From: Plicaturopsis crispa FD-325 SS-3
Lineage: Eukaryota > Basidiomycota > Agaricomycetes > Amylocorticiales > Amylocorticiaceae
Length of the DNA: 64,000 bases
Reading direction: 5' to 3'
Assembly (NCBI GenBank): GCA_000827205.1
Contig: KN832573.1
Coordinates: 281,610 to 345,609, forward strand
Positions 1 to 64,000 of the stretch are shown one piece after another. A program made the position numbers and the translations under genes. Each line of letters opens with the position of its first letter. Positions within the stretch are counted from its first letter, which is position 1. Under the pieces are notes generated by a model. It had not been told where the DNA came from. It made no database searches and saw nothing but the letters and a program-made list of their open reading frames with translations.

Positions 1-200
1 AATGTAAAAATTTTGAAGTTCGAGGGCGTGTTGCGTTGATTCCGAGTTCCGACGGCATCTGCTAATTCTGTGCCCTTCACACTTTCCAAGCGCGTACCAA
101 CATGCACGATCAACGTGCCATCTCCTAGTTGCGGCCGACAAGCTGCAAAATCAATACTGTTTCCTTCATATTCGAGTCTGACTGAACTATACTGAGCTTC
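1..200. other. Upstream flank of the Plavaka gene
   Basis: No gene is seen. This stretch would carry the promoter and possibly the 5' terminal inverted repeat of the Plavaka element, but the element end cannot be placed because the window starts here. Confidence 0.4.
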
Positions 201-3200
201 ATGAGGTGGCAGTCCCTCCTCCTCATTGCGTTTCTCTGGACGCTCTACGTCGGGATGCGCAAGTACTCCTGCATCAAAACTTGCGGGCGCGAATTTACGG
301 ACCAGCACTCGTTGAATCTCCACCAAAACCGCTGCGTAACCGCGAAGAATGCCGAAAATGTTTCGCGCCAGACGCAGATTGAGGCGCGGAAGAGCCGGAA
401 GCGTCGAAAATTGGAGAAAGCAGAGGATGCAGCCAAGTTAATGTCTCAGGTACGTTCTGCCGCGCTACAGCGAAGATTTACTGTGCTTACTCAGGGCGAC
501 ACTCTTTGGATAGGCTCTCCCTGACGGCTCCTCCTCCAGCGCAGTGGTACCAGATGTCGAGATGGGCTCGGTCTCCGATTCCGCTATGGATCTTGACCCT
601 GATCCTGATGCCGCCGCTGCTACGACAGACGCCGCCGCCGCCGCCGCCGCTCGGCACCCCTCCCCTTCACCCCCTCTCACCGAATCTGGACGCCACACTA
701 GAAAAACACGGATACCCGCCAGGTTTGCAGACAATCTACCTGCAGGACCAGTGCCGATTCCCAACCCTGTACTGCCTCCCGCCGAGTCAGGAGCAGGACG
801 AGTCCTCCCCCGTGTTATACTCATTGTCCGTGACACAATTCGTACAGGCATGAATAAATTTGGTCTTTTCCGCGAATATCCCCACCGTCCATCCTATGAC
901 CCGGACGCAGCTGTCATGACCAATGAGCTACTTCGTCCCAGTCACACGGCTGCCGCTGATCCATCACCTATCTCTACCGACTCACATTCTCCGCCCTGGC
1001 CCTTCGCGAACATGTCGATCTATCGACTCATGCAATGGTTTAACTCAGGCAGCTCACTGAAATCAGCCGGTGAGGTCACTCGTCTTGCCGCAGAAGTCAT
1101 TACTGCCAACGATTTCGATCCCTTGGAGCTGAAGGGCTTCGATGCTCAGCGTGAAAATGCCCGTTTCGATCGCGCGCAAGCACTTGAAGCAGATGATCTC
1201 CCTGGAGATGGTTGGGTCAAGGATGACCTCGTAATTGAAGTACCCACTGGGGCCCGTGGCGACGTGGCAGGGACCGAACACTTCGTCATCCCCGATTTTT
1301 TTCATCGGGATATTGTCGAGATGATCAAGTCAACATTCTCTGGAGCTGCAGCACGCCAGTTTCACCTGACGCCCTTCAAGCGACTGTGGAAGCCGTCTGC
1401 TAGTGGTCCGGAGGAACGGGTACACGACGAGCTCTATGCATCCGATGCCTGGATTGATGCGCATGAGAAACTACAACGCCAGCAACGCGAGCCGGGCTGT
1501 GATCTCGAGCGTGTTATTGCAGGACTAATGTTCTGGTCGGACGCTACTCATCTCACAAGCTTCGGTACTGCGAAAGCATGGCCGATCTATCTGTTCTTTG
1601 GTAACCAGTCAAAATACGACCGCGCAAAACCGTCATCGGGAGCGTGCCATCATCTCGCATATGTTCCCTCGGTAAGTCAGTCTCATCTTATCAACCGTGA
1701 ACCACACTGAACTCACGACTCGAACAGATACCCGACAAGATACAAAGTGTATTTGCAAGGCTCGCAGGAGGTTTATTTTCACGCAAACGAAAGGATAGCC
1801 TCCTGACACATTGCCGACGTGAACTGATGCAGGCGGCTTGGAGTAAGCTCCTGACACCGGAATTCCTCAAAGCATATTACCACGGAATAGTCATCAGATG
1901 CGCAGACGGCATTATCCGTCGAGTATTCCCCCGCATCTTCACATACTCTGCCGACTACCCGGAAAAGTGCGTCTGTCTAACTAATCTCCTGATCTCAAAG
2001 TCGGAAGCCTGATCTTAGCCACAGGGTGCTACTAGCTACAATCAAGAACTTGGGGCAGTGCCCTTGCCCAAGGTGCCTCGTCTTGAAGGTTGATATTGAC
2101 AAAATGGGCCTCACATCGGACATGCGAACACGGACGGCAAAATTACGGGGATATTTTGCAGAGAAGGTCGCTCTTGCACGCGAGTTCGTTTACAATCGCG
2201 GTATCGCGGTCACAGGTGCTGCCGTGGAGCGTATCCTCAAGCCCTTTTCTTTGGTTCCCACAACCGTGAGTCATGCGGCCTTTGACCGTTCATATTGCGA
2301 ACTCTAGGTCTCATGCCTTCTTCTGTAGAACGTGTTTGCCGAAAAGCTGGCAGGCGCATTCGATATACACTGCGCACTCGTCGTCGATTTGATGCACGAG
2401 TTCGAGCTTGGTGTGTTCAAGGATGTATTCAAGCACCTGATCCGCCTGTTGTACGCAGCCGTCCCCGGAGGAAACGCTGTTATAGAGCTCAATGAGCGTT
2501 TTCGACAAGTCCCTAGCTTCGGTCGCGACACCATTCGACGCTTTTCGAACAACGTCTCGGAAATGAAGAAACTTGCCGCCCGAGACTTCGAAGATTTGCT
2601 ACAGGTTCAGTACATACTCCCTACAATAACCAGAATGACGACTCATTTTTCTGGTCACCACAGTGCTCTATTCCTGTATTCGAAGGTCTACTACCTTCAC
2701 CATACGATGGCGCTGTCCGCAAGCTCTTGTATCGGCTTGCGGAATGGCATGCTCTAGCTAAACTTCGCATGCACACTGACTCGACTCTTGATCTCTTGGA
2801 GTCAGCAACTACAGAACTTGGTCGCGAGATGCGAAGCTTTCGCAAGGGGACGTGTGCTCAATTCCAAACCATGGAGCTTCCGGGCGAACAGGCGGCTCGA
2901 GCACGCCGCAAGAGTCGCAAGAAGCAGGACAGCACGGATTTGTCTGCGCACTCTAATCGAAGTGCCGCCGCCGCCAGGAAGCCATCGTCTAACAAAACCG
3001 AGGGAAAGCAATTCAATCTCATCACTTACAAGTTTCACGCTCTCGCCGACTATGTGAAAACGATCCGACTTTTTGGTACGACTGATTCCTATACATCGCA
3101 AATCGTGAGTCCTCTGTCAACGTATTCTATGAACTATTGGTGAACAATAAGTAAATACAATAGGGTGAACTCGCACATCGGTGGATCAAGCGGCTGTACT

Positions 3201-4547
3201 CACGTACGAACAAGAAGAATGCCATAGAGCAAATAACACGACACGAGCGCCGCGAAACGAAGTTCCGTCAAAGACGAGAGAAAGAGCTGGCAGACACCGA
3301 GTTGCGGTCTAAAACCAAGCACTCGCACCACGGCGGAAATGAGTCTCCGGACCAGGACCCGCTAGTCGACGATGCTGAGGTTCATCACTACATATCCGAC
3401 TCTCGAAATTCTCCACACGAGGTGACTTCTTTCACGCGAAACTTTCCTGATGATCCCGCGACCAAGGTATGGTCTCCAAAATCAGTCGTTAACTTGTTGT
3501 ACTGACTAAATCTATCAGGATTTCATCCCGAAACTCAAGAACCATCTATTGGGCCGTCTGCTCAACTGTGAGTTTGATGGGGACGAGATGTCGGACTTCA
3601 CCGACGCAGAGCGGAACACAGTCCGAATCGTCAACAATCGAGTCTACGCCGTCAATACCCTACGCGTAAATTACACGACTTACGATGTTCGTCGAGAGCA
3701 AGACTGCATGAACCCGCGTACCCATTCCGACGTCATGGTGCGCTCCCCCGAAACAGGTCCTGGTGCAAGCCAGTTCTGGTATGCACGCGTTCTGGGTGTA
3801 TTCCATGCAAATGTTTATCACTCTGGACCTTCCGCCAAGAACCGCTCCGTGCAGCGTATGGAATTCCTTTGGGTTCGCTGGTTTGGGTCTGCCATCGGTT
3901 ACCATAGCGGATCAAAGAGGGCACGGTTACCGAAAGTTGGCTTCGTCCCGGACACAGACGAGTCGGCGTTCGGGTTCCTCGATCCCTCCCTCGTTATTCG
4001 CGGCTGCCATCTCATACCCGCCTTCGTCGATGGGCGTACACCTGCTCTGCTCAACTGCACACATTCGGCAGGACGCGCCGCGGATGAGATTGATGACTGG
4101 GAGGCCTACTATGTCAACATGTGAGTTTTGTCATCTTACGCAGTGCTCTCTATCTCACGGAAGACCCTCTTCAGCTTTGTAGATAGGGATATGTTCATGC
4201 GGTTTTTAGGTGGCGGCGTTGGCCACGACATCTCGGTTCAACGACGCTATGATGCCGACGAAGATACCGAGCTGCGCGGGGGCGAGGATGATCCGCAAGA
4301 CAGCGATTCAAATGCTGACTATCCGATGGACGACGACGAAAATGAGGACGACTCCGAGGAGCTCGATGCTGACCGCTCAGAGGACAGTGGTAGCGAGGAT
4401 CGCGAGGATCGCTCAGTGGATGACTCGGAGGAGGGCAGCGGCTCGGACAGTGATAGCAGTGGGACTGGCTTCAGCTCCGATCTCGACAACGACACGGACG
4501 GCGCTGAGGAGTTTTTCACCGACGACGACGAGTACGGTGCGTTGTGA
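201..4547 (+). mobile_element. Plavaka-type (CACTA superfamily) DNA transposase gene, open reading throughout
   Basis: Transposase of the fungal Plavaka group of cut-and-paste elements. Exons as read: 201-449, 514-1671, 1728-1966, 2025-2265, 2329-2604, 2664-3104, 3164-3466, 3519-4120, 4187-4547. All junctions have GT/AG borders and keep frame, giving about 1289 residues. An N-terminal C2H2-like finger (Cys-x4-Cys, later His and Cys, around 255-330) is followed by an Ala/Pro-rich segment and then the conserved core: FWSDATHLTSFG, the LLATIKNLGQCPCPRCL block, DLMHEFELGVFK, and the segment ending WHALAKLRMHTDSTL. The C-terminus is a very acidic Asp/Glu/Ser tail. The ATG at 255 is an alternative start, because the finger begins directly after it and the first 18 residues are oddly hydrophobic. 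Known of the family: Plavaka genes are common in Agaricomycetes. Inferred: this copy may be young or under selection. Terminal repeats were not identified. Confidence 0.85.
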
Positions 4548-4932
4548 CTGGTCAGCGGCCCACTCCGCGCCAGCGACATTCAGGCTGCGAGACGTCTACA
4601 TGCTATTTATTTTGCTCGTCTGGATCTACGACGCAATTACTACGTGTGTGCATATACCCCCATATTTATTCTATGACTTGGATAGCTTTTCGAAACCTGC
4701 AATGTGCTGTAATCCTCTCGGAATCATTCTCTCCGGTATGTAAAGGTCTCACAATCATGCCAAACTCTTGTTCATTCCTGTCATCATTCTGGTCAGTATA
4801 TATTGGTGCTCGAATTATTACACTGGGCATGCATGGCTATCTATCGCGTTGGGACAATTCCGCTACGCGTATAATTCGTGTGCAACATATGCAAAAGGTA
4901 TAGGGGCATAGCGATTTTTCCCGGAATCCCTG
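4548..4932. other. Intergenic, AT-richer stretch after the Plavaka gene
   Basis: No gene is seen. The stretch should hold the 3' untranslated region and possibly the 3' end of the Plavaka element, but I could not match an inverted repeat to the truncated left side. Confidence 0.4.
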
Positions 4933-5344
4933 ATGGATGCCAAGGAGCTAGCGATCGATTCGCAGCTCCGTCGGAATGCCCATTCGTCTGGATCTTCATG
5001 TCTGCGAGGCAATGTGAGTGATTTTACCGATATCGACCTTCAATCACCGTGAACGCACTTCGTACAGGGCTCTCTCATGTGGCTCGACCCGCTTTTGGGA
5101 GGCTCACAGTGCGAGTCCAAAGATGTATATGCCAAGCTTGCGGAGATTGCCCAACGCCTAGTCAAACCCTTTCCTCGGTCTTCTGAGAAGAGACCACTCT
5201 ACTCCAGGAGATTCCATGTGAGTTGCATCGCAAGCGTTTTGTCAGTGTAGATACCGTGTAGATGTTTAATACTAATAGAGGCGAGGTCCGTCCCAGTCAC
5301 TGCATTTGCGACGAGCGTATGCGTTGCCTGCACTCGTTCACTGA
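4933..5344 (+). CDS. Possible small spliced hypothetical protein
   Basis: Not recognised. An ATG at 4933 opens a frame to 5013 that meets a strong GTGAGT donor. A TACAG acceptor leads into 5068-5217, again ended by GTGAGT, and an acceptor at 5277-5278 gives a last piece 5279-5344 ending in TGA. Every join is phase 0, giving about 98 residues. The middle exon is coding-like (it contains MWLDPLLGGSQCES and an amphipathic Ala/Glu/Leu stretch). The last intron is weak because a branch-point-like CTAAT sits right at the acceptor. The model lies tail-to-tail with the reductase at 5461. It could be a real small gene, a remnant, or chance. Confidence 0.25.
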
Positions 5345-5460
5345 AATTTACGGAGGGGACTAGATGAGGCCTATGCCAGATAGCATTGTCCACAAATTTT
5401 GCACTCTGCGTACGTGTCGAACAAGCGCGTCCGAATAAAAAATTGGCGATCCTCAACCGA

Positions 5461-6639
5461 CTATAATCTCGGTTTGATCAGGCTCTTCACCCCCTCCGGA
5501 TCCAACACAGCTGTAGGATACGGCAACGGCAGTCCCCGGAGATGCTCGCTGCCACCATCAACCGGAATGACCTGCGAGGTGATAAACGCCGCCGCGTCGC
5601 TGAACAGGAAAACCGTCGCGTTCGCCACGTCCTTCAAATTCCCGATTCGGCCCAGCGGTGTCGAGTTTACGACACGCGTGCGGTGCTCCGCACTCTGGGC
5701 AGAGAGGCGCGAGGCGCCCTCGGTGTCGCCGATGGCTCCGGGTGCGATCACGTTGGACCGCACGCCGAAAGGCCCTTCCTCGACAGCGAGGACGGCGGAA
5801 AGCGCGTCTACGCCCGCTTTCGCGGCGGAAACGTGAGCTTGGTAGGGCGTCGCTGGATTCGTAAGGCCTCACTCAGTAAGTGGTAGGGTGATACAGATGC
5901 GCGTTGTACCGACCTCTGTAATGCAATGTCGCGCTAACGTGAATGTAGGAGCCTTGTGTTTTGCGGACGTATGGAATTGTGGCTTTGATGGTGTTGTATG
6001 TGCCAATCTGTAAGAGCCAGACACTTAGCCGCGCATAGTGATACACAACAGAACCTCAGCCTACCGTGTCGATCTCGATGACAGTACGGAAAGCGTTTTC
6101 GGACAGACCAGATATTGGAGCAAGGAAATTACCCGCAGCGCCTGTTGTCCTGTCATGATTGATCTTTGCTAGCGCGCAAGTTGAAACAAGGATTGGCTTA
6201 CCACAGATGACAAAATCTATTTTCCCGAACTTGGCGATCGTCTTTGCCACGGCTTCCTGTAAGAGCTTGGGATCTCTCACATCAGCCTGCGTGGCAATGC
6301 ACGTTTGACCTGTGGCTTCTGACAGCTCTTTCGCGGCCTGCGTTATGCGGTCGAGTCTGTATGCGTAGTAAGGGGAGAGTATCTAATTTTGCAGCAGCTG
6401 TTCGCAAACTCACTTGCGTCCAACAATAGCGGCATCTGCGCCGTGTCGCATCTTCCAACAGCACCTCAGATCGTCGCGTTTTCTCAAGATGTATAAACTA
6501 CACGCACCACTGTCTCTGTCATAGCCCGACATATTCCTGATCCACCTCCCGTGCAAAACAAGACTTTGCCCTTGAAAATATTCTCCTTGAAGACAGCCGT
6601 CGAGTCGACGATAGGTGCGGCTTGGTGAGTCGGTGCCAT
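5461..6639 (-). CDS. Peroxisomal-type 2,4-dienoyl-CoA reductase (SDR family)
   Basis: Short-chain dehydrogenase that reduces 2,4-dienoyl-CoA with NADPH during beta-oxidation of unsaturated fatty acids (Sps19/DECR2 type). The ATG at 6639-6637 begins MAPTHQAAPIVDST. The nucleotide-binding glycine motif TGGGSGICRAM follows in exon 1, then the split segment MRHGADAAIVGRK, the exon with QADVRDPKLLQEAVAKT, the NFLAPISGLS block (5' part near 6110) and SAAKAGVDAL with its active-site Lys near 5830. The C-terminus has GRIGNLKDVANATVFLFSD and VIPVDGGSEH. About six short introns all have GT-AG borders and keep frame. The last residues, Pro-Arg-Leu, resemble but do not strictly match a PTS1 peroxisomal signal. 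The substrate is inferred from overall similarity. The gene looks complete. Confidence 0.85.
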
Positions 6640-9064
6640 TGTTTGTGTAGAGGTCCAAGAGCAAGGAGCAGAAAGAGGCTTATAACCGTCGTTACATTCC
6701 CCTGATTACCCCGCGCCAGAGCGGGGTCCGGTAATTCCGTATAACCGGTTGCGGCGCGCCCGAGCAAGGCGGGCGGCCTGATGCGCCTCCAAATTTTTGT
6801 TTCCGAACCGGCAGGCTGCAGCTGCGCGCACTGTGCACTCCAATACGCAGCTGCAGCAAATACTTAAGTATCGATCTCTTTACTACTTGTATGCTCGGGC
6901 CTGCGGTGAATATAGCTTTGGCTCAGATACCCATTGAAATGATCCAGGTAAGCCTTTCGTGCATAATGGGACACCGTAGATGATATTTAACTACTCAACT
7001 TGAACCAATAGTTCGAAAGGCAACTTAAAAGACGGAGAAACGCAGATCCAATTGCTACCCGATTACAAGTGGTCTTCACGCTCCAGTGCGAGCACGACTG
7101 TGGGCGGTCTCCCAGTTGACGCTATACGACATCGACAGTGACTGGAAACTCGGTCGTCACGTCAATTTTTCGGTTTCGCATCCCTTGTCAGGTCGCTCGT
7201 CAAGACACATAGTCATAGCTGCGGTCCGTGAAATACGAAGCTTTACCAAGCTCTTCCAGTGCTATATATGACTTATTGAGTGACTGATGTCGATGCACCC
7301 CCGTGCTTGATCCACTAACACTGATGGGACCGCTAAGTACACGCAGCATTTTGTTCGGGCTCGCGTTGATGACATCTGCCTTGCCCGCGCCCTTTGCAAG
7401 GATCCCGGTAGATCCTTGCACCGTTACGCGTCCCTAGGCCTCCCGTATAACATGCTGCATTAATGTGGCTGCTTGATGCATCGTCCAACAGCGTCTAACC
7501 TATTCCGGTGTCATGCAAAAGCCTTCGCGTAGAGTACGTGTTCTCCTCGACCGACCCTGCATGTACAAGCTGACTGATACGCAAGCTGCAGGTCATGCTT
7601 CCCACAAACGCTGGACCCATATGCCCGCGGCATAGACATATGTTCGCATCTCGTTTTCGGCTAATGCTGTTTAGCTAAGCGACGAAACAAACTGCAGGGC
7701 CTCCGTTGCCGCACCCGCGCGAAAAACTCCAGCTCGCTGAACGCCGAGATCCCACACACACAGCATCTGGCGTGCGCAACTCCTCTCCCATTTTACGGCG
7801 CCAGCATATTCTCTCCAAATCCCTCCGACGTCTCATCGCAGTCCTGCCTCCTTCGCAAAGCACCGGTCGTGGCTCACCTCTCACGGTACAGCCCACTAGG
7901 TATCTTCCTTCCGCCGATTGTTCAGGGTTGCGCCCCCTCGTCCGATATGGGGTGCGTCAATAAGACGCATTCACACCCGCCACGCGTGCGCGTCTGCAAA
8001 GGTTGAAAGTCAGCGGGCCTGGGACGAAAAAAGGCACTTTGCATCATGGGGCGTTCTTCTTCCCTGAAATTAAAGACGTGTGCATCGAGGGGCCTTGACA
8101 GAATAAGTTAAGTGCCTCGTACGAATTGTCTCCGATATTGCTTGTGCTGATTTCATGACCGGGGGGCACGTCCGGAGGGTCCACGGATTCACATGACAGA
8201 TGTTCGGTGAGCTCTTATCGCATCGACGCGCTCGGAGATGAGCCCGCATTGTGCTACAAAGTAGTCTCTGCACATGCAGGACGCGCGTCATGATTTCCTA
8301 GCCGTCAACGGGCGTTTCTGCGGTGCTCAAACGTGGAAAGAATCAGGGGGCCGAGGGTATCACTCACAGACGTCGAGGAACCGTCGAACTCGCACCAGTA
8401 CCTACTCTTAAATCGGGATCCCCTCGGGCCCAAATTGGTGATCGCTACTCCTACCATATATATATCGCATCCCTGCTTATACAAGTAGTGCGACTACACG
8501 ATTCGGGTACACGAATAGGAACAAGGTGGTCAGTCTGGTCATGGTGGTGGCAGGTGCCACCCGGCACTATACGCACCGAGAGGTACGCCTTCGAACAGAC
8601 CCTCGCCCGTGGAACCATGCCCGGGTGCTCGGTGCCCGCTGCCCTGCCCGGCAACAAATTCGTTCGCGCGAGGGACGCATCAGATACTTACGGTGCGCAG
8701 GCGGTCATTAACGGTCGACATGGCAGAGCATCATCACGATTCGGCGGCGGACGAGCTGCGGCAGAACATGATGCCAAGTCGATGCATTGGGTACGCGACG
8801 TTTCACATTGCAAGATGATCAGGGCTACACATCAGAGGGACAAAGACACAGGCAAAGGCAAAGCAAGAGCACAGTGGACGAGCAAGAGAGTCAGAGTGGT
8901 TACAAACTGCTAAATAAGAGACAAGTTGACAAGGATATAGAGACCAAGAAATATGCGCTAACGTGGATGGATGCACTGTTTGTCGGGCACGGGTGTACAG
9001 AGCAGAGAAAACATGGAAAAGAAATGTCTAACATGCAAATAAGTAGGGGAGCCGGCGTGAAGTG
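6640..9064. other. 2.4 kb without a supported gene
   Basis: Open frames here are short, lack conserved motifs and do not join across plausible introns. The left end should contain the promoter of the dienoyl-CoA reductase and the right end the 3' region of the HMG-box gene. No repeat family was recognised. Confidence 0.5.
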
Positions 9065-10629
9065 CTACCTCCCGCTGGGATGATCTCCGGGCGACCAGTA
9101 CTCCCCTATTACAGGGCCTTGTGCGTATTTTTTCGGAGGATGCGAGGGGGACTGCATGTGGGTGGAGCGGGAGGAGCCAGAAGACGGCAAATGCGACGGA
9201 GAATACATCTGTGGGTTGCGATTCGGATCGGAATTGTATGAGGAGAGGGAATTCATGGACGTTGACGATGCATAGCCGCGAGAATCATAGTATGGGTCTG
9301 ACTGCGGTCCGTTCGAAGGCTGCCGGCTGCCGCCACTATAATTCGAGGACGCCGAGCTGGAGTAACTTCCGGAGAGCGGCGATTGATTGGGATAGAATGG
9401 CGAGTTGAGAGTGGGGAAAGCATAGTCGGGAGAGACAGAGGTCTGGTTGGGTGCGCTGTGCGATCCTGCGGGACCGGGATTCTTCCACGAGGACATCCCG
9501 GAAGGATACTGCTGTGTAGGCTGTGCTGTTGGATATGACTGTGACGCCTTGCCTTTCTCACCTGAGACGCCGGCGTATGGACGGTCATACTTGTTGGGTA
9601 GCCATCCAGGCTGCTCCGCATGCGACGGTGTAGCTCTACCGGTCTCGCCGCCTCCGACCCATGAGTGGGCGACAGACTGCTGAGGATAGTAACTCTCGTG
9701 GATCTGAGGCTGATAATGCGAAGTAGACGGCATGGTACGCGAGATGCGAGAGGACTCGACGGGGGACTGGCCCATCCCATGGCGATCGTAATGCGCGTGT
9801 GACTCGCTTTGGCGGCGGGGGACTTCTATGGAAGATGAATACGGCTGGTGCGACGATCTCGACGACATCATAAATTGGGGGTGGACGCTCGGAGCTGGCG
9901 TCGCGGACATTTGAGGGTAGTCGAATCCGGGGTCCAGGTATGCTTCGCTTCCGAGGGGTGAGGCCTCCATCTCAGCACCCCCGGACAAATCGTCGCCTGT
10001 TTCCGCACCATCCGTCGTTCTACCCCCATCTGTCCGCCGTTTTTTTCGCGTGTTGTTTGGGCGTCGTCGGTAAACATAGTCAGGATATTTTGTATTGAAA
10101 TTATCCTTCAAGATCTTCGCCTGGTCAAGGTAAAATTGCTTGTCGGCCTGCGAATGCACAATTTGAGTCTAAGCACAAATACGTCCTGGTTAAACAGCTC
10201 ACCATATTCATCGCGTTCCACTCCCTGCTCAAAATTTTACTGATTTCTCCGGTGCGCATGGACTGGTTTTCTGCTGAAACCTGGGGCCGCCTTCTCCGGG
10301 CAAAAATCATGAACGCGTTCATCGGCCGTTTCGGTGTTCCATCTGCGTTGAGTGTCTGCGAGGTCAACGCCGCGTTTGGATCCTCTATAACCAGAGTGAG
10401 CACGAATCGAAGACAAAAGGCGCAATTTCTGACCTTCAAGCTCAGTGTCGCTGAGATGAGCGCTAATCCGATGAGAGGCTCCGTAATCGTCGTCGGAGGC
10501 TGACGGCGACTGAGCTCGCCCATAGGATGGCCTGGCTCTAGACGCGACAGGGGAAAGGGAGTCGTGATTTTCCCCGGGCATTGGCATCGTAGGTTGAGCA
10601 TAGTAGGATGGATCATAAAGACGGCTCAT
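9065..10629 (-). CDS. HMG-box (SOX/MATA type) transcription factor
   Basis: DNA-binding regulator, presumably nuclear. Three exons run from the ATG at 10629 to the TAG at 9065. Exon 1 encodes a Pro/Ser/Tyr-rich lead. After an intron ending near 10392, exon 2 enters the HMG box at PKRPMNAFMIFARRRRP and runs through SKILSREWNAMNM. A second intron (about 10203-10150) splits the box, which resumes as ADKQFYLDQAKILKDNFNTK and ends in a basic stretch YRRRPNNTRKKRR, typical of fungal SOX-like factors. The remaining 300 or so residues are Ser/Pro/Gln/Tyr-rich and look disordered, as in activation domains. Related basidiomycete factors act in mating and fruiting control, but the specific role of this one is unknown. 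No homeodomain mating-type genes are seen nearby, so this is not evidently the MAT locus. Confidence 0.85.
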
Positions 10630-13600
10630 GTGAAGGACAAATGCGCTCGACGACGCGCGATCGAAAGCTTTTTAGAGACAGGATGCGCAGCGCGTTTTGC
10701 TACGACGATCCGAGACGCGAGCCCGGGTGGCGGCGTGTCTGGTGCGTATACGGTGCGTGTGTCGAGTGTGCTATGTCGCGTACGGATGAGACAGTAGGGC
10801 TCGAGTGCTGGATGCAGTGGTGGTTTGAGTCAGGCGTGATAGTGAAACGGCGGTGTAAAACGGATCTGAGTACGTACGGTACCCCAGCGCGAGGAAGTTA
10901 AGAGGTATTCTGGACAGAGGTTTCTTTTGATCACGAATGGGATCTCTTTCGCGGAGCTCGATTGCATTTGACAACACATCGGCATCATTCCCTCGAAATC
11001 TAAACCGAGCCCACGTTTGCCTGGCCCCCACAAGGACTTTAGAGTCTTTACCGTGGCCGCCGTTCGTTTGCTTTTGCGCTCAAAACGTAGTCGTTTCTGC
11101 TGAAAAGGCTCGGTTTTGCGACACGCTGCGTCGGCGCACGGATTCGCCCTGTGCACTGGGTTGGTAGATTCGGTTTCCTATTTCGGCTGGCTTCGACAGC
11201 GCGAACGAGCGCTCTATCCCAGTCGCTTGACCGTCAGCGTGTATCCAAGGAAATCCAAAGAAGGCTGTACTCACGTCTCTCAGGGCATTCTCCGCGCAGG
11301 GTGCGTGATTTGACACATAGGGCGACCGTGGTCCATCGTTCGGACAGAAGCACCAGTCCATGCGTTCCCTTGACTCTTCTGCGGCGACAATCCAAAGACC
11401 GAGACGTGCACGGATAATCAGGTTCAGCAGCTGCATGGTTGCCGTCGATGAAAGTTGACGACAAAATAATCAAACGATCTTGGGTGATAAATTGTCGATC
11501 TGTCGAGACACCGGTGGCGGCGGAGATCGCTTAACGGGTAGATATGTACTAGCTCGTACTTAGTGGCGGAGGAGACACTAAAAAAAACTGCAATCTCAGC
11601 CGTATGAAGCGAAGGGCCTCAATCTTTTTCCGCAGAGGCCGATGCAGAGAGGAAAACACATCAAACTTGCATCAGACATATCATTCCACGAATTTTCATC
11701 GCATCGCTGAGACCGCAGTCCAAAACTTGTGCACTTGAAGCAAAAATGAAGTCATCCGGAGAGTTGGCGCGGGCGTTACCGAACAAACCTTCACGGGGTT
11801 TTTAGATGCCAAGTTTCTCCTCAATGCCTCCGCGTACCGTAGTCACTGGGTGCCAGTCGGTCCGCGCACTTGATAGAAAATCACAAAGTTATCAACCTAT
11901 GCGCCGTGTTGGGCGAGGCAGCCTTCGTTGGCGGTGCAGTATCAGGGACATATGTTACGAGACACGGCGTCACCCACGGCAAACGACAACAGTTTTTCCC
12001 GTCGTCCTGGGGTTGGGGATACATCATGGAAAGAAGATACAGCCTGGTAAACCTTCTCTGCGAAACAGGGTCCCTCCTATCTCCCTCATCATGCATCAGG
12101 AGACGACGACTTTACATACTTACAAATGCTGTGGGCCCAGTGCTCACCCACCATCAAGAGCAAGCGACCGGGACAGTGGCAAGAGGACACGCGGGTTCGC
12201 CATACGTATGTTGTCGTCGCATAGCGCGCCTGGTGCTTGCGCTGCACCTAGCCGACGGGCTACGCATGGTCGATACGCGAACGCTTACTGAGCAGCCGTG
12301 CTTGAAGTCGCACTCTGGATTCATCACTGAAATTTCATTCCAGAGCTGGCTGTGCGGAGAGTCTACGGATCCTGCGACGGAACAACCACGTAAGCAGATG
12401 AGAGCACGCGAGAAGATCGGTCGAGTGCAGGCAGTGTGCATGCGATCCCGGGTAAATCGGATGGGAGAACTTGCCTCGCAGATGCGCACTGCTGGGTACC
12501 CAAGATGGCACGGTACCGATAAAGAGCGATGACCGGGAGATGCAGCTGCGACGCCAGAGATGGATGTTGCGAACCGATATCGATCCGTCGGTTGCAACCC
12601 TGTGTCGTCTTTTCGTGCGCGTGCATTTGCAGGCAGATTTTGTGTTATGTTTTCGCGTACTATCCGTCCGTGATTCAGAGTTATTAACCTATGCGCACTC
12701 ACACTCCGGATTCCCGGTTCAATACATTCGCAAGAACACCGGAACTGAATGGACTTAACTTAGTTCATTTTGAAGCCTCCGTGATAATACTTGGCCTCGT
12801 TCGAATATTGTCCGTCGCAGCGGCAAAGGTAATCCCGAGTTTGATGGCATTAGGAGGAATACACCTGCCAGGGGAGCGGGAAAACCTTGGACCACGCGGC
12901 ACCGAGAAGTCCAGAGGGGGAGGCGGCAGTATTTGCGTGTCGTGCGCTCTTGATCAACAATGATGCAGAAGAATCGCAGTCCAGGCTGAGGAAGGAGACC
13001 GTGACCCACGACTCCGACTGGTCAGGGATGACCGCCTCTCGGACGATGGGCATAACCACGAGGTTGCAAGGTTGTGTCTTCGGATCTTCGATAGCACTCT
13101 CGATGCTCGATGGAGGTCCCAAGTCATGTTCGAAGAGAACGTCCGGGGAAAACAGAGTGTGAGACTTGGCGTAGAGATGCCTTTTGGAGTCCTCGAAATG
13201 ACATCGATTCGCAGAACGGCGTACGCCCATGTAGAGCCTGAGTGCGGAGCAGGCACCCAAGGAATGCGGGGTAGGGTGAGAATGCGAGCGTAGCGTGTTG
13301 GGTGCGGACGCGTCGGACCTCCGTCGCTGGAACACGAAGAGTTCTGTATGTCGGCGCGATTACTACAAAATGGCATATGTTCGCGGGAAATAACTTGAGA
13401 GATTACATACATTGCGCCGTTCTGCAGCTATCCTCACGCATAGCTACAGTTAGGTCCCGAGGTGTCTGGAATGCATCTTGCGCGCGTGGCACCCCGTTTC
13501 CGTTCGTGCGACCCCGAGACTTGCGTAGACACCTGGCTCGCTTTTCTTGATGACACGCAGCAACAGGGAATGTAAAACATTGCTATTTGAACATGTGACG

Positions 13601-14972
13601 GTTCACCACGGGCAACGATGCCCTGGTGGAAATGATCATCAAGTCTCTCGGTCTGTAAAGACAGACAGTGTTCAGCGAATTTTGGATCCGCTCATTCCAG
13701 ATGATGGACGTACCCATTTGGCCGCTTCCACTCGAGGGATTTTTGCTGAGTTCTCAATAATGACGTAGCTTGAACACAAACTGGCCAATCAACGCACGAG
13801 CGTGTTCACGCCAAAGGAAAGTGAAAACCCCCCATGTATCTTTGTCCAAAGCTTCGCGCGCGGATACTGCCCGCCACCCGCTACTCTGGTGCAACCCGAG
13901 ATGACAGGGCCAATAGTAGCTTCAGGACATGAAGCCGTCTGCGGATAGCCTGCGGTTCACACATGCCAGAAAGCCTGTTCTGCACTGGCAAATCAGCGCT
14001 CGAAGAGATGGGAGAGAGAGAACGAGAAGACATACGACAGCGAATCAGAGCAGGTCGAGGAGCAGGTGCCAGGGGCTGCTGTACCGCGGCAGCATCGCAT
14101 TTGGGGTACCCCACATGAGCTGGTATTCGACCAAGATAGCCAAACACCCTCCCGCGGTACGAAGGGCCCTTGTTCTTCGGCCCACGGCAGCGGTAGAAGA
14201 TAGTGGCGTTCGTACTATAGAAGTGTGTGAGATAACATAGCTTCGGGACCTCGAGAATGTAGTCAAAACCAAAACAGGGCCTTCTTGAACATCGGCTCGC
14301 TGCGCGTGAGCACAGGACTTCTTAGACGTTGTGCGATCATGAGAATATTCGTTCGATTTCGAGGCTTGGAGACACCTTGAAGCGGCGCTTTTAGCAGGTG
14401 AGGTCAAGGATTGGATCCCGTGCGCTCTGTCTCGCAAGGAAGACGTAGACCTGAAGAGACATTTCTGCTGAAAGCCTTATTTGATGAGACGAGGACAGTG
14501 ACACTCACCGACACATCTGCAATGTTACATCCGGCATCTTGCGTGCTATCCTTCGTACAGGCTTTAACCTTGTAGCTGCATTACATGGTGCCTATGGGAA
14601 TTTGGCGTGCAGTTCGACGAATCCCCTGGTGGCATGGAAAACAGTGTCAGCGTTCAAGAGGGTTTTAACTTTGCGACCAGTTAGGGTCCACGATCGTGTT
14701 TAGGGAGACGCCTTGGGGTTGTAAATGCAGGTACTCGCAAGACAGCATGGCTACGAGTGTCGAACGTTGTATGCTTTGTCGTCGTCGAACACGAAGTCAA
14801 CGAAAATATACAAAGTTCAAGTTTTCGAAAGCGTTCACAAGCACAGCCACATCGGTGGCAACCGTCCCGGAACTTTTAGCCAACGTCCTTCCAACTTTGT
14901 GACGTTTGGGTCAACTTTACTGAAACTTGTCGAGAGCTCTATTACGAGCCCTCTGGAAATCCCGCCGAGAAC
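10630..14972. other. 4.3 kb without a supported gene
   Basis: Several frames of 60-220 codons occur on both strands, but none shows a recognisable domain, signal peptide or consistent splice structure, and overlapping frames of similar length argue for chance. It separates the divergent HMG-box and uridine phosphorylase genes and may carry long upstream control regions. No terminal repeats or transposase remnants were recognised. Confidence 0.45.
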
Positions 14973-16505
14973 ATGAAGGACGTGATACTCGATGCCAGTA
15001 TGTGCTTCCGTTTGTCCACTGCTCATCGCTTTCTTTTCCCGTCCTCTTTCAGATTTCCCCCGCACTGCGGATCAGCGCGTCTATCATCTTGGTCTTCGCG
15101 CAGGCGAGGTGGCCAACCGTATCGTTCGTTTACCTCCCATCAACCCTTCACATCCTGCTCAATAGCAGCTAACATATGCTCCATAATACAGGTAACGGTC
15201 GGGAGCCCTTCCCGCGCGCACGGTATCGCCTTGTTCTTAGATGACGTACCGAAACCGTTCGAGATATCCTCAGAGCGAGGATTTCTCACCATTACCGGGC
15301 GCTATAAGGGTGTCCCCATATCCATTATTAGTATTGGAATGGGATATCCTAACATGGACTTTTTTGTCCGTGAAGCAAGGGAGTGCTTGAACGGAGACAT
15401 GGTTGTCATTAGGTGAGTGGAAAGTAGGCTGTTTCCGCGGATGAGTATCGCCTACACACTCCCTTAGGTTGGGGTCTTGCGGCTCTCTCATAGGCGTGCC
15501 GGTTGGATCTCTCGTGGTGCCAAAAGCTAGCATAGCCGTATCGCGGAACTATGATTTTGATTTTGTCGGAGGGAAATCTGCAGAGCCTCCATATAGATAC
15601 AGCAAACCTGTAGGGAGTTTTATCCTCCTCTCTCTTCCCTGATTTGATACGGAGGACATGCAAGGTATCGGCCGATGCAGCTCTGAGCCTCGCGGTAAGA
15701 AGTTCTCAAAAGATCGTGCAAATCAGCTTGCGATGTTGCATGCTGATGTACTGTGTACCAGATTCGCGAAGCCCTCTCCTCGGCTTGCCCCGACTCCTCA
15801 AAGACGACTATCGTCGGAGATACCGTGAACGCGTCCGCTGACAGGCAAGCGCGTTATTTCTCTACACCATCCGCATGGAGCTCATCTCATTACGTTCACC
15901 ACAGTTTCTACTCGTCGCAAGGACGGCAGACCTCTTTCCCAGACCACAATGAGCATTTGATCGAGCACCTTCAAAATTCGACGGAGAACTTGGCTACACT
16001 GGAGGTATGAACACCGCATCCTCAGATTGTTTCCAAGCCCTCGTTCGTCTCACGATCCTACCCACTCATATGCGACACGCGTAGATGGAGACGTTCCACC
16101 TCCTCCACCTAGCCGCCAGCTGGCGCGATCGCGAGCGCCTGCCCCAGGCGGCGGTCCCGCCCCTGACCACCACCGCAGTCACCCCGACCACATCGCACGT
16201 GCCATCGACGCAGCCTCCCCCTCCGTCCCTCAAGCCGGCGAAAGACGACACGCTCGGACCCAGGATACGCGCTGCGGCGGTGCACATGGTCTTCGCGAAT
16301 CGGACGTCGCAGGACTTCATCACCCCCGCGCAAGTAGCTGAGCTCGAAGCGTGGAGCGGCCGCGGCGTGCTGGATGCGCTGCGCGGTTTCGAGATACCGT
16401 CAGAGGTGCGTGCGCCGCTAAGTACCCGCTGAAACAGTTGACTCATTCCGGTGGTCTTCATAGCATCTACACAACGATGTCGGGAGTGTCTGGGAATCCA
16501 AATAG
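14973..16505 (+). CDS. Uridine phosphorylase (nucleoside phosphorylase family)
   Basis: Cleaves uridine with phosphate to uracil and ribose-1-phosphate in pyrimidine salvage; cytosolic. Multi-exon. MKDVILDA starts at 14973. After an intron comes an exon with PRTADQRVYHLGLRAGEVAN, then VTVGSPSRAHGIA (phosphate-binding region), the active-site-type segment GFLTITGRYKGVPISIISIG with MGYPNMDFFVRE, GDMVVIR joined to LGSCGSLIGVPVGS, and SRNYDFDFVGG. A later exon contains QGRQTSFPDHNEHLI, and another begins METFHLLHLAASW and reaches RIRAAAVHMVFANRTSQDFI. The frame can read on to a stop at 16432. A better model splices 16405 to 16464, giving the family-like end HLHNDVGSVWESK with a stop at 16503-16505. 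One donor is GTTCGT. The gene looks intact and is convergent with the F-box gene. Confidence 0.85.
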
Positions 16506-16601
16506 GTGTAAATTGAATGTAATGTAGGCAGTCGCTGCATGATTATAAGAAGTAAAAATGTATCATGTACACATACTGGTGCTGGTCCGGGCAATAATCC
16601 T

Positions 16602-18753
16602 CTAAGTCAAGCACACGTCCGTAACTCCCATGCCCTCGAGCAACCGCCTATGGATATCTTCGATAAGTGGACATCCCTCTATGCGCACGGACGTGATCGG
16701 CGCAGTACCATATGCCGCTTCTGAAGGAGTGGCGGAGGGAGCACCGCCGTTCGGCGTCGAAGCCGCCTCGAGCAGAGGACGGGTCTTCCTTAAAGGCCTG
16801 ATCCGCCGCCCTGTGAGATCCGCGACCACCTTCTCCGGACCACTCGCCACCACCCGGATCTCCTCGTCGCCCCGGCGGGTATTCCGGCGCTGGACGGCGT
16901 TAATCAGCTCTGGCGGGCGCAGGTCGGGGCAACCCCAGAACGCCAGCGCCGTCAGCCGCGGGCAGAGCCGCGCGCCTTTCTTGATCAGCACGGACCCCTG
17001 CCCGTGGGCCTTCGCGGTGGTCACCGATGACTCCGTCAGCGCCTCGAGGATTTCTGCGGTCCCGCGGCAGTGGTCGAGGGACAGCGACTGCAGAGCGGGC
17101 ATGTACGCAAGCATGGCCCGGCCGTGCTCGGGGTTGATATCGAAGTGCGAGAGCGTGAGGGCGGTGAGATGCGGAAGACGCGGGTCGCGGAATATGGACT
17201 CCAGGCGGGGAAGAGCGATGTGGAGATCGGGGAAGGAGACCACAGCGTCTGGGTCACCTTTGTCTGCGGAAAGTGCCTCGCGCGCTTGGACGTGCACATT
17301 CGCTAGTTCCAGACTCTCCAGGGCGGGAAATGACAGCCGCCGCAGAGACGTCCCGAGGACGTCGGCATCGACGCACTGGATGCTGAGAGTGTGAAGGAGA
17401 GGGTATTGCATGGCTTCGCTCGGGTGGTGGCCGGACGGATCGTGATAGCCATCTCCGGAGGTGTGTGCAGCATGCCCGCTGACTGTCGGCTTCAGCGACG
17501 GGTCGTCGAGGCAGAGATCCAATTTTTCGAGAGCCGGAGTCAGAATGTAGCTCAGAAAATGTTGGATGTAATAAGCATCTGGGTAGCTCCACTCAAGCCG
17601 ATTTAGATGCGGAAGCTCGACGGTGGGAGTTGGTCTGCGTAGACGTATCACAGCATTTGAAGTGGCCGGTCGGGATGGGTCCGTGTGCAGAGGCCTCACG
17701 TCAAACAAAGGGATTGTATCCGAAAGTATGAGCTCTTCCAGAAGAGGAGTAAGCGAGAGAAAGGGACATAATGTCGACATACGGAGTGTGTATTCATTTC
17801 GTGTTCGATTTCTCTGTCCAGACGCTGGAGCCGGAAAGGATAGCTCAAGAGTGCGAAGACTGGAGAAGAACCCCGATGGAAAATTGAAGAGCGGAATTTG
17901 ATGGAGGCGGAGGTGTCTTAGCGCAGAGAATTTAGTCGACATTGCGGACGCAGCCTTTATAGACTCGTCGACGTCATTCAGACGATTGTTCGCAAGCAAG
18001 CTGTGAGGACCGTCCATGGAAGGGTTAGGCTCGCTAATGCCAAGATCCAGAACTTGCAAGTGCGAGAAGTCGAGGGTTGCGGAGTTGAACATGTCGAGGA
18101 CATCGCGTATTCTGAGCGGCGTCTGGACTTCAATCACGAGAGACCGACATCGGTGCATGTTCTGCAACATATCAGGCAGTATCGTTGACATCCGATGGGC
18201 TTCCTCAAGATCAAGCAGTGTCTCCTCGCCCGTGCCTTGTGGGGGCATGCTATACTCGTATTCAATAAGACTTGGACGAGAACGTTGGACGAACACGCTG
18301 TTGGACGCGTCAGAAAGTGTAAAATTGACAGTTGAGAGGATGTGCCACTAACCGAAACGGTTCTGGATTCCACCGAGCGCTTCTGCATGATATACGCGAC
18401 CAGAGAGCGGAAGTTGCTAACGAGAGTTCCCTCCATTTCCTGCAGACATGGGAGATTGTGACGGGTGGCCGATAGTACGGAACGACCTCAGCTGCGTCGT
18501 CGTCGTCTGCGCAGTAGAAAAGAAACATTTCAGCCAGTAGCTCTGGGGGCAACCAGTTTATGGGATATTTGGATTCCTCTAGCTCCCGTGCTGCCGCTTC
18601 AAGGGCAGCCTTCTCCGCCCGGGTCGAGTCCCGGAGGCGTTCCATCTCCTCAACGATACGTGCAAAGTCGGCATTGCGTCGCTGGAGAATCTCCAATTTG
18701 CCATTGATGACAGCAAGGCCGCGGCCTATGTCCTCCGCGCTTCGCTTCGGCAT
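16602..18753 (-). CDS. F-box protein with leucine-rich C-terminal region
   Basis: Putative substrate adaptor of an SCF ubiquitin ligase. The ATG at 18753 (MPKRSAEDIG) is the first true ATG; the frame upstream of it has only a TTG. An N-terminal coiled-coil (residues about 15-60) is followed by an F-box-like segment with LPPELLAEMFLFYC, ISHVCRKWRELSLATSALW and RI. A single intron of about 55 bases with a GTTAGT donor follows PEPF; the codon split CG/C restores frame into VFVQRSRPSLIEYEYS. The remaining roughly 560 residues contain irregular leucine-rich stretches (for example LQVLDLGISEPNP, LTALTLSHFDINP, PRLTALAFWGCPDL). Such F-box/LRR-like proteins form a large, fast-evolving family in Agaricomycetes. 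The substrate is unknown. About 700 residues, apparently intact. Confidence 0.8.
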
Positions 18754-19155
18754 ACCGGTGACTGATTCACGAGCCTGATTGCGCGTGTCTTTGAGTGCGG
18801 GTGTCAAGCGACTTGGCGTGGTATGGGTAGGACAGGTGGCGACCTAGTACACCAGGGATGCAAAATCCCGTTATAGATCGCGTTAATCGTGGTGATACAG
18901 CTGCAGCAGGAGTAGGTATCGAGGAAAATGACTGTAGACAACGAAGGCAGGACGAACGTTTGGTAGACGTCGAGAACAAGAAACGCGTTTCGACTTTATG
19001 AACGCGTCTCTTTGTTTCGACTTCCACCATCGGGCGCTTTCCTCATCGCCTTTCAGGCCTCACTTCAACTCGTCCTTCATATTGTACAATGCAATCACAG
19101 GCGTTTATGACAAATTTAGCAATGGCGAAAAGACCCGAATGCGACGGATTGTTGT
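18754..19155. other. Upstream of the F-box gene
   Basis: No gene is seen. It should hold the F-box promoter. Its right end carries the left 8-bp target-site duplication (19148-19155) of the hAT element that follows. Confidence 0.5.
19148..19155. repeat. hAT target-site duplication, left copy
   Basis: ATTGTTGT directly before the left terminal repeat; identical to 19794-19801. Confidence 0.85.
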
Positions 19156-19793
19156 TAGGGCTGTCCAAGATTATTATTAAATCTAACTATAATCAAGATT
19201 ACATTTGATTACTACGAATAAATACGGCCCAGCAAGTAATCTAAACCTGAGCAATATTTATCAATACGATTACATTAAAATATGATTACATTACATTACG
19301 GCGGGCGTAACTAATCGTATTCAATCAAGGTCAGTATAGGTAGGAAAGTTCACTTTCAGTGATCAAATCGGGGCAAAATTTTTGAAGTTCACCACAAACT
19401 TGAGCAAGATTGAGATATTACCCATAGATTTGGTGCAGAATGGTTGCAGAATTTTGGTTTCAAAAAATTACGCCGTCTAAATCTCGCCAAGTTGGCAACA
19501 TTATAGGCAGTACCTGCCTTTGTTGCTCGTTTTCGTGGTCCACCTTGGTCAAATACAAGTTGAGGACTCATCTCAGCCTCCAACCCCTTCAATGGAAATT
19601 CTTCGGCGCATTTTTACCTGGATGGTTCCCCAAAGTTTCGATTATTATTACTTACAATTACTTACATGTATTATAAGATTACATTACATTAAGATTAATA
19701 TACAAATAATTACTTCACCTCTCGAACTGATTTTTGCTACATTACATTACATTACGGTTGAAAAAAGTATTTAATCATAATTGGACAGCCCTA
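19156..19793. mobile_element. Non-autonomous hAT element (MITE-like)
   Basis: A 638-bp AT-rich element with 13-bp terminal inverted repeats TAGGGCTGTCCAA at both ends. It is bounded by a perfect 8-bp direct repeat, ATTGTTGT, at 19148-19155 and 19794-19801. An 8-bp duplication and TAGGG-type ends are the hallmark of hAT transposons. The interior has many copies of the subterminal motif TTACATTAC and its complement, as expected for transposase-binding sites, and no frame long enough for a transposase. The intact duplication suggests fairly recent insertion, mobilised in trans by an autonomous hAT copy elsewhere. Confidence 0.85.
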
Positions 19794-19801
19794 ATTGTTG
19801 T
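19794..19801. repeat. hAT target-site duplication, right copy
   Basis: ATTGTTGT directly after the right terminal repeat; identical to 19148-19155. Confidence 0.85.
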
Positions 19802-20582
19802 ACTCAATCATGTTCACGCAGGTCTACGCAGGTTCACGCGTTCACGCGCGCTTCATCTGGCATTTGGCAGCTGCGTCAAGACGGGCTCGAAAGATGTGCA
19901 GGTGATGTTCTCGACTCATGTGTACGCCAGCATGCGGATTGACTTGACCGTAAATCTCCGAGGTGCAGGACTCCAGCCAGGCTGATACTGGAAAACAGTC
20001 GTTCAAGTACTGCACTAGCCGTATAGCCGCTGCACAGAAACGTCTGTCTCTCGTTGGCATCGGTCTGGGACTGGTTTGGGTCTACTGAGGCGCACATCTT
20101 TCCGTCAATCCGTTTGTATCATGAAATGTTGGGGTACCCTTGCGTGACCCACTCCATTTCTTGAGAGCACACGGCACAGTGATACCGCTGCCCGAGTGTT
20201 GCCTACGTGCGTTGTGTATGCTCAACTATACCCTCCGGAAAACCCAGACCATCGGGGGATCGAGGGTGCGTCGTATTCTTTCCTTCGGGTCCGAATGCAA
20301 TGACTCGTATGATTCCGAACGCCCAAGGACATGGAGCAATATTTGCTGAGATAGCTGACTGAGCTGCAGTGGTCATGCCGCAGCTCCTCCGCGCAAGTGC
20401 TGAGGAGCAGGCTGCCGCCGACTGCAGGCTGACGCGTTCACCTGAGGCTTATCGCTGAGGGAATTTGTACCCTGCGATGAATCGGAAGGCAGTCTTATTA
20501 GGTATAAGTACAAGTGCCGTCGTATTCTCAGGCCAAGCGATTTTCTCGCAAACCTTTTCCCCTACACCTCCAGACTTCCTCT
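19802..20582. other. Intergenic, promoter side of the reductase gene
   Basis: No gene is supported. The right part should carry the promoter of the reductase that starts at 20583. Confidence 0.5.
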
Positions 20583-21779
20583 ATGGCAGTAATCCCAGCG
20601 GGCTCGACGGTCCTTGTCACAGGCTTCACAGGCTACATCGGCTCCCATTTGACACAGCAGCTTCTTGAGGCAGGGTACTCTGTCCGCGGAACGACGCGTT
20701 CAGCGAAGAAGGCTACGTTTCTACGCGAGAAATTCACTCGCGAGTTTGGTGAGGGGCGGCTGGAAGTCCTGGAGATTCCCGATGTAACTGTCGAGGGGGT
20801 ACTTGACGAAGCCATCAAAGGCCTGTGACTATTTCTGACTGACGCTGGAAACCACGCTGAGCAACAAGCGTTCTACTACTCTAGGCGTCTCCGGTGTCGC
20901 GCATGTCGCGTCCGACGTTACCATGTCTCCAAACGCGGACGACGTCGTTGGGCCCGTGGTCAGAGGCACTATATCCGTCTTGCGTGCCGCCGCCGCAACA
21001 CCCTCGGTGAAGCGTTTCGTGCTGACATCGTCAGCGGTGGCTGCCGGATGGCCATCGCTTGGCGTCGAGTATACTCGCGATGAGAACAGCTGGAACGAAG
21101 ACAGCGCAAAGGTCTTGGCCAGTACAGAGCCCGATCCAATGCGAGGCACCCATGTATATGCGGTGAGTAAGACTGAAGGAGAGAAAGCTGCCTGGAAGTT
21201 CGTGCAGGAGGAGAAGGTGCGTCGACCATAATTATATATACGTGTGCACTGTCTGATAATGTGCAACTGCAGCCTGGTTTCGCGTTCAACTCGGTGCTCC
21301 CAGACACCACATTGGGACCCTTTCTCGATCCGTCGACGCCGCAAAGCACTGCAGCCTTCCCGCTAGCGGTACTCTCCGGTCAAGGTGACAGATTCAAAGG
21401 ATTCCCCACCCGTGCGTAAAACCCCATACTACGTACTCTCCAGCCAGCGTAGCATGCCTTACTTTTTCTCGTAGAGTGGTTCGTGGACGTGCGGGACGTT
21501 GCGCGCCTGCATGTCGCAGCACTCACGCTACCTTCGACCGACGCCCCTGGATATCGTCTCTGGGGCGCCGCGGAGCCCTATACGTGGAGCCAGATTGTCA
21601 GTATATTGCGAAAGCTTCGTCCAGACCGCACGAACTTGCCTGAGCGTTTCGAGTGGGAGACGGCGCCCAACTTGAGTCATGTCGACAACTCGAGGAGCAG
21701 CGCGTTGCTGAAAGAGTTGGGTCGCGATAGGTGGATTAGCTTGGAGGAGAGTTTGAAGGCGAATATTGAAGGACAGTGA
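20583..21779 (+). CDS. NAD(P)-dependent reductase, dihydroflavonol-4-reductase-like (extended SDR)
   Basis: Ketone/aldehyde reductase of the DFR/Gre2-like extended SDR group; substrate unknown. The ATG at 20583 begins MAVIPAGSTVLVTG. The Rossmann motif TGFTGYIGSHL is at residues 13-24, SGVAHVASDV follows in exon 2, the SSA segment is in VLTSSAVAAGW, and the catalytic Tyr-x3-Lys is in HVYAVSKTEGEKAAW. Later exons give FAFNSVLPDTTLGPF and WFVDVRDVARLHVAAL. The stop is TGA at 21777-21779; about 330 residues. Three introns: the first is best read as 20821-20884 with a GC donor (GCCTGT), because the nearby GT at 20825 breaks frame. The second ends in TGCAG near 21273, and the third splits a Gln codon near 21414. 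If the GC donor is not used the gene would be frameshifted, so this join needs RNA evidence. Otherwise it looks complete. Confidence 0.75.
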
Positions 21780-23738
21780 GTGCAATCGAGGAAATGGGAT
21801 ATGTGTGTACTTACTACCTGTCCGCACGCCTACCGCGCTGTATCGTCCGCTTGGACTCTAATCACTAGTCACTATAGCCACTGAGTTTACGATGCGGGCT
21901 CGTGAAAACATACCAGTTCCTGAAAACGTACACCGCCGCTTGAGAATTATGCCCTACGGGTTCCCAAATGGGCAATTCCCCCTAGGCATCGCGCCGACGT
22001 CAAATTGATTCAATCCAGTTGTTTCCCCCTGGGATCCGGCGGGTTTTTGTTCCAATTTGGATCCCAGGGTAAGCCCCTATCTGTAATTGGCAGTCGTCGC
22101 TGCCGTCGATGACGGCGACGACGACACCGATTCTGCTGCTCTCGCTGCCTCAAATTTGCTTGAAACCCTCAGTCATTGCGAGCCTTTGTGTGCTTGAATA
22201 CATGTACTACTATTGGCATTATAGAAAATACATGTTCGTGTACTTTTATCTACTGCTACTGCATGGCGCACGCAAACCTCCCTGCGGTGGCGCGCTACCA
22301 ATCGGATCACTGTAGCTTCCAGCGCTGTCACCACCTACTAGGGGATTGCGGGAGCCTGCTATCCGGCAGGCGTATGTCTACTAGACTGTAGGACGACGAA
22401 GATGGCTGCAGAAAAAAACATCAACGAGGTTGAAAACTAAAATATGATCAAGTTTACTCACCCATGCATAACCATCTAGCCTATGGGGCATGCTAACGTC
22501 GGTGCTAGTTTTGAGAGCGTCGTGCGACGTGAGCGCGTGAGCTGGCGATGCGCGAGTCAGACGTTGTCGATGTCGAAGTGGGAGGCAAGAGACACGTCAC
22601 GGTCGGCGACCATGCGGATTGCTTCCGACGCCTCCTACGAAGCTTTCCCACGGTCAGTAACGGCTTCAGTTGTCAAAGTCTTTCCAGTCGAGAGTCGAGA
22701 CTGACCAGTAGTACTGACTACACGCAGTTGCACGCCTCGTGTGGGCCTTTCAGTCCCCAAAAATGCCTCCTGAAACAAGCTTGTATCGGACTGTGGTCTC
22801 AGAGACATGTTTCATAGTGCGTCGCATTGAATAGCTTAGGCATGTTATCTTTTAAAAAAAAATCCTTAAGTCCAATGCTGATGTCCGCTGTGTTCCCAGC
22901 GGGAACCATCTGGGAACCAGCCAGCGAGATTCCCCCCGGGCATATTTCTGGATCGATGCGGGCACCGCGACGGAGTCCACGGGGCGTCGGCCATTTATTG
23001 TCTTATGTATTCCGCTGTGATGTCTGGGGGACGTCGGCCTGTTGTTGCCGAAATCTTTCCAATTTAGTACAGATTCGGGTCGTATTTTACATCAAATCGG
23101 CAATTACTGGATAAATCCGGCGAGGCATGGCCGCCCAAACGGTGGTGTAGGCGATGGATCGATCCACTTGGGATCCGCGCGGCAATAGTTGACCACCCAT
23201 TTACGCGAGTCAATCGAGTTATGGGTTGTTACTAGGCTCAATGGGAGTACGGTCAAGTGGTGCTATGCAGGGTACGATTCGAGCTGGTAGGTCTGAGGTA
23301 GCAGGTAGATTCGAAGAAACGACTTGAAGACACGCGTCGGGCCATACGCGTTCGACGCGCGACTTTCAAATAACATCGACGACGCGGCGGATTTTTGCTT
23401 CCTCTTTTCTAAATACTAGTACTCTCGTTTCCTCGATCCTCGCATTCGCGTAGTTTCATTTTTGTTCTTTTTGACCGGATCCCCGAAACACGCGCCTAGA
23501 ACCTCAACCATCAAATGCTGAGCACTGAGCGTGCGGCCCTCGACCAGCTTCCCCGGATGCGAGGTCATGGGGTCAGTGCCATGGGGCCCCGCACTGTCAT
23601 CGTCCCTGCACACCCATCGTGCTCGCACTCGACCCGCATCAGCGAAAAAATATCATTCGTGCGACGTGAGCATCCTGACAGTCCTGCCGACCTATATAAC
23701 GTCGCTTGTGCGGTGAGTGTAACTGTACGGCACCCAAC
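21780..23738. other. 2 kb without a supported gene
   Basis: Contains only short frames. One of them, around 22548-22817 (+), has a modestly protein-like start but no known motif. A strong inverted repeat lies at 22027-22069. The right end should carry the promoter of the alpha-glucosidase gene. The stretch may include transposon debris, but no element could be bounded. Confidence 0.4.
22027..22069. repeat. Perfect 11-bp inverted repeat around a 21-base loop
   Basis: CCCTGGGATCC at 22027-22037 is the exact reverse complement of GGATCCCAGGG at 22059-22069. It could form a hairpin, be an operator-like palindrome, or be the remnant end of a small element. No poly-T tract or neighbouring gene end makes it an obvious terminator. 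Confidence 0.6.
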
Positions 23739-26700
23739 ATGTTGAGTCTAGCGCTCGCACCGGCACTCTTTCTGCTCTCGGGGGCTCTCGGGAGGGAAAC
23801 CTCGAACTTGGAGCGGAATGTCCTCGCGCCAAACGCCTCAGCGCATTCGTTGAACGTTTCCAGCTGTCCAGGTGCGTCGGTTCGCGTCTACCGCTGAGTG
23901 CATATCTAATCATACTTCAGGTTACACGCTTGGGTCGGTAAAAGAGACCAAAACAGGTCTCACCGCTGCACTGAGTCTTGCCGGACCAGCCTGTAACGCG
24001 TTTGGTCAAGACATCGCTAACTTGACCATCGATGTTACCTATGAAACCACGTCCAGGTCCGAAATAAATCCTCGCAATACTGACGTATTTTTCTGACGAA
24101 AATGTTTAGGTTACACGTGAAAATATACGACACTGACCAGCAACAGTTTTCGGTCCCCGAATCCGTCGTCTCCCTTCCGGCAGCACCCACTAGCTCGCTC
24201 GCAAACAGCTCAGACCTAGTTTTCAACCACGACGCCTCGCCATTCGCTTTCTGGATCACGCGCCGTTCCGACCCCGATGCTGCCCCGCTCTTCGATACGC
24301 GTATTGCGTCCCTCCCAGCGACGCCTATACCGCCTGTTGACGCGTCCGTCAACAGGACCGCACTAGACGGCTTCCCGCTTGTGTTTGAGGATCAGTACCT
24401 TCAGCTAACCTCGGCCTTGCCCAAGGATGCCAACGTGTATGGACTTGGTGAAGTCATTGCAAGCAGTGGCTTCAGGCGCGACGTGTCGCAAAACGGCTCT
24501 ATCCAAACGCTTTGGGCGCGTGATGTTGGAGATCCTATCGACGCAAATGTCAGTCCAGCCTCCGGTTTGTGTTTCGTGTCCACGATTATTTATTTATATC
24601 GATTTGGCAGGAGTACGGCTCGCATCCGATATATCTGGAGCACAGATTCAACAGCACCACGAATACCTCACAGTCGCACGGAGTGTTTATTCTAAGGTAT
24701 ACTTTTCGCTATTGCAACTAATCAAAAACTAACATGCTGCAGCTCTGCGGGAGCTGATATCCTCCTCCTGACGCCGCCCAACTCCAATGTCTCCCTCGTG
24801 GAGTACCGCATGATCGGTGGCATCCTTGACTTCTACTTCTTCTCCGGACCAGACCCGAAGAGCGTGACGGAGCAGTACGGCGCGCTCATCGGTCTGCCTA
24901 CATGGCAGCCCGCTTGGGCATTTGGTTTCCATCTCTGCAGGTACGTAGCTGAGAAGGGATATTCCCAGAATTGAACACTGACACACAACTTGTAGGTGGG
25001 GCTATTCGACAGTGAACGAGACCCAAGCGCAGGTGGATGCTATGCGCGCTGCCAATATTCCGCTCGAAGGCTCGTCGTCCTTGTTTCAACGAAAGTGTGC
25101 ACCATTGAACTGACGGGCTGCTTTTTCTAGTTATGTGGAATGATATTGACCTATATCATGCCTACCGTGACTTCACGTCGGATCCGGTTTCGTTCCCAGG
25201 CGACGAAATGCGTGCATTTATTCAAAATTTGGTCAGTATCTGCACATGATCTCTAGTTCCGCATACTTACCACAACTCAATAGACTGCTCATAATCAACA
25301 CTGTGAGCAAACAGAAAGCTTAAGCAGGGCTGTCTTTTCTGACTCTATAGACAGATGTCCCCATTGTTGATGCGGCAGTCGCCAAGGCCGTGAACTCTAC
25401 GGACATCGTGAGTTGCTTCTGCTGGTGTGAGTATTTTGCCACTAAGCCTTCTCCGCATGGATAATTCTAGTACGACCCTTACACCCGTGGCACAGAACAG
25501 TGAGTAGAAGTCTTTGCATACGCATACAATTCGCTAATATTGAACTTTCAGGAAAGTGTTCATTAACAACCCAGATGGCTCTGAATACGTCGGACAAGTC
25601 TGGCCTGGCTATACGGTCCGTCTCATTGCTTTCTATGTGCCATGGACGGCATGATAACAAGTCGCCCTCAGGTGTTCCCCGATTGGTTTGCCAATAACAC
25701 GCAGAAGTGGTGGACAGAGGCGCTCACCAACTGGAGCAAAGGTGGTGTCGAGTTCGCCGGAATATGGCTGGACATGAACGAGGCTAGCTCGTTCTGCGAC
25801 GGCTCTTGGTACGGCTACATCGACCCCTTCACTAAAAATACGAAGCTGATGCCATATTTCTCTAGCGGAAGCACTGCCGACATCTCGAACACGAGCACAC
25901 CGTTCCTGCTGCCCGGCACCCCTGGAAATATGGTCACGGCATACCCTGAGTGGTCAGCGTTTCGTAAGTTTTTGCCGATCGACTTGTCACTGACGCCGGT
26001 ACGATGCACAGCTACAACGTGAATGCATCCGGGCCCACTGGTAATATGACCGTTAACGGGACTTCCACGTCCGCTTGCGGAAGCGACGGTTCCGCCTCTG
26101 TGAAGCGTGGCCTGGGCGCTGCCAACGACTCTGATGCAAACTTGAACGCCCCGCCGTATGCCATCAACAACGGTATGTCCGCGCCATGCATTCCACTTCT
26201 CCCCATTATTTTCTCATATGATATCGTCGGCCAGGCTTCGGCGAGCTTTCATTCAACACCCTTGCCACGAACGCCACGCACGCTCCGGGCTACGTCGAGT
26301 TGGACGTACACAACATGTGGGGCCTCATGGAGGAAAAGGCAACACATCTCGCTGTGCAGGAGATATTGCCTGGAAAGCGACCGTTCCTGATCAGCCGATC
26401 GACATTCCCTTCTTCAGGCAAATGGACTGGACACTGGGTGCGTTTCCGACAATGGAGTAGACTTGATAGCGTGTTGACGTTATTGCATTCAGCTCGGAGA
26501 CAACTACAGCAAGTGGCAGTATCTAGCGCTGAGTATTCAAGGCGTGCTCCAGTTCCAGCTCTTCCAAATACCTTTTGTGTAAGTTCTCCTTACAATATCG
26601 TGCGCTGCAGCTAACTAAACTACCATTGCTTTTGAAGCGGTGCTGATACGTGAGTCTATCGAGCTTTAGGTTCCTTCGATACTTACTAACAAGTTTTTTT

Positions 26701-27739
26701 TTCCTAGTTGTGGCTTCAGTACGTGGCGTGCACGCTTTGACGGACTGATCATTCTCACAAAACTCCATCACAAACACAGATGGCAACACAGACGAAGAGT
26801 TGTGCAACCGGTGGATGCAGCTGTCGGCTTTCACGCCTTTCTATCGCAACCACAACACCAAAGGGGCTCTGTCCCAGGAGCCGTACAGATGGGACAGCGT
26901 CGCCAACGCGTCGCGTACCGCAATCGGCGTGCGATACTCGCTACTCCCGTACTGGGTGAGCATTGGCTCTATGCATTTTGATTACATGGTTTAATGGCGA
27001 CTCCAGTATACGCTGTTCGCCAACTCGTCCACCTTGGGCACACCGCCTGTTCGTGCACTCTTCTTCGAGTTCCCCAACGAGCCGGAGCTTTTCAGCATCG
27101 ATAAGCAGTTCCTCATAGGCAGCGACATCCTGGTCACCCCCGTTGTGACGCCGAACGTCACCACGGTCGACGGTGAGCTCCACCTCATTTTATTCTTTCA
27201 AATCTGACACATGCACAGGCATGCTCCCCGGACGAGGCAGTGTGACGTGGCGAGACTGGTACACTCACGACGTCGTCAATTCGACGGCGGACGGCCAGGT
27301 CACCTTCCCTGCACCGCTCGGGCACATCAATGCTCACATCCGGGACAGCTCGGCTATCCTTACGCACGCCAAGCCGGCGTACACGATCGAGGAGACGCGC
27401 CAGGGCCCGTATTCGCTACTCGTCTCGCAGGCATCGGACGGACATGCGTTCGGCACCGCGTACATCGACGACGGCGTTAGCAATCCACCGGGCCCCAGCA
27501 AGACGTTGTCTTTCTCTGTGACCACAGGTCAAGTCAAGATCGCGGCCAAGGGCGCGTACGACGTCAAACAAAAGCTGCAAGACATCACGATCCTGGGCAC
27601 AAAAAGCCCCACCGAGGTCAAGGTAGGCGGCAAGAGCCTGAGCAAGGATGGATGGGAGTACATCGAGGCGCAGGAAAAATTGGTCGTGAAGAACGTTAAT
27701 CTTGACCTGAACGACGACACGACTGTTTCTTGGAAATAG
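23739..27739 (+). CDS. Secreted alpha-glucosidase, glycoside hydrolase family 31
   Basis: Releases glucose from the non-reducing ends of maltose, starch fragments or related alpha-glucosides outside the cell. The ATG at 23739 gives the signal peptide [18 protein letters not shown]. Many short introns (about 15) keep frame. Landmarks in order: the N-terminal Asn-rich galactose-mutarotase-like domain ([20 protein letters not shown]), the substrate-site segment [28 protein letters not shown], the nucleophile motif [12 protein letters not shown] near 25770, the segment ending GKWTGHW joined to [12 protein letters not shown] (acid/base Asp), and [16 protein letters not shown]. The C-terminal beta-sandwich begins at [16 protein letters not shown]. 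Many N-glycosylation sequons are present. The intron at 25070-25130 needs a GC donor (GCTCGT) to join IPLE to VMWND. All catalytic residues are present. About 900 residues, usual for the family. Stop TAG at 27737-27739. Confidence 0.9.
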
Positions 27740-29784
27740 CATGTCCTTCGCTGGACGTTGCTGCATGTACGTCTCCGCCTTCGCCTTACAGTGTCTTCCT
27801 TCTCTGAGCTTGACTATGTTACTTGAAGCTTGTAGTGAAGTGCAAAATATAGGGTGTATGGTTTTTACAATTGGATACTTATCTTGATGACCCAGTAGCT
27901 CTCGTTCTACTGAGTGAAAACATTGTATCATTGCATGCATCTGTTTTTTATACATCAGTACCTGTACTGAAATGTCTCTCGCAAAGCCACCTGAGTTTCG
28001 ATCATACCAATCTACTGTGTCTATACCCATCTATACTGGGTGTTGATGTGTACTTGTAAGAGGAAACAGCACTGACTTATTCACCCGGGACCGCCAGCCG
28101 TGGCATAAGTCGCTGTACAGCCCAAAACGGCCGACTTTCTATTTATGGAAATATTTCAAGCGTTGAGTCGCCGCCACCTTGGCTTGGTCTTGACCGTCAC
28201 TCAACTCCTTCATACTAGATTCATACTTATCCTGATACTGTGACATGTCTCTGGCAGCACTTCATCATGATTCCTCGTCCTTCAAAGCTGGTCGAATCCC
28301 ACTCCACTGTCAGTCCTGCCAATAACAGACCAAACACGACATGTGCATTAATATTGGCGACGGCGAGTCATTTGTCAGCGAGGACTGATCACCTACCATC
28401 TGGAACACCTGGCCATCGATCTAAGCTACGAGTAGTTAGAAGGGGCTGAGGGTATAGAAAGTATCTGGGCGCCCGCCGTGCGGCGGCATACTGGAGAATG
28501 GGCGGAACAAACTGTACTGTCTTGGACGCCGTAATGCTATTTCCTTGCTCTTTCTATCTCGAGCATGTATACTGACTAGCATATGTATGTACAGGACTAT
28601 CTCGCTAGCATGGATGATGATTAACTTGAGAAGGCAAGCGTCAGGAGAGTTCGGAATCGATTCTAGTGCCGGACTCCGTACGCGTCAAGTTGTCGATCGC
28701 ACCGGCAGACCAAAGTAAGTGCTGTATTGGCATACGTGCGATAATAGTCGAGTGCCTGGTCGTAAATCCTCTCGCTGACTTCTGCTTAATAGGTATCCGT
28801 TTTCTGATATTTTGTGAATGTTCTGAATGCCAGATTCAACAAAAATTGTAGATACGTTCGAGTCGGAGTTATCATGGTAAGCGGTTTTATGTAGTATCTT
28901 GACAGGCAGATGCTAAGGAGTCTAACATTAGCTGTGCAGTATGCACTATAATAGTGTTATATATGCCTAGGAACTGCGTTCCAAATCGACGCCATGCAGA
29001 GCGTACGCACGTCTCCGTCCTTATCATGTTAAGCAGTTTAGATCCTTCGCGTACGCGTGACTACTGCTCGTGAGTGATTTTCTCTAACTAAGACCATTGA
29101 CCCGCTGAGTTGCCGATAGCTGGAACATACTCGGTGCTACCCTGTATGGTCCATGCTTCTGTGTTCACCTGAGCGGCGTTTTTGACCGGCCTGCGCTCCA
29201 GCGCCACCCTCCTGATACTGCGTCGCCCGCGCAGTATAGCAGACGCGTGTCAAAAATGAGCTTGGCGAATTACTCAAGATTATCCGCTCAATCCGCACCG
29301 TTCCCAAGCAGTGACACGCTTTCTCTCAGGCTATGTAAGCACGAAACATGCTACAACATGCTATGCGTTTTGGTTGCCGAGTCAGAGTCGGGTAACACGG
29401 TTTGCACACCAAGCATTTTGCATAACATGTCCTTCTGTGTCCATCTAAACTGTATCCCGTCGCTCTACTATGTAGGTTCATAGCGCCTAGTACTTACAGG
29501 CTTCCAATACTTACACTACACTTTGTTTCATGTTTAAAGTTGAAATTGATCTAAGTATGTAAGTGCGGCGCCGGCACTTACATTTTAGCAGCCGATTTAG
29601 CAGCCGGCTATACGTTTCTGTACCTTTTCTTTCCTACTCTCATGCCAGATAAGCCTGTACAGCTGTACTTATAACCAGCTTCAAGTTATACCGCAGGTGC
29701 CCATGCCCAGTCGCTGCTAGGACCCCCGAATCTGTATCAAATACCTGTCTTTACACTGGCGGAACGCGACGAATCACGGCATCC
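27740..29784. other. 2 kb without a supported gene
   Basis: Moderately AT-rich sequence with only short frames. It includes the 3' region of the alpha-glucosidase gene and the promoter of the GT90 gene. No repeat, tRNA or transposon end was recognised. Confidence 0.5.
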
Positions 29785-31931
29785 ATGGTCCTGGTATTGC
29801 AAAAACGCCGTCGGATAGCGCGCACGCTCCTTGTGCCCATTGTGGGCTTTACTGTGTTTTCTGCGGGCTTTTTCAAGGACTCATTCCTAGGTGCTTTTCG
29901 GGCGCAGTGGAAGGAGGGCAGTGATGGGTACGCGCCGAGTCCTGCGCCAGCTCCTGGACAGCAGATGCCGTTCCAGGTTCATCAGTGGCCGGAGCCCATC
30001 GTCGATGTACCGGAATTGGCGCCTGCCAGGAGAAAAGGCCCGAGGCCACTGCTGGACGTCGTAGAGCTTCCGCCGAAAGACACCGCGCAGACGCCCAAGA
30101 CTTTTGATCTGCCCCCGCACCAGTACCGCGCAGACGGTCTACTGACGGTCAATCCGGATGGTGCGCACCCGATTTTCGAGCTGACGAGACGCAACGAGGC
30201 GCTCTGGAGAGCAAAGCTCAAACGCGCGAGCAAGACGTTTGACCAGGCGGTGCGCGAGTACGAGCGACGATACCATCGGAAGCCGCCTCTCGGTTTCGAG
30301 GCTTGGTGCGTTTTATTTTCGTAACACCAATTCCTCAAAATTGACGCGTATACAGGTGGATCTACGTCGAGGAGAACAATGTCCAGCTCCCGGACGAATA
30401 CGACCAAATCTATCGCGACCTCGAGCCTTTCTGGGGGATGGACCCGCGCGACCTGCAGCGTCTCGTCGCCGAGCGCGAAGCCCACGTCGACTCGTACACC
30501 ATAGGCAAAGCCGCCGGCAGCCCTATCGGTTTCGTCAACATGACCTTGCCCGAAGACCCCGAAAAGCGCAAGGCGCTGTTGTCCGGCGCATGGGGCCTCC
30601 TCGAGCTGCTCGAAGACGTGCAAGATTTCATTCCACCCTTCCGCGCGGTATTTTCGCCGCACGACAACCCAGATTTAGCCATCGATTACGAACTCAAGAC
30701 CATGGCCCTCGAGGCCGCAGCTGCGCGCACATGTAAGTTTTTATTTTTCTTTCTTTTTCACCGTCTGCTGACTTGGACACACAGATATTGACATCAACAG
30801 CCCGCCTCCCGCAAAAGAGGGATGGCTCGCCGCGTGTCCTCCCCACTCGCCCGCACGCCGCACACCCTTCGACCTCAACAAGCCGCCGCCCCCGCAAACC
30901 AGCAAGACCTTCATCCACGACCACCGCGCCGCCATGGACCCCTGCCAGCACCCCGCGCACCTGCACCAGCACGGCCAGTTCCTCTCGCACAACTACGGCC
31001 CCAACCCGAACCGCGTCATGATTCCCTACTTCTCCTACTGCGTGACCACGCTTCACCACGACATCTCGCCCGCGACGCCCATCGCGTGGGTCGACGACGT
31101 CACGCCGCGCGCGGACGACCCGCCGTGGGAGGACAAGGTCGACGAGCGCCTCCTCTGGCGCGGCTCCAACACCGGCATCTGGCACGCCCCGCACACGCGC
31201 TGGGCCGCACAGCAGCGCATCCGCCTCGTCGCCGACGCGAACGAGCTACGCGGAAACGCCAGCGTCCTGCGGTCCCCCGCTTCCCCGCTCGAGCCCGTGG
31301 GCCCGCCGCAACAGGTACGCCGTGCGCGGCTGAACCCCGCAGCGATGGACGTCGCGTTCGCGGGCGACAGGCCCTTCAATTGCGAGCCGGACACGTGCAA
31401 CGCACTGCGCGGCACGTTCGAGTGGCGCGCGTGGCAGGGCCAGAAGCACGCCGGGCGCTACAAATATGTGATGGACGTGAGTGTCCGCCTCACGCTAGTC
31501 CGCACGCTGAGCTAACGTACGTACCGCAGTCTGACGGGAACGGGTGGTCGAGTCGCTTCAAGCGCCTCATCACGTCGAACGCGCTCGTGTTCAAGGCGAC
31601 CGTGTATCCGGAGTGGTTCACGGACCGCATCATGCCGTGGGTACACTATGTGCCCGTGCAGCTCGACTACTCGGATCTGCACGACGCGCTTGGGTTCTTC
31701 CGCGGCGACCTCAACGGCGAGGGCGCGCACGACGACATGGCACGCAAGATCGCGACGGCGGGGCGCGTGTGGAGCAAGACGTTCTGGAGGAAGGAGGACC
31801 TCACGGCGTATCAGTTTCGGTGAGTCGCGTCGTCGACTCGTCTGCTCGCGCGCTGACGGTCTTGCAGGTTGTTCCTCGAGTACGCGCGGGTCATGAGCAC
31901 TGACCGGGAGGCGATGTCGTACAAAGATTAG
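29785..31931 (+). CDS. CAP10-like glycosyltransferase family 90, type II membrane protein
   Basis: Member of the family of the cryptococcal capsule protein Cap10 and O-glucosyl/xylosyl transferases; it probably acts in the Golgi on glycans or cell-wall polymers. The ATG at 29785 is followed by a basic lead and one membrane segment (IARTLLVPIVGFTVFSAGFF), then a Pro-rich stem. The domain part includes WIYVEENNVQLPDEYDQIY, the Pro-rich DINSPPP block, DERLLWRGSNTGIWH, a Lys/Tyr segment YKYVMD, and the conserved acceptor/donor site region SSRFKRLITSNALVFK with YPEWFTDRIMPWVHYVP. It ends YARVMSTDREAMSYKD. Four introns lie near 30306-30354, 30733-30782, 31477-31529 and 31820-31866. The third exon is very GC-rich at third positions and creates long shadow frames on the other strand. 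About 645 residues, complete. The acceptor is unknown. Confidence 0.88.
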
Positions 31932-32374
31932 AACAGGCGGTTCTAATTGTATATCTTTTTGGGCTTTGGGATGAGATGTTCGGGCTATTTTATACACGGT
32001 CAGTCAGCATAATGCACATATACATACCTCCTTGCTCTCAAATCTTTTTGTTTTCGAGCATATAAATAGATTCGATGTCTTGCTTTCAAACGGCCTTGCG
32101 CGTTGTGCACCAAGTACACTCGCACTCTGCGCGTCTGAGGACATAAGAATAGCGAGCGGCAAGGTCGAATCTATATGAACTCATGTTATTTTTGCCCCCG
32201 TGTCCACAGCTTGCCAACGATTCCCCTGAGCCCGTGATCCTTACCTGCGCTCTCGTGACCATATCACGCAGGCTATCTCCCGCCGGCCCGCCCCCCCTGC
32301 CATCGACGTATATACTGCGCGAGGACTCATTCCGTCCTTTCGTCGTCGGGACTTCCACCGTAGCTCACCGTACG
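31932..32374. other. Intergenic between GT90 and GH28 genes
   Basis: Holds the 3' region of the GT90 gene and the promoter of the polygalacturonase; nothing else is seen. Confidence 0.5.
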
Positions 32375-34422
32375 ATGGTTCTAACCCTTCTCGCTGCATG
32401 GTTCTTCTTGTCTGTTGCTGCCGCCAGTTTTAGCCCTTTGACACCTGGGCCCCAGAAGCGTTGTGTGGTCCACGCACTGTACGCCCAGCTTGCTTTATCT
32501 GCGTTCCAAAGCGGATTGCTCACTTAATGATGCTGATAATACAGCGGAGACGGTCAAGATGATGGGGTGTGTCGAGTTGTTTTGCATCTTTGCCTTGCCC
32601 CTTACCCCTTGACGACATGTAGCCCAGCATCTTAGCAGCATTCCAAAACTGCAGCACGAATGCAAGGATAGAGCTGATAGGCAATTACACCGTCGGCACC
32701 GCCTTGAACACGACAGACCTCAAGAACGTCGAGATCTTCTGGACAGGGAATATAACCTACACGCCCAACATCACATACTGGTCCCCCGCTAGCTTCTTCC
32801 TGACTTACCAAGTATGCTTTCCGTATCTCGCGCGCCGATAAATGGTTTACTCTATTTCAGAATGCTACGACATCCTGGCTTCTTGGGGGAGAAAACATCT
32901 ATCTCCATGTATGTATGCTAATGTGTGGAGTAGCCATTCAGAGTGGATGCTCATACCCCATTTGCAGGGCGGAGGCACCCTGGATTCGAATGGGCAAATC
33001 TGGTGGGATTATATGGCGAATAATCCAGGCTCGGGCGGCGTGGCAGGCGGCTCCTCCCGCGCCTTCGCGCGCCCGGTTCCCCTCACAGTTTTCAATGCAA
33101 AAGTGCGCCCCTTGCTCTCTTCTCTGGCTGCTTTGAATCGTCTCACACGAGAATGCCTTTCTCGACAGAATGTGCTGATACATGGTCTGCGCTCCGTGAA
33201 CAGTCCCTTCTGGCACAATTTTGTCGTCGGGTCGGAGAATGTCGTCTACGACGATATCACCGTCCGCTCCGTCAGCACTAATACATCTGTTCCTGCTGCA
33301 AATACTGACGGTGAGCTTCAGCGCATGACTCTGCGCAGTGGGGAAGCTTACAATTGAATCATGCAGGATGGGATATATGTCAGTGGACCGCACAGAATTG
33401 CCGCCGACTACGCTAACTTACATATATTAACCACGGTCCACAGATCGTTCCTCTCATATCACCGTCAAAAATTCGAACATCGAGAATAGTGACGACTGCG
33501 TGTCATTCAAACCGAGTAAGACGCCCGCACGACTAGCTCGTACAGCATCATTAACTATCACGCTCTACAGACTCAACATTCATCACTGTGTCCAATCTCA
33601 AATGCAACGGCTCTCATGGTATCTCTGTGGGATGTACGCACAGACTGTCTTCTAGAGTTTTGTTGAAGCTTATGATTGCCTGCTAATCAGCGCTAGGACA
33701 AGTGGGTGGTCGTTTCCGTATGTACCTGGATAAGTTTCTGATATCACGCCATTATTTCAATAGTACGCGGGCGAGACGGACATTGTCGCCAATGTCCACG
33801 TCTCAAACATCAGTATGATGAACGCACAAAACGGCGCGCGCATTAAAGTCTTCGTGCGTGCTCTTAAACTTCTATATCCTGCTACTCGGCAACCAATGGG
33901 ATATCGCGCATGTGTGTATCAGGGCGGCTCAAATGACTCGACAAGCGTGTCGGGTGGTGGGACAGGCTATGTCCAAAATATCACATACGAGAACTTCTTT
34001 GTGGAGAATGTCGATCGGCCCATCCTCCTCACACAATGCTACAATACGCCCGCTGGTCTGTAGTCCAGTTTGTAACCTCTATCCGACGCCACTAAATCAA
34101 CCATCCCCACTTGTGCAGCTCAATGTCAAGAGTTCCCCGCGAATTTAACGATCTCGGACGTGCATTTCATCAATGTGCACGGGGCATCGAGCGGTAGCCA
34201 GAATGCGACGGTCGCCACACTTCAGTGCAGTAACGAGTGCGAGGACATCACCGCGGCTGGGACGAATCTCACCGCACCTGGTTATGCTGACCCTGTGTAC
34301 CTGTGTGCGGATCTAGCGGATGAGTCCTTGGTGCGTGCACCCATATATTCCTCCTCATTCATCTCGAAACTGAGCGTGCTTGGCAACAGTTGGATTTCAA
34401 GTGTTCCGAAGTGTCCTCATAA
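32375..34422 (+). CDS. Secreted exo-polygalacturonase, glycoside hydrolase family 28
   Basis: Hydrolyses the alpha-1,4-galacturonan of pectin from chain ends. The ATG at 32375 gives the signal peptide MVLTLLAAWFFLSVAAAS. About a dozen short introns were followed. Family motifs are all present: NTDG split by an intron near 33310, NSDDCVSFKP (the catalytic Asp pair) near 33486, GSHGISVGS (catalytic His) near 33613 across an intron, and ARIKVF (substrate-binding Arg/Lys) near 33838. The beta-helix stretches IELIGNYTVGTALN and NVEIFWTGNITYTPNITYW carry Asn-glycosylation sites. The last intron starts at 34331 and the final exon 34390-34422 ends in LDFKCSEVSS. The exo type is inferred from the overall pattern. 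The end lies 39 bases from the stop of the convergent P450 gene. Confidence 0.87.
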
Positions 34423-34461
34423 TGCATACAGTAATCGTACAAGAACCTCAAATGCACAACG

Positions 34462-36636
34462 TCACATAAACACATTAGCGGAAGATTGGACCCTGTCCGG
34501 GCGTTCCCTGAATAAAAGAGATTTGGAGATATCCGGGAAGCAGCTCTGTCCGCTGTATGTATTCTCGGGTCTTCCATTTGTCGATGTCTTGAAGTCGTAG
34601 TTGCAAATGATAGATGCGAGAAGGATTTTCAGCGCGTTGGCGGCGAAGAACCTCCCTGGGCTAATACGCAAGTTAGCATGGGAAAAAAATAAGACGTGTA
34701 GAGGCGGACCATGCGTGGTTTCCAAAACCGAATCCTAGGTTGTTTTCATCGACGTTGACAAGCTGGTGCTTCGCTTCCTGTCCAGGGTGCTCGCGCATGC
34801 GGCTGTACCGGAACGGATCGAACACAAACGGGTTTTCGTATAGGTGTTCCGAGTGATGAAGCGCGCTCGCAGGGACGGCGACCCAGGTGCCCTTCGGCAA
34901 GAACGTTCCATCGGACAGTGTTTGGGATTTGGTCGCTTTCCGGATCATAGGCGCTACTCTGTCGCTCAGAAGTGCTAAACCTTGAAGTGTGATAAGACGT
35001 ACCGATCTCGATAGCGTTAAGGCGCTGGCTCTCGCGTATGCAGCTGTCCATTTTCTTCATCTTCGTGAGAGCTTGTTTGCTCCATCCTCCAAACTCCCGA
35101 AGCACCGATTCGATTTCCTGTCTCAGTGGCTCCTGAAACTCGGGGTGGGCGCCCAAATCGAGGAGAACGTGAGTGATCGACTAGAAAGCGAGTGATGTCA
35201 GCAAGCCATGGACAGGCCAGGACAGAGATGGTGCGCATAGTCACCATAGACGACGTGTGGATAGCCGCGAAGTTCAAAAACAAGATGCGCATGCACATGC
35301 TCTCAATTGACGAGTCCGGCGGTGCAAGGTCGAGTATCCACTGAATAGCGTCGTTCTAGTGATTTTTGAGTGCCAGATGCTTGAGAGATAACATTTCTCG
35401 ACCCACAGGCGTCTCAGCCCAGCGGTCACCCAATTCTTCCATTGTTCGCTTTCTCTCGACGAAGAGGGGGCCGACGTCGGTAACGATCGCTCTAAACGCT
35501 GCGCCGTTGTCCGTAATTAGCCATGCGACCGCCCTGCCATGAGATCATCAGCACAAAACGCGAATTTGCTTAGGCGATAACTTACGGCTTCAACAGATCG
35601 GGAAATGTGTCTATGGTTTGGCTGCTTGTAGCCGCCCGCGTTGCAAATTCGACAACCGCATCCAAGTAGTCTTGCTTGCGGCAAAGGGGAAGTCCGACTG
35701 GGACACATTGTAGGTGAGAGTAGTTCAGAGAACGGCTAGCTGAAGATTGATCGCTTTGGCGTACTAAATATTTTATTCGCAGTCCTAAGTATAGCCATAT
35801 GATTAGCATGGTAAACGGGGCTTCCCGTGACAGCGTCGGACACTGACCGTGATATAGTTTTAAGCATGATATCGTAGTTATCAATAAGAGTCCACTCTAC
35901 GCAGTCGGTCAATAATTGGTGTTCGCGGCCTCGGCGACAGAAACGAACCCGAGTTGACGTTCATGTTCTCCTCGAGTGCCATGGCGATCTCTTCAAGCAC
36001 TTCCGGTATCACGGTCGTCAACTTGTGCGTCAGCTTCTTCGAGATGATGTCAAGGTGATATTTATTGTCGTACAGCTCCTGACTAAACGTGTATCTCAAG
36101 GACAAGCGCTATTTTCAAGGTCAGAATTCCGATGTATTCGATTTGAAATGGACACGAACTTCCTGGTGGGCGGCATGGAAAGATAGCTCGCTCGTGTCGT
36201 TCTTGATCTCCTGGATTAGAGCCCGGCTGGTGACCAATACGAGCCATCGACTGGGGGTCGATATCTTGAACGTCGTGCCCGACTGCAGGTACTACCGGGA
36301 AGTGAGGAATGAGACACCCCCGAGAGAAACATTTGGGTCATGCTTACTTTCTGCACACCCTCCCTCAGGAATGCTTCCGAGTGAGACATCCATAGGAACG
36401 ATGCCTTCCATGGCCCAAATATGCCAGGAGGGACGCCAACCGTAGGGGCATTGATCTATTGCAAGACGTATGTGAGGCGGCGCAATGATAGCAAACAAAG
36501 ATATTCGCACATGGGTTTTGTGCCGTGCGTAGGATACTATGAAGATTAGCGCAGCAGACGAGAGTAAGGCAAACAGTTGCCAGCTCCCAACCTCTTCGGC
36601 GAGACGCCGCACTGCATTCAGCGTACGGGTGTGCAT
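34462..36636 (-). CDS. Cytochrome P450 monooxygenase 1 of the local triplet (ent-kaurene-oxidase-like)
   Basis: Haem-thiolate oxygenase anchored in the endoplasmic reticulum; substrate unknown. The ATG at 36636 gives a short lead and the membrane anchor (SWQLFALLSSAALIFIVSY). Landmarks: VGVPPGIFGPWKASFLWMS, WLVLVTSRALIQEIKNDTSE, the I-helix FAAIHTSS, the K-helix ESQR (Glu-x2-Arg), FDPFRYSRMREHPG, and the haem loop FGFGNHACPGRFF. The haem-ligand Cys codon is split TG/C by an intron near 34727-34680. The stop is at 34462-34464 after SSANVFM. Every join followed is GT-AG and the gene looks intact, about 520 residues. It resembles the fungal group around ent-kaurene oxidases and CYP512-like enzymes; the exact CYP family cannot be assigned by eye. 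It is the first of three paralogs in this window. Confidence 0.85.
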
Positions 36637-38809
36637 GGCGGCAGGAACGAGATAGCTGGGGCGACGGTCTTGAAAGCAACGAAGTGTTTATAGTTTGTGG
36701 AGAAAGTTAGTACCTTGACGGTTTTGGATAGGGATCGCAGGACGTACTGTAGATACTATAATGGACGGCGTGAGACATTCACGGACGGAGTGGTCATAGG
36801 GATGCTCTCGAGGCCCTGTCAACAGCTGTCAGTTGCCCATTGAGACGCGACGGTGTCTTGAGAAAGTCAGGGTCACTTGAAAGCAAACTCCAAAGTTAGT
36901 GATATCGATGCAAGAGACACTTTAGAGAACGGCGTGTATGCGCATTTTCGTGTTGAAGACGAGAGGGAGGATAATGGATATGGCATTTCCATTTTGGTAG
37001 AGCAAGCTTGTTCGGGTACTGCAATTGTTTGCTCTCACGAACAAACAAGTGCAGGAGGTCGATTATCATCGCACGTCTGCCACTACAGTACTTTCGTCTG
37101 CAGGTGCAGGCGACGCTTGCTTGATCAGGTTTATCAACCATCATGCCAGCGAGGTAGTCCTGGACATGCATGTGCTGGTGAGTGCACATACTCGAGATAG
37201 CAAGAAAAAGAAGGAATATAATTACGGCTCCCAAGACATTACTGAACAGCTTGTTCCGCCCAGCCCATTCTCCAGTCTGCGGCAGGGCCCGAGGGTTCCC
37301 CGATACTTGCTATACCCTAAACCTCTTAAACCTCTTCTAGCTATTCATCCCCTGAGACGATACATCTTGAGATCCTTAATTTCGAAGTTACGCACTGTGA
37401 ATTCTGGACGACCGACGTGATCTTCATCCCCAGTTCCGCAGGACAGTGTCCGACGCGACTGGAGCATCATGATGATACTCATGTTGCAGTGCCGCCACAT
37501 TGCAATCCTTGATTCCTTTTTTCGAGTTCAGCGACTTCATGTTGTTGAGCCCCGCGAAGATCCTCCTCGAGTCTTAGATGTAAATCATGAGCAGTGAGCA
37601 CTCCCTAGAACTTCCTTGAGACCTCTTTTGTAAGCTTGCCGAAGAATTTCGCGATCGTAGTCGATTGGACTTGGTGGATTGGACTGAGACTCGGAGTCAA
37701 ATTGAACTCTGGAGGAATTATTGGCCATGGCCGCGGAGAATGAAATGCCGGGAGACACCGCGACGGGTTCGCGAGCCTCGAGGCCTTGACCGGAGGCGTC
37801 TACTTACACCTGCTCATGAATGCGCAAGATCTTTGCTGCACAAACTACAGTTGGACCGGAAAATCTAAAGAGGACCAGACATGTTATTGAATGTATCGAC
37901 GAACAGTCCGCCGCGCTCAAGGGATCCCGGGAAACGCTTTGGCGACATCTTCATTGCTTTTTTGCTCGTGCTTCGACTGGAACTCTCTGCTTTCACGGCG
38001 TATATATGTCGATCCATGATCTTCGCTGGCGAATTTCTGGTGTGACCGGTTTTCCGTCTCGCGATACCGTCCGAGTCTTACCTGACTGGCTTATCAACTC
38101 TGTCTGTTTGACGTCCGGATGGCGTAGGATGGCGTTGAGCTAGCTCATTTCCAGGGCCGTAGTCTCCTGGGGCTTTCCTGCTCTCCTTCAAAAATGCTAC
38201 GCTATCTTTAGTTCTTCATGTTCGAGTTCGAGATTGTGGCCAGGAGCTAGAGCTTGTGCATAGCTTCGCCAGCGCCTTCTCTCGTGAACGAAGCGCTGAA
38301 CCTTCGCACATGTGGCTCGCAGGGCATCAACGGTCCTGAACTAGGTATATTGTGGCTTCCTTCCTGGTATTTGGACCGTTGTTTCCTAGTTGATAATTGC
38401 TCACCGCCGTTGCAATCGCACTTTTCTGTGTTTTATAGCTAGACGAGGACGCAGAATAAGGGCGGTAATGATGAGACGAGGAATTGCAATGAGCAATTTC
38501 GATTCGGGGCGGCGCTTGCGAATGTCACTGGAAAATGGAATTCCATTCAGCGACGTCGAGGACTCGAGTGACCGCGCCGACGACATTGATATTGCAACTT
38601 CCTTCTCCACCACCACCACCTCTTCATTCTGCGCATTTCTGCGCCATATTCTCTGTTTTCCGAGCAGTCGTGTTAGCTGTGCGCCGTTTTGATCCTATGA
38701 TATAGGTCTTCTTCGCCCGACAAAGCATCGCACTCTCCCATAATCTCTGGCCTGTTATCGATATACATCGACCACCTAGCATTGGCACTGGCACAGTTGT
38801 CGTCGCATC
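36637..38809. other. 2.2 kb with no clear gene
   Basis: Between the divergent P450-1 and O-methyltransferase genes. Apart from the short coding-like piece listed separately at 37585-37728, only short chance-like frames are seen. Promoters for both flanking genes must lie here. Confidence 0.45.
37585..37728 (-). other. Short coding-like frame of unknown origin
   Basis: A 47-codon frame starting MANNSSRVQF, with a Ser/Pro-rich part and a charged helical end (YDREILRQAYKRGLKE). The composition is protein-like and a charged, helical-looking stretch follows further downstream on the same strand. No family is recognised. It may be an exon of an unmodelled gene or old debris. Confidence 0.25.
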
Positions 38810-41626
38810 ATGTCGACGTTTACCGTTCTCCGGCAGCTGCACAACATCATCGGCGACGCGCTGACCGACATGGAGCGCGTCTTTGACGAAAACTCGCAAC
38901 CGTCCTCGCCGTCCTCGTCGACCCCGACGTCCCCAACATCTTCCTCCTTCAACACGACCTCTTCGTCCTCGTACTCCTCGCTCAACACCACCCCACCCGC
39001 TTCACCAACGACCGCACCCTCCAAATCCTCTCTCCTCGGCTCGCCCTACTCTCCACGCAGTCCCTCCTTGCCCTTTCGCGCGCCTAATTTGTCCACAGGG
39101 AAATGGCCCGCCTCACCCTTCATTACCGCGGCTGCACCGTCACCGTGTCGACCTCCGCCTCCTACGACACGTACTCCTCCAACCCCGTTGCGCAGCAGTA
39201 TGAAACCCAGGACGCCACGATTGGATTTTCCCTCGCCCGACGCGCCGTACGATAAAGCGAGCGCCGCGGAGCCGCTGACGATGCATCCCGAGGTAGTTAG
39301 CGCGATCAATCATATCGTCGCTGCATGTGGCCAGATGGCGACCATAGTGCAGGCTCCGTTTTTGACATTATGCGACGCGAGCATGGGGGTGCGTTTTGAT
39401 CTACCCGTCTTCTGAAAGATTATGCGGTTTTTGATAGACTAAAATTCTCTAATTCAAGTATCATTTACCGTCGTGTATGCGATTTCTAGAGGCGACGCAT
39501 ACCGTCGAAATTCTACGGGACGCCGGAGCTGCTGGTATGCATATAAAGCAGATCGCACAGATAAACGGCACGGACGCGGATAAGCTCGGTGGGTAGTATA
39601 TTATCTACCGCCAGAAAATAATTTTCTGACCTCTACCTAGGCCACATATTACGCCTACTCGCGACCCATCATATTCTCCGCGAAGTCTCGCCGAACGTCT
39701 TCGCCAACACGCGCATATCGTCTTTTATGGATACAGGAAAAACGGTCGCTAATATCTTAGGAAGGTACGTCTCGGCCTCGCTCACTGATTTCATACCCCA
39801 GAACGTGGCTGATGTGTCCGCGATCTTGATAGCCCAGAGAAGAAATACGAGGATACTAATGGGATAGCGGCGTTCGTGGGACTCTGGTAATTCTTATCCT
39901 ACGCCCATTTTTTCAGCGATTGACACGGAGTTGCAGCTCCGATGAACTCTTCAAATCCTCGGCCTATCTGACAGAGGCGTACGCCCTGACGCCGCACACC
40001 AAGTACTCGCACGCGCCAACCCACGCGCCCTTCAATTTCGCATTTGCCACCGACAAGCAGTTTTTCGTGTGGCTTGAGGGCGGTGGCGGCAATGCGCCAC
40101 GGGTTCCTTCGAAAGACGGGCGGACCAAGGCCGGTCTTGCGGCGGTGCCAAATCCGAATGCGTTGAGGCTGGAACGGTTCGGGAAAGCGATGGTCGGGAG
40201 CAGTGCGTGGGAGACCCCTGGGGCCATTCTTAATGGTGAGTTGCCTCGGGCTGTGATATGCTGGCGCCTTCGCTGACGATGCGAATGAAGGATTCGACTG
40301 GGCTGGTCTCGCACCAGGAGATATCGTAGTAGATGTCGGCGGAGGGATCGGGTCGGCGTCGATGGTGCTGGCGGAAGCCTTTGAGCACCTTAACTTCGTC
40401 GTGCAAGATCGAGCGGTTGTAGTCGAGATGGGGCGCAAGGTATGAGTTTACTCTGCTTTTCGAGAAAAAGCATCTTGTTAATCAGATTTCGCAGGCGTGG
40501 GAGACAAGGTGCCCGGAGCTGCTCACCACGGGACGAGCCAAATTCCAATGTACGTGTCTGAAAGTCATCTGCCATGTCCCACCGCAGATTAACCCTTTGA
40601 TCTTCCCAGCGCACGACTTCTTCGAGCCACAGCCTGTGACAAACGCCTCCGTTTTCCTCCTGCGCGTCATTTTGCACGACTGGCCGGATGCCTTCGCGCA
40701 GCGTATCCTTCTGCAGCTGCGGGAAGTCGCCTCCGACAGCACGCGTCTGATCATAGCCGATCACGTGCTACCGCTTGCGTGTGCGGACGATTTCCAGGTA
40801 CTAGAGCAGGGTGGAGAGGACGATTCTGAAGCAACGGATAAGGCTGAACAGAAGCCGGAAGGCGTGCAAGGCGCCGAACGGCAACTCGCCCGCCCGCCGT
40901 TGTTGGCCAATCTCGGGAAGGCGAGCGCAAACGCCTTCTGGATGGATATGACCGTACGTACGCTATTGTCTTACCGCCAATCTTACTAATCATGTCTGCG
41001 CTCCATAGATGCAAGTCACGTTCAACGGCCAGGAGCGCACCCTGCGGGAGATCGTCGCGCTGTGCCTCTCCGCGGGGTGGAAGGTGACGAAAGTAACGCG
41101 CGCACCCGGCTCGCTCTTCGGGCACATCGTCGCGCACCCCGTCGCCGTCCCGCCCGCCCGGCGCCGCGCGCGCGCAGGCTCCGGCGCTATCCGCACCGCG
41201 AGCGGCATCCCCATCCCCCTCGGCGCCGAGGACCAAGCCATGGTCGAGCGCTCCATGACGCCGACCTTCGGCTCCTGCGTCGCCCTACCGCGCGCGGGCA
41301 CCGCTCGCGCTGGTCGACGCCACCTCAGCCAGAGGTCGGACCCAAAGGTGCCGCCGCTGCCGATGAAGGGAAGGATGGACTTCTCACCTGCGGTACGCCG
41401 CGCGCCGAAGGGGCCGCCTGAGGTAAGGGCGCCCGTGGGGAGCAGCAGGATGCGCAGCGGGAGTGGCGTGGGGAGTCCGAGTCCGGCGATGCGGACGGGG
41501 ATGGGGAGCCCTGCGATGCGGCGGATGAGGAGCATGAGTACGGTGGGCGGGGCGAAGACGCGGATAGACGGGGAGAGGGGAAGTGGGATTCCGCGCGCGT
41601 CGCCGGCACCGAGGCTGCTGTCGTAG
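38810..41626 (+). CDS. O-methyltransferase (COMT-like, Methyltransf_2) with long low-complexity additions
   Basis: SAM-dependent O-methyltransferase of the plant caffeate/flavonoid type, likely acting on a small phenolic or polyketide molecule. The ATG at 38810 begins MSTFTVLRQLHNII. A Ser/Thr/Pro-rich insert of about 90 residues follows before the dimerisation-type domain resumes at MHPEVVSAINHIVAACGQ. Exons then give VEILRDAGAAGMHIKQIAQ, HILRLLATHHILREVSPNVF, GIAAFVG, and the FNFAFATDKQFFVWLE block. The SAM-binding motif is VDVGGGIGSASMVLA near 40336; the catalytic His is in LRVILHDWPDAFAQRIL near 40676. After the normal family end (SLFGHIVAHPVAVPP, about 41150) the frame continues for about 157 Arg/Pro/Gly/Ser-rich residues. 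The total of 770-790 residues is well above the usual 370-480. It lies among three P450 genes, which suggests a tailoring role. An internal intron joins 40551 to about 40610. Confidence 0.85.
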
Positions 41627-42077
41627 CCCTGATTTCGAGTGGTACTTTGCATTTCTCGATGGTTTCATGCTCGTGCGCTTTCATTTCGTGTCTCTACAAC
41701 CGGGACTTGCATTTCCTGGTATCAAAGCTACAGCCTTCGTTCACTTGTTTTTTTTCTTGTATCGTCTGCACCAGTAAGCTGCTGTACTACATAGACCTTC
41801 TCATACGCCCTGTACCCAGAAAGGAGTAGGTTATTATGCATCATGTATCGTTCCTGTCTGCGCGTGTTCTCCGTTTGTGCGAGACAGACAGCTCTCGTCT
41901 CCCGGACCCTAAGCCTCCCGCCAGACTCAACGCTCGAAATATTTCCATAAAAGGCAGTTCGCCCATTTAGGTATTAGAAGCACAGGTATGCGATTGGCTG
42001 TGGTCTGACAGAGATACTATTACAAACTCGTCGAACGAAACGTTACGGAAGCGAACAAAAAAGACATAAGCACAAAC
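41627..42077. other. Intergenic between convergent O-methyltransferase and P450-2
   Basis: 3' regions of both genes; nothing else is seen. Confidence 0.5.
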
Positions 42078-44308
42078 CTACTTGAACCTGTTGACTGAGG
42101 AATGCTCCCTATCCACGCGTTCCCTGAACAAAAGATGTTTGGACGGGTCCGGGAAGCAGCTGGTCGCGTAAAATCCGTTCTTGGGCCTGTCGCTCGTCGG
42201 CGTCTTGAATTCGTAATTGCAAATGATAAATGCAAGGAGGACCTTCAGCTCGTTAGCGGCGAAAAACCGCCCTGGGCTATGATAACCGCGCGTCAGCACC
42301 AATATAAGATATGGGCCTGAGAAGGCGGACGAACCATGCGTGATTTCCGAGGCCGAATCCTAGATTATTCTCATCTACACTGACGAGCTGGTGCTTCGCT
42401 TCATGTCCGGGCTGCTCGCGCATGCGGCTGTACCGGAACGGATCGAACTCTAGCGGGTTCTCGTATAGGATCTCGGAGCGGTGAAGAGCGCCGGAAGGAA
42501 CGAAGACCCAGGTGCCTTTGGGTATAAATGTTCCATCGGAGAGCGACTGCGATACCGTCGCTTTCCGCATGGCCGTTCCTAGGTCCCATTGAAAAACGGC
42601 ATCTAAACCTCGAATTGCGAAGGGATGGCATACCGATCACGACTCCGTTCAAGCGCTGACTTTCGCGCATGCAGCTGTCCAGCTTCTTCATCTTCGTCAG
42701 AGCTTGTTTCGTCCACCCTCCAAACTCTCGAAGCACAGACTCTATCTCCTCTCTCAGCGGCTCCTGGAACTCGGGGTGGGCGCCCAGATCGAGCAGCACC
42801 TGGGTGATCGACTGCAACACCATGACATTAGCATGCACATAGTAAGATCAGTACGGAGAGCATCGCTATGCTTACGATAGTCGATGTGTGGATAGCCGTA
42901 AAATTCAGAAACAGGATACGCATGCACATGTTGTCGATGGATGAGTCCGGCGGTGCAAGGTCCAGAATCCATTGAATGGCATCGTTCTGGGAGTCGTGTT
43001 AGTTGGCCGACGCTCGGACGATCATAGTTCGAGACTCGACTCACGGGCCTGTCAGTCCAGCGGTCACCCAACTCTTCCATCTTTTGCTTCCGCTTCAGGA
43101 AAATGGGGCCGATGTCGTCCAAAACCTTCTTCAAAGCCGCGCCTTTGTCCATCACAAACCAGGAGACTATGCTACAGTAAAATGGTCAGCACAGACAGTT
43201 AATCGCGTAGTGTTGCGGCTTACGGTTTCAATATTTCGGGGACCATGTCAATTGTATGACCTGCTTTAGACGCGATGGTGGCAAATGCAACGGCTTTGTC
43301 GAGATAGTCCTGATTGCGGCCCAGAGGGAGTCCAACTGAAGAACTAGATTGAGCTCGAGAGCATGGCTAATGCAATTGCACTGGCTCACCGAATATCTTG
43401 CTTGTCGTTCTATTATGCATGTTTAGCCAGGTTATCAAAGTCCATGATAAGTAGTGTCGGATTCTGACCTCGATATCGACTTTAGCATAACATTAAAATT
43501 GTCAATGGGAGTCCAATCTATGCAGCGTACATTGCGTACTGATTAGTATCCGGAGTTTAAATCACAACAAGCACTTGGTGAGCACAAACCAGAGCCGATG
43601 TCTACATTTTCCTCAAACGCCATCGTGATTTCATCGAGCACTTCTGGTATTACGGTAGTCAGCTTCTGTGACAGTCTCTTCGAAATGATGTCGAGGTGGT
43701 ATGGGTGGACGAAGAGGTCATCACTGAACGTATGCCTTGCGGACAGGCGCTATTCAGAAAAAAGCCACGGTCAGAGGGCTGCGGTCCACTGGACCTGATT
43801 CCGACACGTACCTCTCGGAAAGCGTCATTGAAGGAGAACGCTTCAGTCGCGTTCTTGATCTCCTTCATGATCTCCCGATTGGTGATAAAGACGAGCCATC
43901 TCGACGGCGTCGATACTTTGAACGGTGCACCCGATGGCGCGTACTGTTCCACGACGAATCAGTTCGCCGCCTCTTTGAAGGACGAGCAATGATCAAAGTC
44001 TGCTTACCTCTCGTACGCCCTCGCTCAGGAATGCTTCCGAGTGGGAAACCCAGAGAAGGGCGGCTTTCCACGACCCAAGTATACCTGGCGGAACACCGAC
44101 GGCAGGGATATCAATCTGTCGGAGAGAGCATAAGCGGTGGTGAACTAGAGAACGAGGTCTAGGTTCACCGTACGTGTGTGTTAGACCGAGAGTAAGACAC
44201 TGTCAAGATCAGCCCAGCCAACAAGGCTAAGGCGATCAGTTGCCAGCCCCCGAGCTGCTCAACATAGCGTCGCGCTTCGTTCAGAAGAAGTCCGTATGAC
44301 ATGGTCAT
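42078..44308 (-). CDS. Cytochrome P450 monooxygenase 2 of the local triplet
   Basis: Paralog of the P450 at 34462 with the same exon pattern. The start is taken at the ATG 44308-44306 (MTMSYGLLLNEARRYVEQLG); a second ATG lies two codons on. The membrane anchor is WQLIALALLAGLILTVSYS. Landmarks: FKVSTPSRWLVFITNREIMK, IGPIFLKRKQKMEELGDRW, the I-helix segment FTAIHTST (Thr in place of the Ala in its sisters), ESQR, FDPFRYSRMREQPGHEAKHQ, and the haem loop FGLGNHACPGRFFAANELK. Its Cys codon is again split TG/C by an intron (about 42336-42279). It ends LLFRERVDREHSSVNRFK with TAG at 42078-42080. It appears intact, about 520 residues. The substrate is unknown. Confidence 0.85.
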
Positions 44309-45123
44309 GGGGGAAGATGGTTGTGAGAGAACGATGTATGCAGAGCATGAGCGGTGCAAGATATGCCGATGCTATATATGTTCCACTCTTCAGGCTCGGC
44401 ATTGGCTGTGAACTGCGGGAATGAAGCGACGTGAGAGATATCTAGTCACTTGTACAACATAAGCTTATCAAGAGTGGAAGGAATACCTTGTGAGGATTCA
44501 GAGACGATCACTGTTGCCCCTTCGAGGTTTACAGTATGGCCACGCGATGTCGTTTATTTGACATAGGGGAGCAAATCCTTCCGTAGCTCCGAGCATCTCG
44601 AAAAGACGGTATCTGGCTTGGAGACCAGTAAGTCTGCCAAAGTCCAAAGTTGTCAGTGCAAGGAGGGGTTGTGCTTCAAAATGACGGGTGTAATGGTCAT
44701 GACTTCGAACAAGAAGCTACGCACACAGCTTTGAACATTTTAGGACTGTGGCACGCACACAAGTCAGTGAGATAAAGGGCGATGATTACGGAACATACAA
44801 GTATCACCGCTGCGAAGAATCCCCCGATGACACCCTGGCATTCCATTCTCTGTGCGTTGGGCGTTGGGCGCAGATCGGAGACATGTAAAAAGCCGTACAT
44901 CGGCTTCATGCTAGCGATGGTGTTGATCTTTGTAGGCACAAAGTTGCGCTACGAGCTACGCTTTGACATCCACATGAGACGAGAAGGACTGAAAAACGAG
45001 CATGTTTATTGCCAGGTCATAAATGCACACATCTTCTGTAGATCAGTAAAAGCCAGCGCAGCAAAGGGACTGGGAGCGGACGTACATCGTACTAAAATCA
45101 GCCAAGCGCCTCGGACTATGACT
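44309..45123. other. Intergenic between P450-2 and P450-3
   Basis: Promoter of P450-2 and 3' region of P450-3. The frames present are short and unconserved. Confidence 0.5.
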
Positions 45124-47316
45124 TTATTTGAAGAAATGAACCGGCGATTCGTCTCTGCCCGGACGTTCCCTGAAAAGAAGAGGGGTTTTCACATCAGGTA
45201 TGCAACTTATTCCGTAGAATTCATTGGTAGGTCTTTCGTTTGTCGGAATCTTGAACTCGTAGTTGCAGACGATGTACGCAAGCAGAATCTTCAATTCGTT
45301 GGCCGCGAAAAACCGCCCTGGGCTATTCAACGTTATCGGCACATAGAAATCAGAGATGTAGGTGTAGAGGCGTACCATGCGTGGTTTCCGATGCCAAATC
45401 CCAGGTTGTTTTCATCGACGCTCACGAGCTGATGCTTCGCTTCATGCCCAGGCTGCTCACGCATGCGGCTGTACCTGAACGGGTCGAACTCCAGCGGATT
45501 TTCGTATAAGATTTCCGAGTGGTGAAGCGCGCTAGTAGGGACGATGACCCAGGTTCCCTTCGGCAAGAACGTTCCGTCAGACAGGGTCTGGGATGTCATC
45601 GCTTTGCGCATAACGGACGCTGAGCTCTATCACTTAGATTTGATGTCTACCCGAGCTGAAGGAGGACGCACCAATAACGACACCATTCATGCGCTGGCTT
45701 TCGCGCATGCAACTGTCAAGTTTCTTCATCTTCGTGAGCGCTTGCTTGGACCATCCTCCGAACTCTTGAAGGACAGACTCGATCTCTTCCTTCAATGGCT
45801 CCTGGAACTCCGGGTGCGCGCCTAGATCAAGCAGAACCTGAGTGATCGACTGTGATACCGCACACCACTGTCATCGATATCGTTTTTAAGTCAAAGAAAG
45901 TCCATACACTGACCATCGATGAGGTGTGTATAGCCGCGAAGCTCAGAAACATTATGCGCACACACATGCTTTCGATGGAAGAGTTCGGCGGTGCGAGCTC
46001 CAGTATCCACTGAACAGCATCGTTCTAAAGAATCTGGTCAGACCTATCACTTTGGCCTACATACACATCTGCAGCCACTCACGGGTCTATCAGTCCAATC
46101 ATCGCCCCATTCCTCCATCATCCGCTTTCTCTCTACAAAAATGGGGCCGACGTCGTCCATAATCTTTCTCATAGCGGCGCCATTGTCCATCACGAACCAA
46201 GAGGCAACCCTAAGTCGAGCGGTTCAGCCTGGACGTTGACACACGTGCGGCGGTACTTACGGTTTCAAGATGTTAGGAAACATGTCGATAGTTTGGCCGC
46301 CTTTAGAGGCGAGGGTGGCAAATTTGACGACCTTATCCAGGTAATCTTGCTTGCGACAAAGAGGCAATCCAACTGCAGGGCCAGACTCAACGAAGTATCG
46401 TGGAGATAGATCATACTATAAGCATACCGAATATCTTGCTCGTCGTTCTATCGTCGTGAAATGCATATTTAGCCTGGTAGATAATGAAAGCGGTGAAAGC
46501 GCTAAGCACATACCTCGATATGGACTTCAGCATGATGTTATAGTTGTCAATGGCAGTCCACTCTACTCAGTTCACATGATACAATCGTCAGTGACAAGAT
46601 GTATGCGTGAAGGAACCAGAAAACACGAACCCGATCCAATTTTCACGTTTTCTTCGAACGCCATTGTGATCTCCTCGAGCACTTCCGGTATCACGGTCGT
46701 CAACTTCTGAGTCAGCTTTTTCGAAATGAGGTCTAGGTGGTATGGATTGACGTAGAGATCCTGACTGAAGATATACTTGGCAGACAGGCGCTTTGCAAGA
46801 AAAGCTGACCATCAGATAGATATACGCTTGACTGGGACCCATACACGAACCTCCTGCGAAGCAGCATGAAATGACAGGGCATCGGAGTCGTTTTTTATTT
46901 CCCTCATTATGTCCCGGTTCGTGATGAAAACAATCCATCGTGCCGGGGTTGATATCTTGAACGTTGTCCCCGATTGCCCGTACTAAGCAGAATAGACAAT
47001 GCTCAGGCGACGAGCATGTACTGACAGAAGGCGCGGACTCACTTTCCGCACGCCCTCTCTCATGAATGCTTCTGAGTGGGAAATCCAGAGGAAAGCTGCT
47101 TTCCACGGCCCAAATAGACCTGGAGGGACACCAACAGCAGGGACGTCGATCTGTCGCGACGCATGTGAGAGGCGGGGAAATATCAAGCGATGGCAATCGC
47201 ACATGTGTCTTGGTTCGCGAGTAAGACATCGTCAGAATCGCTCCGAGGATTGAGAAGAGGGCAAGTAATTGCCAGCTCCCAAGCTCTCCAGCGAGACGCT
47301 GCAGTTCACTCAGCAT
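45124..47316 (-). CDS. Cytochrome P450 monooxygenase 3 of the local triplet
   Basis: Third paralog. The ATG at 47316 begins MLSELQRLAGELGSWQLLAL, which lines up with the starts of the two sister genes; an upstream in-frame start near 47406 is possible but would add an unusual 30-residue lead. The membrane anchor is LLALFSILGAILTMSYS. Landmarks: VGVPPGLFGPWKAAFLWIS, FKISTPARWIVFITNRDIMR, VGPIFVERKRMMEEWGDDW, the I-helix FAAIHTSS, ESQR, FDPFRYSRMREQPGHEAKHQ, and the haem loop FGIGNHACPGRFFAANELK with the Cys codon split TG/C (intron about 45374-45330). It ends LLFRERPGRDESPVHFFK with TAA at 45124-45126. It appears intact. Confidence 0.85.
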
Positions 47317-47879
47317 ATCGTTCGATACGGCGAAGACAGGGAGACAGATAGGATGTTGCAGGAAACGAAGTGCCTGATGACCTCGCTGGAACGGGATGAG
47401 TGCCAAAACGGCCTTATATAAAGAATGACGGGCGTACGGTGGATGCTATATGCGCAGGGCTCTCCTGCAGAATGTGGATGGCACTAGGACGGCGTGCGAC
47501 GATCTATATGTGCGTGGGATGGACGCATACTATATTGTACTTGCCCTTGACTCTTGAGGTCTGACAGCATGACCAGGCAACGTCTTCGGTACACCGAGGT
47601 GATTCGAACACATCTTCTGAGAACGGGTTTTCGTGTGGACTTCGTCCGAGAGGCAGTGCACCAAATCTAGCATATGAATCGACCGACGCGATAAAAATGG
47701 ATGAGACTAGGTCAATCCGACCGAACAGCCACACTCGAAGCATGTTCCATTATATAGTGATACATCCTGCAGTATGCGCTTGATAATAAGTAAATGCCAC
47801 TAGAACAAGGACACAAAGACGTACATGTACTAGAGGCTGATAGCAGTTGAATTTTGGGGCTATCTTCTGCCCTGCATCT
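47317..47879. other. Intergenic between P450-3 and the GRGG protein
   Basis: Contains the P450-3 promoter; no gene is seen. Confidence 0.5.
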
Positions 47880-48752
47880 TCACGACCGCAATTTCGACTT
47901 CGAGCGCGAGCGCGATTTAGAGGATATATTACCAACGCCACCACGCCCCGTCGAGTGCTAGCCAGATAAGCAAGAAAGAGCGGTCAGCATAACATGAGAG
48001 CCGGTCTACTGTCGAAAGCGACCTACAGCCGCGGACTTGGCCTCTTCATTTCTTTCTAGCACTCGTCTCTCAAACTCTGCGACGTCAGAGGAGGGAACGG
48101 TAGGCAGTGACCCCAGACGCGCTTCCTGAGCTTCCCGTGAGGGTCTCCGTATATTGCCAGTCCCACCTCGACCGGTTGAGACGATCCGGGGTGGGCTGTC
48201 GCTGATCTGCACGAAAGGGCTTTTAAGTATGCGGTGATATATCACGAATGTCATCTGAAAGACATGTGGAGGACGAAGGTACGCACTGTAATCGCATTCG
48301 CGGAAGGCTGGGCCTCTCGACCACGATTGGGCACCGTAGCGTCACTTTCTTGTGGGCTAGTAGAGGCGTGGATGTTGCCTGCGCCTCCTCTGCCGCTCGA
48401 TTGCTGTGTGCGATGTATGCCGAAGGTTAAATCAGGAACTGACACGTACTACCGATAGAAAACCCACGAATGTTGCGCGTACTTTAGGAAGAGCCTCGCG
48501 TCCCCGAGGCTGAGCGACTAGCGTGGTCGTGGCTGAAACAAGGCTCGCCCTGTCACTGTGCCCGTCATTCTGGCTAGATGAACTGTCGTTTGACAAGGCC
48601 CGCCCGATTTTCGCTCCAATTGCCGATATGCGGCCCTGCAATGAGCGCGACCGGTCGCGCAGGGTACTCGTGCCTGCGTCAGAGCTTCCGTTCTCCGTTG
48701 GTGCGTCTGCATATCTGTTTGTATCCTCGCTGTGCTCTTCAAGTGGGGGCAT
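47880..48752 (-). CDS. GRGG-repeat protein (DUF3602-like), hypothetical
   Basis: Function unknown. The ATG at 48752 begins MPPLEEHSEDTNRYAD; the protein is Ser/Arg/Thr-rich and probably disordered. Three copies of a [ST]GRGG[ATV]GNI motif are present: SSGRGGAGNI (near 48390), STGRGGTGNI (near 48165) and STGRGGVGNI in the last exon (near 47930). This repeat is the mark of fungal DUF3602 proteins. The last exon also ends in an Arg/Ser run and stops at 47880-47882. Introns: one after GREALPK (GTACGC donor), others between the repeats, and one with GTAGGT joining to CACTCGACGGGG. The exact first acceptor is uncertain. The repeats may act as RNA- or membrane-associated low-complexity modules, but that is inference. 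Confidence 0.65.
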
Positions 48753-50120
48753 TACGGTAGATGTGACAGAAGGGTGGTGTCGGTAGTAAAGCGACGTAGC
48801 GGCGATTATGGGTGGGGCTTTGCCTGCGCAGTGGGTGTGATGTCCAACGAAAGTTCCGTACGCGCTTAAAAGCTTGTGTGGTTATGTGCGGTGAAACGTT
48901 CGTGTGGGTGTTCCGGAAGCCTGTGTCATGAGAGACGCCGGACTATATCCACGTCATGGGGTGATATGGCGCAGCGCACGCGTGATCAGGCGCGATCACG
49001 TTTGAAGCGCTACACGTACATTCACGCGCGTGCGCATGACCGCGAAGGTGGGTCACGCACCCTATACACTGCAGCCTAAGCGAGCAAGCGAGACACCCCA
49101 TTTCCAGGGGGCGCACGTGTGGCCGGTTTGTCGTGGCCTGAGACAACGACTAGCCTCTCAGTGAGCTACATTGGGATGGCATGAGAGAGAGACGGATTTA
49201 CCTTCCGCTACGGGACATGAGTATGGGACGCGGAGCAGAATAGCGGGGGAACGTTTTAATGTACGGTGCCATATGGCGTCTTTCGCCAACGTAATGCAAC
49301 GGAAACGCCGAAGTTGTCGTCATTCATTCGCCTTGTTGGTTCCGGTCGTGTCGCCTGTGACTATGTTGGAATGAAAATGGTGATCAGCGGATGCGTAAAA
49401 CTTGTAGGATGGAAGAGACCTGGGAGACCGGCGGAGGCACAGCTCGGAAAGCTCAGCCGACATATACGAAGTTACTGTGCGTGGAGTGACATCCTGGGCC
49501 GAGTCTACGGTGTCTGCCTGAGTGCCGATGACGAAGAGGGCGATGAACATGAGATGTGCATACTCAGAGGGGTAACTGCTAGCTTTTCCTAGGTGGAAAT
49601 GGCCGACAATTGCACACGCTGCCGTGTTTTGTTCACCTCGTCCTATTCTGTCTGGCCAAATCTCAGCTTGGACAAGCTGCTTGAAGATAAGTACTCACCT
49701 CAATGAAGTAACCGGTAGCTGGCGTGAAGTCCCGTAAAGCAAGATGCTAGGTGTTGTGCACAAAGTCCGGTGCCAACATAAGAGGCACCTGTGCGGCGCA
49801 ACATCCGAAGAATCCCATGTACCTACTAATATCCTTTTTCCATAGCATAATTATGGCGCAAATCAGTAGGCGCATGCCGAATTGTTGTTGCACGATGCGA
49901 ATGCACTCTGTGCCTTACTTGCTTGGTGCCGGACGCCAAGCGACAAAGCCGCGGCGTCATGTGCGGCGTCACAGCTCGCGTGCAATGCAGTAGCCCCCGG
50001 TACATCCTCAAGTTGTGCTCCGCTATGGCACACTTACTACTTACGCTATCGGACGCCGTTGCGACCAAATGGTGACCAAAAACGGCTGGATCAAATGGCA
50101 CATGATGTACACGCAACGGA
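48753..50120. other. 1.4 kb without a supported gene
   Basis: Short frames on both strands with no motif. It includes the promoter of the GRGG protein and the 3' region of ATG12. Confidence 0.45.
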
Positions 50121-50749
50121 TCAGCCCCAGGCCGCTGTTGTACTGAACACTTGGTGAGCAGCGATACAGAGCCACGAGAAGTACTATGCCATACCTGTAG
50201 TTTACTATTAAGTGCTGATCCGTTGCAAACGACTAAAAGGTGTAAACTTGATGAATTTGATGAATGTATAGTTGGGCTGGCACAAAATACCTTGAACAGG
50301 TTGGAGACGGTGTCGTCGGGTGCAGGCGAGAATGCAAGGTTAATGTAGGTGAACTAAAGAGAGGTGGCTCTATCAGAACACCGCAGCACAGGATCGCTTC
50401 GTGATTAACAACTGGCGCACCAACGGATCCCCCGCTTTCCAGTTCAGCTCCTTCCTCAGAAACTGGATCACTGCTTGGAAACGATTCGACGCAGTTATCT
50501 TGTAGAAGTTCTGCTTCATGATCGGTGCATTTCCAACTGCTTTGAAGCGGACGACAACTACGCAGTCGCGTGGTCAACGGTTGGTGATAACTGAGCTTGA
50601 GGAGTGTCTTGCTCACCTTTCGACGGGTCCTTCTTCTTGTACGTTTCGAGTGCCTGAATGGCTTCAGCTATGTTTTCGCCAGCGTCGGGAGCGGCCCAAA
50701 GTCTGTCAGCACGCCCATGAGCGTCAGGACTTCCAGGAGCATGGGCCAT
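50121..50749 (-). CDS. ATG12: Ubiquitin-like autophagy protein ATG12
   Basis: Ubiquitin-like modifier joined through its C-terminal Gly to ATG5; the conjugate promotes ATG8 lipidation in autophagosome formation. Five small exons hide it from simple frame scans. The ATG at 50749 begins [18 protein letters not shown] (the in-frame codon seven before it is TTG). Exon 1 runs through TYKKKDPSK. After an intron (GTGAGC donor) exon 2 gives [19 protein letters not shown] and [14 protein letters not shown]. Exon 3 gives [20 protein letters not shown], exon 4 [12 protein letters not shown], and exon 5 STTAAWG before TGA at 50121-50123. The beta-grasp fold segments and the terminal Trp-Gly are as in known ATG12 proteins. 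About 140-145 residues. The gene is divergent from the DUF6533 gene at 51290. Confidence 0.88.
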
Positions 50750-51289
50750 ATGCGTGGTGGCGTGAAGCAAGCGAGGCGATCGAGAATTAAAGCAGCGCTA
50801 AAAGCTCCGTTTCGACGACGCGGCTCGCTTATTTCTGTTCGCATACCGCCTCTTGCTCTTTGATGCTGCCCGACGGCGACGGCGACGACAACATACGCTT
50901 GACGACGACGCTAAAGTGTACAGCATCTCGGATGTCGTCGCGCTCGGACGACGACGACGACGTTTCGGTGGCGCTCACCTTGTGCGATCAAAGATCAGTT
51001 CCTTGCGCGAGTGCACACGGCACAGCACCACCTGGCTCGCGGACTGGGCGTCTTCCCAACCACGTTGGTTAGCTGCAGTAAAGATGCACTCTAAACATAT
51101 ACACTCAGACCATCATGTCTGCATTGCCTGTCCACGCGCCCGGGAGAAAACCGGGTCCCTGGCAAATCACAGAGATAACGGTACCGCGAGCAAGTACTTT
51201 AGACGGGCGCGGTACACTATGCGTACAATTCTTCCCCTTCTTCACCCCCTTAGCCGCGCTGCCTGGCGCTCAGCGACTAAACGACGACC
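50750..51289. promoter_or_regulatory. Shared upstream region of ATG12 and the DUF6533 gene
   Basis: 540 bases between two divergent starts. Contains GAC/GACG-rich microsatellite-like runs near 50870-50965. Homology to the second DUF6533 copy begins only at about 51226 (CAATTCT), so most of this upstream region is not shared with that copy. Confidence 0.5.
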
Positions 51290-53502
51290 ATGTCGGCGTT
51301 TGCTTCGGCTTCTACTGCCCCAGTAGGATCCGAGTCTGTATTGGATATGCTTTGGCATACAGAACAGACCAAGTGAGCTCCCCCCTGCTCAACTGATTTA
51401 CGTGTCTTTGTGGCTTACTGGTATCACAGGATGATGATACGTGAGATATCCCATGAATTCATTCACTTGTCGACGGGATTTAAACGATGGTTATAGTCTC
51501 GGGAGTGACTGTGCTCACATACGACCACATACTCACTGTAAGCGTGAACCATCTTACGCTGATTTATGGCGGCTAACTTTTTTCACCGTTTAGTTCAACG
51601 AAGAGGTGCGCTTTTCGAGTGGCCGGCTCTGTAACGACCAAACTGATAATTCTGCGTGAAGTTGAATCTGATATGGCGCTCAAAAATTGGTCTGGTTTCG
51701 TGGATCTTCCTTTTCGTGCGTATGTTTACCATCGGCGCCCCTACATGTGCTAATTCAGTTGCAAATTCCAGAACCGATACCTAGTGTAAGCCACTGCACT
51801 CGTACTCGTGAAAATGTCTCATCTATCCATCAGGCCCGCACTATTGGCCGTTGACATATACGGTATGCAGCAATGTTCTCGATCTGCCCATGCGTTGATT
51901 AACATTCTCGCAGAGAATTTCTATCTCGATATGCCGTATCATCAGGAGATCCAAGTTTGTAGCTACCCCACGTTTACTCGTTTCGGATATTGACTGCATC
52001 CTCACCGCTAGTTCTGCAAACTATGGACCATGATACAAGGTTATCTCACTATCCTGTCGTTCATGTCGATCCATGGTGTGTACACACTTCTCTTTTCCTC
52101 AAAATCATTTCTAACTTGATGCAGTGATCGTCGCATTTAGAGTCTATGCGCTTCATGGTGGACGCCCTTGGGTAGGCAGAGTCCTATGGGCCGCCGGGAT
52201 CATTTACACGGTTGTGTGTCTTGGTCTGTCGACCCTCGCACAGCTCCCCCAAACATGTAGGTCCGAAATGTATACCATCTGTACGAGTCTCTGACATCTA
52301 TATAGCGCCATGGCCGGACTCTGTCAGAGTTGTATGGCATCAATGTCTTGGCTCCGTAAGTGCACTTCTACTATTTCCACGCGGTAGATGGAGTCTCAAC
52401 ACATTTCGTCCAGATACCGAGTTGGAGCTGGGCAATATGGCTCCCGAGGTTTGTTCGATCTGTTTTACGCTAGATCCCACATGCGCTGACCTCCCTGTAG
52501 TGTCGTGTTTGAGACACTGCTGTTCGGCCTCACTATGGCCGCTGCTCTATGCCAGACGACCGATGGCGTGAGTTTCAACTCGATGTACCAAATTCTTTAC
52601 CGAGACGGAATTTTATATTTCTTGGCCGTCTCTTGTGAGTCTTTTCTGCGATAGTTTATGCGCCAATTTGCTCATATATGAGTTTCCCTGCAGTGTGCTC
52701 GTTGTTCTCCCTTCTGTGCGTATCCATCCAACCGCTAATTTGTCCGTCAGTCATCCTAATGCTAAGTATACAGAGTCTGGGTCACAGCTCCACCAAGCCT
52801 CATAGGTTTAGGTCGCTAGTGAGTTGATATCTTTCTCTAGAGACGGACAGGGTCTTATTCTTCTGTAGCTTCGCACTCGCGCTTGTAAACGTCGCCGGAT
52901 CCAGACTCGTGCTGAACCTGAAAGACTATGCCGCGCGGCATCGTGAAGCCATGTCCGAATCTCGGGAGCCCCGCCGGTCCCAGACAGACTCCGAGACGGA
53001 ACTCTGCCCCATCCAGCACCCCATCGCCGACAACTATCCCAGTCCCCAGATGCAGCAGGCGAGGGACGACGAGGAGCGGCAGGGCTACCTCACCCTCGCC
53101 ATTCCCGGGAACGTCTACCACGGCCAGACCCGCAGCCAAGCACATGGGTATGGCAACGACGAAATCCGCGGCTTGACACCCTCGCCAGCACCCTCCTCCG
53201 TAATATACCACCCAGTCGACTCCGCCGCATCCGAAGACTGGAACCAGCGGCGACTCAGCCCTGCGCGCTCGCGGGAAGACTTCGGGCACTACCCACCCAC
53301 CCCCTCGCCACGCCCATCTCCGCAATATGGGCAGTTCGAGCCACGTCCGGGACGCACGAGCCCCACGGCGGCCTGGCGGCTGGAGCGGAAACAGACTCGC
53401 TCGCGCTCGCGCGATTACCTGCGCCAGCCGGACCCGCCGTCACAGATAGAGTCCACGGGCACGGTTTCCGCGATAGAGGTGCTATATGGATACGCGGTGT
53501 AG
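51290..53502 (+). CDS. DUF6533 seven-helix membrane protein, copy 1
   Basis: Member of a large basidiomycete family of predicted seven-transmembrane proteins of unknown function. The ATG at 51290 begins MSAFASASTAPVGSESVLD. Two short introns lead to the DUF6533 signature ILSGVTVLTYDHILT joined to FNEE, then LNLIWRSKIGLVSWIFLF and NRYLV. Later exons carry hydrophobic helices (for example VIVAFRVYALHGGRPWVG with an adjoining helix, and one ending SFALALVNVAGSRLVLNLK). The cytosolic tail from about 52930 is about 190 residues, rich in Pro/Ser/Arg/Gln and acidic patches, ending IEVLYGYAV with TAG at 53500-53502. About ten introns; some middle joins (52250-52800) are approximate. The 5' exons are nearly identical to a second copy at 63689. 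Confidence 0.75.
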
Positions 53503-53861
53503 CGGGCATAGAGGCGCACTCGCGGTAGATGTTGGCTGACTTGTATTTCTAGTCTTTCTCGTTGTTGCTCTTTTGTATACTTACATCCCTCCCCTGTTGT
53601 CTGTCGTACTTACTGGCGGCTGCGCATCGCGTTGCCTCCTTACACTCCCTCATACACACTCATTACATGATGATACATGGACTTCGAAAATTGGAACATT
53701 CATTGCATTGCATTTACTTGCGAGTTTCGGAGTGCATCGATACAGCGGGGAAGAGCAGACAACATGGTTAGAACATACAGTGAAAGAGAAAGCAGAGGGA
53801 AAGCAGGTGGACAGCGGAGGCATAGCACAGCGATAATAATACAACACACCGTTCCCATTCT
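53503..53861. other. 3' intergenic between DUF6533 copy 1 and HOP2
   Basis: Convergent gene ends; nothing else is seen. Confidence 0.5.
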
Positions 53862-54891
53862 TCATCGTTTGCGTTTCAGACTGTTACTCTGCACCGCACA
53901 CAACGACGATCGCTCCAGTGCAGTGTGCTCGGCGGTATCATACTCGATGCCGAGGTCCTCCGCTAGCATCGTCGCATCTTGTGGCGGCAACGTATCCGTT
54001 ACAAGCTGCCAGAATCTGTGCACCAGCGTCAAGTTCAATACGGGCCACAGAGTGAGGGACGACACGCAACTGGATGAAAATCTTCTTCCTTCTAACCCAT
54101 TCAGCACGCCAGCGAACCCAGTCGCTATCAATCTGCGCAACGGCCTCTGCGGAGATCAGGGTAGTGCCTGCGCGTAGCGGCGCGAGACGTTTGACGCGTT
54201 CTTCGGTCTAAGGGGCTCTGATATAATTGCTTTGAACCGTGAAAACAGCGGACGTACTGTGCAAGCAACCTCTTTGATCTGTGCATCTAATTCCGTGTCC
54301 GTTGGGGTGCCTTTAATCTTGGCCAGCTCTACGCGAACTCGTCGCCAGATGCACCCGTATATAGACACAAGCTCGACGTACCGTTAGATACTGTTCTTAG
54401 TCCTGCAGCTGCAAGCTTATTCGCGTCTTCTATGACTTTGAGCTCAGTTTCTAGCGCCGTCAGTTGCTCTGCAGGCACAGACGCGATTTTCGCTTGGTTT
54501 GCGACGAAAAATGTGGTTTTCCCTGATTATAGGCGTTTAGGGAGACCGGGTAAGAGAAGAAGGACGACATGAGTACCGTAAGTCTTCATGACCAACTCTT
54601 CCTTCTCCGTCAGGGCGAGGAGGATCTTCTGCGTCTGCGTCTTCGGCACTGCGCCCTTCAGGTTGGCGCACACGTCCACGGCGCCAAACGGGCGATTCAT
54701 CTACGTCAAGAGTAATTTAACGCGTGAATCTGTGTGCGAGGGGAATAGCGAACGCGTTTAACGTAGTCGAGAACAAGGTCTTCGGCTGCATCTGAGGTGA
54801 GACGCGTTTTTACGAGGAAAATGAGAGTGAAGCACGCGCCTTCTTGTCCTTTGAGAATCTTCACATCGGGAGCTTTCGCTTTCGTGGTCAT
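53862..54891 (-). CDS. HOP2: Homologous-pairing protein HOP2 (TBPIP/PSMC3IP family)
   Basis: Meiotic recombination factor that works with Mnd1 to help Dmc1/Rad51 invade a homologous duplex; nuclear. The ATG at 54891 begins MTTKAKAPDVKILKGQE. The winged-helix domain follows: AAEDLVLDYVKR, MNRPFGAVDVCANLKGAVPK, TQTQKILLALTEKEELVMKT and YGKTTFFVANQ. A coiled-coil segment (PAEQLTALETELKVIEDANK) and the C-terminal helical part (VAQIDSDWVRWRAEWVRRKK, then FWQLVTDTLPPQDATMLAED) end in LKRKR with a stop at 53862-53864. The first intron (54839-54792, 48 bases) uses a GC donor and has no in-frame stop, so retention would insert 16 residues. The last intron joins IFIQ to FWQLV. Head-to-head with TDP1, 220 bases apart. 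Confidence 0.85.
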
Positions 54892-55111
54892 TGCTATCGA
54901 AAACGCGTATCCAGAGGAGAATAAACGGTTGAAGATGGACGTCGAGAGGCAGGACAGTGCGCGCCACCGACGCGTATAAGTGCCGCTGCTTTCATTTATT
55001 GGACTTTCGCACTTGTTTCGCACAGCTTCAACTTGTTTTCTGAACTCACTATCGCTTGATACCGTCTCTTTCTACCTACATCCTTGCCTACGACACCTGA
55101 AGATTCTAGCT
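54892..55111. promoter_or_regulatory. Bidirectional promoter between HOP2 and TDP1
   Basis: Only 220 bases separate the two start codons, so both promoters must lie here. No clear TATA box or named element was recognised. Pairing of two DNA-repair genes suggests possible joint control (inference). Confidence 0.55.
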
Positions 55112-57580
55112 ATGGAGGACGATGCCGACCTCGCAAGGTTGGTTCGACTTAAACGTAGCAAGCATCTCAGTCCACTGACTAGTCTGACGCCACAGAGCTA
55201 TCGCACTGAGTCTACAGGAATCGCAGTCCCAAGCCCGTTTTCCCCCGGCAAGGTCTCCTCCCCCGCAACAAAATGCTGCTCCTATAGACGACGGCGAGGC
55301 TGCATTCCAAGCCGATCTCGAACGCGCTCTCGCTGCATCGCAAGCGGAAGCGTCCAGCATCACGGCCGCGCCTGCTCCATCAGGCTCATCGTTCCTCTCC
55401 GAACGCGCGCAGCTCGAGAAAGAACGCGTTGAGCGTCAAAAGCGCATGCGCAGAGCCGCTGGCGTCGTCTCCGAAGACGAGGATGATAACAGTGATGACG
55501 AAGAACAGGAGCCACCTGCGAAGAGGCAAAAGCCACATCCCTCCTCGTCTTCTGCGGGAATTGACAGACGCCAAACCTCTAGTTCGACTCGTGCGACCAA
55601 CGGGAAGGGTAAGGCGAAGGAGACGAACACGGAGGATACGCAGGTGTTCTGGGACAACGCAGAAGTCCGCCAGACGGCGTGCGCGTCATCGATGCCACGG
55701 CGAGATGGTCGACCTACGTTCCGTTTATCCGAGGTCCTAGGCCCAGTACGTCTGCTCTTTGCTCTTGCTTGAGCTCAAGTTCATGAATTTTTATGTTCGC
55801 AGAAATCCGAACTGCAATTTGTGATCCTCTCGAGCTATAGCACGGACCTTGCTTGGATATACCAAGGCTTCCCGAGCGATCTACCTGTCATCCTCATAAC
55901 GCAACCAGATGCAACGGGTGCAGAGAATATGCGATATGCCTATCCGAACTGGATCCTTGTGACCCCTCCTCTGCGAGGCGGAAGAGGATGTATGCATATG
56001 AAGGTGTGTCATCCAAATATATGTATCCCTTTCCATATCACTTATGCACATCACTAGTTCATGCTGGTCAGTGTGCGATCATGCAGTCGTCAGTTTTTGT
56101 GTCTGACTTGACGTAGCTGTTCTATAAAACGGGTCGATTACGCGTGGTCATATCTACAGCAAATCTCATTGAATATGACTGGCATTATCTCGAAAATGTA
56201 TGTTTCATATTACTTCTTAGTCCATAACTCTATGCTCATCTTGCACAGACACTTTGGGTTCAAGATGTAAAGCGAAGAGATGCCCCCATCCCCCGAGATC
56301 CTCGCGCTACAGAGGATTTTGCCTCCGTGATGACATACGTACTCGTCAACCTCAAGGCAGGACCCGCTCTTGAGCAAATGAAGCGCGACGTAAGCACGTA
56401 CCATGGCTCCTCGCTCTTTACTGAAAAAATACAATCGAAAATAGCACCCAGCCGCCGTGCCCATGCAGGAAATCAATGGACTTCAGACACACTACGACTT
56501 CTCGAAAGTGCGCGCGCAGCTTGTACCATCTGTAGCCGGCAAGCACGAAGGCTGGCCGAACGTCTTGCGCACCGGCCATCCGCGACTCATGAAAGCTATA
56601 CGCGCTATCGGTGCATGGAAAGGGAGAGGCGGCCCGAAGCTCCTGCTTCAGTATCAGGTTCGTTTCGCCTGTATCCAACTTCAATCGGGCTCCTGTTGAA
56701 GAATACTTTCCAGGGCTCGAGCATCGGCCAATACAGTACGCAATGGTTGAATGAGTTCTATCACTCTGCGAAGGGCGATTCGGCGGAGGATTGGCTGGAT
56801 GTGCCCAGCAAAACAAGAGCTAAAGCGCCCTGGCCAAATATCAACGTCGTATTCCCCAGCCTCAGCACAGTCAAAGCCAGCGCTCTCGGCGAAGTGGCGA
56901 GTTATCTCTATCGAGCGTTTTTTAATCTACCGCTGACCATCTCGCGATCAGGGCGGCGGCACGATCTTCTGCAGCAAGCGGACGTGGGACGCTGCCAAGT
57001 TTCCCCGGCATCTGTTTGTCGACTCGAAGAGTACAGGCGGAATGTCGCTGATGCACTCCAAGGTGTGTCACGACTTTGCGTTTGGTTAGCTGCTCTGACA
57101 CAACATCTAGATGGCTATTGGGATATTCAAGGCAAAGACCAAATCCTCCGAGGGAAAGCGTCAGGGAAGCTTTGATTCCGATTCAGACACGGAGGACGAC
57201 GACGACGAAGTAGAGATCGTGGAGGCGTTAGGTTGGGCGTACATCGGATCGCACAATTTCACGCCCTCCGCATGGGGCAACCTCAGTGGTTCTGCTTTCA
57301 ACCCTGTCCTCAACGTAAGCTTCCGAAACTCTCGGATATGTTCCTCGTGAGCAACTGAAGAGTGTGATTCAGGTCACGAATTACGAGCTCGGTGTTGTGT
57401 TCCCTCTTGTCGACGAGGCGCATGTGCAGAAGATTGCATGTTTCGAGAGACCTCCTAGAAAATACTCTGCGAGTGATCGGCCATGGGTGAGCCTTGCAAT
57501 TGTCTGTTTACGACAACAACTCATCCTTTCTGTAGATCCAAGAGGAATCGTCTGTCATGCAGCAGGCTCAAGGGCGGTAG
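55112..57580 (+). CDS. TDP1: Tyrosyl-DNA phosphodiesterase 1 with two N-terminal UIM-like motifs
   Basis: Removes stalled topoisomerase I peptides and other 3' blocks from DNA; nuclear phospholipase-D-superfamily enzyme. The ATG at 55112 begins MEDDADLAR; a first intron (GTTGGT donor) joins to AIALSLQESQSQARF. Residues about 3-19 and 44-61 (FQADLERALAASQAEA) fit the ubiquitin-interacting-motif pattern. An acidic nuclear-type linker (SEDEDDNSDDEEQE, then AKRQK) precedes the catalytic part: FVILSSYSTDLAWIYQG, first HKD half GCMHMKLFYKTGRLRVVIST with ANLIEYDW, EFYHSAKGDSAEDWL, and second HKD half MSLMHSKMAIGIFK with YIGSHNFTPSAWGN. The end, IQEESSVMQQAQGR, is reached after a last intron; stop TAG at 57578-57580. 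All catalytic His/Lys/Asn residues are visible. About 600 residues. Confidence 0.88.
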
Positions 57581-58539
57581 CGTTTTTTCCTCACATTTCT
57601 TCTGAGTTTATTTCATGTTTGCCCCATCCGTCTTTCGCTATCCTGCATATCATCGTGTTTTGACCACACTGCCACCCGTGCTATCCGGTATTGTGATTTT
57701 GCCACCGCCCTTTAGTCCCTCCGCGGACCTCCCGACCCCACTCATCGCTCCGAGTCGGACATACCGCGGTTGGGATGGCTAAATTCTATCTTCAAGTTCC
57801 GCGTTGACTTCTATTTGCGACTCCTTCCTCCGCCGGGGGTTCGTATGTTTGTGCAGTGGACGCTGCGAGTCCGGCTCGCCAGACTCAAACGCTCGACGAG
57901 ATCAAACCCTCATCACAATTGTATAGGATTGTATAGACGTCGACGTGCGCCGTGACGGCTCCCCGTTTGTACGCCTGGACATCACCCAGTACTTGAGTCT
58001 TGGGTGCTGATATGCTGAAACCACATCTTGCAGTGCCACCACTGCGCGAGGCGTAGTATGCAGTTGCGAAAACTGGAACCCGAAACTTACCGCCCTTGGT
58101 CCTTCCTTCCTCCAGATGGCTAGTCTACGAAACAGGGCCCCCGTAGGCGCCCGTTCTGCGTCTGCATGCGTAGGGAAGCCGGCTAATTTTCTATCTGATA
58201 TCGATGGCTGTGCTTAACAGGCGCCGGCCCACCAGCAGACACGCTACGCGGCAAACGCTACGACCGGTAATCATATGTACGGTTTCAGGTGGGTTGAGTT
58301 TCAGGCTTCCGTCGTGTGGCATTTTGCTCAACTGCGACATATCTCCGTGTCGTCCACAGGAATGTTCTTTTCTTTCAGCGGCAGGTTGGCGGCAGGATGA
58401 CTGGGTATAAGACGAGGGGGTGTCGGCCATGATTCCCTAGGCTAGCCCTCCCGTTCGACGTCTCGCTCTCGTTTTCACTTTCGCTTTCGCCCTCATTCTT
58501 TATTTCTTCATTTAATCATTAATCTTTGTCGTGCTAGCC
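57581..58539. other. Upstream region of secreted family member A
   Basis: No gene is seen. The right part is a diverged copy of the module seen upstream of genes B (60638-61315) and C (63021-63631), for example GTCTACGAAACAGGG near 58123 and the CTAGGCTAGCCCTCCC box near 58437. Confidence 0.55.
58406..58412 (+). promoter_or_regulatory. TATA-like box of gene A
   Basis: TATAAGA 134 bases before the ATG, at the position matching the TATAAAG of gene B, and followed by the conserved GGCTAGCCCTCCC box. Confidence 0.5.
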
Positions 58540-59669
58540 ATGGCTCGTTTTTCTTCGTCGTTCATGAGCCTTTTCGTCTTGTTATTGGTATCGAATGCGT
58601 TTGCCGCTGTCATACCACTCGTATGTCCTTTCCTCTTCTACTGCTGCATTCGCTCACTTACCGTTGATCAAAACCTATCCTTGTTATAGGAGCGTGTAAG
58701 TACTTTCTACGTCGGTATAATAACTAGCTCCCGTGCTGATCATGCCTTTCTTTTTTACAGCGCTTGGAGGTGCGCGCACTCAATCGGGTTGACCCTTTAT
58801 TCGAGGGCCAAGTGCCCATCGAGGCATCGGAGCGTAAGTCGTCAGATGTTTACGTCGTGAATCGCATTTTGATCTAGCTATAAACCTACCAGAGCTCCCG
58901 CGGGACATCGAAGCGAGGAAATTCACCTCTAAACCGAAAATTGGCACTCCAAAAGTCAGCACCCCGAAAACCGGCACCAGCACTCCGAAATTCAGTCTCC
59001 CGAAGATCACTCTCCCGAAATTCGGGAAGCCGAAGACGACTGCTGCGCCCCCCAAAGCCACTCCTACGCCTCCTAAGCCCACAGCGACCAAAGCTCAGTC
59101 CGCGCCCCCGGCCACACAAACACCAACGGACGAGCCCGAGGAATCATCGGGGAGCAGCCTTGACCCAAACCGCATACTCGACACCATCGACGGCGCCATT
59201 CCGATCTTGGGCCAGATCCTCAACCGTCCGAGCAACGAGCAGCAGGTCCCTACGGACCCTACCACAGCGGACCCTGGGGCGCTCGAAGATCCCTCGGCGG
59301 CGAACGGGACTGTCACTGATGATGGTAGCGATGCTTCCGCCTCCACTTCCGTCAGCAGCACCAGTGCCAGCGCAACAGCGACAGCGACGTCCACTGCGTC
59401 GGTAGATGCCGCTGCTACTGCCTCCCCATCTGTTAAGAAAGGGGACGGGAAAGGGTCAGGAAAGGGGCACTCTAGCACCGCGGCCAGTGCTACCGTGTCT
59501 GCCACCGCTTCCGCTGCGACCCCAAGCGCGAGCAAGGCGAGTGGTGACGCTGCTGCCGTTCCGCTCGGTACGCCTGTTCCCCGTGAACTCGTTTTTCTCT
59601 CGAGGCTGACTTATTGACGGGGTTACCTTTTCAGAGGCGCGTTATGCTCGCTATGCCCGCGAATATTAG
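58540..59669 (+). CDS. Secreted low-complexity protein, family member A (unrecognised)
   Basis: Not assignable to a known family. The ATG at 58540 gives the signal peptide MARFSSSFMSLFVLLLVSNAFA. Very short second and third exons follow (58690-58700 and 58761-58832 region). Then comes a Lys/Pro/Thr block with repeated PK units (KIGTPKVSTPKTGTSTPKF), a helix-like stretch LDTIDGAIPILGQIL, the motif GALEDPSAANGTVTDDGS, and a long Ala/Ser/Thr tract likely to be O-glycosylated. The last exon, after an intron with a GTACGC donor near 59572, is EARYARYAREY, with TAG at 59667-59669. The same signal peptide, motif and Arg/Tyr tail occur in gene B. It may be a cell-wall or matrix protein, or be cut at Lys/Arg sites into peptides; both are inference. 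About 285 residues. Confidence 0.7.
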
Positions 59670-60637
59670 GCCGGTATGGAAGACGTTCAGAACGCCCGCG
59701 GCTGGCTTGAGGCTGTGGAACACGAGATTTATTTGGCATTGACACGAGGATATGATTACTACATTGATTAATTTTGTCGGTGATATAGACATGGATTTGG
59801 GACGACGAGCAGCTAGGAACCAGAGCTCAGTCTGAGAAGCCAGACCGAAGGCTGCCAGATCGAATTTAGGCCAGAGTCTAGTCTCATACCAAGAACGTGT
59901 GGGGTTTGATCCGAACCTAGGCCAGAGTCGAAGCATGAGAAGGGGTGAGGCGGGGGTACAGCTGTATTGGATGCAGCACTCGCAGACTCGAGGTGATGGG
60001 CTGCCAGGGTTCGAGGAGAGGCACAAACATATCTTGAGGGGACACACTCGCAGATTAGAGAGGCGCTTACGGCGAGAAGCAAGCCCTATCTCGCGGAGAG
60101 ACGCTTCCTCATCTGAGCTCGAAAGTGCACGTCCAACTTTCGCTGAGACGGGGCCAGCTCCAAGGACAAGCGCTGGATGCCTCTTCGAAGCTGATCGACT
60201 TCGCAAAGTTCGCATAGCCAGTGCACGGACCTGTAAAGCCTCAGTAACGTTAACGACGAGCATGCATGGGTCTTGGTTCGAGTCAGGCGCACAAAATACG
60301 AGCTCTGACTCACGCGTATAGCGAGCCGTGGTATTTGGCTGCGGGAGGAGGAGGAGAAGTCCGGAAAAACTTCGGCCTGACGCGTCGACGCGCTCGTGCC
60401 ACGTGGGTCCCGTTGACAAGCAAGTTCGAATGCCGTTCTGCAACTTCAATCTGCAAGGGCAACTTGCTTTCAACCAACGACATATCGACTCGGAATTCAC
60501 GTTTCCGTCCGTACACAGCGCTGAAAATGAACCTCCATTTAGACGTATGCCTCTCGCAAAGACTCCTGGCATACCGACAATATCAGACCCGAATGTCGGG
60601 CAATAGGGCTTTTCGGTTTCACGACGGTAATTCCAGT

Positions 60638-61315
60638 AAGTCGGGCGCTTGACAAGAACTTCTCCCGGGCATGGGTAGTCCAGGATCTCGAGTCAGATAT
60701 CGATCTGAAATTTGCCAGTAAGCCTTTTTCGACTGCGTCGCGTGCGTCTCAAACTAATTTTCGGTCTACCATCTCCTCACCGACAGGATAAGTATGGGCA
60801 TGTGTTCCGATGAAGAGCGAGGCTTCCAGCCCCATATTCTGTCCGGGCAGAATGCGACTGAGATGCCAGCTCAGACACTCGCTGCAGCCTGACACCATGG
60901 CAATTAGCCTGAAGCGGGTTCGTAAGTTCGAAAGGAACATCATGTCTGCAGCGGAATGGATGGTCTACGAAACAGGGTGTTGCACTCTCATCATCGAACG
61001 CCAGCCTGATCCCGTATGCATTCCTTGATGCTGGCCCGCACGTAGGCGCCGGTGAGTGGCAGTTTTTCCGCACTTTCGCGCTCTCCGAGTTGCTAGCTTG
61101 CAGTTTCAATCGCACGATATCTACAGGAATATGATATTCTCCCGCCGCGACATAGGGCGACGGGCAGTATAAAGGGCAGGGAGTGTGGCCTGCATTCCCC
61201 AGGCTAGCCCTCCCATTCAACGACCTTCGCTTTCGCTTTCACGCTCACTTTCGCCCTCACTCTCTACTCCTACCCCTTCTAATCCCCATTTATTTTGCCT
61301 ATTACCGTGCTAGCC
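60638..61315 (+). repeat. Duplicated upstream module, copy B
   Basis: Shares many long blocks with copy C (63021-63631): ATCTCGAGTCAGATA, GACACCATGGCAAT, TAAGTTCGAAAGGAA, CGCCAGCCTGATCCCGT, GATGCTGGCCCGCAC, CTCCCGCCGCGACATAGG and CATTCCCCAGGCTAGCCCTCC. It ends at the ATG of gene B. Confidence 0.8.
61168..61174 (+). promoter_or_regulatory. TATA-like box of gene B
   Basis: TATAAAG 148 bases before the ATG, inside the conserved module. Confidence 0.55.
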
Positions 61316-62414
61316 ATGGCCCGTTTCTCTTCGTCGCTCATGAACCTGTTCGTCCTGCTCTTGGCATCCAATGCATTCGCCGCTGCCATTCCTGTTGTAC
61401 GTCCCCTCGATGCCCTAGTGTCGCACCGCCCGCCTACTAATCTACGTCTTTGTCACAGGCACGCGTAAGTGCTAGTAATGAAGCTCGGAGCACGCAGATG
61501 CTGATGTTCTCGCAGGAGTTGGACTTGCGCGCGCCCGCGCCAAACATTGAGGATTTCGTTAACAAGATTCTCAGCCCAGTCATAGACAAGCTCTCCGGTC
61601 CCGTGCTGCGATCGGAATCCACAGCGCGCCCCGACGACGCCTCTGAGTGTGAGTAGTCGAGCATCACCTAGTCACCGTTGATACCTAGAGCTCTGACACC
61701 TCTTGAAGTGTCTCTTGAGCTCAGGCGGGGCATAGAAAGGCGGTTAAATGCTAGGACTGTCAAGGAACCGGCGTCAGTGGCCAAGGAACCTGCTACTGTG
61801 CACAAGCCAGCCGCCGTCGAGCCCAAGCCACCCGCTGTCGCGCCCAAGCTACCCGCCAACGAGCCCAAGCCAAACGCTGTCACGCCCAAGCCACCCGCCG
61901 ACGAGCCCAAGCCACCCGTCGACGAGCCCAAACCAGCTACCACTCAGCCCAAAGCTGACACTGCTCCGTCCCAGCCAGCTGCTGCTCAATCCAAGGAGGC
62001 AGCTGAGCCGCCCAAGGCTCCTCCTGCTTCTTCCAAGGAGAGCTCTTCGACGCTAGACAAAATCGAAACGGCACTCCATGGTGTTGACACGACTGTCGCC
62101 GCCCTGGGCACCATCCCCTCGCTCATCCACAATAGCGACCCGCAGGGTCTCGCTTCTCCAGCTTCCGACACTCCGGCAGCGCTGCAAGACCCGTCAGCGA
62201 CGAACGGGACCGTCATCGATGGTGGTAACGGCAGCAACTCCACGGCCTCAGCCAGCGGAAGTGCGACTGCCAGCGCGGCGACTGGCTCTGCTACCGGTGC
62301 ACTCGGTAAGCCTGGTTTCGGAAACATGTCCCGAAGTCTAAGCACTGACATCCGTTCGTTATTTTCTCAGGTGCGCGTCAACTACGCTACTCCCGCTATG
62401 TCCGCGGTCAATGA
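61316..62414 (+). CDS. Secreted low-complexity protein, family member B (unrecognised)
   Basis: Paralog of gene A in the same orientation 1.65 kb downstream. The ATG at 61316 gives the signal peptide MARFSSSLMNLFVLLLASNAFA. Exons then encode a segment with LDLRAPAPNIEDFVNKILSP and IDKLSGPVLRSES. The third major exon carries a Pro/Lys repeat of about 7-8 residues (EPKPPAVAPKLPANEPKPNA and similar) from a minisatellite at about 61788-61960. Next are a helical stretch with LDKIETALHGVDTTVAALG, the shared motif AALQDPSATNGTVIDGGN, and an Ala/Ser/Thr tract. The last intron (GTAAGC donor near 62306) joins to ARQLRYSRYVRGQ, with TGA at 62412-62414. The shared ends and motif but divergent middle indicate fast evolution of the repeat region. 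Function unknown. Confidence 0.7.
61788..61960 (+). repeat. Coding minisatellite in gene B (Glu-Pro-Lys-Pro units)
   Basis: Seven or so degenerate units of about 21-24 bases around GAGCCCAAGCCACCCGC, translated as repeats of [DN]EPKPPA type. Length changes here would stay in frame. Confidence 0.7.
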
Positions 62415-63020
62415 GCGGCAGGATACGAGTGACATGTGCTTATGACAGTGAGCGGGGAGTGTAGACGCGATGACAGATTTTACCATCGGACTACTTGGTA
62501 TCTGAGTCATTTGTTTTCTGAGTGCTGGTCATGATGATACAGACAGACATTTTGCCTCCGCCTCGGAGTCAATTCATTGTCAATTCACGCCACACGGATT
62601 GAGTATTTCTATTTGGCACATCTGCAATAATTCTCGTGCATATAATCGCACCTTCGTTGAGCGATTTCTTACTACTATGTCTACGAGGGCTGGTGGGCAC
62701 ACGAGGATCCTTGTGCGCTTGACTCCCATGTTCGTCGTTGACGTAACCGAAGTTGGCGCGAGACGGCTGGGCGATGCCGACCAGCTTCAAAGACTCGGAG
62801 GCGACCAGCGCTTGTCTTCGAAATCTGTCACGGTCTCAGCGAAGCTGAACGTGCGTCGTGCGCCTTCGAACCTGAACCGCAACAAGGACGTGCCTCTCTG
62901 CAAGATAGAGCATGTTTCGCGCTGAAAGCGTCTCACGAATTTTGATCTGCCAACCTTGCGCGTAACCACATTCGCGCGACGCGTGTGCGTCCCCTTCAGT
63001 TTTACAAGGGCATCTTCATC
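62415..63020. other. Intergenic after gene B
   Basis: 3' region of gene B; no gene is supported. It does not clearly match the region after gene A. Confidence 0.45.
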
Positions 63021-63631
63021 AAGTCGGGCGTCTCCTCCATCCGGGCCTGAATACTCCAGAATCTCGAGTCAGATACTATCAGTCTGAGATGCCAGTAAGC
63101 CTTTTTTCGTCAGTGTCTGCGTCGCGTGAGTCTCAAGCTAATTTTTGCTCTACGATTCAGCTCATCGACAAGATAAGGGCACGAGTCTCACTGCGGAACG
63201 AGACCTCCACTCCCAATCCTATAATGGCGGGGGCAGATGCGCTCGAGACGCCAGCTTGGAAACCCGCTGCGGCCCGACACCATGGCAATGAGCCTGAAGT
63301 AGGGCCGTAAGTTCGAAAGGAATATATTGCATTGTATCTGCAGTGGGTTGGATCGTCTGCGGGACAGGTTATAGGATGCGCATCATCACACGCCAGCCTG
63401 ATCCCGTCTGCATCTCTGATGCTGGCCCGCACATAGGCGCCGGTGGGTGGCAGCTTCTAATCCTTCTGCGCACTTTTACGTTCTCCGAGTTGACAGCTTG
63501 CCATTCTAGTCGCACGATATCGACAGGAATCTCTTGTTCTCCCGCCGCGACATAGGCCGATGGGCAGCCCCAAGAGGATAAAGGGCGGGTGCGTGTAGCC
63601 AGCATTCCCCAGGCTAGCCCTCCGCAATTCT
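63021..63631 (+). repeat. Duplicated upstream module, copy C, joined to a DUF6533 gene
   Basis: Copy of the upstream module of the secreted family, running through a GATAAAG box (63578-63584) and CATTCCCCAGGCTAGCCCTCC. At 63625-63631 (CAATTCT) it switches to sequence matching the immediate upstream of DUF6533 copy 1 (51226-51232 onward) instead of the secreted gene's 5' leader. Confidence 0.8.
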
Positions 63632-63688
63632 GTTCACTTTCTACCACTTTAGCCGTGTTGCCTGGTGCTCAGCGACTTAACGACGACC

Positions 63689-64000
63689 ATGTCGGCGTTA
63701 GCTTCTCCTACCTCAGCAGGATCCGAGTCTGTATTGGATATACTTTGGCATACAGAACATACCAAGTAAGTCTTTCTCCCCCTGCTCAACTTGTTTACAT
63801 TTCTTTTGTGGCTTACTGGCATCACAGGATGATGATACGTGAGCTATTCCAACTCCTCAATCACTTGTCGACGGAATTGAAACAAAAACAATAGTCTCGG
63901 GAGTGACTGTGCTCACGTACGACCACATACTTACAGTAAGCATCACCCAAAATATGCTGGTTTCTGACGGCTAACTTTTTCTATCGTCTAGTTCAACGAG
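63689..64000 (+). CDS. DUF6533 seven-helix membrane protein, copy 2 (runs off the window end)
   Basis: The ATG at 63689 begins MSALASPTSAGSESVLD. Two introns at the same places as in copy 1 (donors GTAAGT and GTGAGC) give the signature ILSGVTVLTYDHILT joined to FNE at the window end. The intron sequences are also similar to copy 1 (for example CTCAATCACTTGTCGACGG against CATTCACTTGTCGACGG), so the duplication is fairly recent. Only about 46 residues are inside the window. Its promoter appears to be that of the secreted-protein family. Function unknown. Confidence 0.75.

Follow-up and report, generated by a model that had tools for sequence, protein, structure and literature searches.

Probable duplicative insertion of a DUF6533 gene into the start region of a tandemly arrayed secreted-protein gene

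Introduction

Promoter capture by duplicated genes is an often proposed route to new expression, and the traces of such events are often lost. The locus described here raises the question of how the coding region of a DUF6533 gene came to be joined to the upstream region of an unrelated secreted-protein gene. The initial annotation had read this arrangement as a promoter exchange that placed a membrane-protein gene under a foreign promoter. A foreign upstream region is indeed joined to the leader and exons of the gene, but the arrangement is best read as that of an insertion and not of a promoter exchange, because the secreted-gene promoter and its leader are resumed past the second DUF6533 copy (D2), with the last 46 bp present twice. 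Based on sequence comparison, it is proposed (probability about 0.85) that D2 arose as a DNA-level duplicative insertion, with target duplication, of a segment of the first DUF6533 copy (D1, the donor) into the start region of gene C, the third of three tandem secreted-protein genes (A, B and C).

Sequences and Numbering

The window is the whole stretch of DNA that was analysed, 64,000 nucleotides corresponding to positions 281610-345609 of contig C20 (463,143 bp) in a genome of 33.2 Mb and 49 contigs. Past the window edge the window numbering was continued, and position p of the adjoining sequence L003 equals 63990 + p. We infer gene C from its promoter and leader only; gene B, in the same genome, was used as the paralogous empty site, i.e., as the reference state. 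The likelihoods expressed below for the alternative explanations are not strictly mutually exclusive. The coordinates of the features are collected in Table 1.

Table 1. Features of the donor, the inserted copy and the tandem secreted-protein genes.
Feature	Position	Strand	Evidence
Secreted gene A: promoter end, leader and first coding exon	58415..58628	+	75% identical to 61178-61404
Module upstream of secreted gene B, serving as the uninterrupted reference	60665..61213	+	Matches 63041-63623
TATA-like element and leader of gene B, unbroken there and interrupted by D2 in C	61168..61315	+	Alignment to both D2 flanks
Upstream module of the putative third tandem secreted copy (C), now directly 5' of D2	63041..63623	+	437/542 ungapped columns identical to B, 48 gaps
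Left target copy, 46 bp	63578..63623	+	18-mer ATAAAGGGCGGGTGCGTG; score against right copy
Right target copy, 53 bp (54 with the G at 65572)	L003:1583-1635 = 65573-65625	+	18-mer ATAAAGGGCGGGTGCGTG; score against left copy
Donor block in D1: 64-bp leader, ATG at 51290, 15 introns and part of the last exon	51226..53166	+	
D1 gene, 16 exons, 466 aa, PF20151 (DUF6533)	51290..53502	+	Gene model; Pfam
Start of the inserted D2, which runs to 65571 = L003:1581	63625..64000	+	Homology to D1
D2 coding region, 16 exons, 356 aa, to L003:1587	63689..64000 (window part)	+	Gene model; Pfam

The Upstream Module and the Left Joint

The starting point of the initial annotation, namely that the module upstream of gene B occurs a second time in front of a DUF6533 gene, was confirmed by self-BLAST, which returned one contiguous gapped match between 63041-63623 and 60665-61213 (75.0% over 591 columns, E 7e-108); in a global alignment the B and C modules share 437 of 542 ungapped columns, and a further 48 columns contain gaps. 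The module is real, but its alignable part begins at 60665 and 63041 and not, as proposed, at 60638 and 63021. Given its position upstream of B, the module probably corresponds to a promoter. The DNA search of the own genome found it at two places in the 33.2 Mb (two candidates, both scored, no third copy listed), although this search skips very common words and two listed places are therefore not proof of rarity. That the module is a dispersed repeat or transposon was considered and rejected, only two places being listed for the module and two for the D1/D2 block.

The homology between D1 and D2 starts at 51226 and 63625, respectively. Further upstream D1 had been described as carrying an unrelated region, in agreement with a BLAST comparison of 50300-51300 against the window, in which only the D1/D2 match and no copy of the module was found. 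Neither of the two outcomes named by the initial annotation as refutations was therefore obtained. The left joint reads CCCTCC-G-CAATTCT, and at that place gene B has CCCTCCCATTCAACG / CATTCAACG. The CAATTCT stretch, previously placed at the junction and continued into the DUF6533 leader, does belong to the leader common to D1 and D2, but it is present on the DUF6533 side only and B differs there. The joint is located approximately 45 bp downstream of a TATA-like element, so that nothing of the module or of the probable start region is missing ahead of the D2 leader.

Viewed alone, the left joint matches a promoter swap, in which ectopic recombination, or one template switch guided by short homology, would have joined both regions without return to the locus. 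However, at most 1-2 bp of common sequence are recognisable at this joint, the flanks being too diverged, and the short homology invoked by the initial annotation is not evident. The right side of D2, described below, speaks more directly against this reading.

Several minor features were observed in the array. The upstream region of gene A (58123-58137) and the gene B module (60963-60977) have, by eye, the 15-mer GTCTACGAAACAGGG in common, hinting at a highly diverged form of the module upstream of gene A that BLAST did not report. Between the spacers located after A and after B (60054-60204 and 62771-62940), BLAST detected a weak similarity in inverted orientation, with 66% identity over 170 columns and E 1e-6 to 1e-5. 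When the spacer 62560-63020 was used as a genome-wide query, nothing beyond itself was listed at E up to 1, this inverted similarity included. In gene B, 61760-61927 contains seven overlapping 42-base copies in a 21-base register which encode a Pro/Lys-rich repeat.

The Right Joint and the Duplicated Target

D2 ends 1.57 kb past the window edge, at a point within the last exon of the donor D1, and the other end of the event lies at L003:1582. From 65572 onwards the sequence (GTATAAAGGGCGGGTGCGTG...) is again that of a secreted-gene promoter, followed by the leader to about 65691 (compared to B) or 65698 (compared to A), the resumed stretch covering L003:1582 to about 1708. Aligned with 61160-61320 of B, 65572-65712 scored 96.5, the maxima being 44 in 1000 dinucleotide shuffles and 45.5 among 1748 other tiles of the 84-kb region. 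Since the leader is pyrimidine-rich, it was tested apart from the target copies: the leader of the right flank alone scored 73.5, with 2000 shuffles reaching no more than 46.5 and 2862 tiles no more than 41, and the left and right target copies scored 48 against each other, a value reached in none of 2000 shuffles (maximum 26.5). The right flank was detected by direct BLAST and by these score tests, and was not listed as a match of B in the genome-wide DNA searches.

Exactly two places in the 33.2 Mb carry the 18-mer ATAAAGGGCGGGTGCGTG, one on each side of D2 (reversed-read control, 0), and it is absent from A and B; the target copies also have other letters in common that B lacks. The two copies are no longer identical, one alignment giving 36 matches in 47 columns with 6 gap columns and another 29 in 45, which blurs the exact length of the duplication. 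Such divergence would fit an old event, as would the intron differences and the dS of 0.35 between D1 and D2. The left copy contains GATAAA with a 9-bp insert just upstream, where B and the right copy have TATAAA. The left copy is nearer to B (40/44) than the right one (31/44; Fisher p 0.029, with small numbers and one alignment).

With the single joint of the initial annotation, a promoter swap was the obvious reading; it was dropped once the sequence past the window end was read, and must be considered highly improbable, as the right side of D2 is back in the same promoter and leader, overlaps the left side by 46 bp and has letters in common with it that are absent from B. Promoter fusions diagnosed from one joint thus call for a look at the other end.

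The insert has the features of a copy of DNA located elsewhere, introns included, with the target sequence continuous on both sides in the empty-site alignment to B. When the insert and one target copy were removed by script, a B-like promoter-leader was obtained. Compared to B, this simulated empty site showed the figures given above for the module (437/542 identical, 48 gap columns) to the left of the joint and 57/87 identical, with 25 gap columns, to the right, the last bases being beyond the homology; about 16 bp of the B leader adjoining the joint are absent from C.

An alternative is that D2 is flanked by two tandem promoters, those of C and of a fourth copy, the intervening DNA having been replaced, in which case the 46-bp repeat would represent paralogous promoters. 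The family is tandemly arrayed and the coding part of C was not found, so that large losses must have occurred here, and the target copies are quite diverged, all of which would be compatible with a replacement. Nevertheless, both ends would need to land in the same 46 bp by chance, and the 18-mer common to left and right is missing from the other members of the array, which makes this explanation improbable. A duplicated target remains the preferred interpretation of the two flanks.

The Copied Gene

D1 and D2 have the same orientation and are 12.4 kb apart, and copying proceeded from D1 to the C locus. The copied block of 1.95 kb is conserved at 80.7% over 1968 columns (51226-53166 vs 63625-65571, direct BLAST; 81% in the genome search), and the genome search with the donor block listed D1 and D2 only, with no third copy. 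In both gene models the 15 introns are GT-AG (15/15) and occupy the same positions; the 14 internal exons are of equal length in both copies, whereas 10 of the 15 introns are unequal. An 11-base micro-exon, GATGATGATAC, lies between two introns and is kept in both copies (51430-51440 and 63828-63838).

These features bear on the possibility that D2 was carried by a transposon, or is a retrocopy flanked by a target site duplication. In favour of this, the duplicated target on its flanks could be cited. A retrocopy is contradicted by the retention of all 15 introns and by a 3' joint which, read directly, lacks poly(A). Regarding a transposon, a comparison of the 60 bp at each end revealed no terminal inverted repeats beyond chance, the observed scores being attained in 395 and 200 of 500 shuffles, and two copies only are listed in the genome. 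To our knowledge, a target duplication of 46 bp exceeds those produced by DNA transposons. This explanation is considered highly improbable.

Both proteins score well above the Pfam gathering cut-off of 24.1 for PF20151 (D1, 54.7 bits; D2, 55.0 bits). DUF6533 was detected at no fewer than 47 exon-level places in the genome (i.e., at least 47), D1 and D2 not being among them, and the domain of D1/D2 is interrupted by introns. The homology stops at D1 residue 355; the 111 residues that follow in D1 have no counterpart in D2, where a single Val was added, and the D2 protein is accordingly 110 residues shorter (356 vs 466 aa). The last codons of D2 are ATC GTA TAA, and the stop codon is the TAA within TATAAAGG, the TATA box that came with the right target copy. 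A crude hydropathy scan yielded 8 peaks for D1 and 12 for D2, with about six separate stretches in each. SNB1, a DUF6533 protein of Agaricomycetes, is predicted to reside in the plasma membrane with seven helices and an intracellular C-terminus, and the DUF6533 domain is called basidiomycete-specific in that report (PMC10949477); D1 and D2 resemble SNB1 in carrying the same Pfam domain.

Selection and Age

Comparison of D1 and D2 by NG86 yielded a dN of 0.073 and a dS of 0.352, i.e., a ratio of 0.21 (bootstrap 0.14-0.30, 300 resamples), with ratios of 0.22 by YN00 and 0.24 by ML; being pairwise, these values average both lineages and do not assign the constraint to D2 specifically. dN/dS was 0.058/0.393 in the first 275 codons, and in the codons after these 0.129/0.22 by NG86 and 0.116/0.373 by YN00, evidencing weaker constraint in this part. 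The introns are identical at 462 of 666 sites (204 differ; K2P 0.41). In simulations (1000 per distance), an unconstrained frame stayed stop-free with p 0.124, 0.026, 0.003 and 0.002 at 0.05, 0.10, 0.15 and 0.20 substitutions per site, respectively. Provided that the two lineages evolve at the same pace, the relevant distance is about 0.2, one half of that between the introns. Altogether, the exon lengths, the open frame and, with the reservation that applies to a pairwise ratio, the dN/dS suggest that D2 has been kept and may still be in use.

The identity of the B and C modules (437/542) is higher than that of the D1/D2 introns (462/666; p 8e-6), even though B and C would, on the simplest history, have diverged before the arrival of D2. 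A higher identity is the expectation if the captured promoter remains constrained. Gap columns show the opposite tendency (48/590 in the module vs 28/694 in the introns), the module having fewer substitutions and more gaps. Its conservation is thus mixed, and could also result from gene conversion between B and C.

Expression from the Captured Module

It is plausible, and somewhat favoured by the arrangement of the locus, that D2 transcription is driven by the captured module, with an uncertain strength of the core promoter in front of D2 given the GATAAA and the 9-bp insert of the left target copy. It is also possible, albeit doubtful, that the insertion is real (this reading overlaps with the preferred one regarding the structure) and that D2 is decaying or driven by its own leader, the captured module being irrelevant, in line with the loss of the D1 C-terminus, the weaker constraint in the remaining tail and the altered TATA-like element on the left. 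Against decay stand the 356-codon open frame, the splice ends, all of them kept, the constant internal exon lengths and the dN/dS of 0.21, and against the irrelevance of the module, the closer resemblance of the left target copy to B.

Within the preferred reading, that of a duplicative insertion with a captured module, it may tentatively be hypothesized that one break-repair event both shortened the DUF6533 protein, through a stop codon derived from a TATA box, and placed it under the promoter of the secreted array, selection having kept the copy while the secreted gene was lost. If true, this would represent a single-step origin of a gene with a changed tail and changed expression.

A Model for the Insertion

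The proposed sequence of events would begin with a tandem array of three copies of the secreted-protein gene, including a formerly complete gene C. In the start region of C the DNA would have broken, or a replication fork would have stalled, and the repair would have drawn on 1.95 kb copied from D1, from its leader (51226) to a point in its last exon (53166), leaving the last 46 bp of the C promoter and start region on both flanks of the insert. D2 retained the leader, the ATG, the 15 introns and the frame, and ends at a TAA that forms part of the TATA box in the target copy downstream. It now lies directly behind the C module, the coding part of C being no longer detectable nearby.

Two routes may be envisaged. 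In the first, with which the repair-mediated duplications, the patch-mediated repair of rice and the Pol alpha-primase fill-in cited below agree, a staggered break would be filled in and copied DNA captured. In the second, a replication fork would switch to D1 and return 46 bp behind its departure point. The joints, too old for a choice between break repair and template switching, fit either.

Relation to Known Systems

Events of this kind are already known, and D2 is a well-preserved and clear example in which the short duplicated flanks are still visible. A like case was not recognised in the literature as judged from titles and the beginnings of abstracts, which is no proof of absence from print. 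In a 2009 study, same-chromosome DNA copied to a second site without poly(A) was ascribed to imperfect double-strand break repair (PMC2671141). According to the sections of that article considered here, the events classified with confidence are no more than 5 kb away from their donor and measure at most 619 bp, whereas those from further away (up to 3,424 bp) were regarded as not confidently classifiable; microhomology is 2-9 nt, and target duplications of 4-21 nt occur at 12 of 17 poly(A)/T-tailed sites. D2 resembles these cases as a same-chromosome copy without poly(A), and differs from them in its size of 1.95 kb, its distance of 12.4 kb, its 46-bp target duplication, its microhomology of at most 1-2 bp and its occurrence in a fungus.

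In rice, patch-mediated break repair (Vaughn and Bennetzen, 2014, as cited in PMC7407515) involves asymmetrical nicks and end joining and leaves tandem or partly tandem duplications and DNA of other donors at the break, with insertions of 10-1000 bp; D2, in contrast, is nearly a whole gene. Fill-in at 3' overhangs by Pol alpha-primase is described in PMC8355091. In grasses, gene movement by filler DNA (Wicker et al., 2010, as summarised in the relevant passage of PMC3445842) accompanies transposon insertion, whereas no transposon ends were found at D2 and the landing site is a start region.

Within 15 kb the present locus still displays the donor, both joints, the duplicated target and, in a paralogue, the empty site; the inserted gene itself has apparently been kept. 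For a mushroom-type fungus the locus is a concrete, testable case in which an entire gene with many introns would have been moved behind a different promoter by break repair (or template switching).

Sequences Downstream of D2

Convincing coding exons of gene C were not detected in the 18 kb that follow the leader, where the best DNA match had an E of 0.32. Three tblastn matches at E 0.002-0.007 (75741-75929, 73653-73946 and 77664-77804), among the matches listed with the low-complexity filter off, cover residues 81-182 of the query, a Pro/Lys/Ala-rich region, and were judged compositional and rejected as remnants of C. On the minus strand, L003:1986-2594 contains an open frame matching DUF6534 (PF20152), located 3' of D2 and convergent with it. 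Mutually similar stretches (66120-66490, 69831-70144 and 82105-82463) recur downstream of D2, suggesting a local cluster of related genes.
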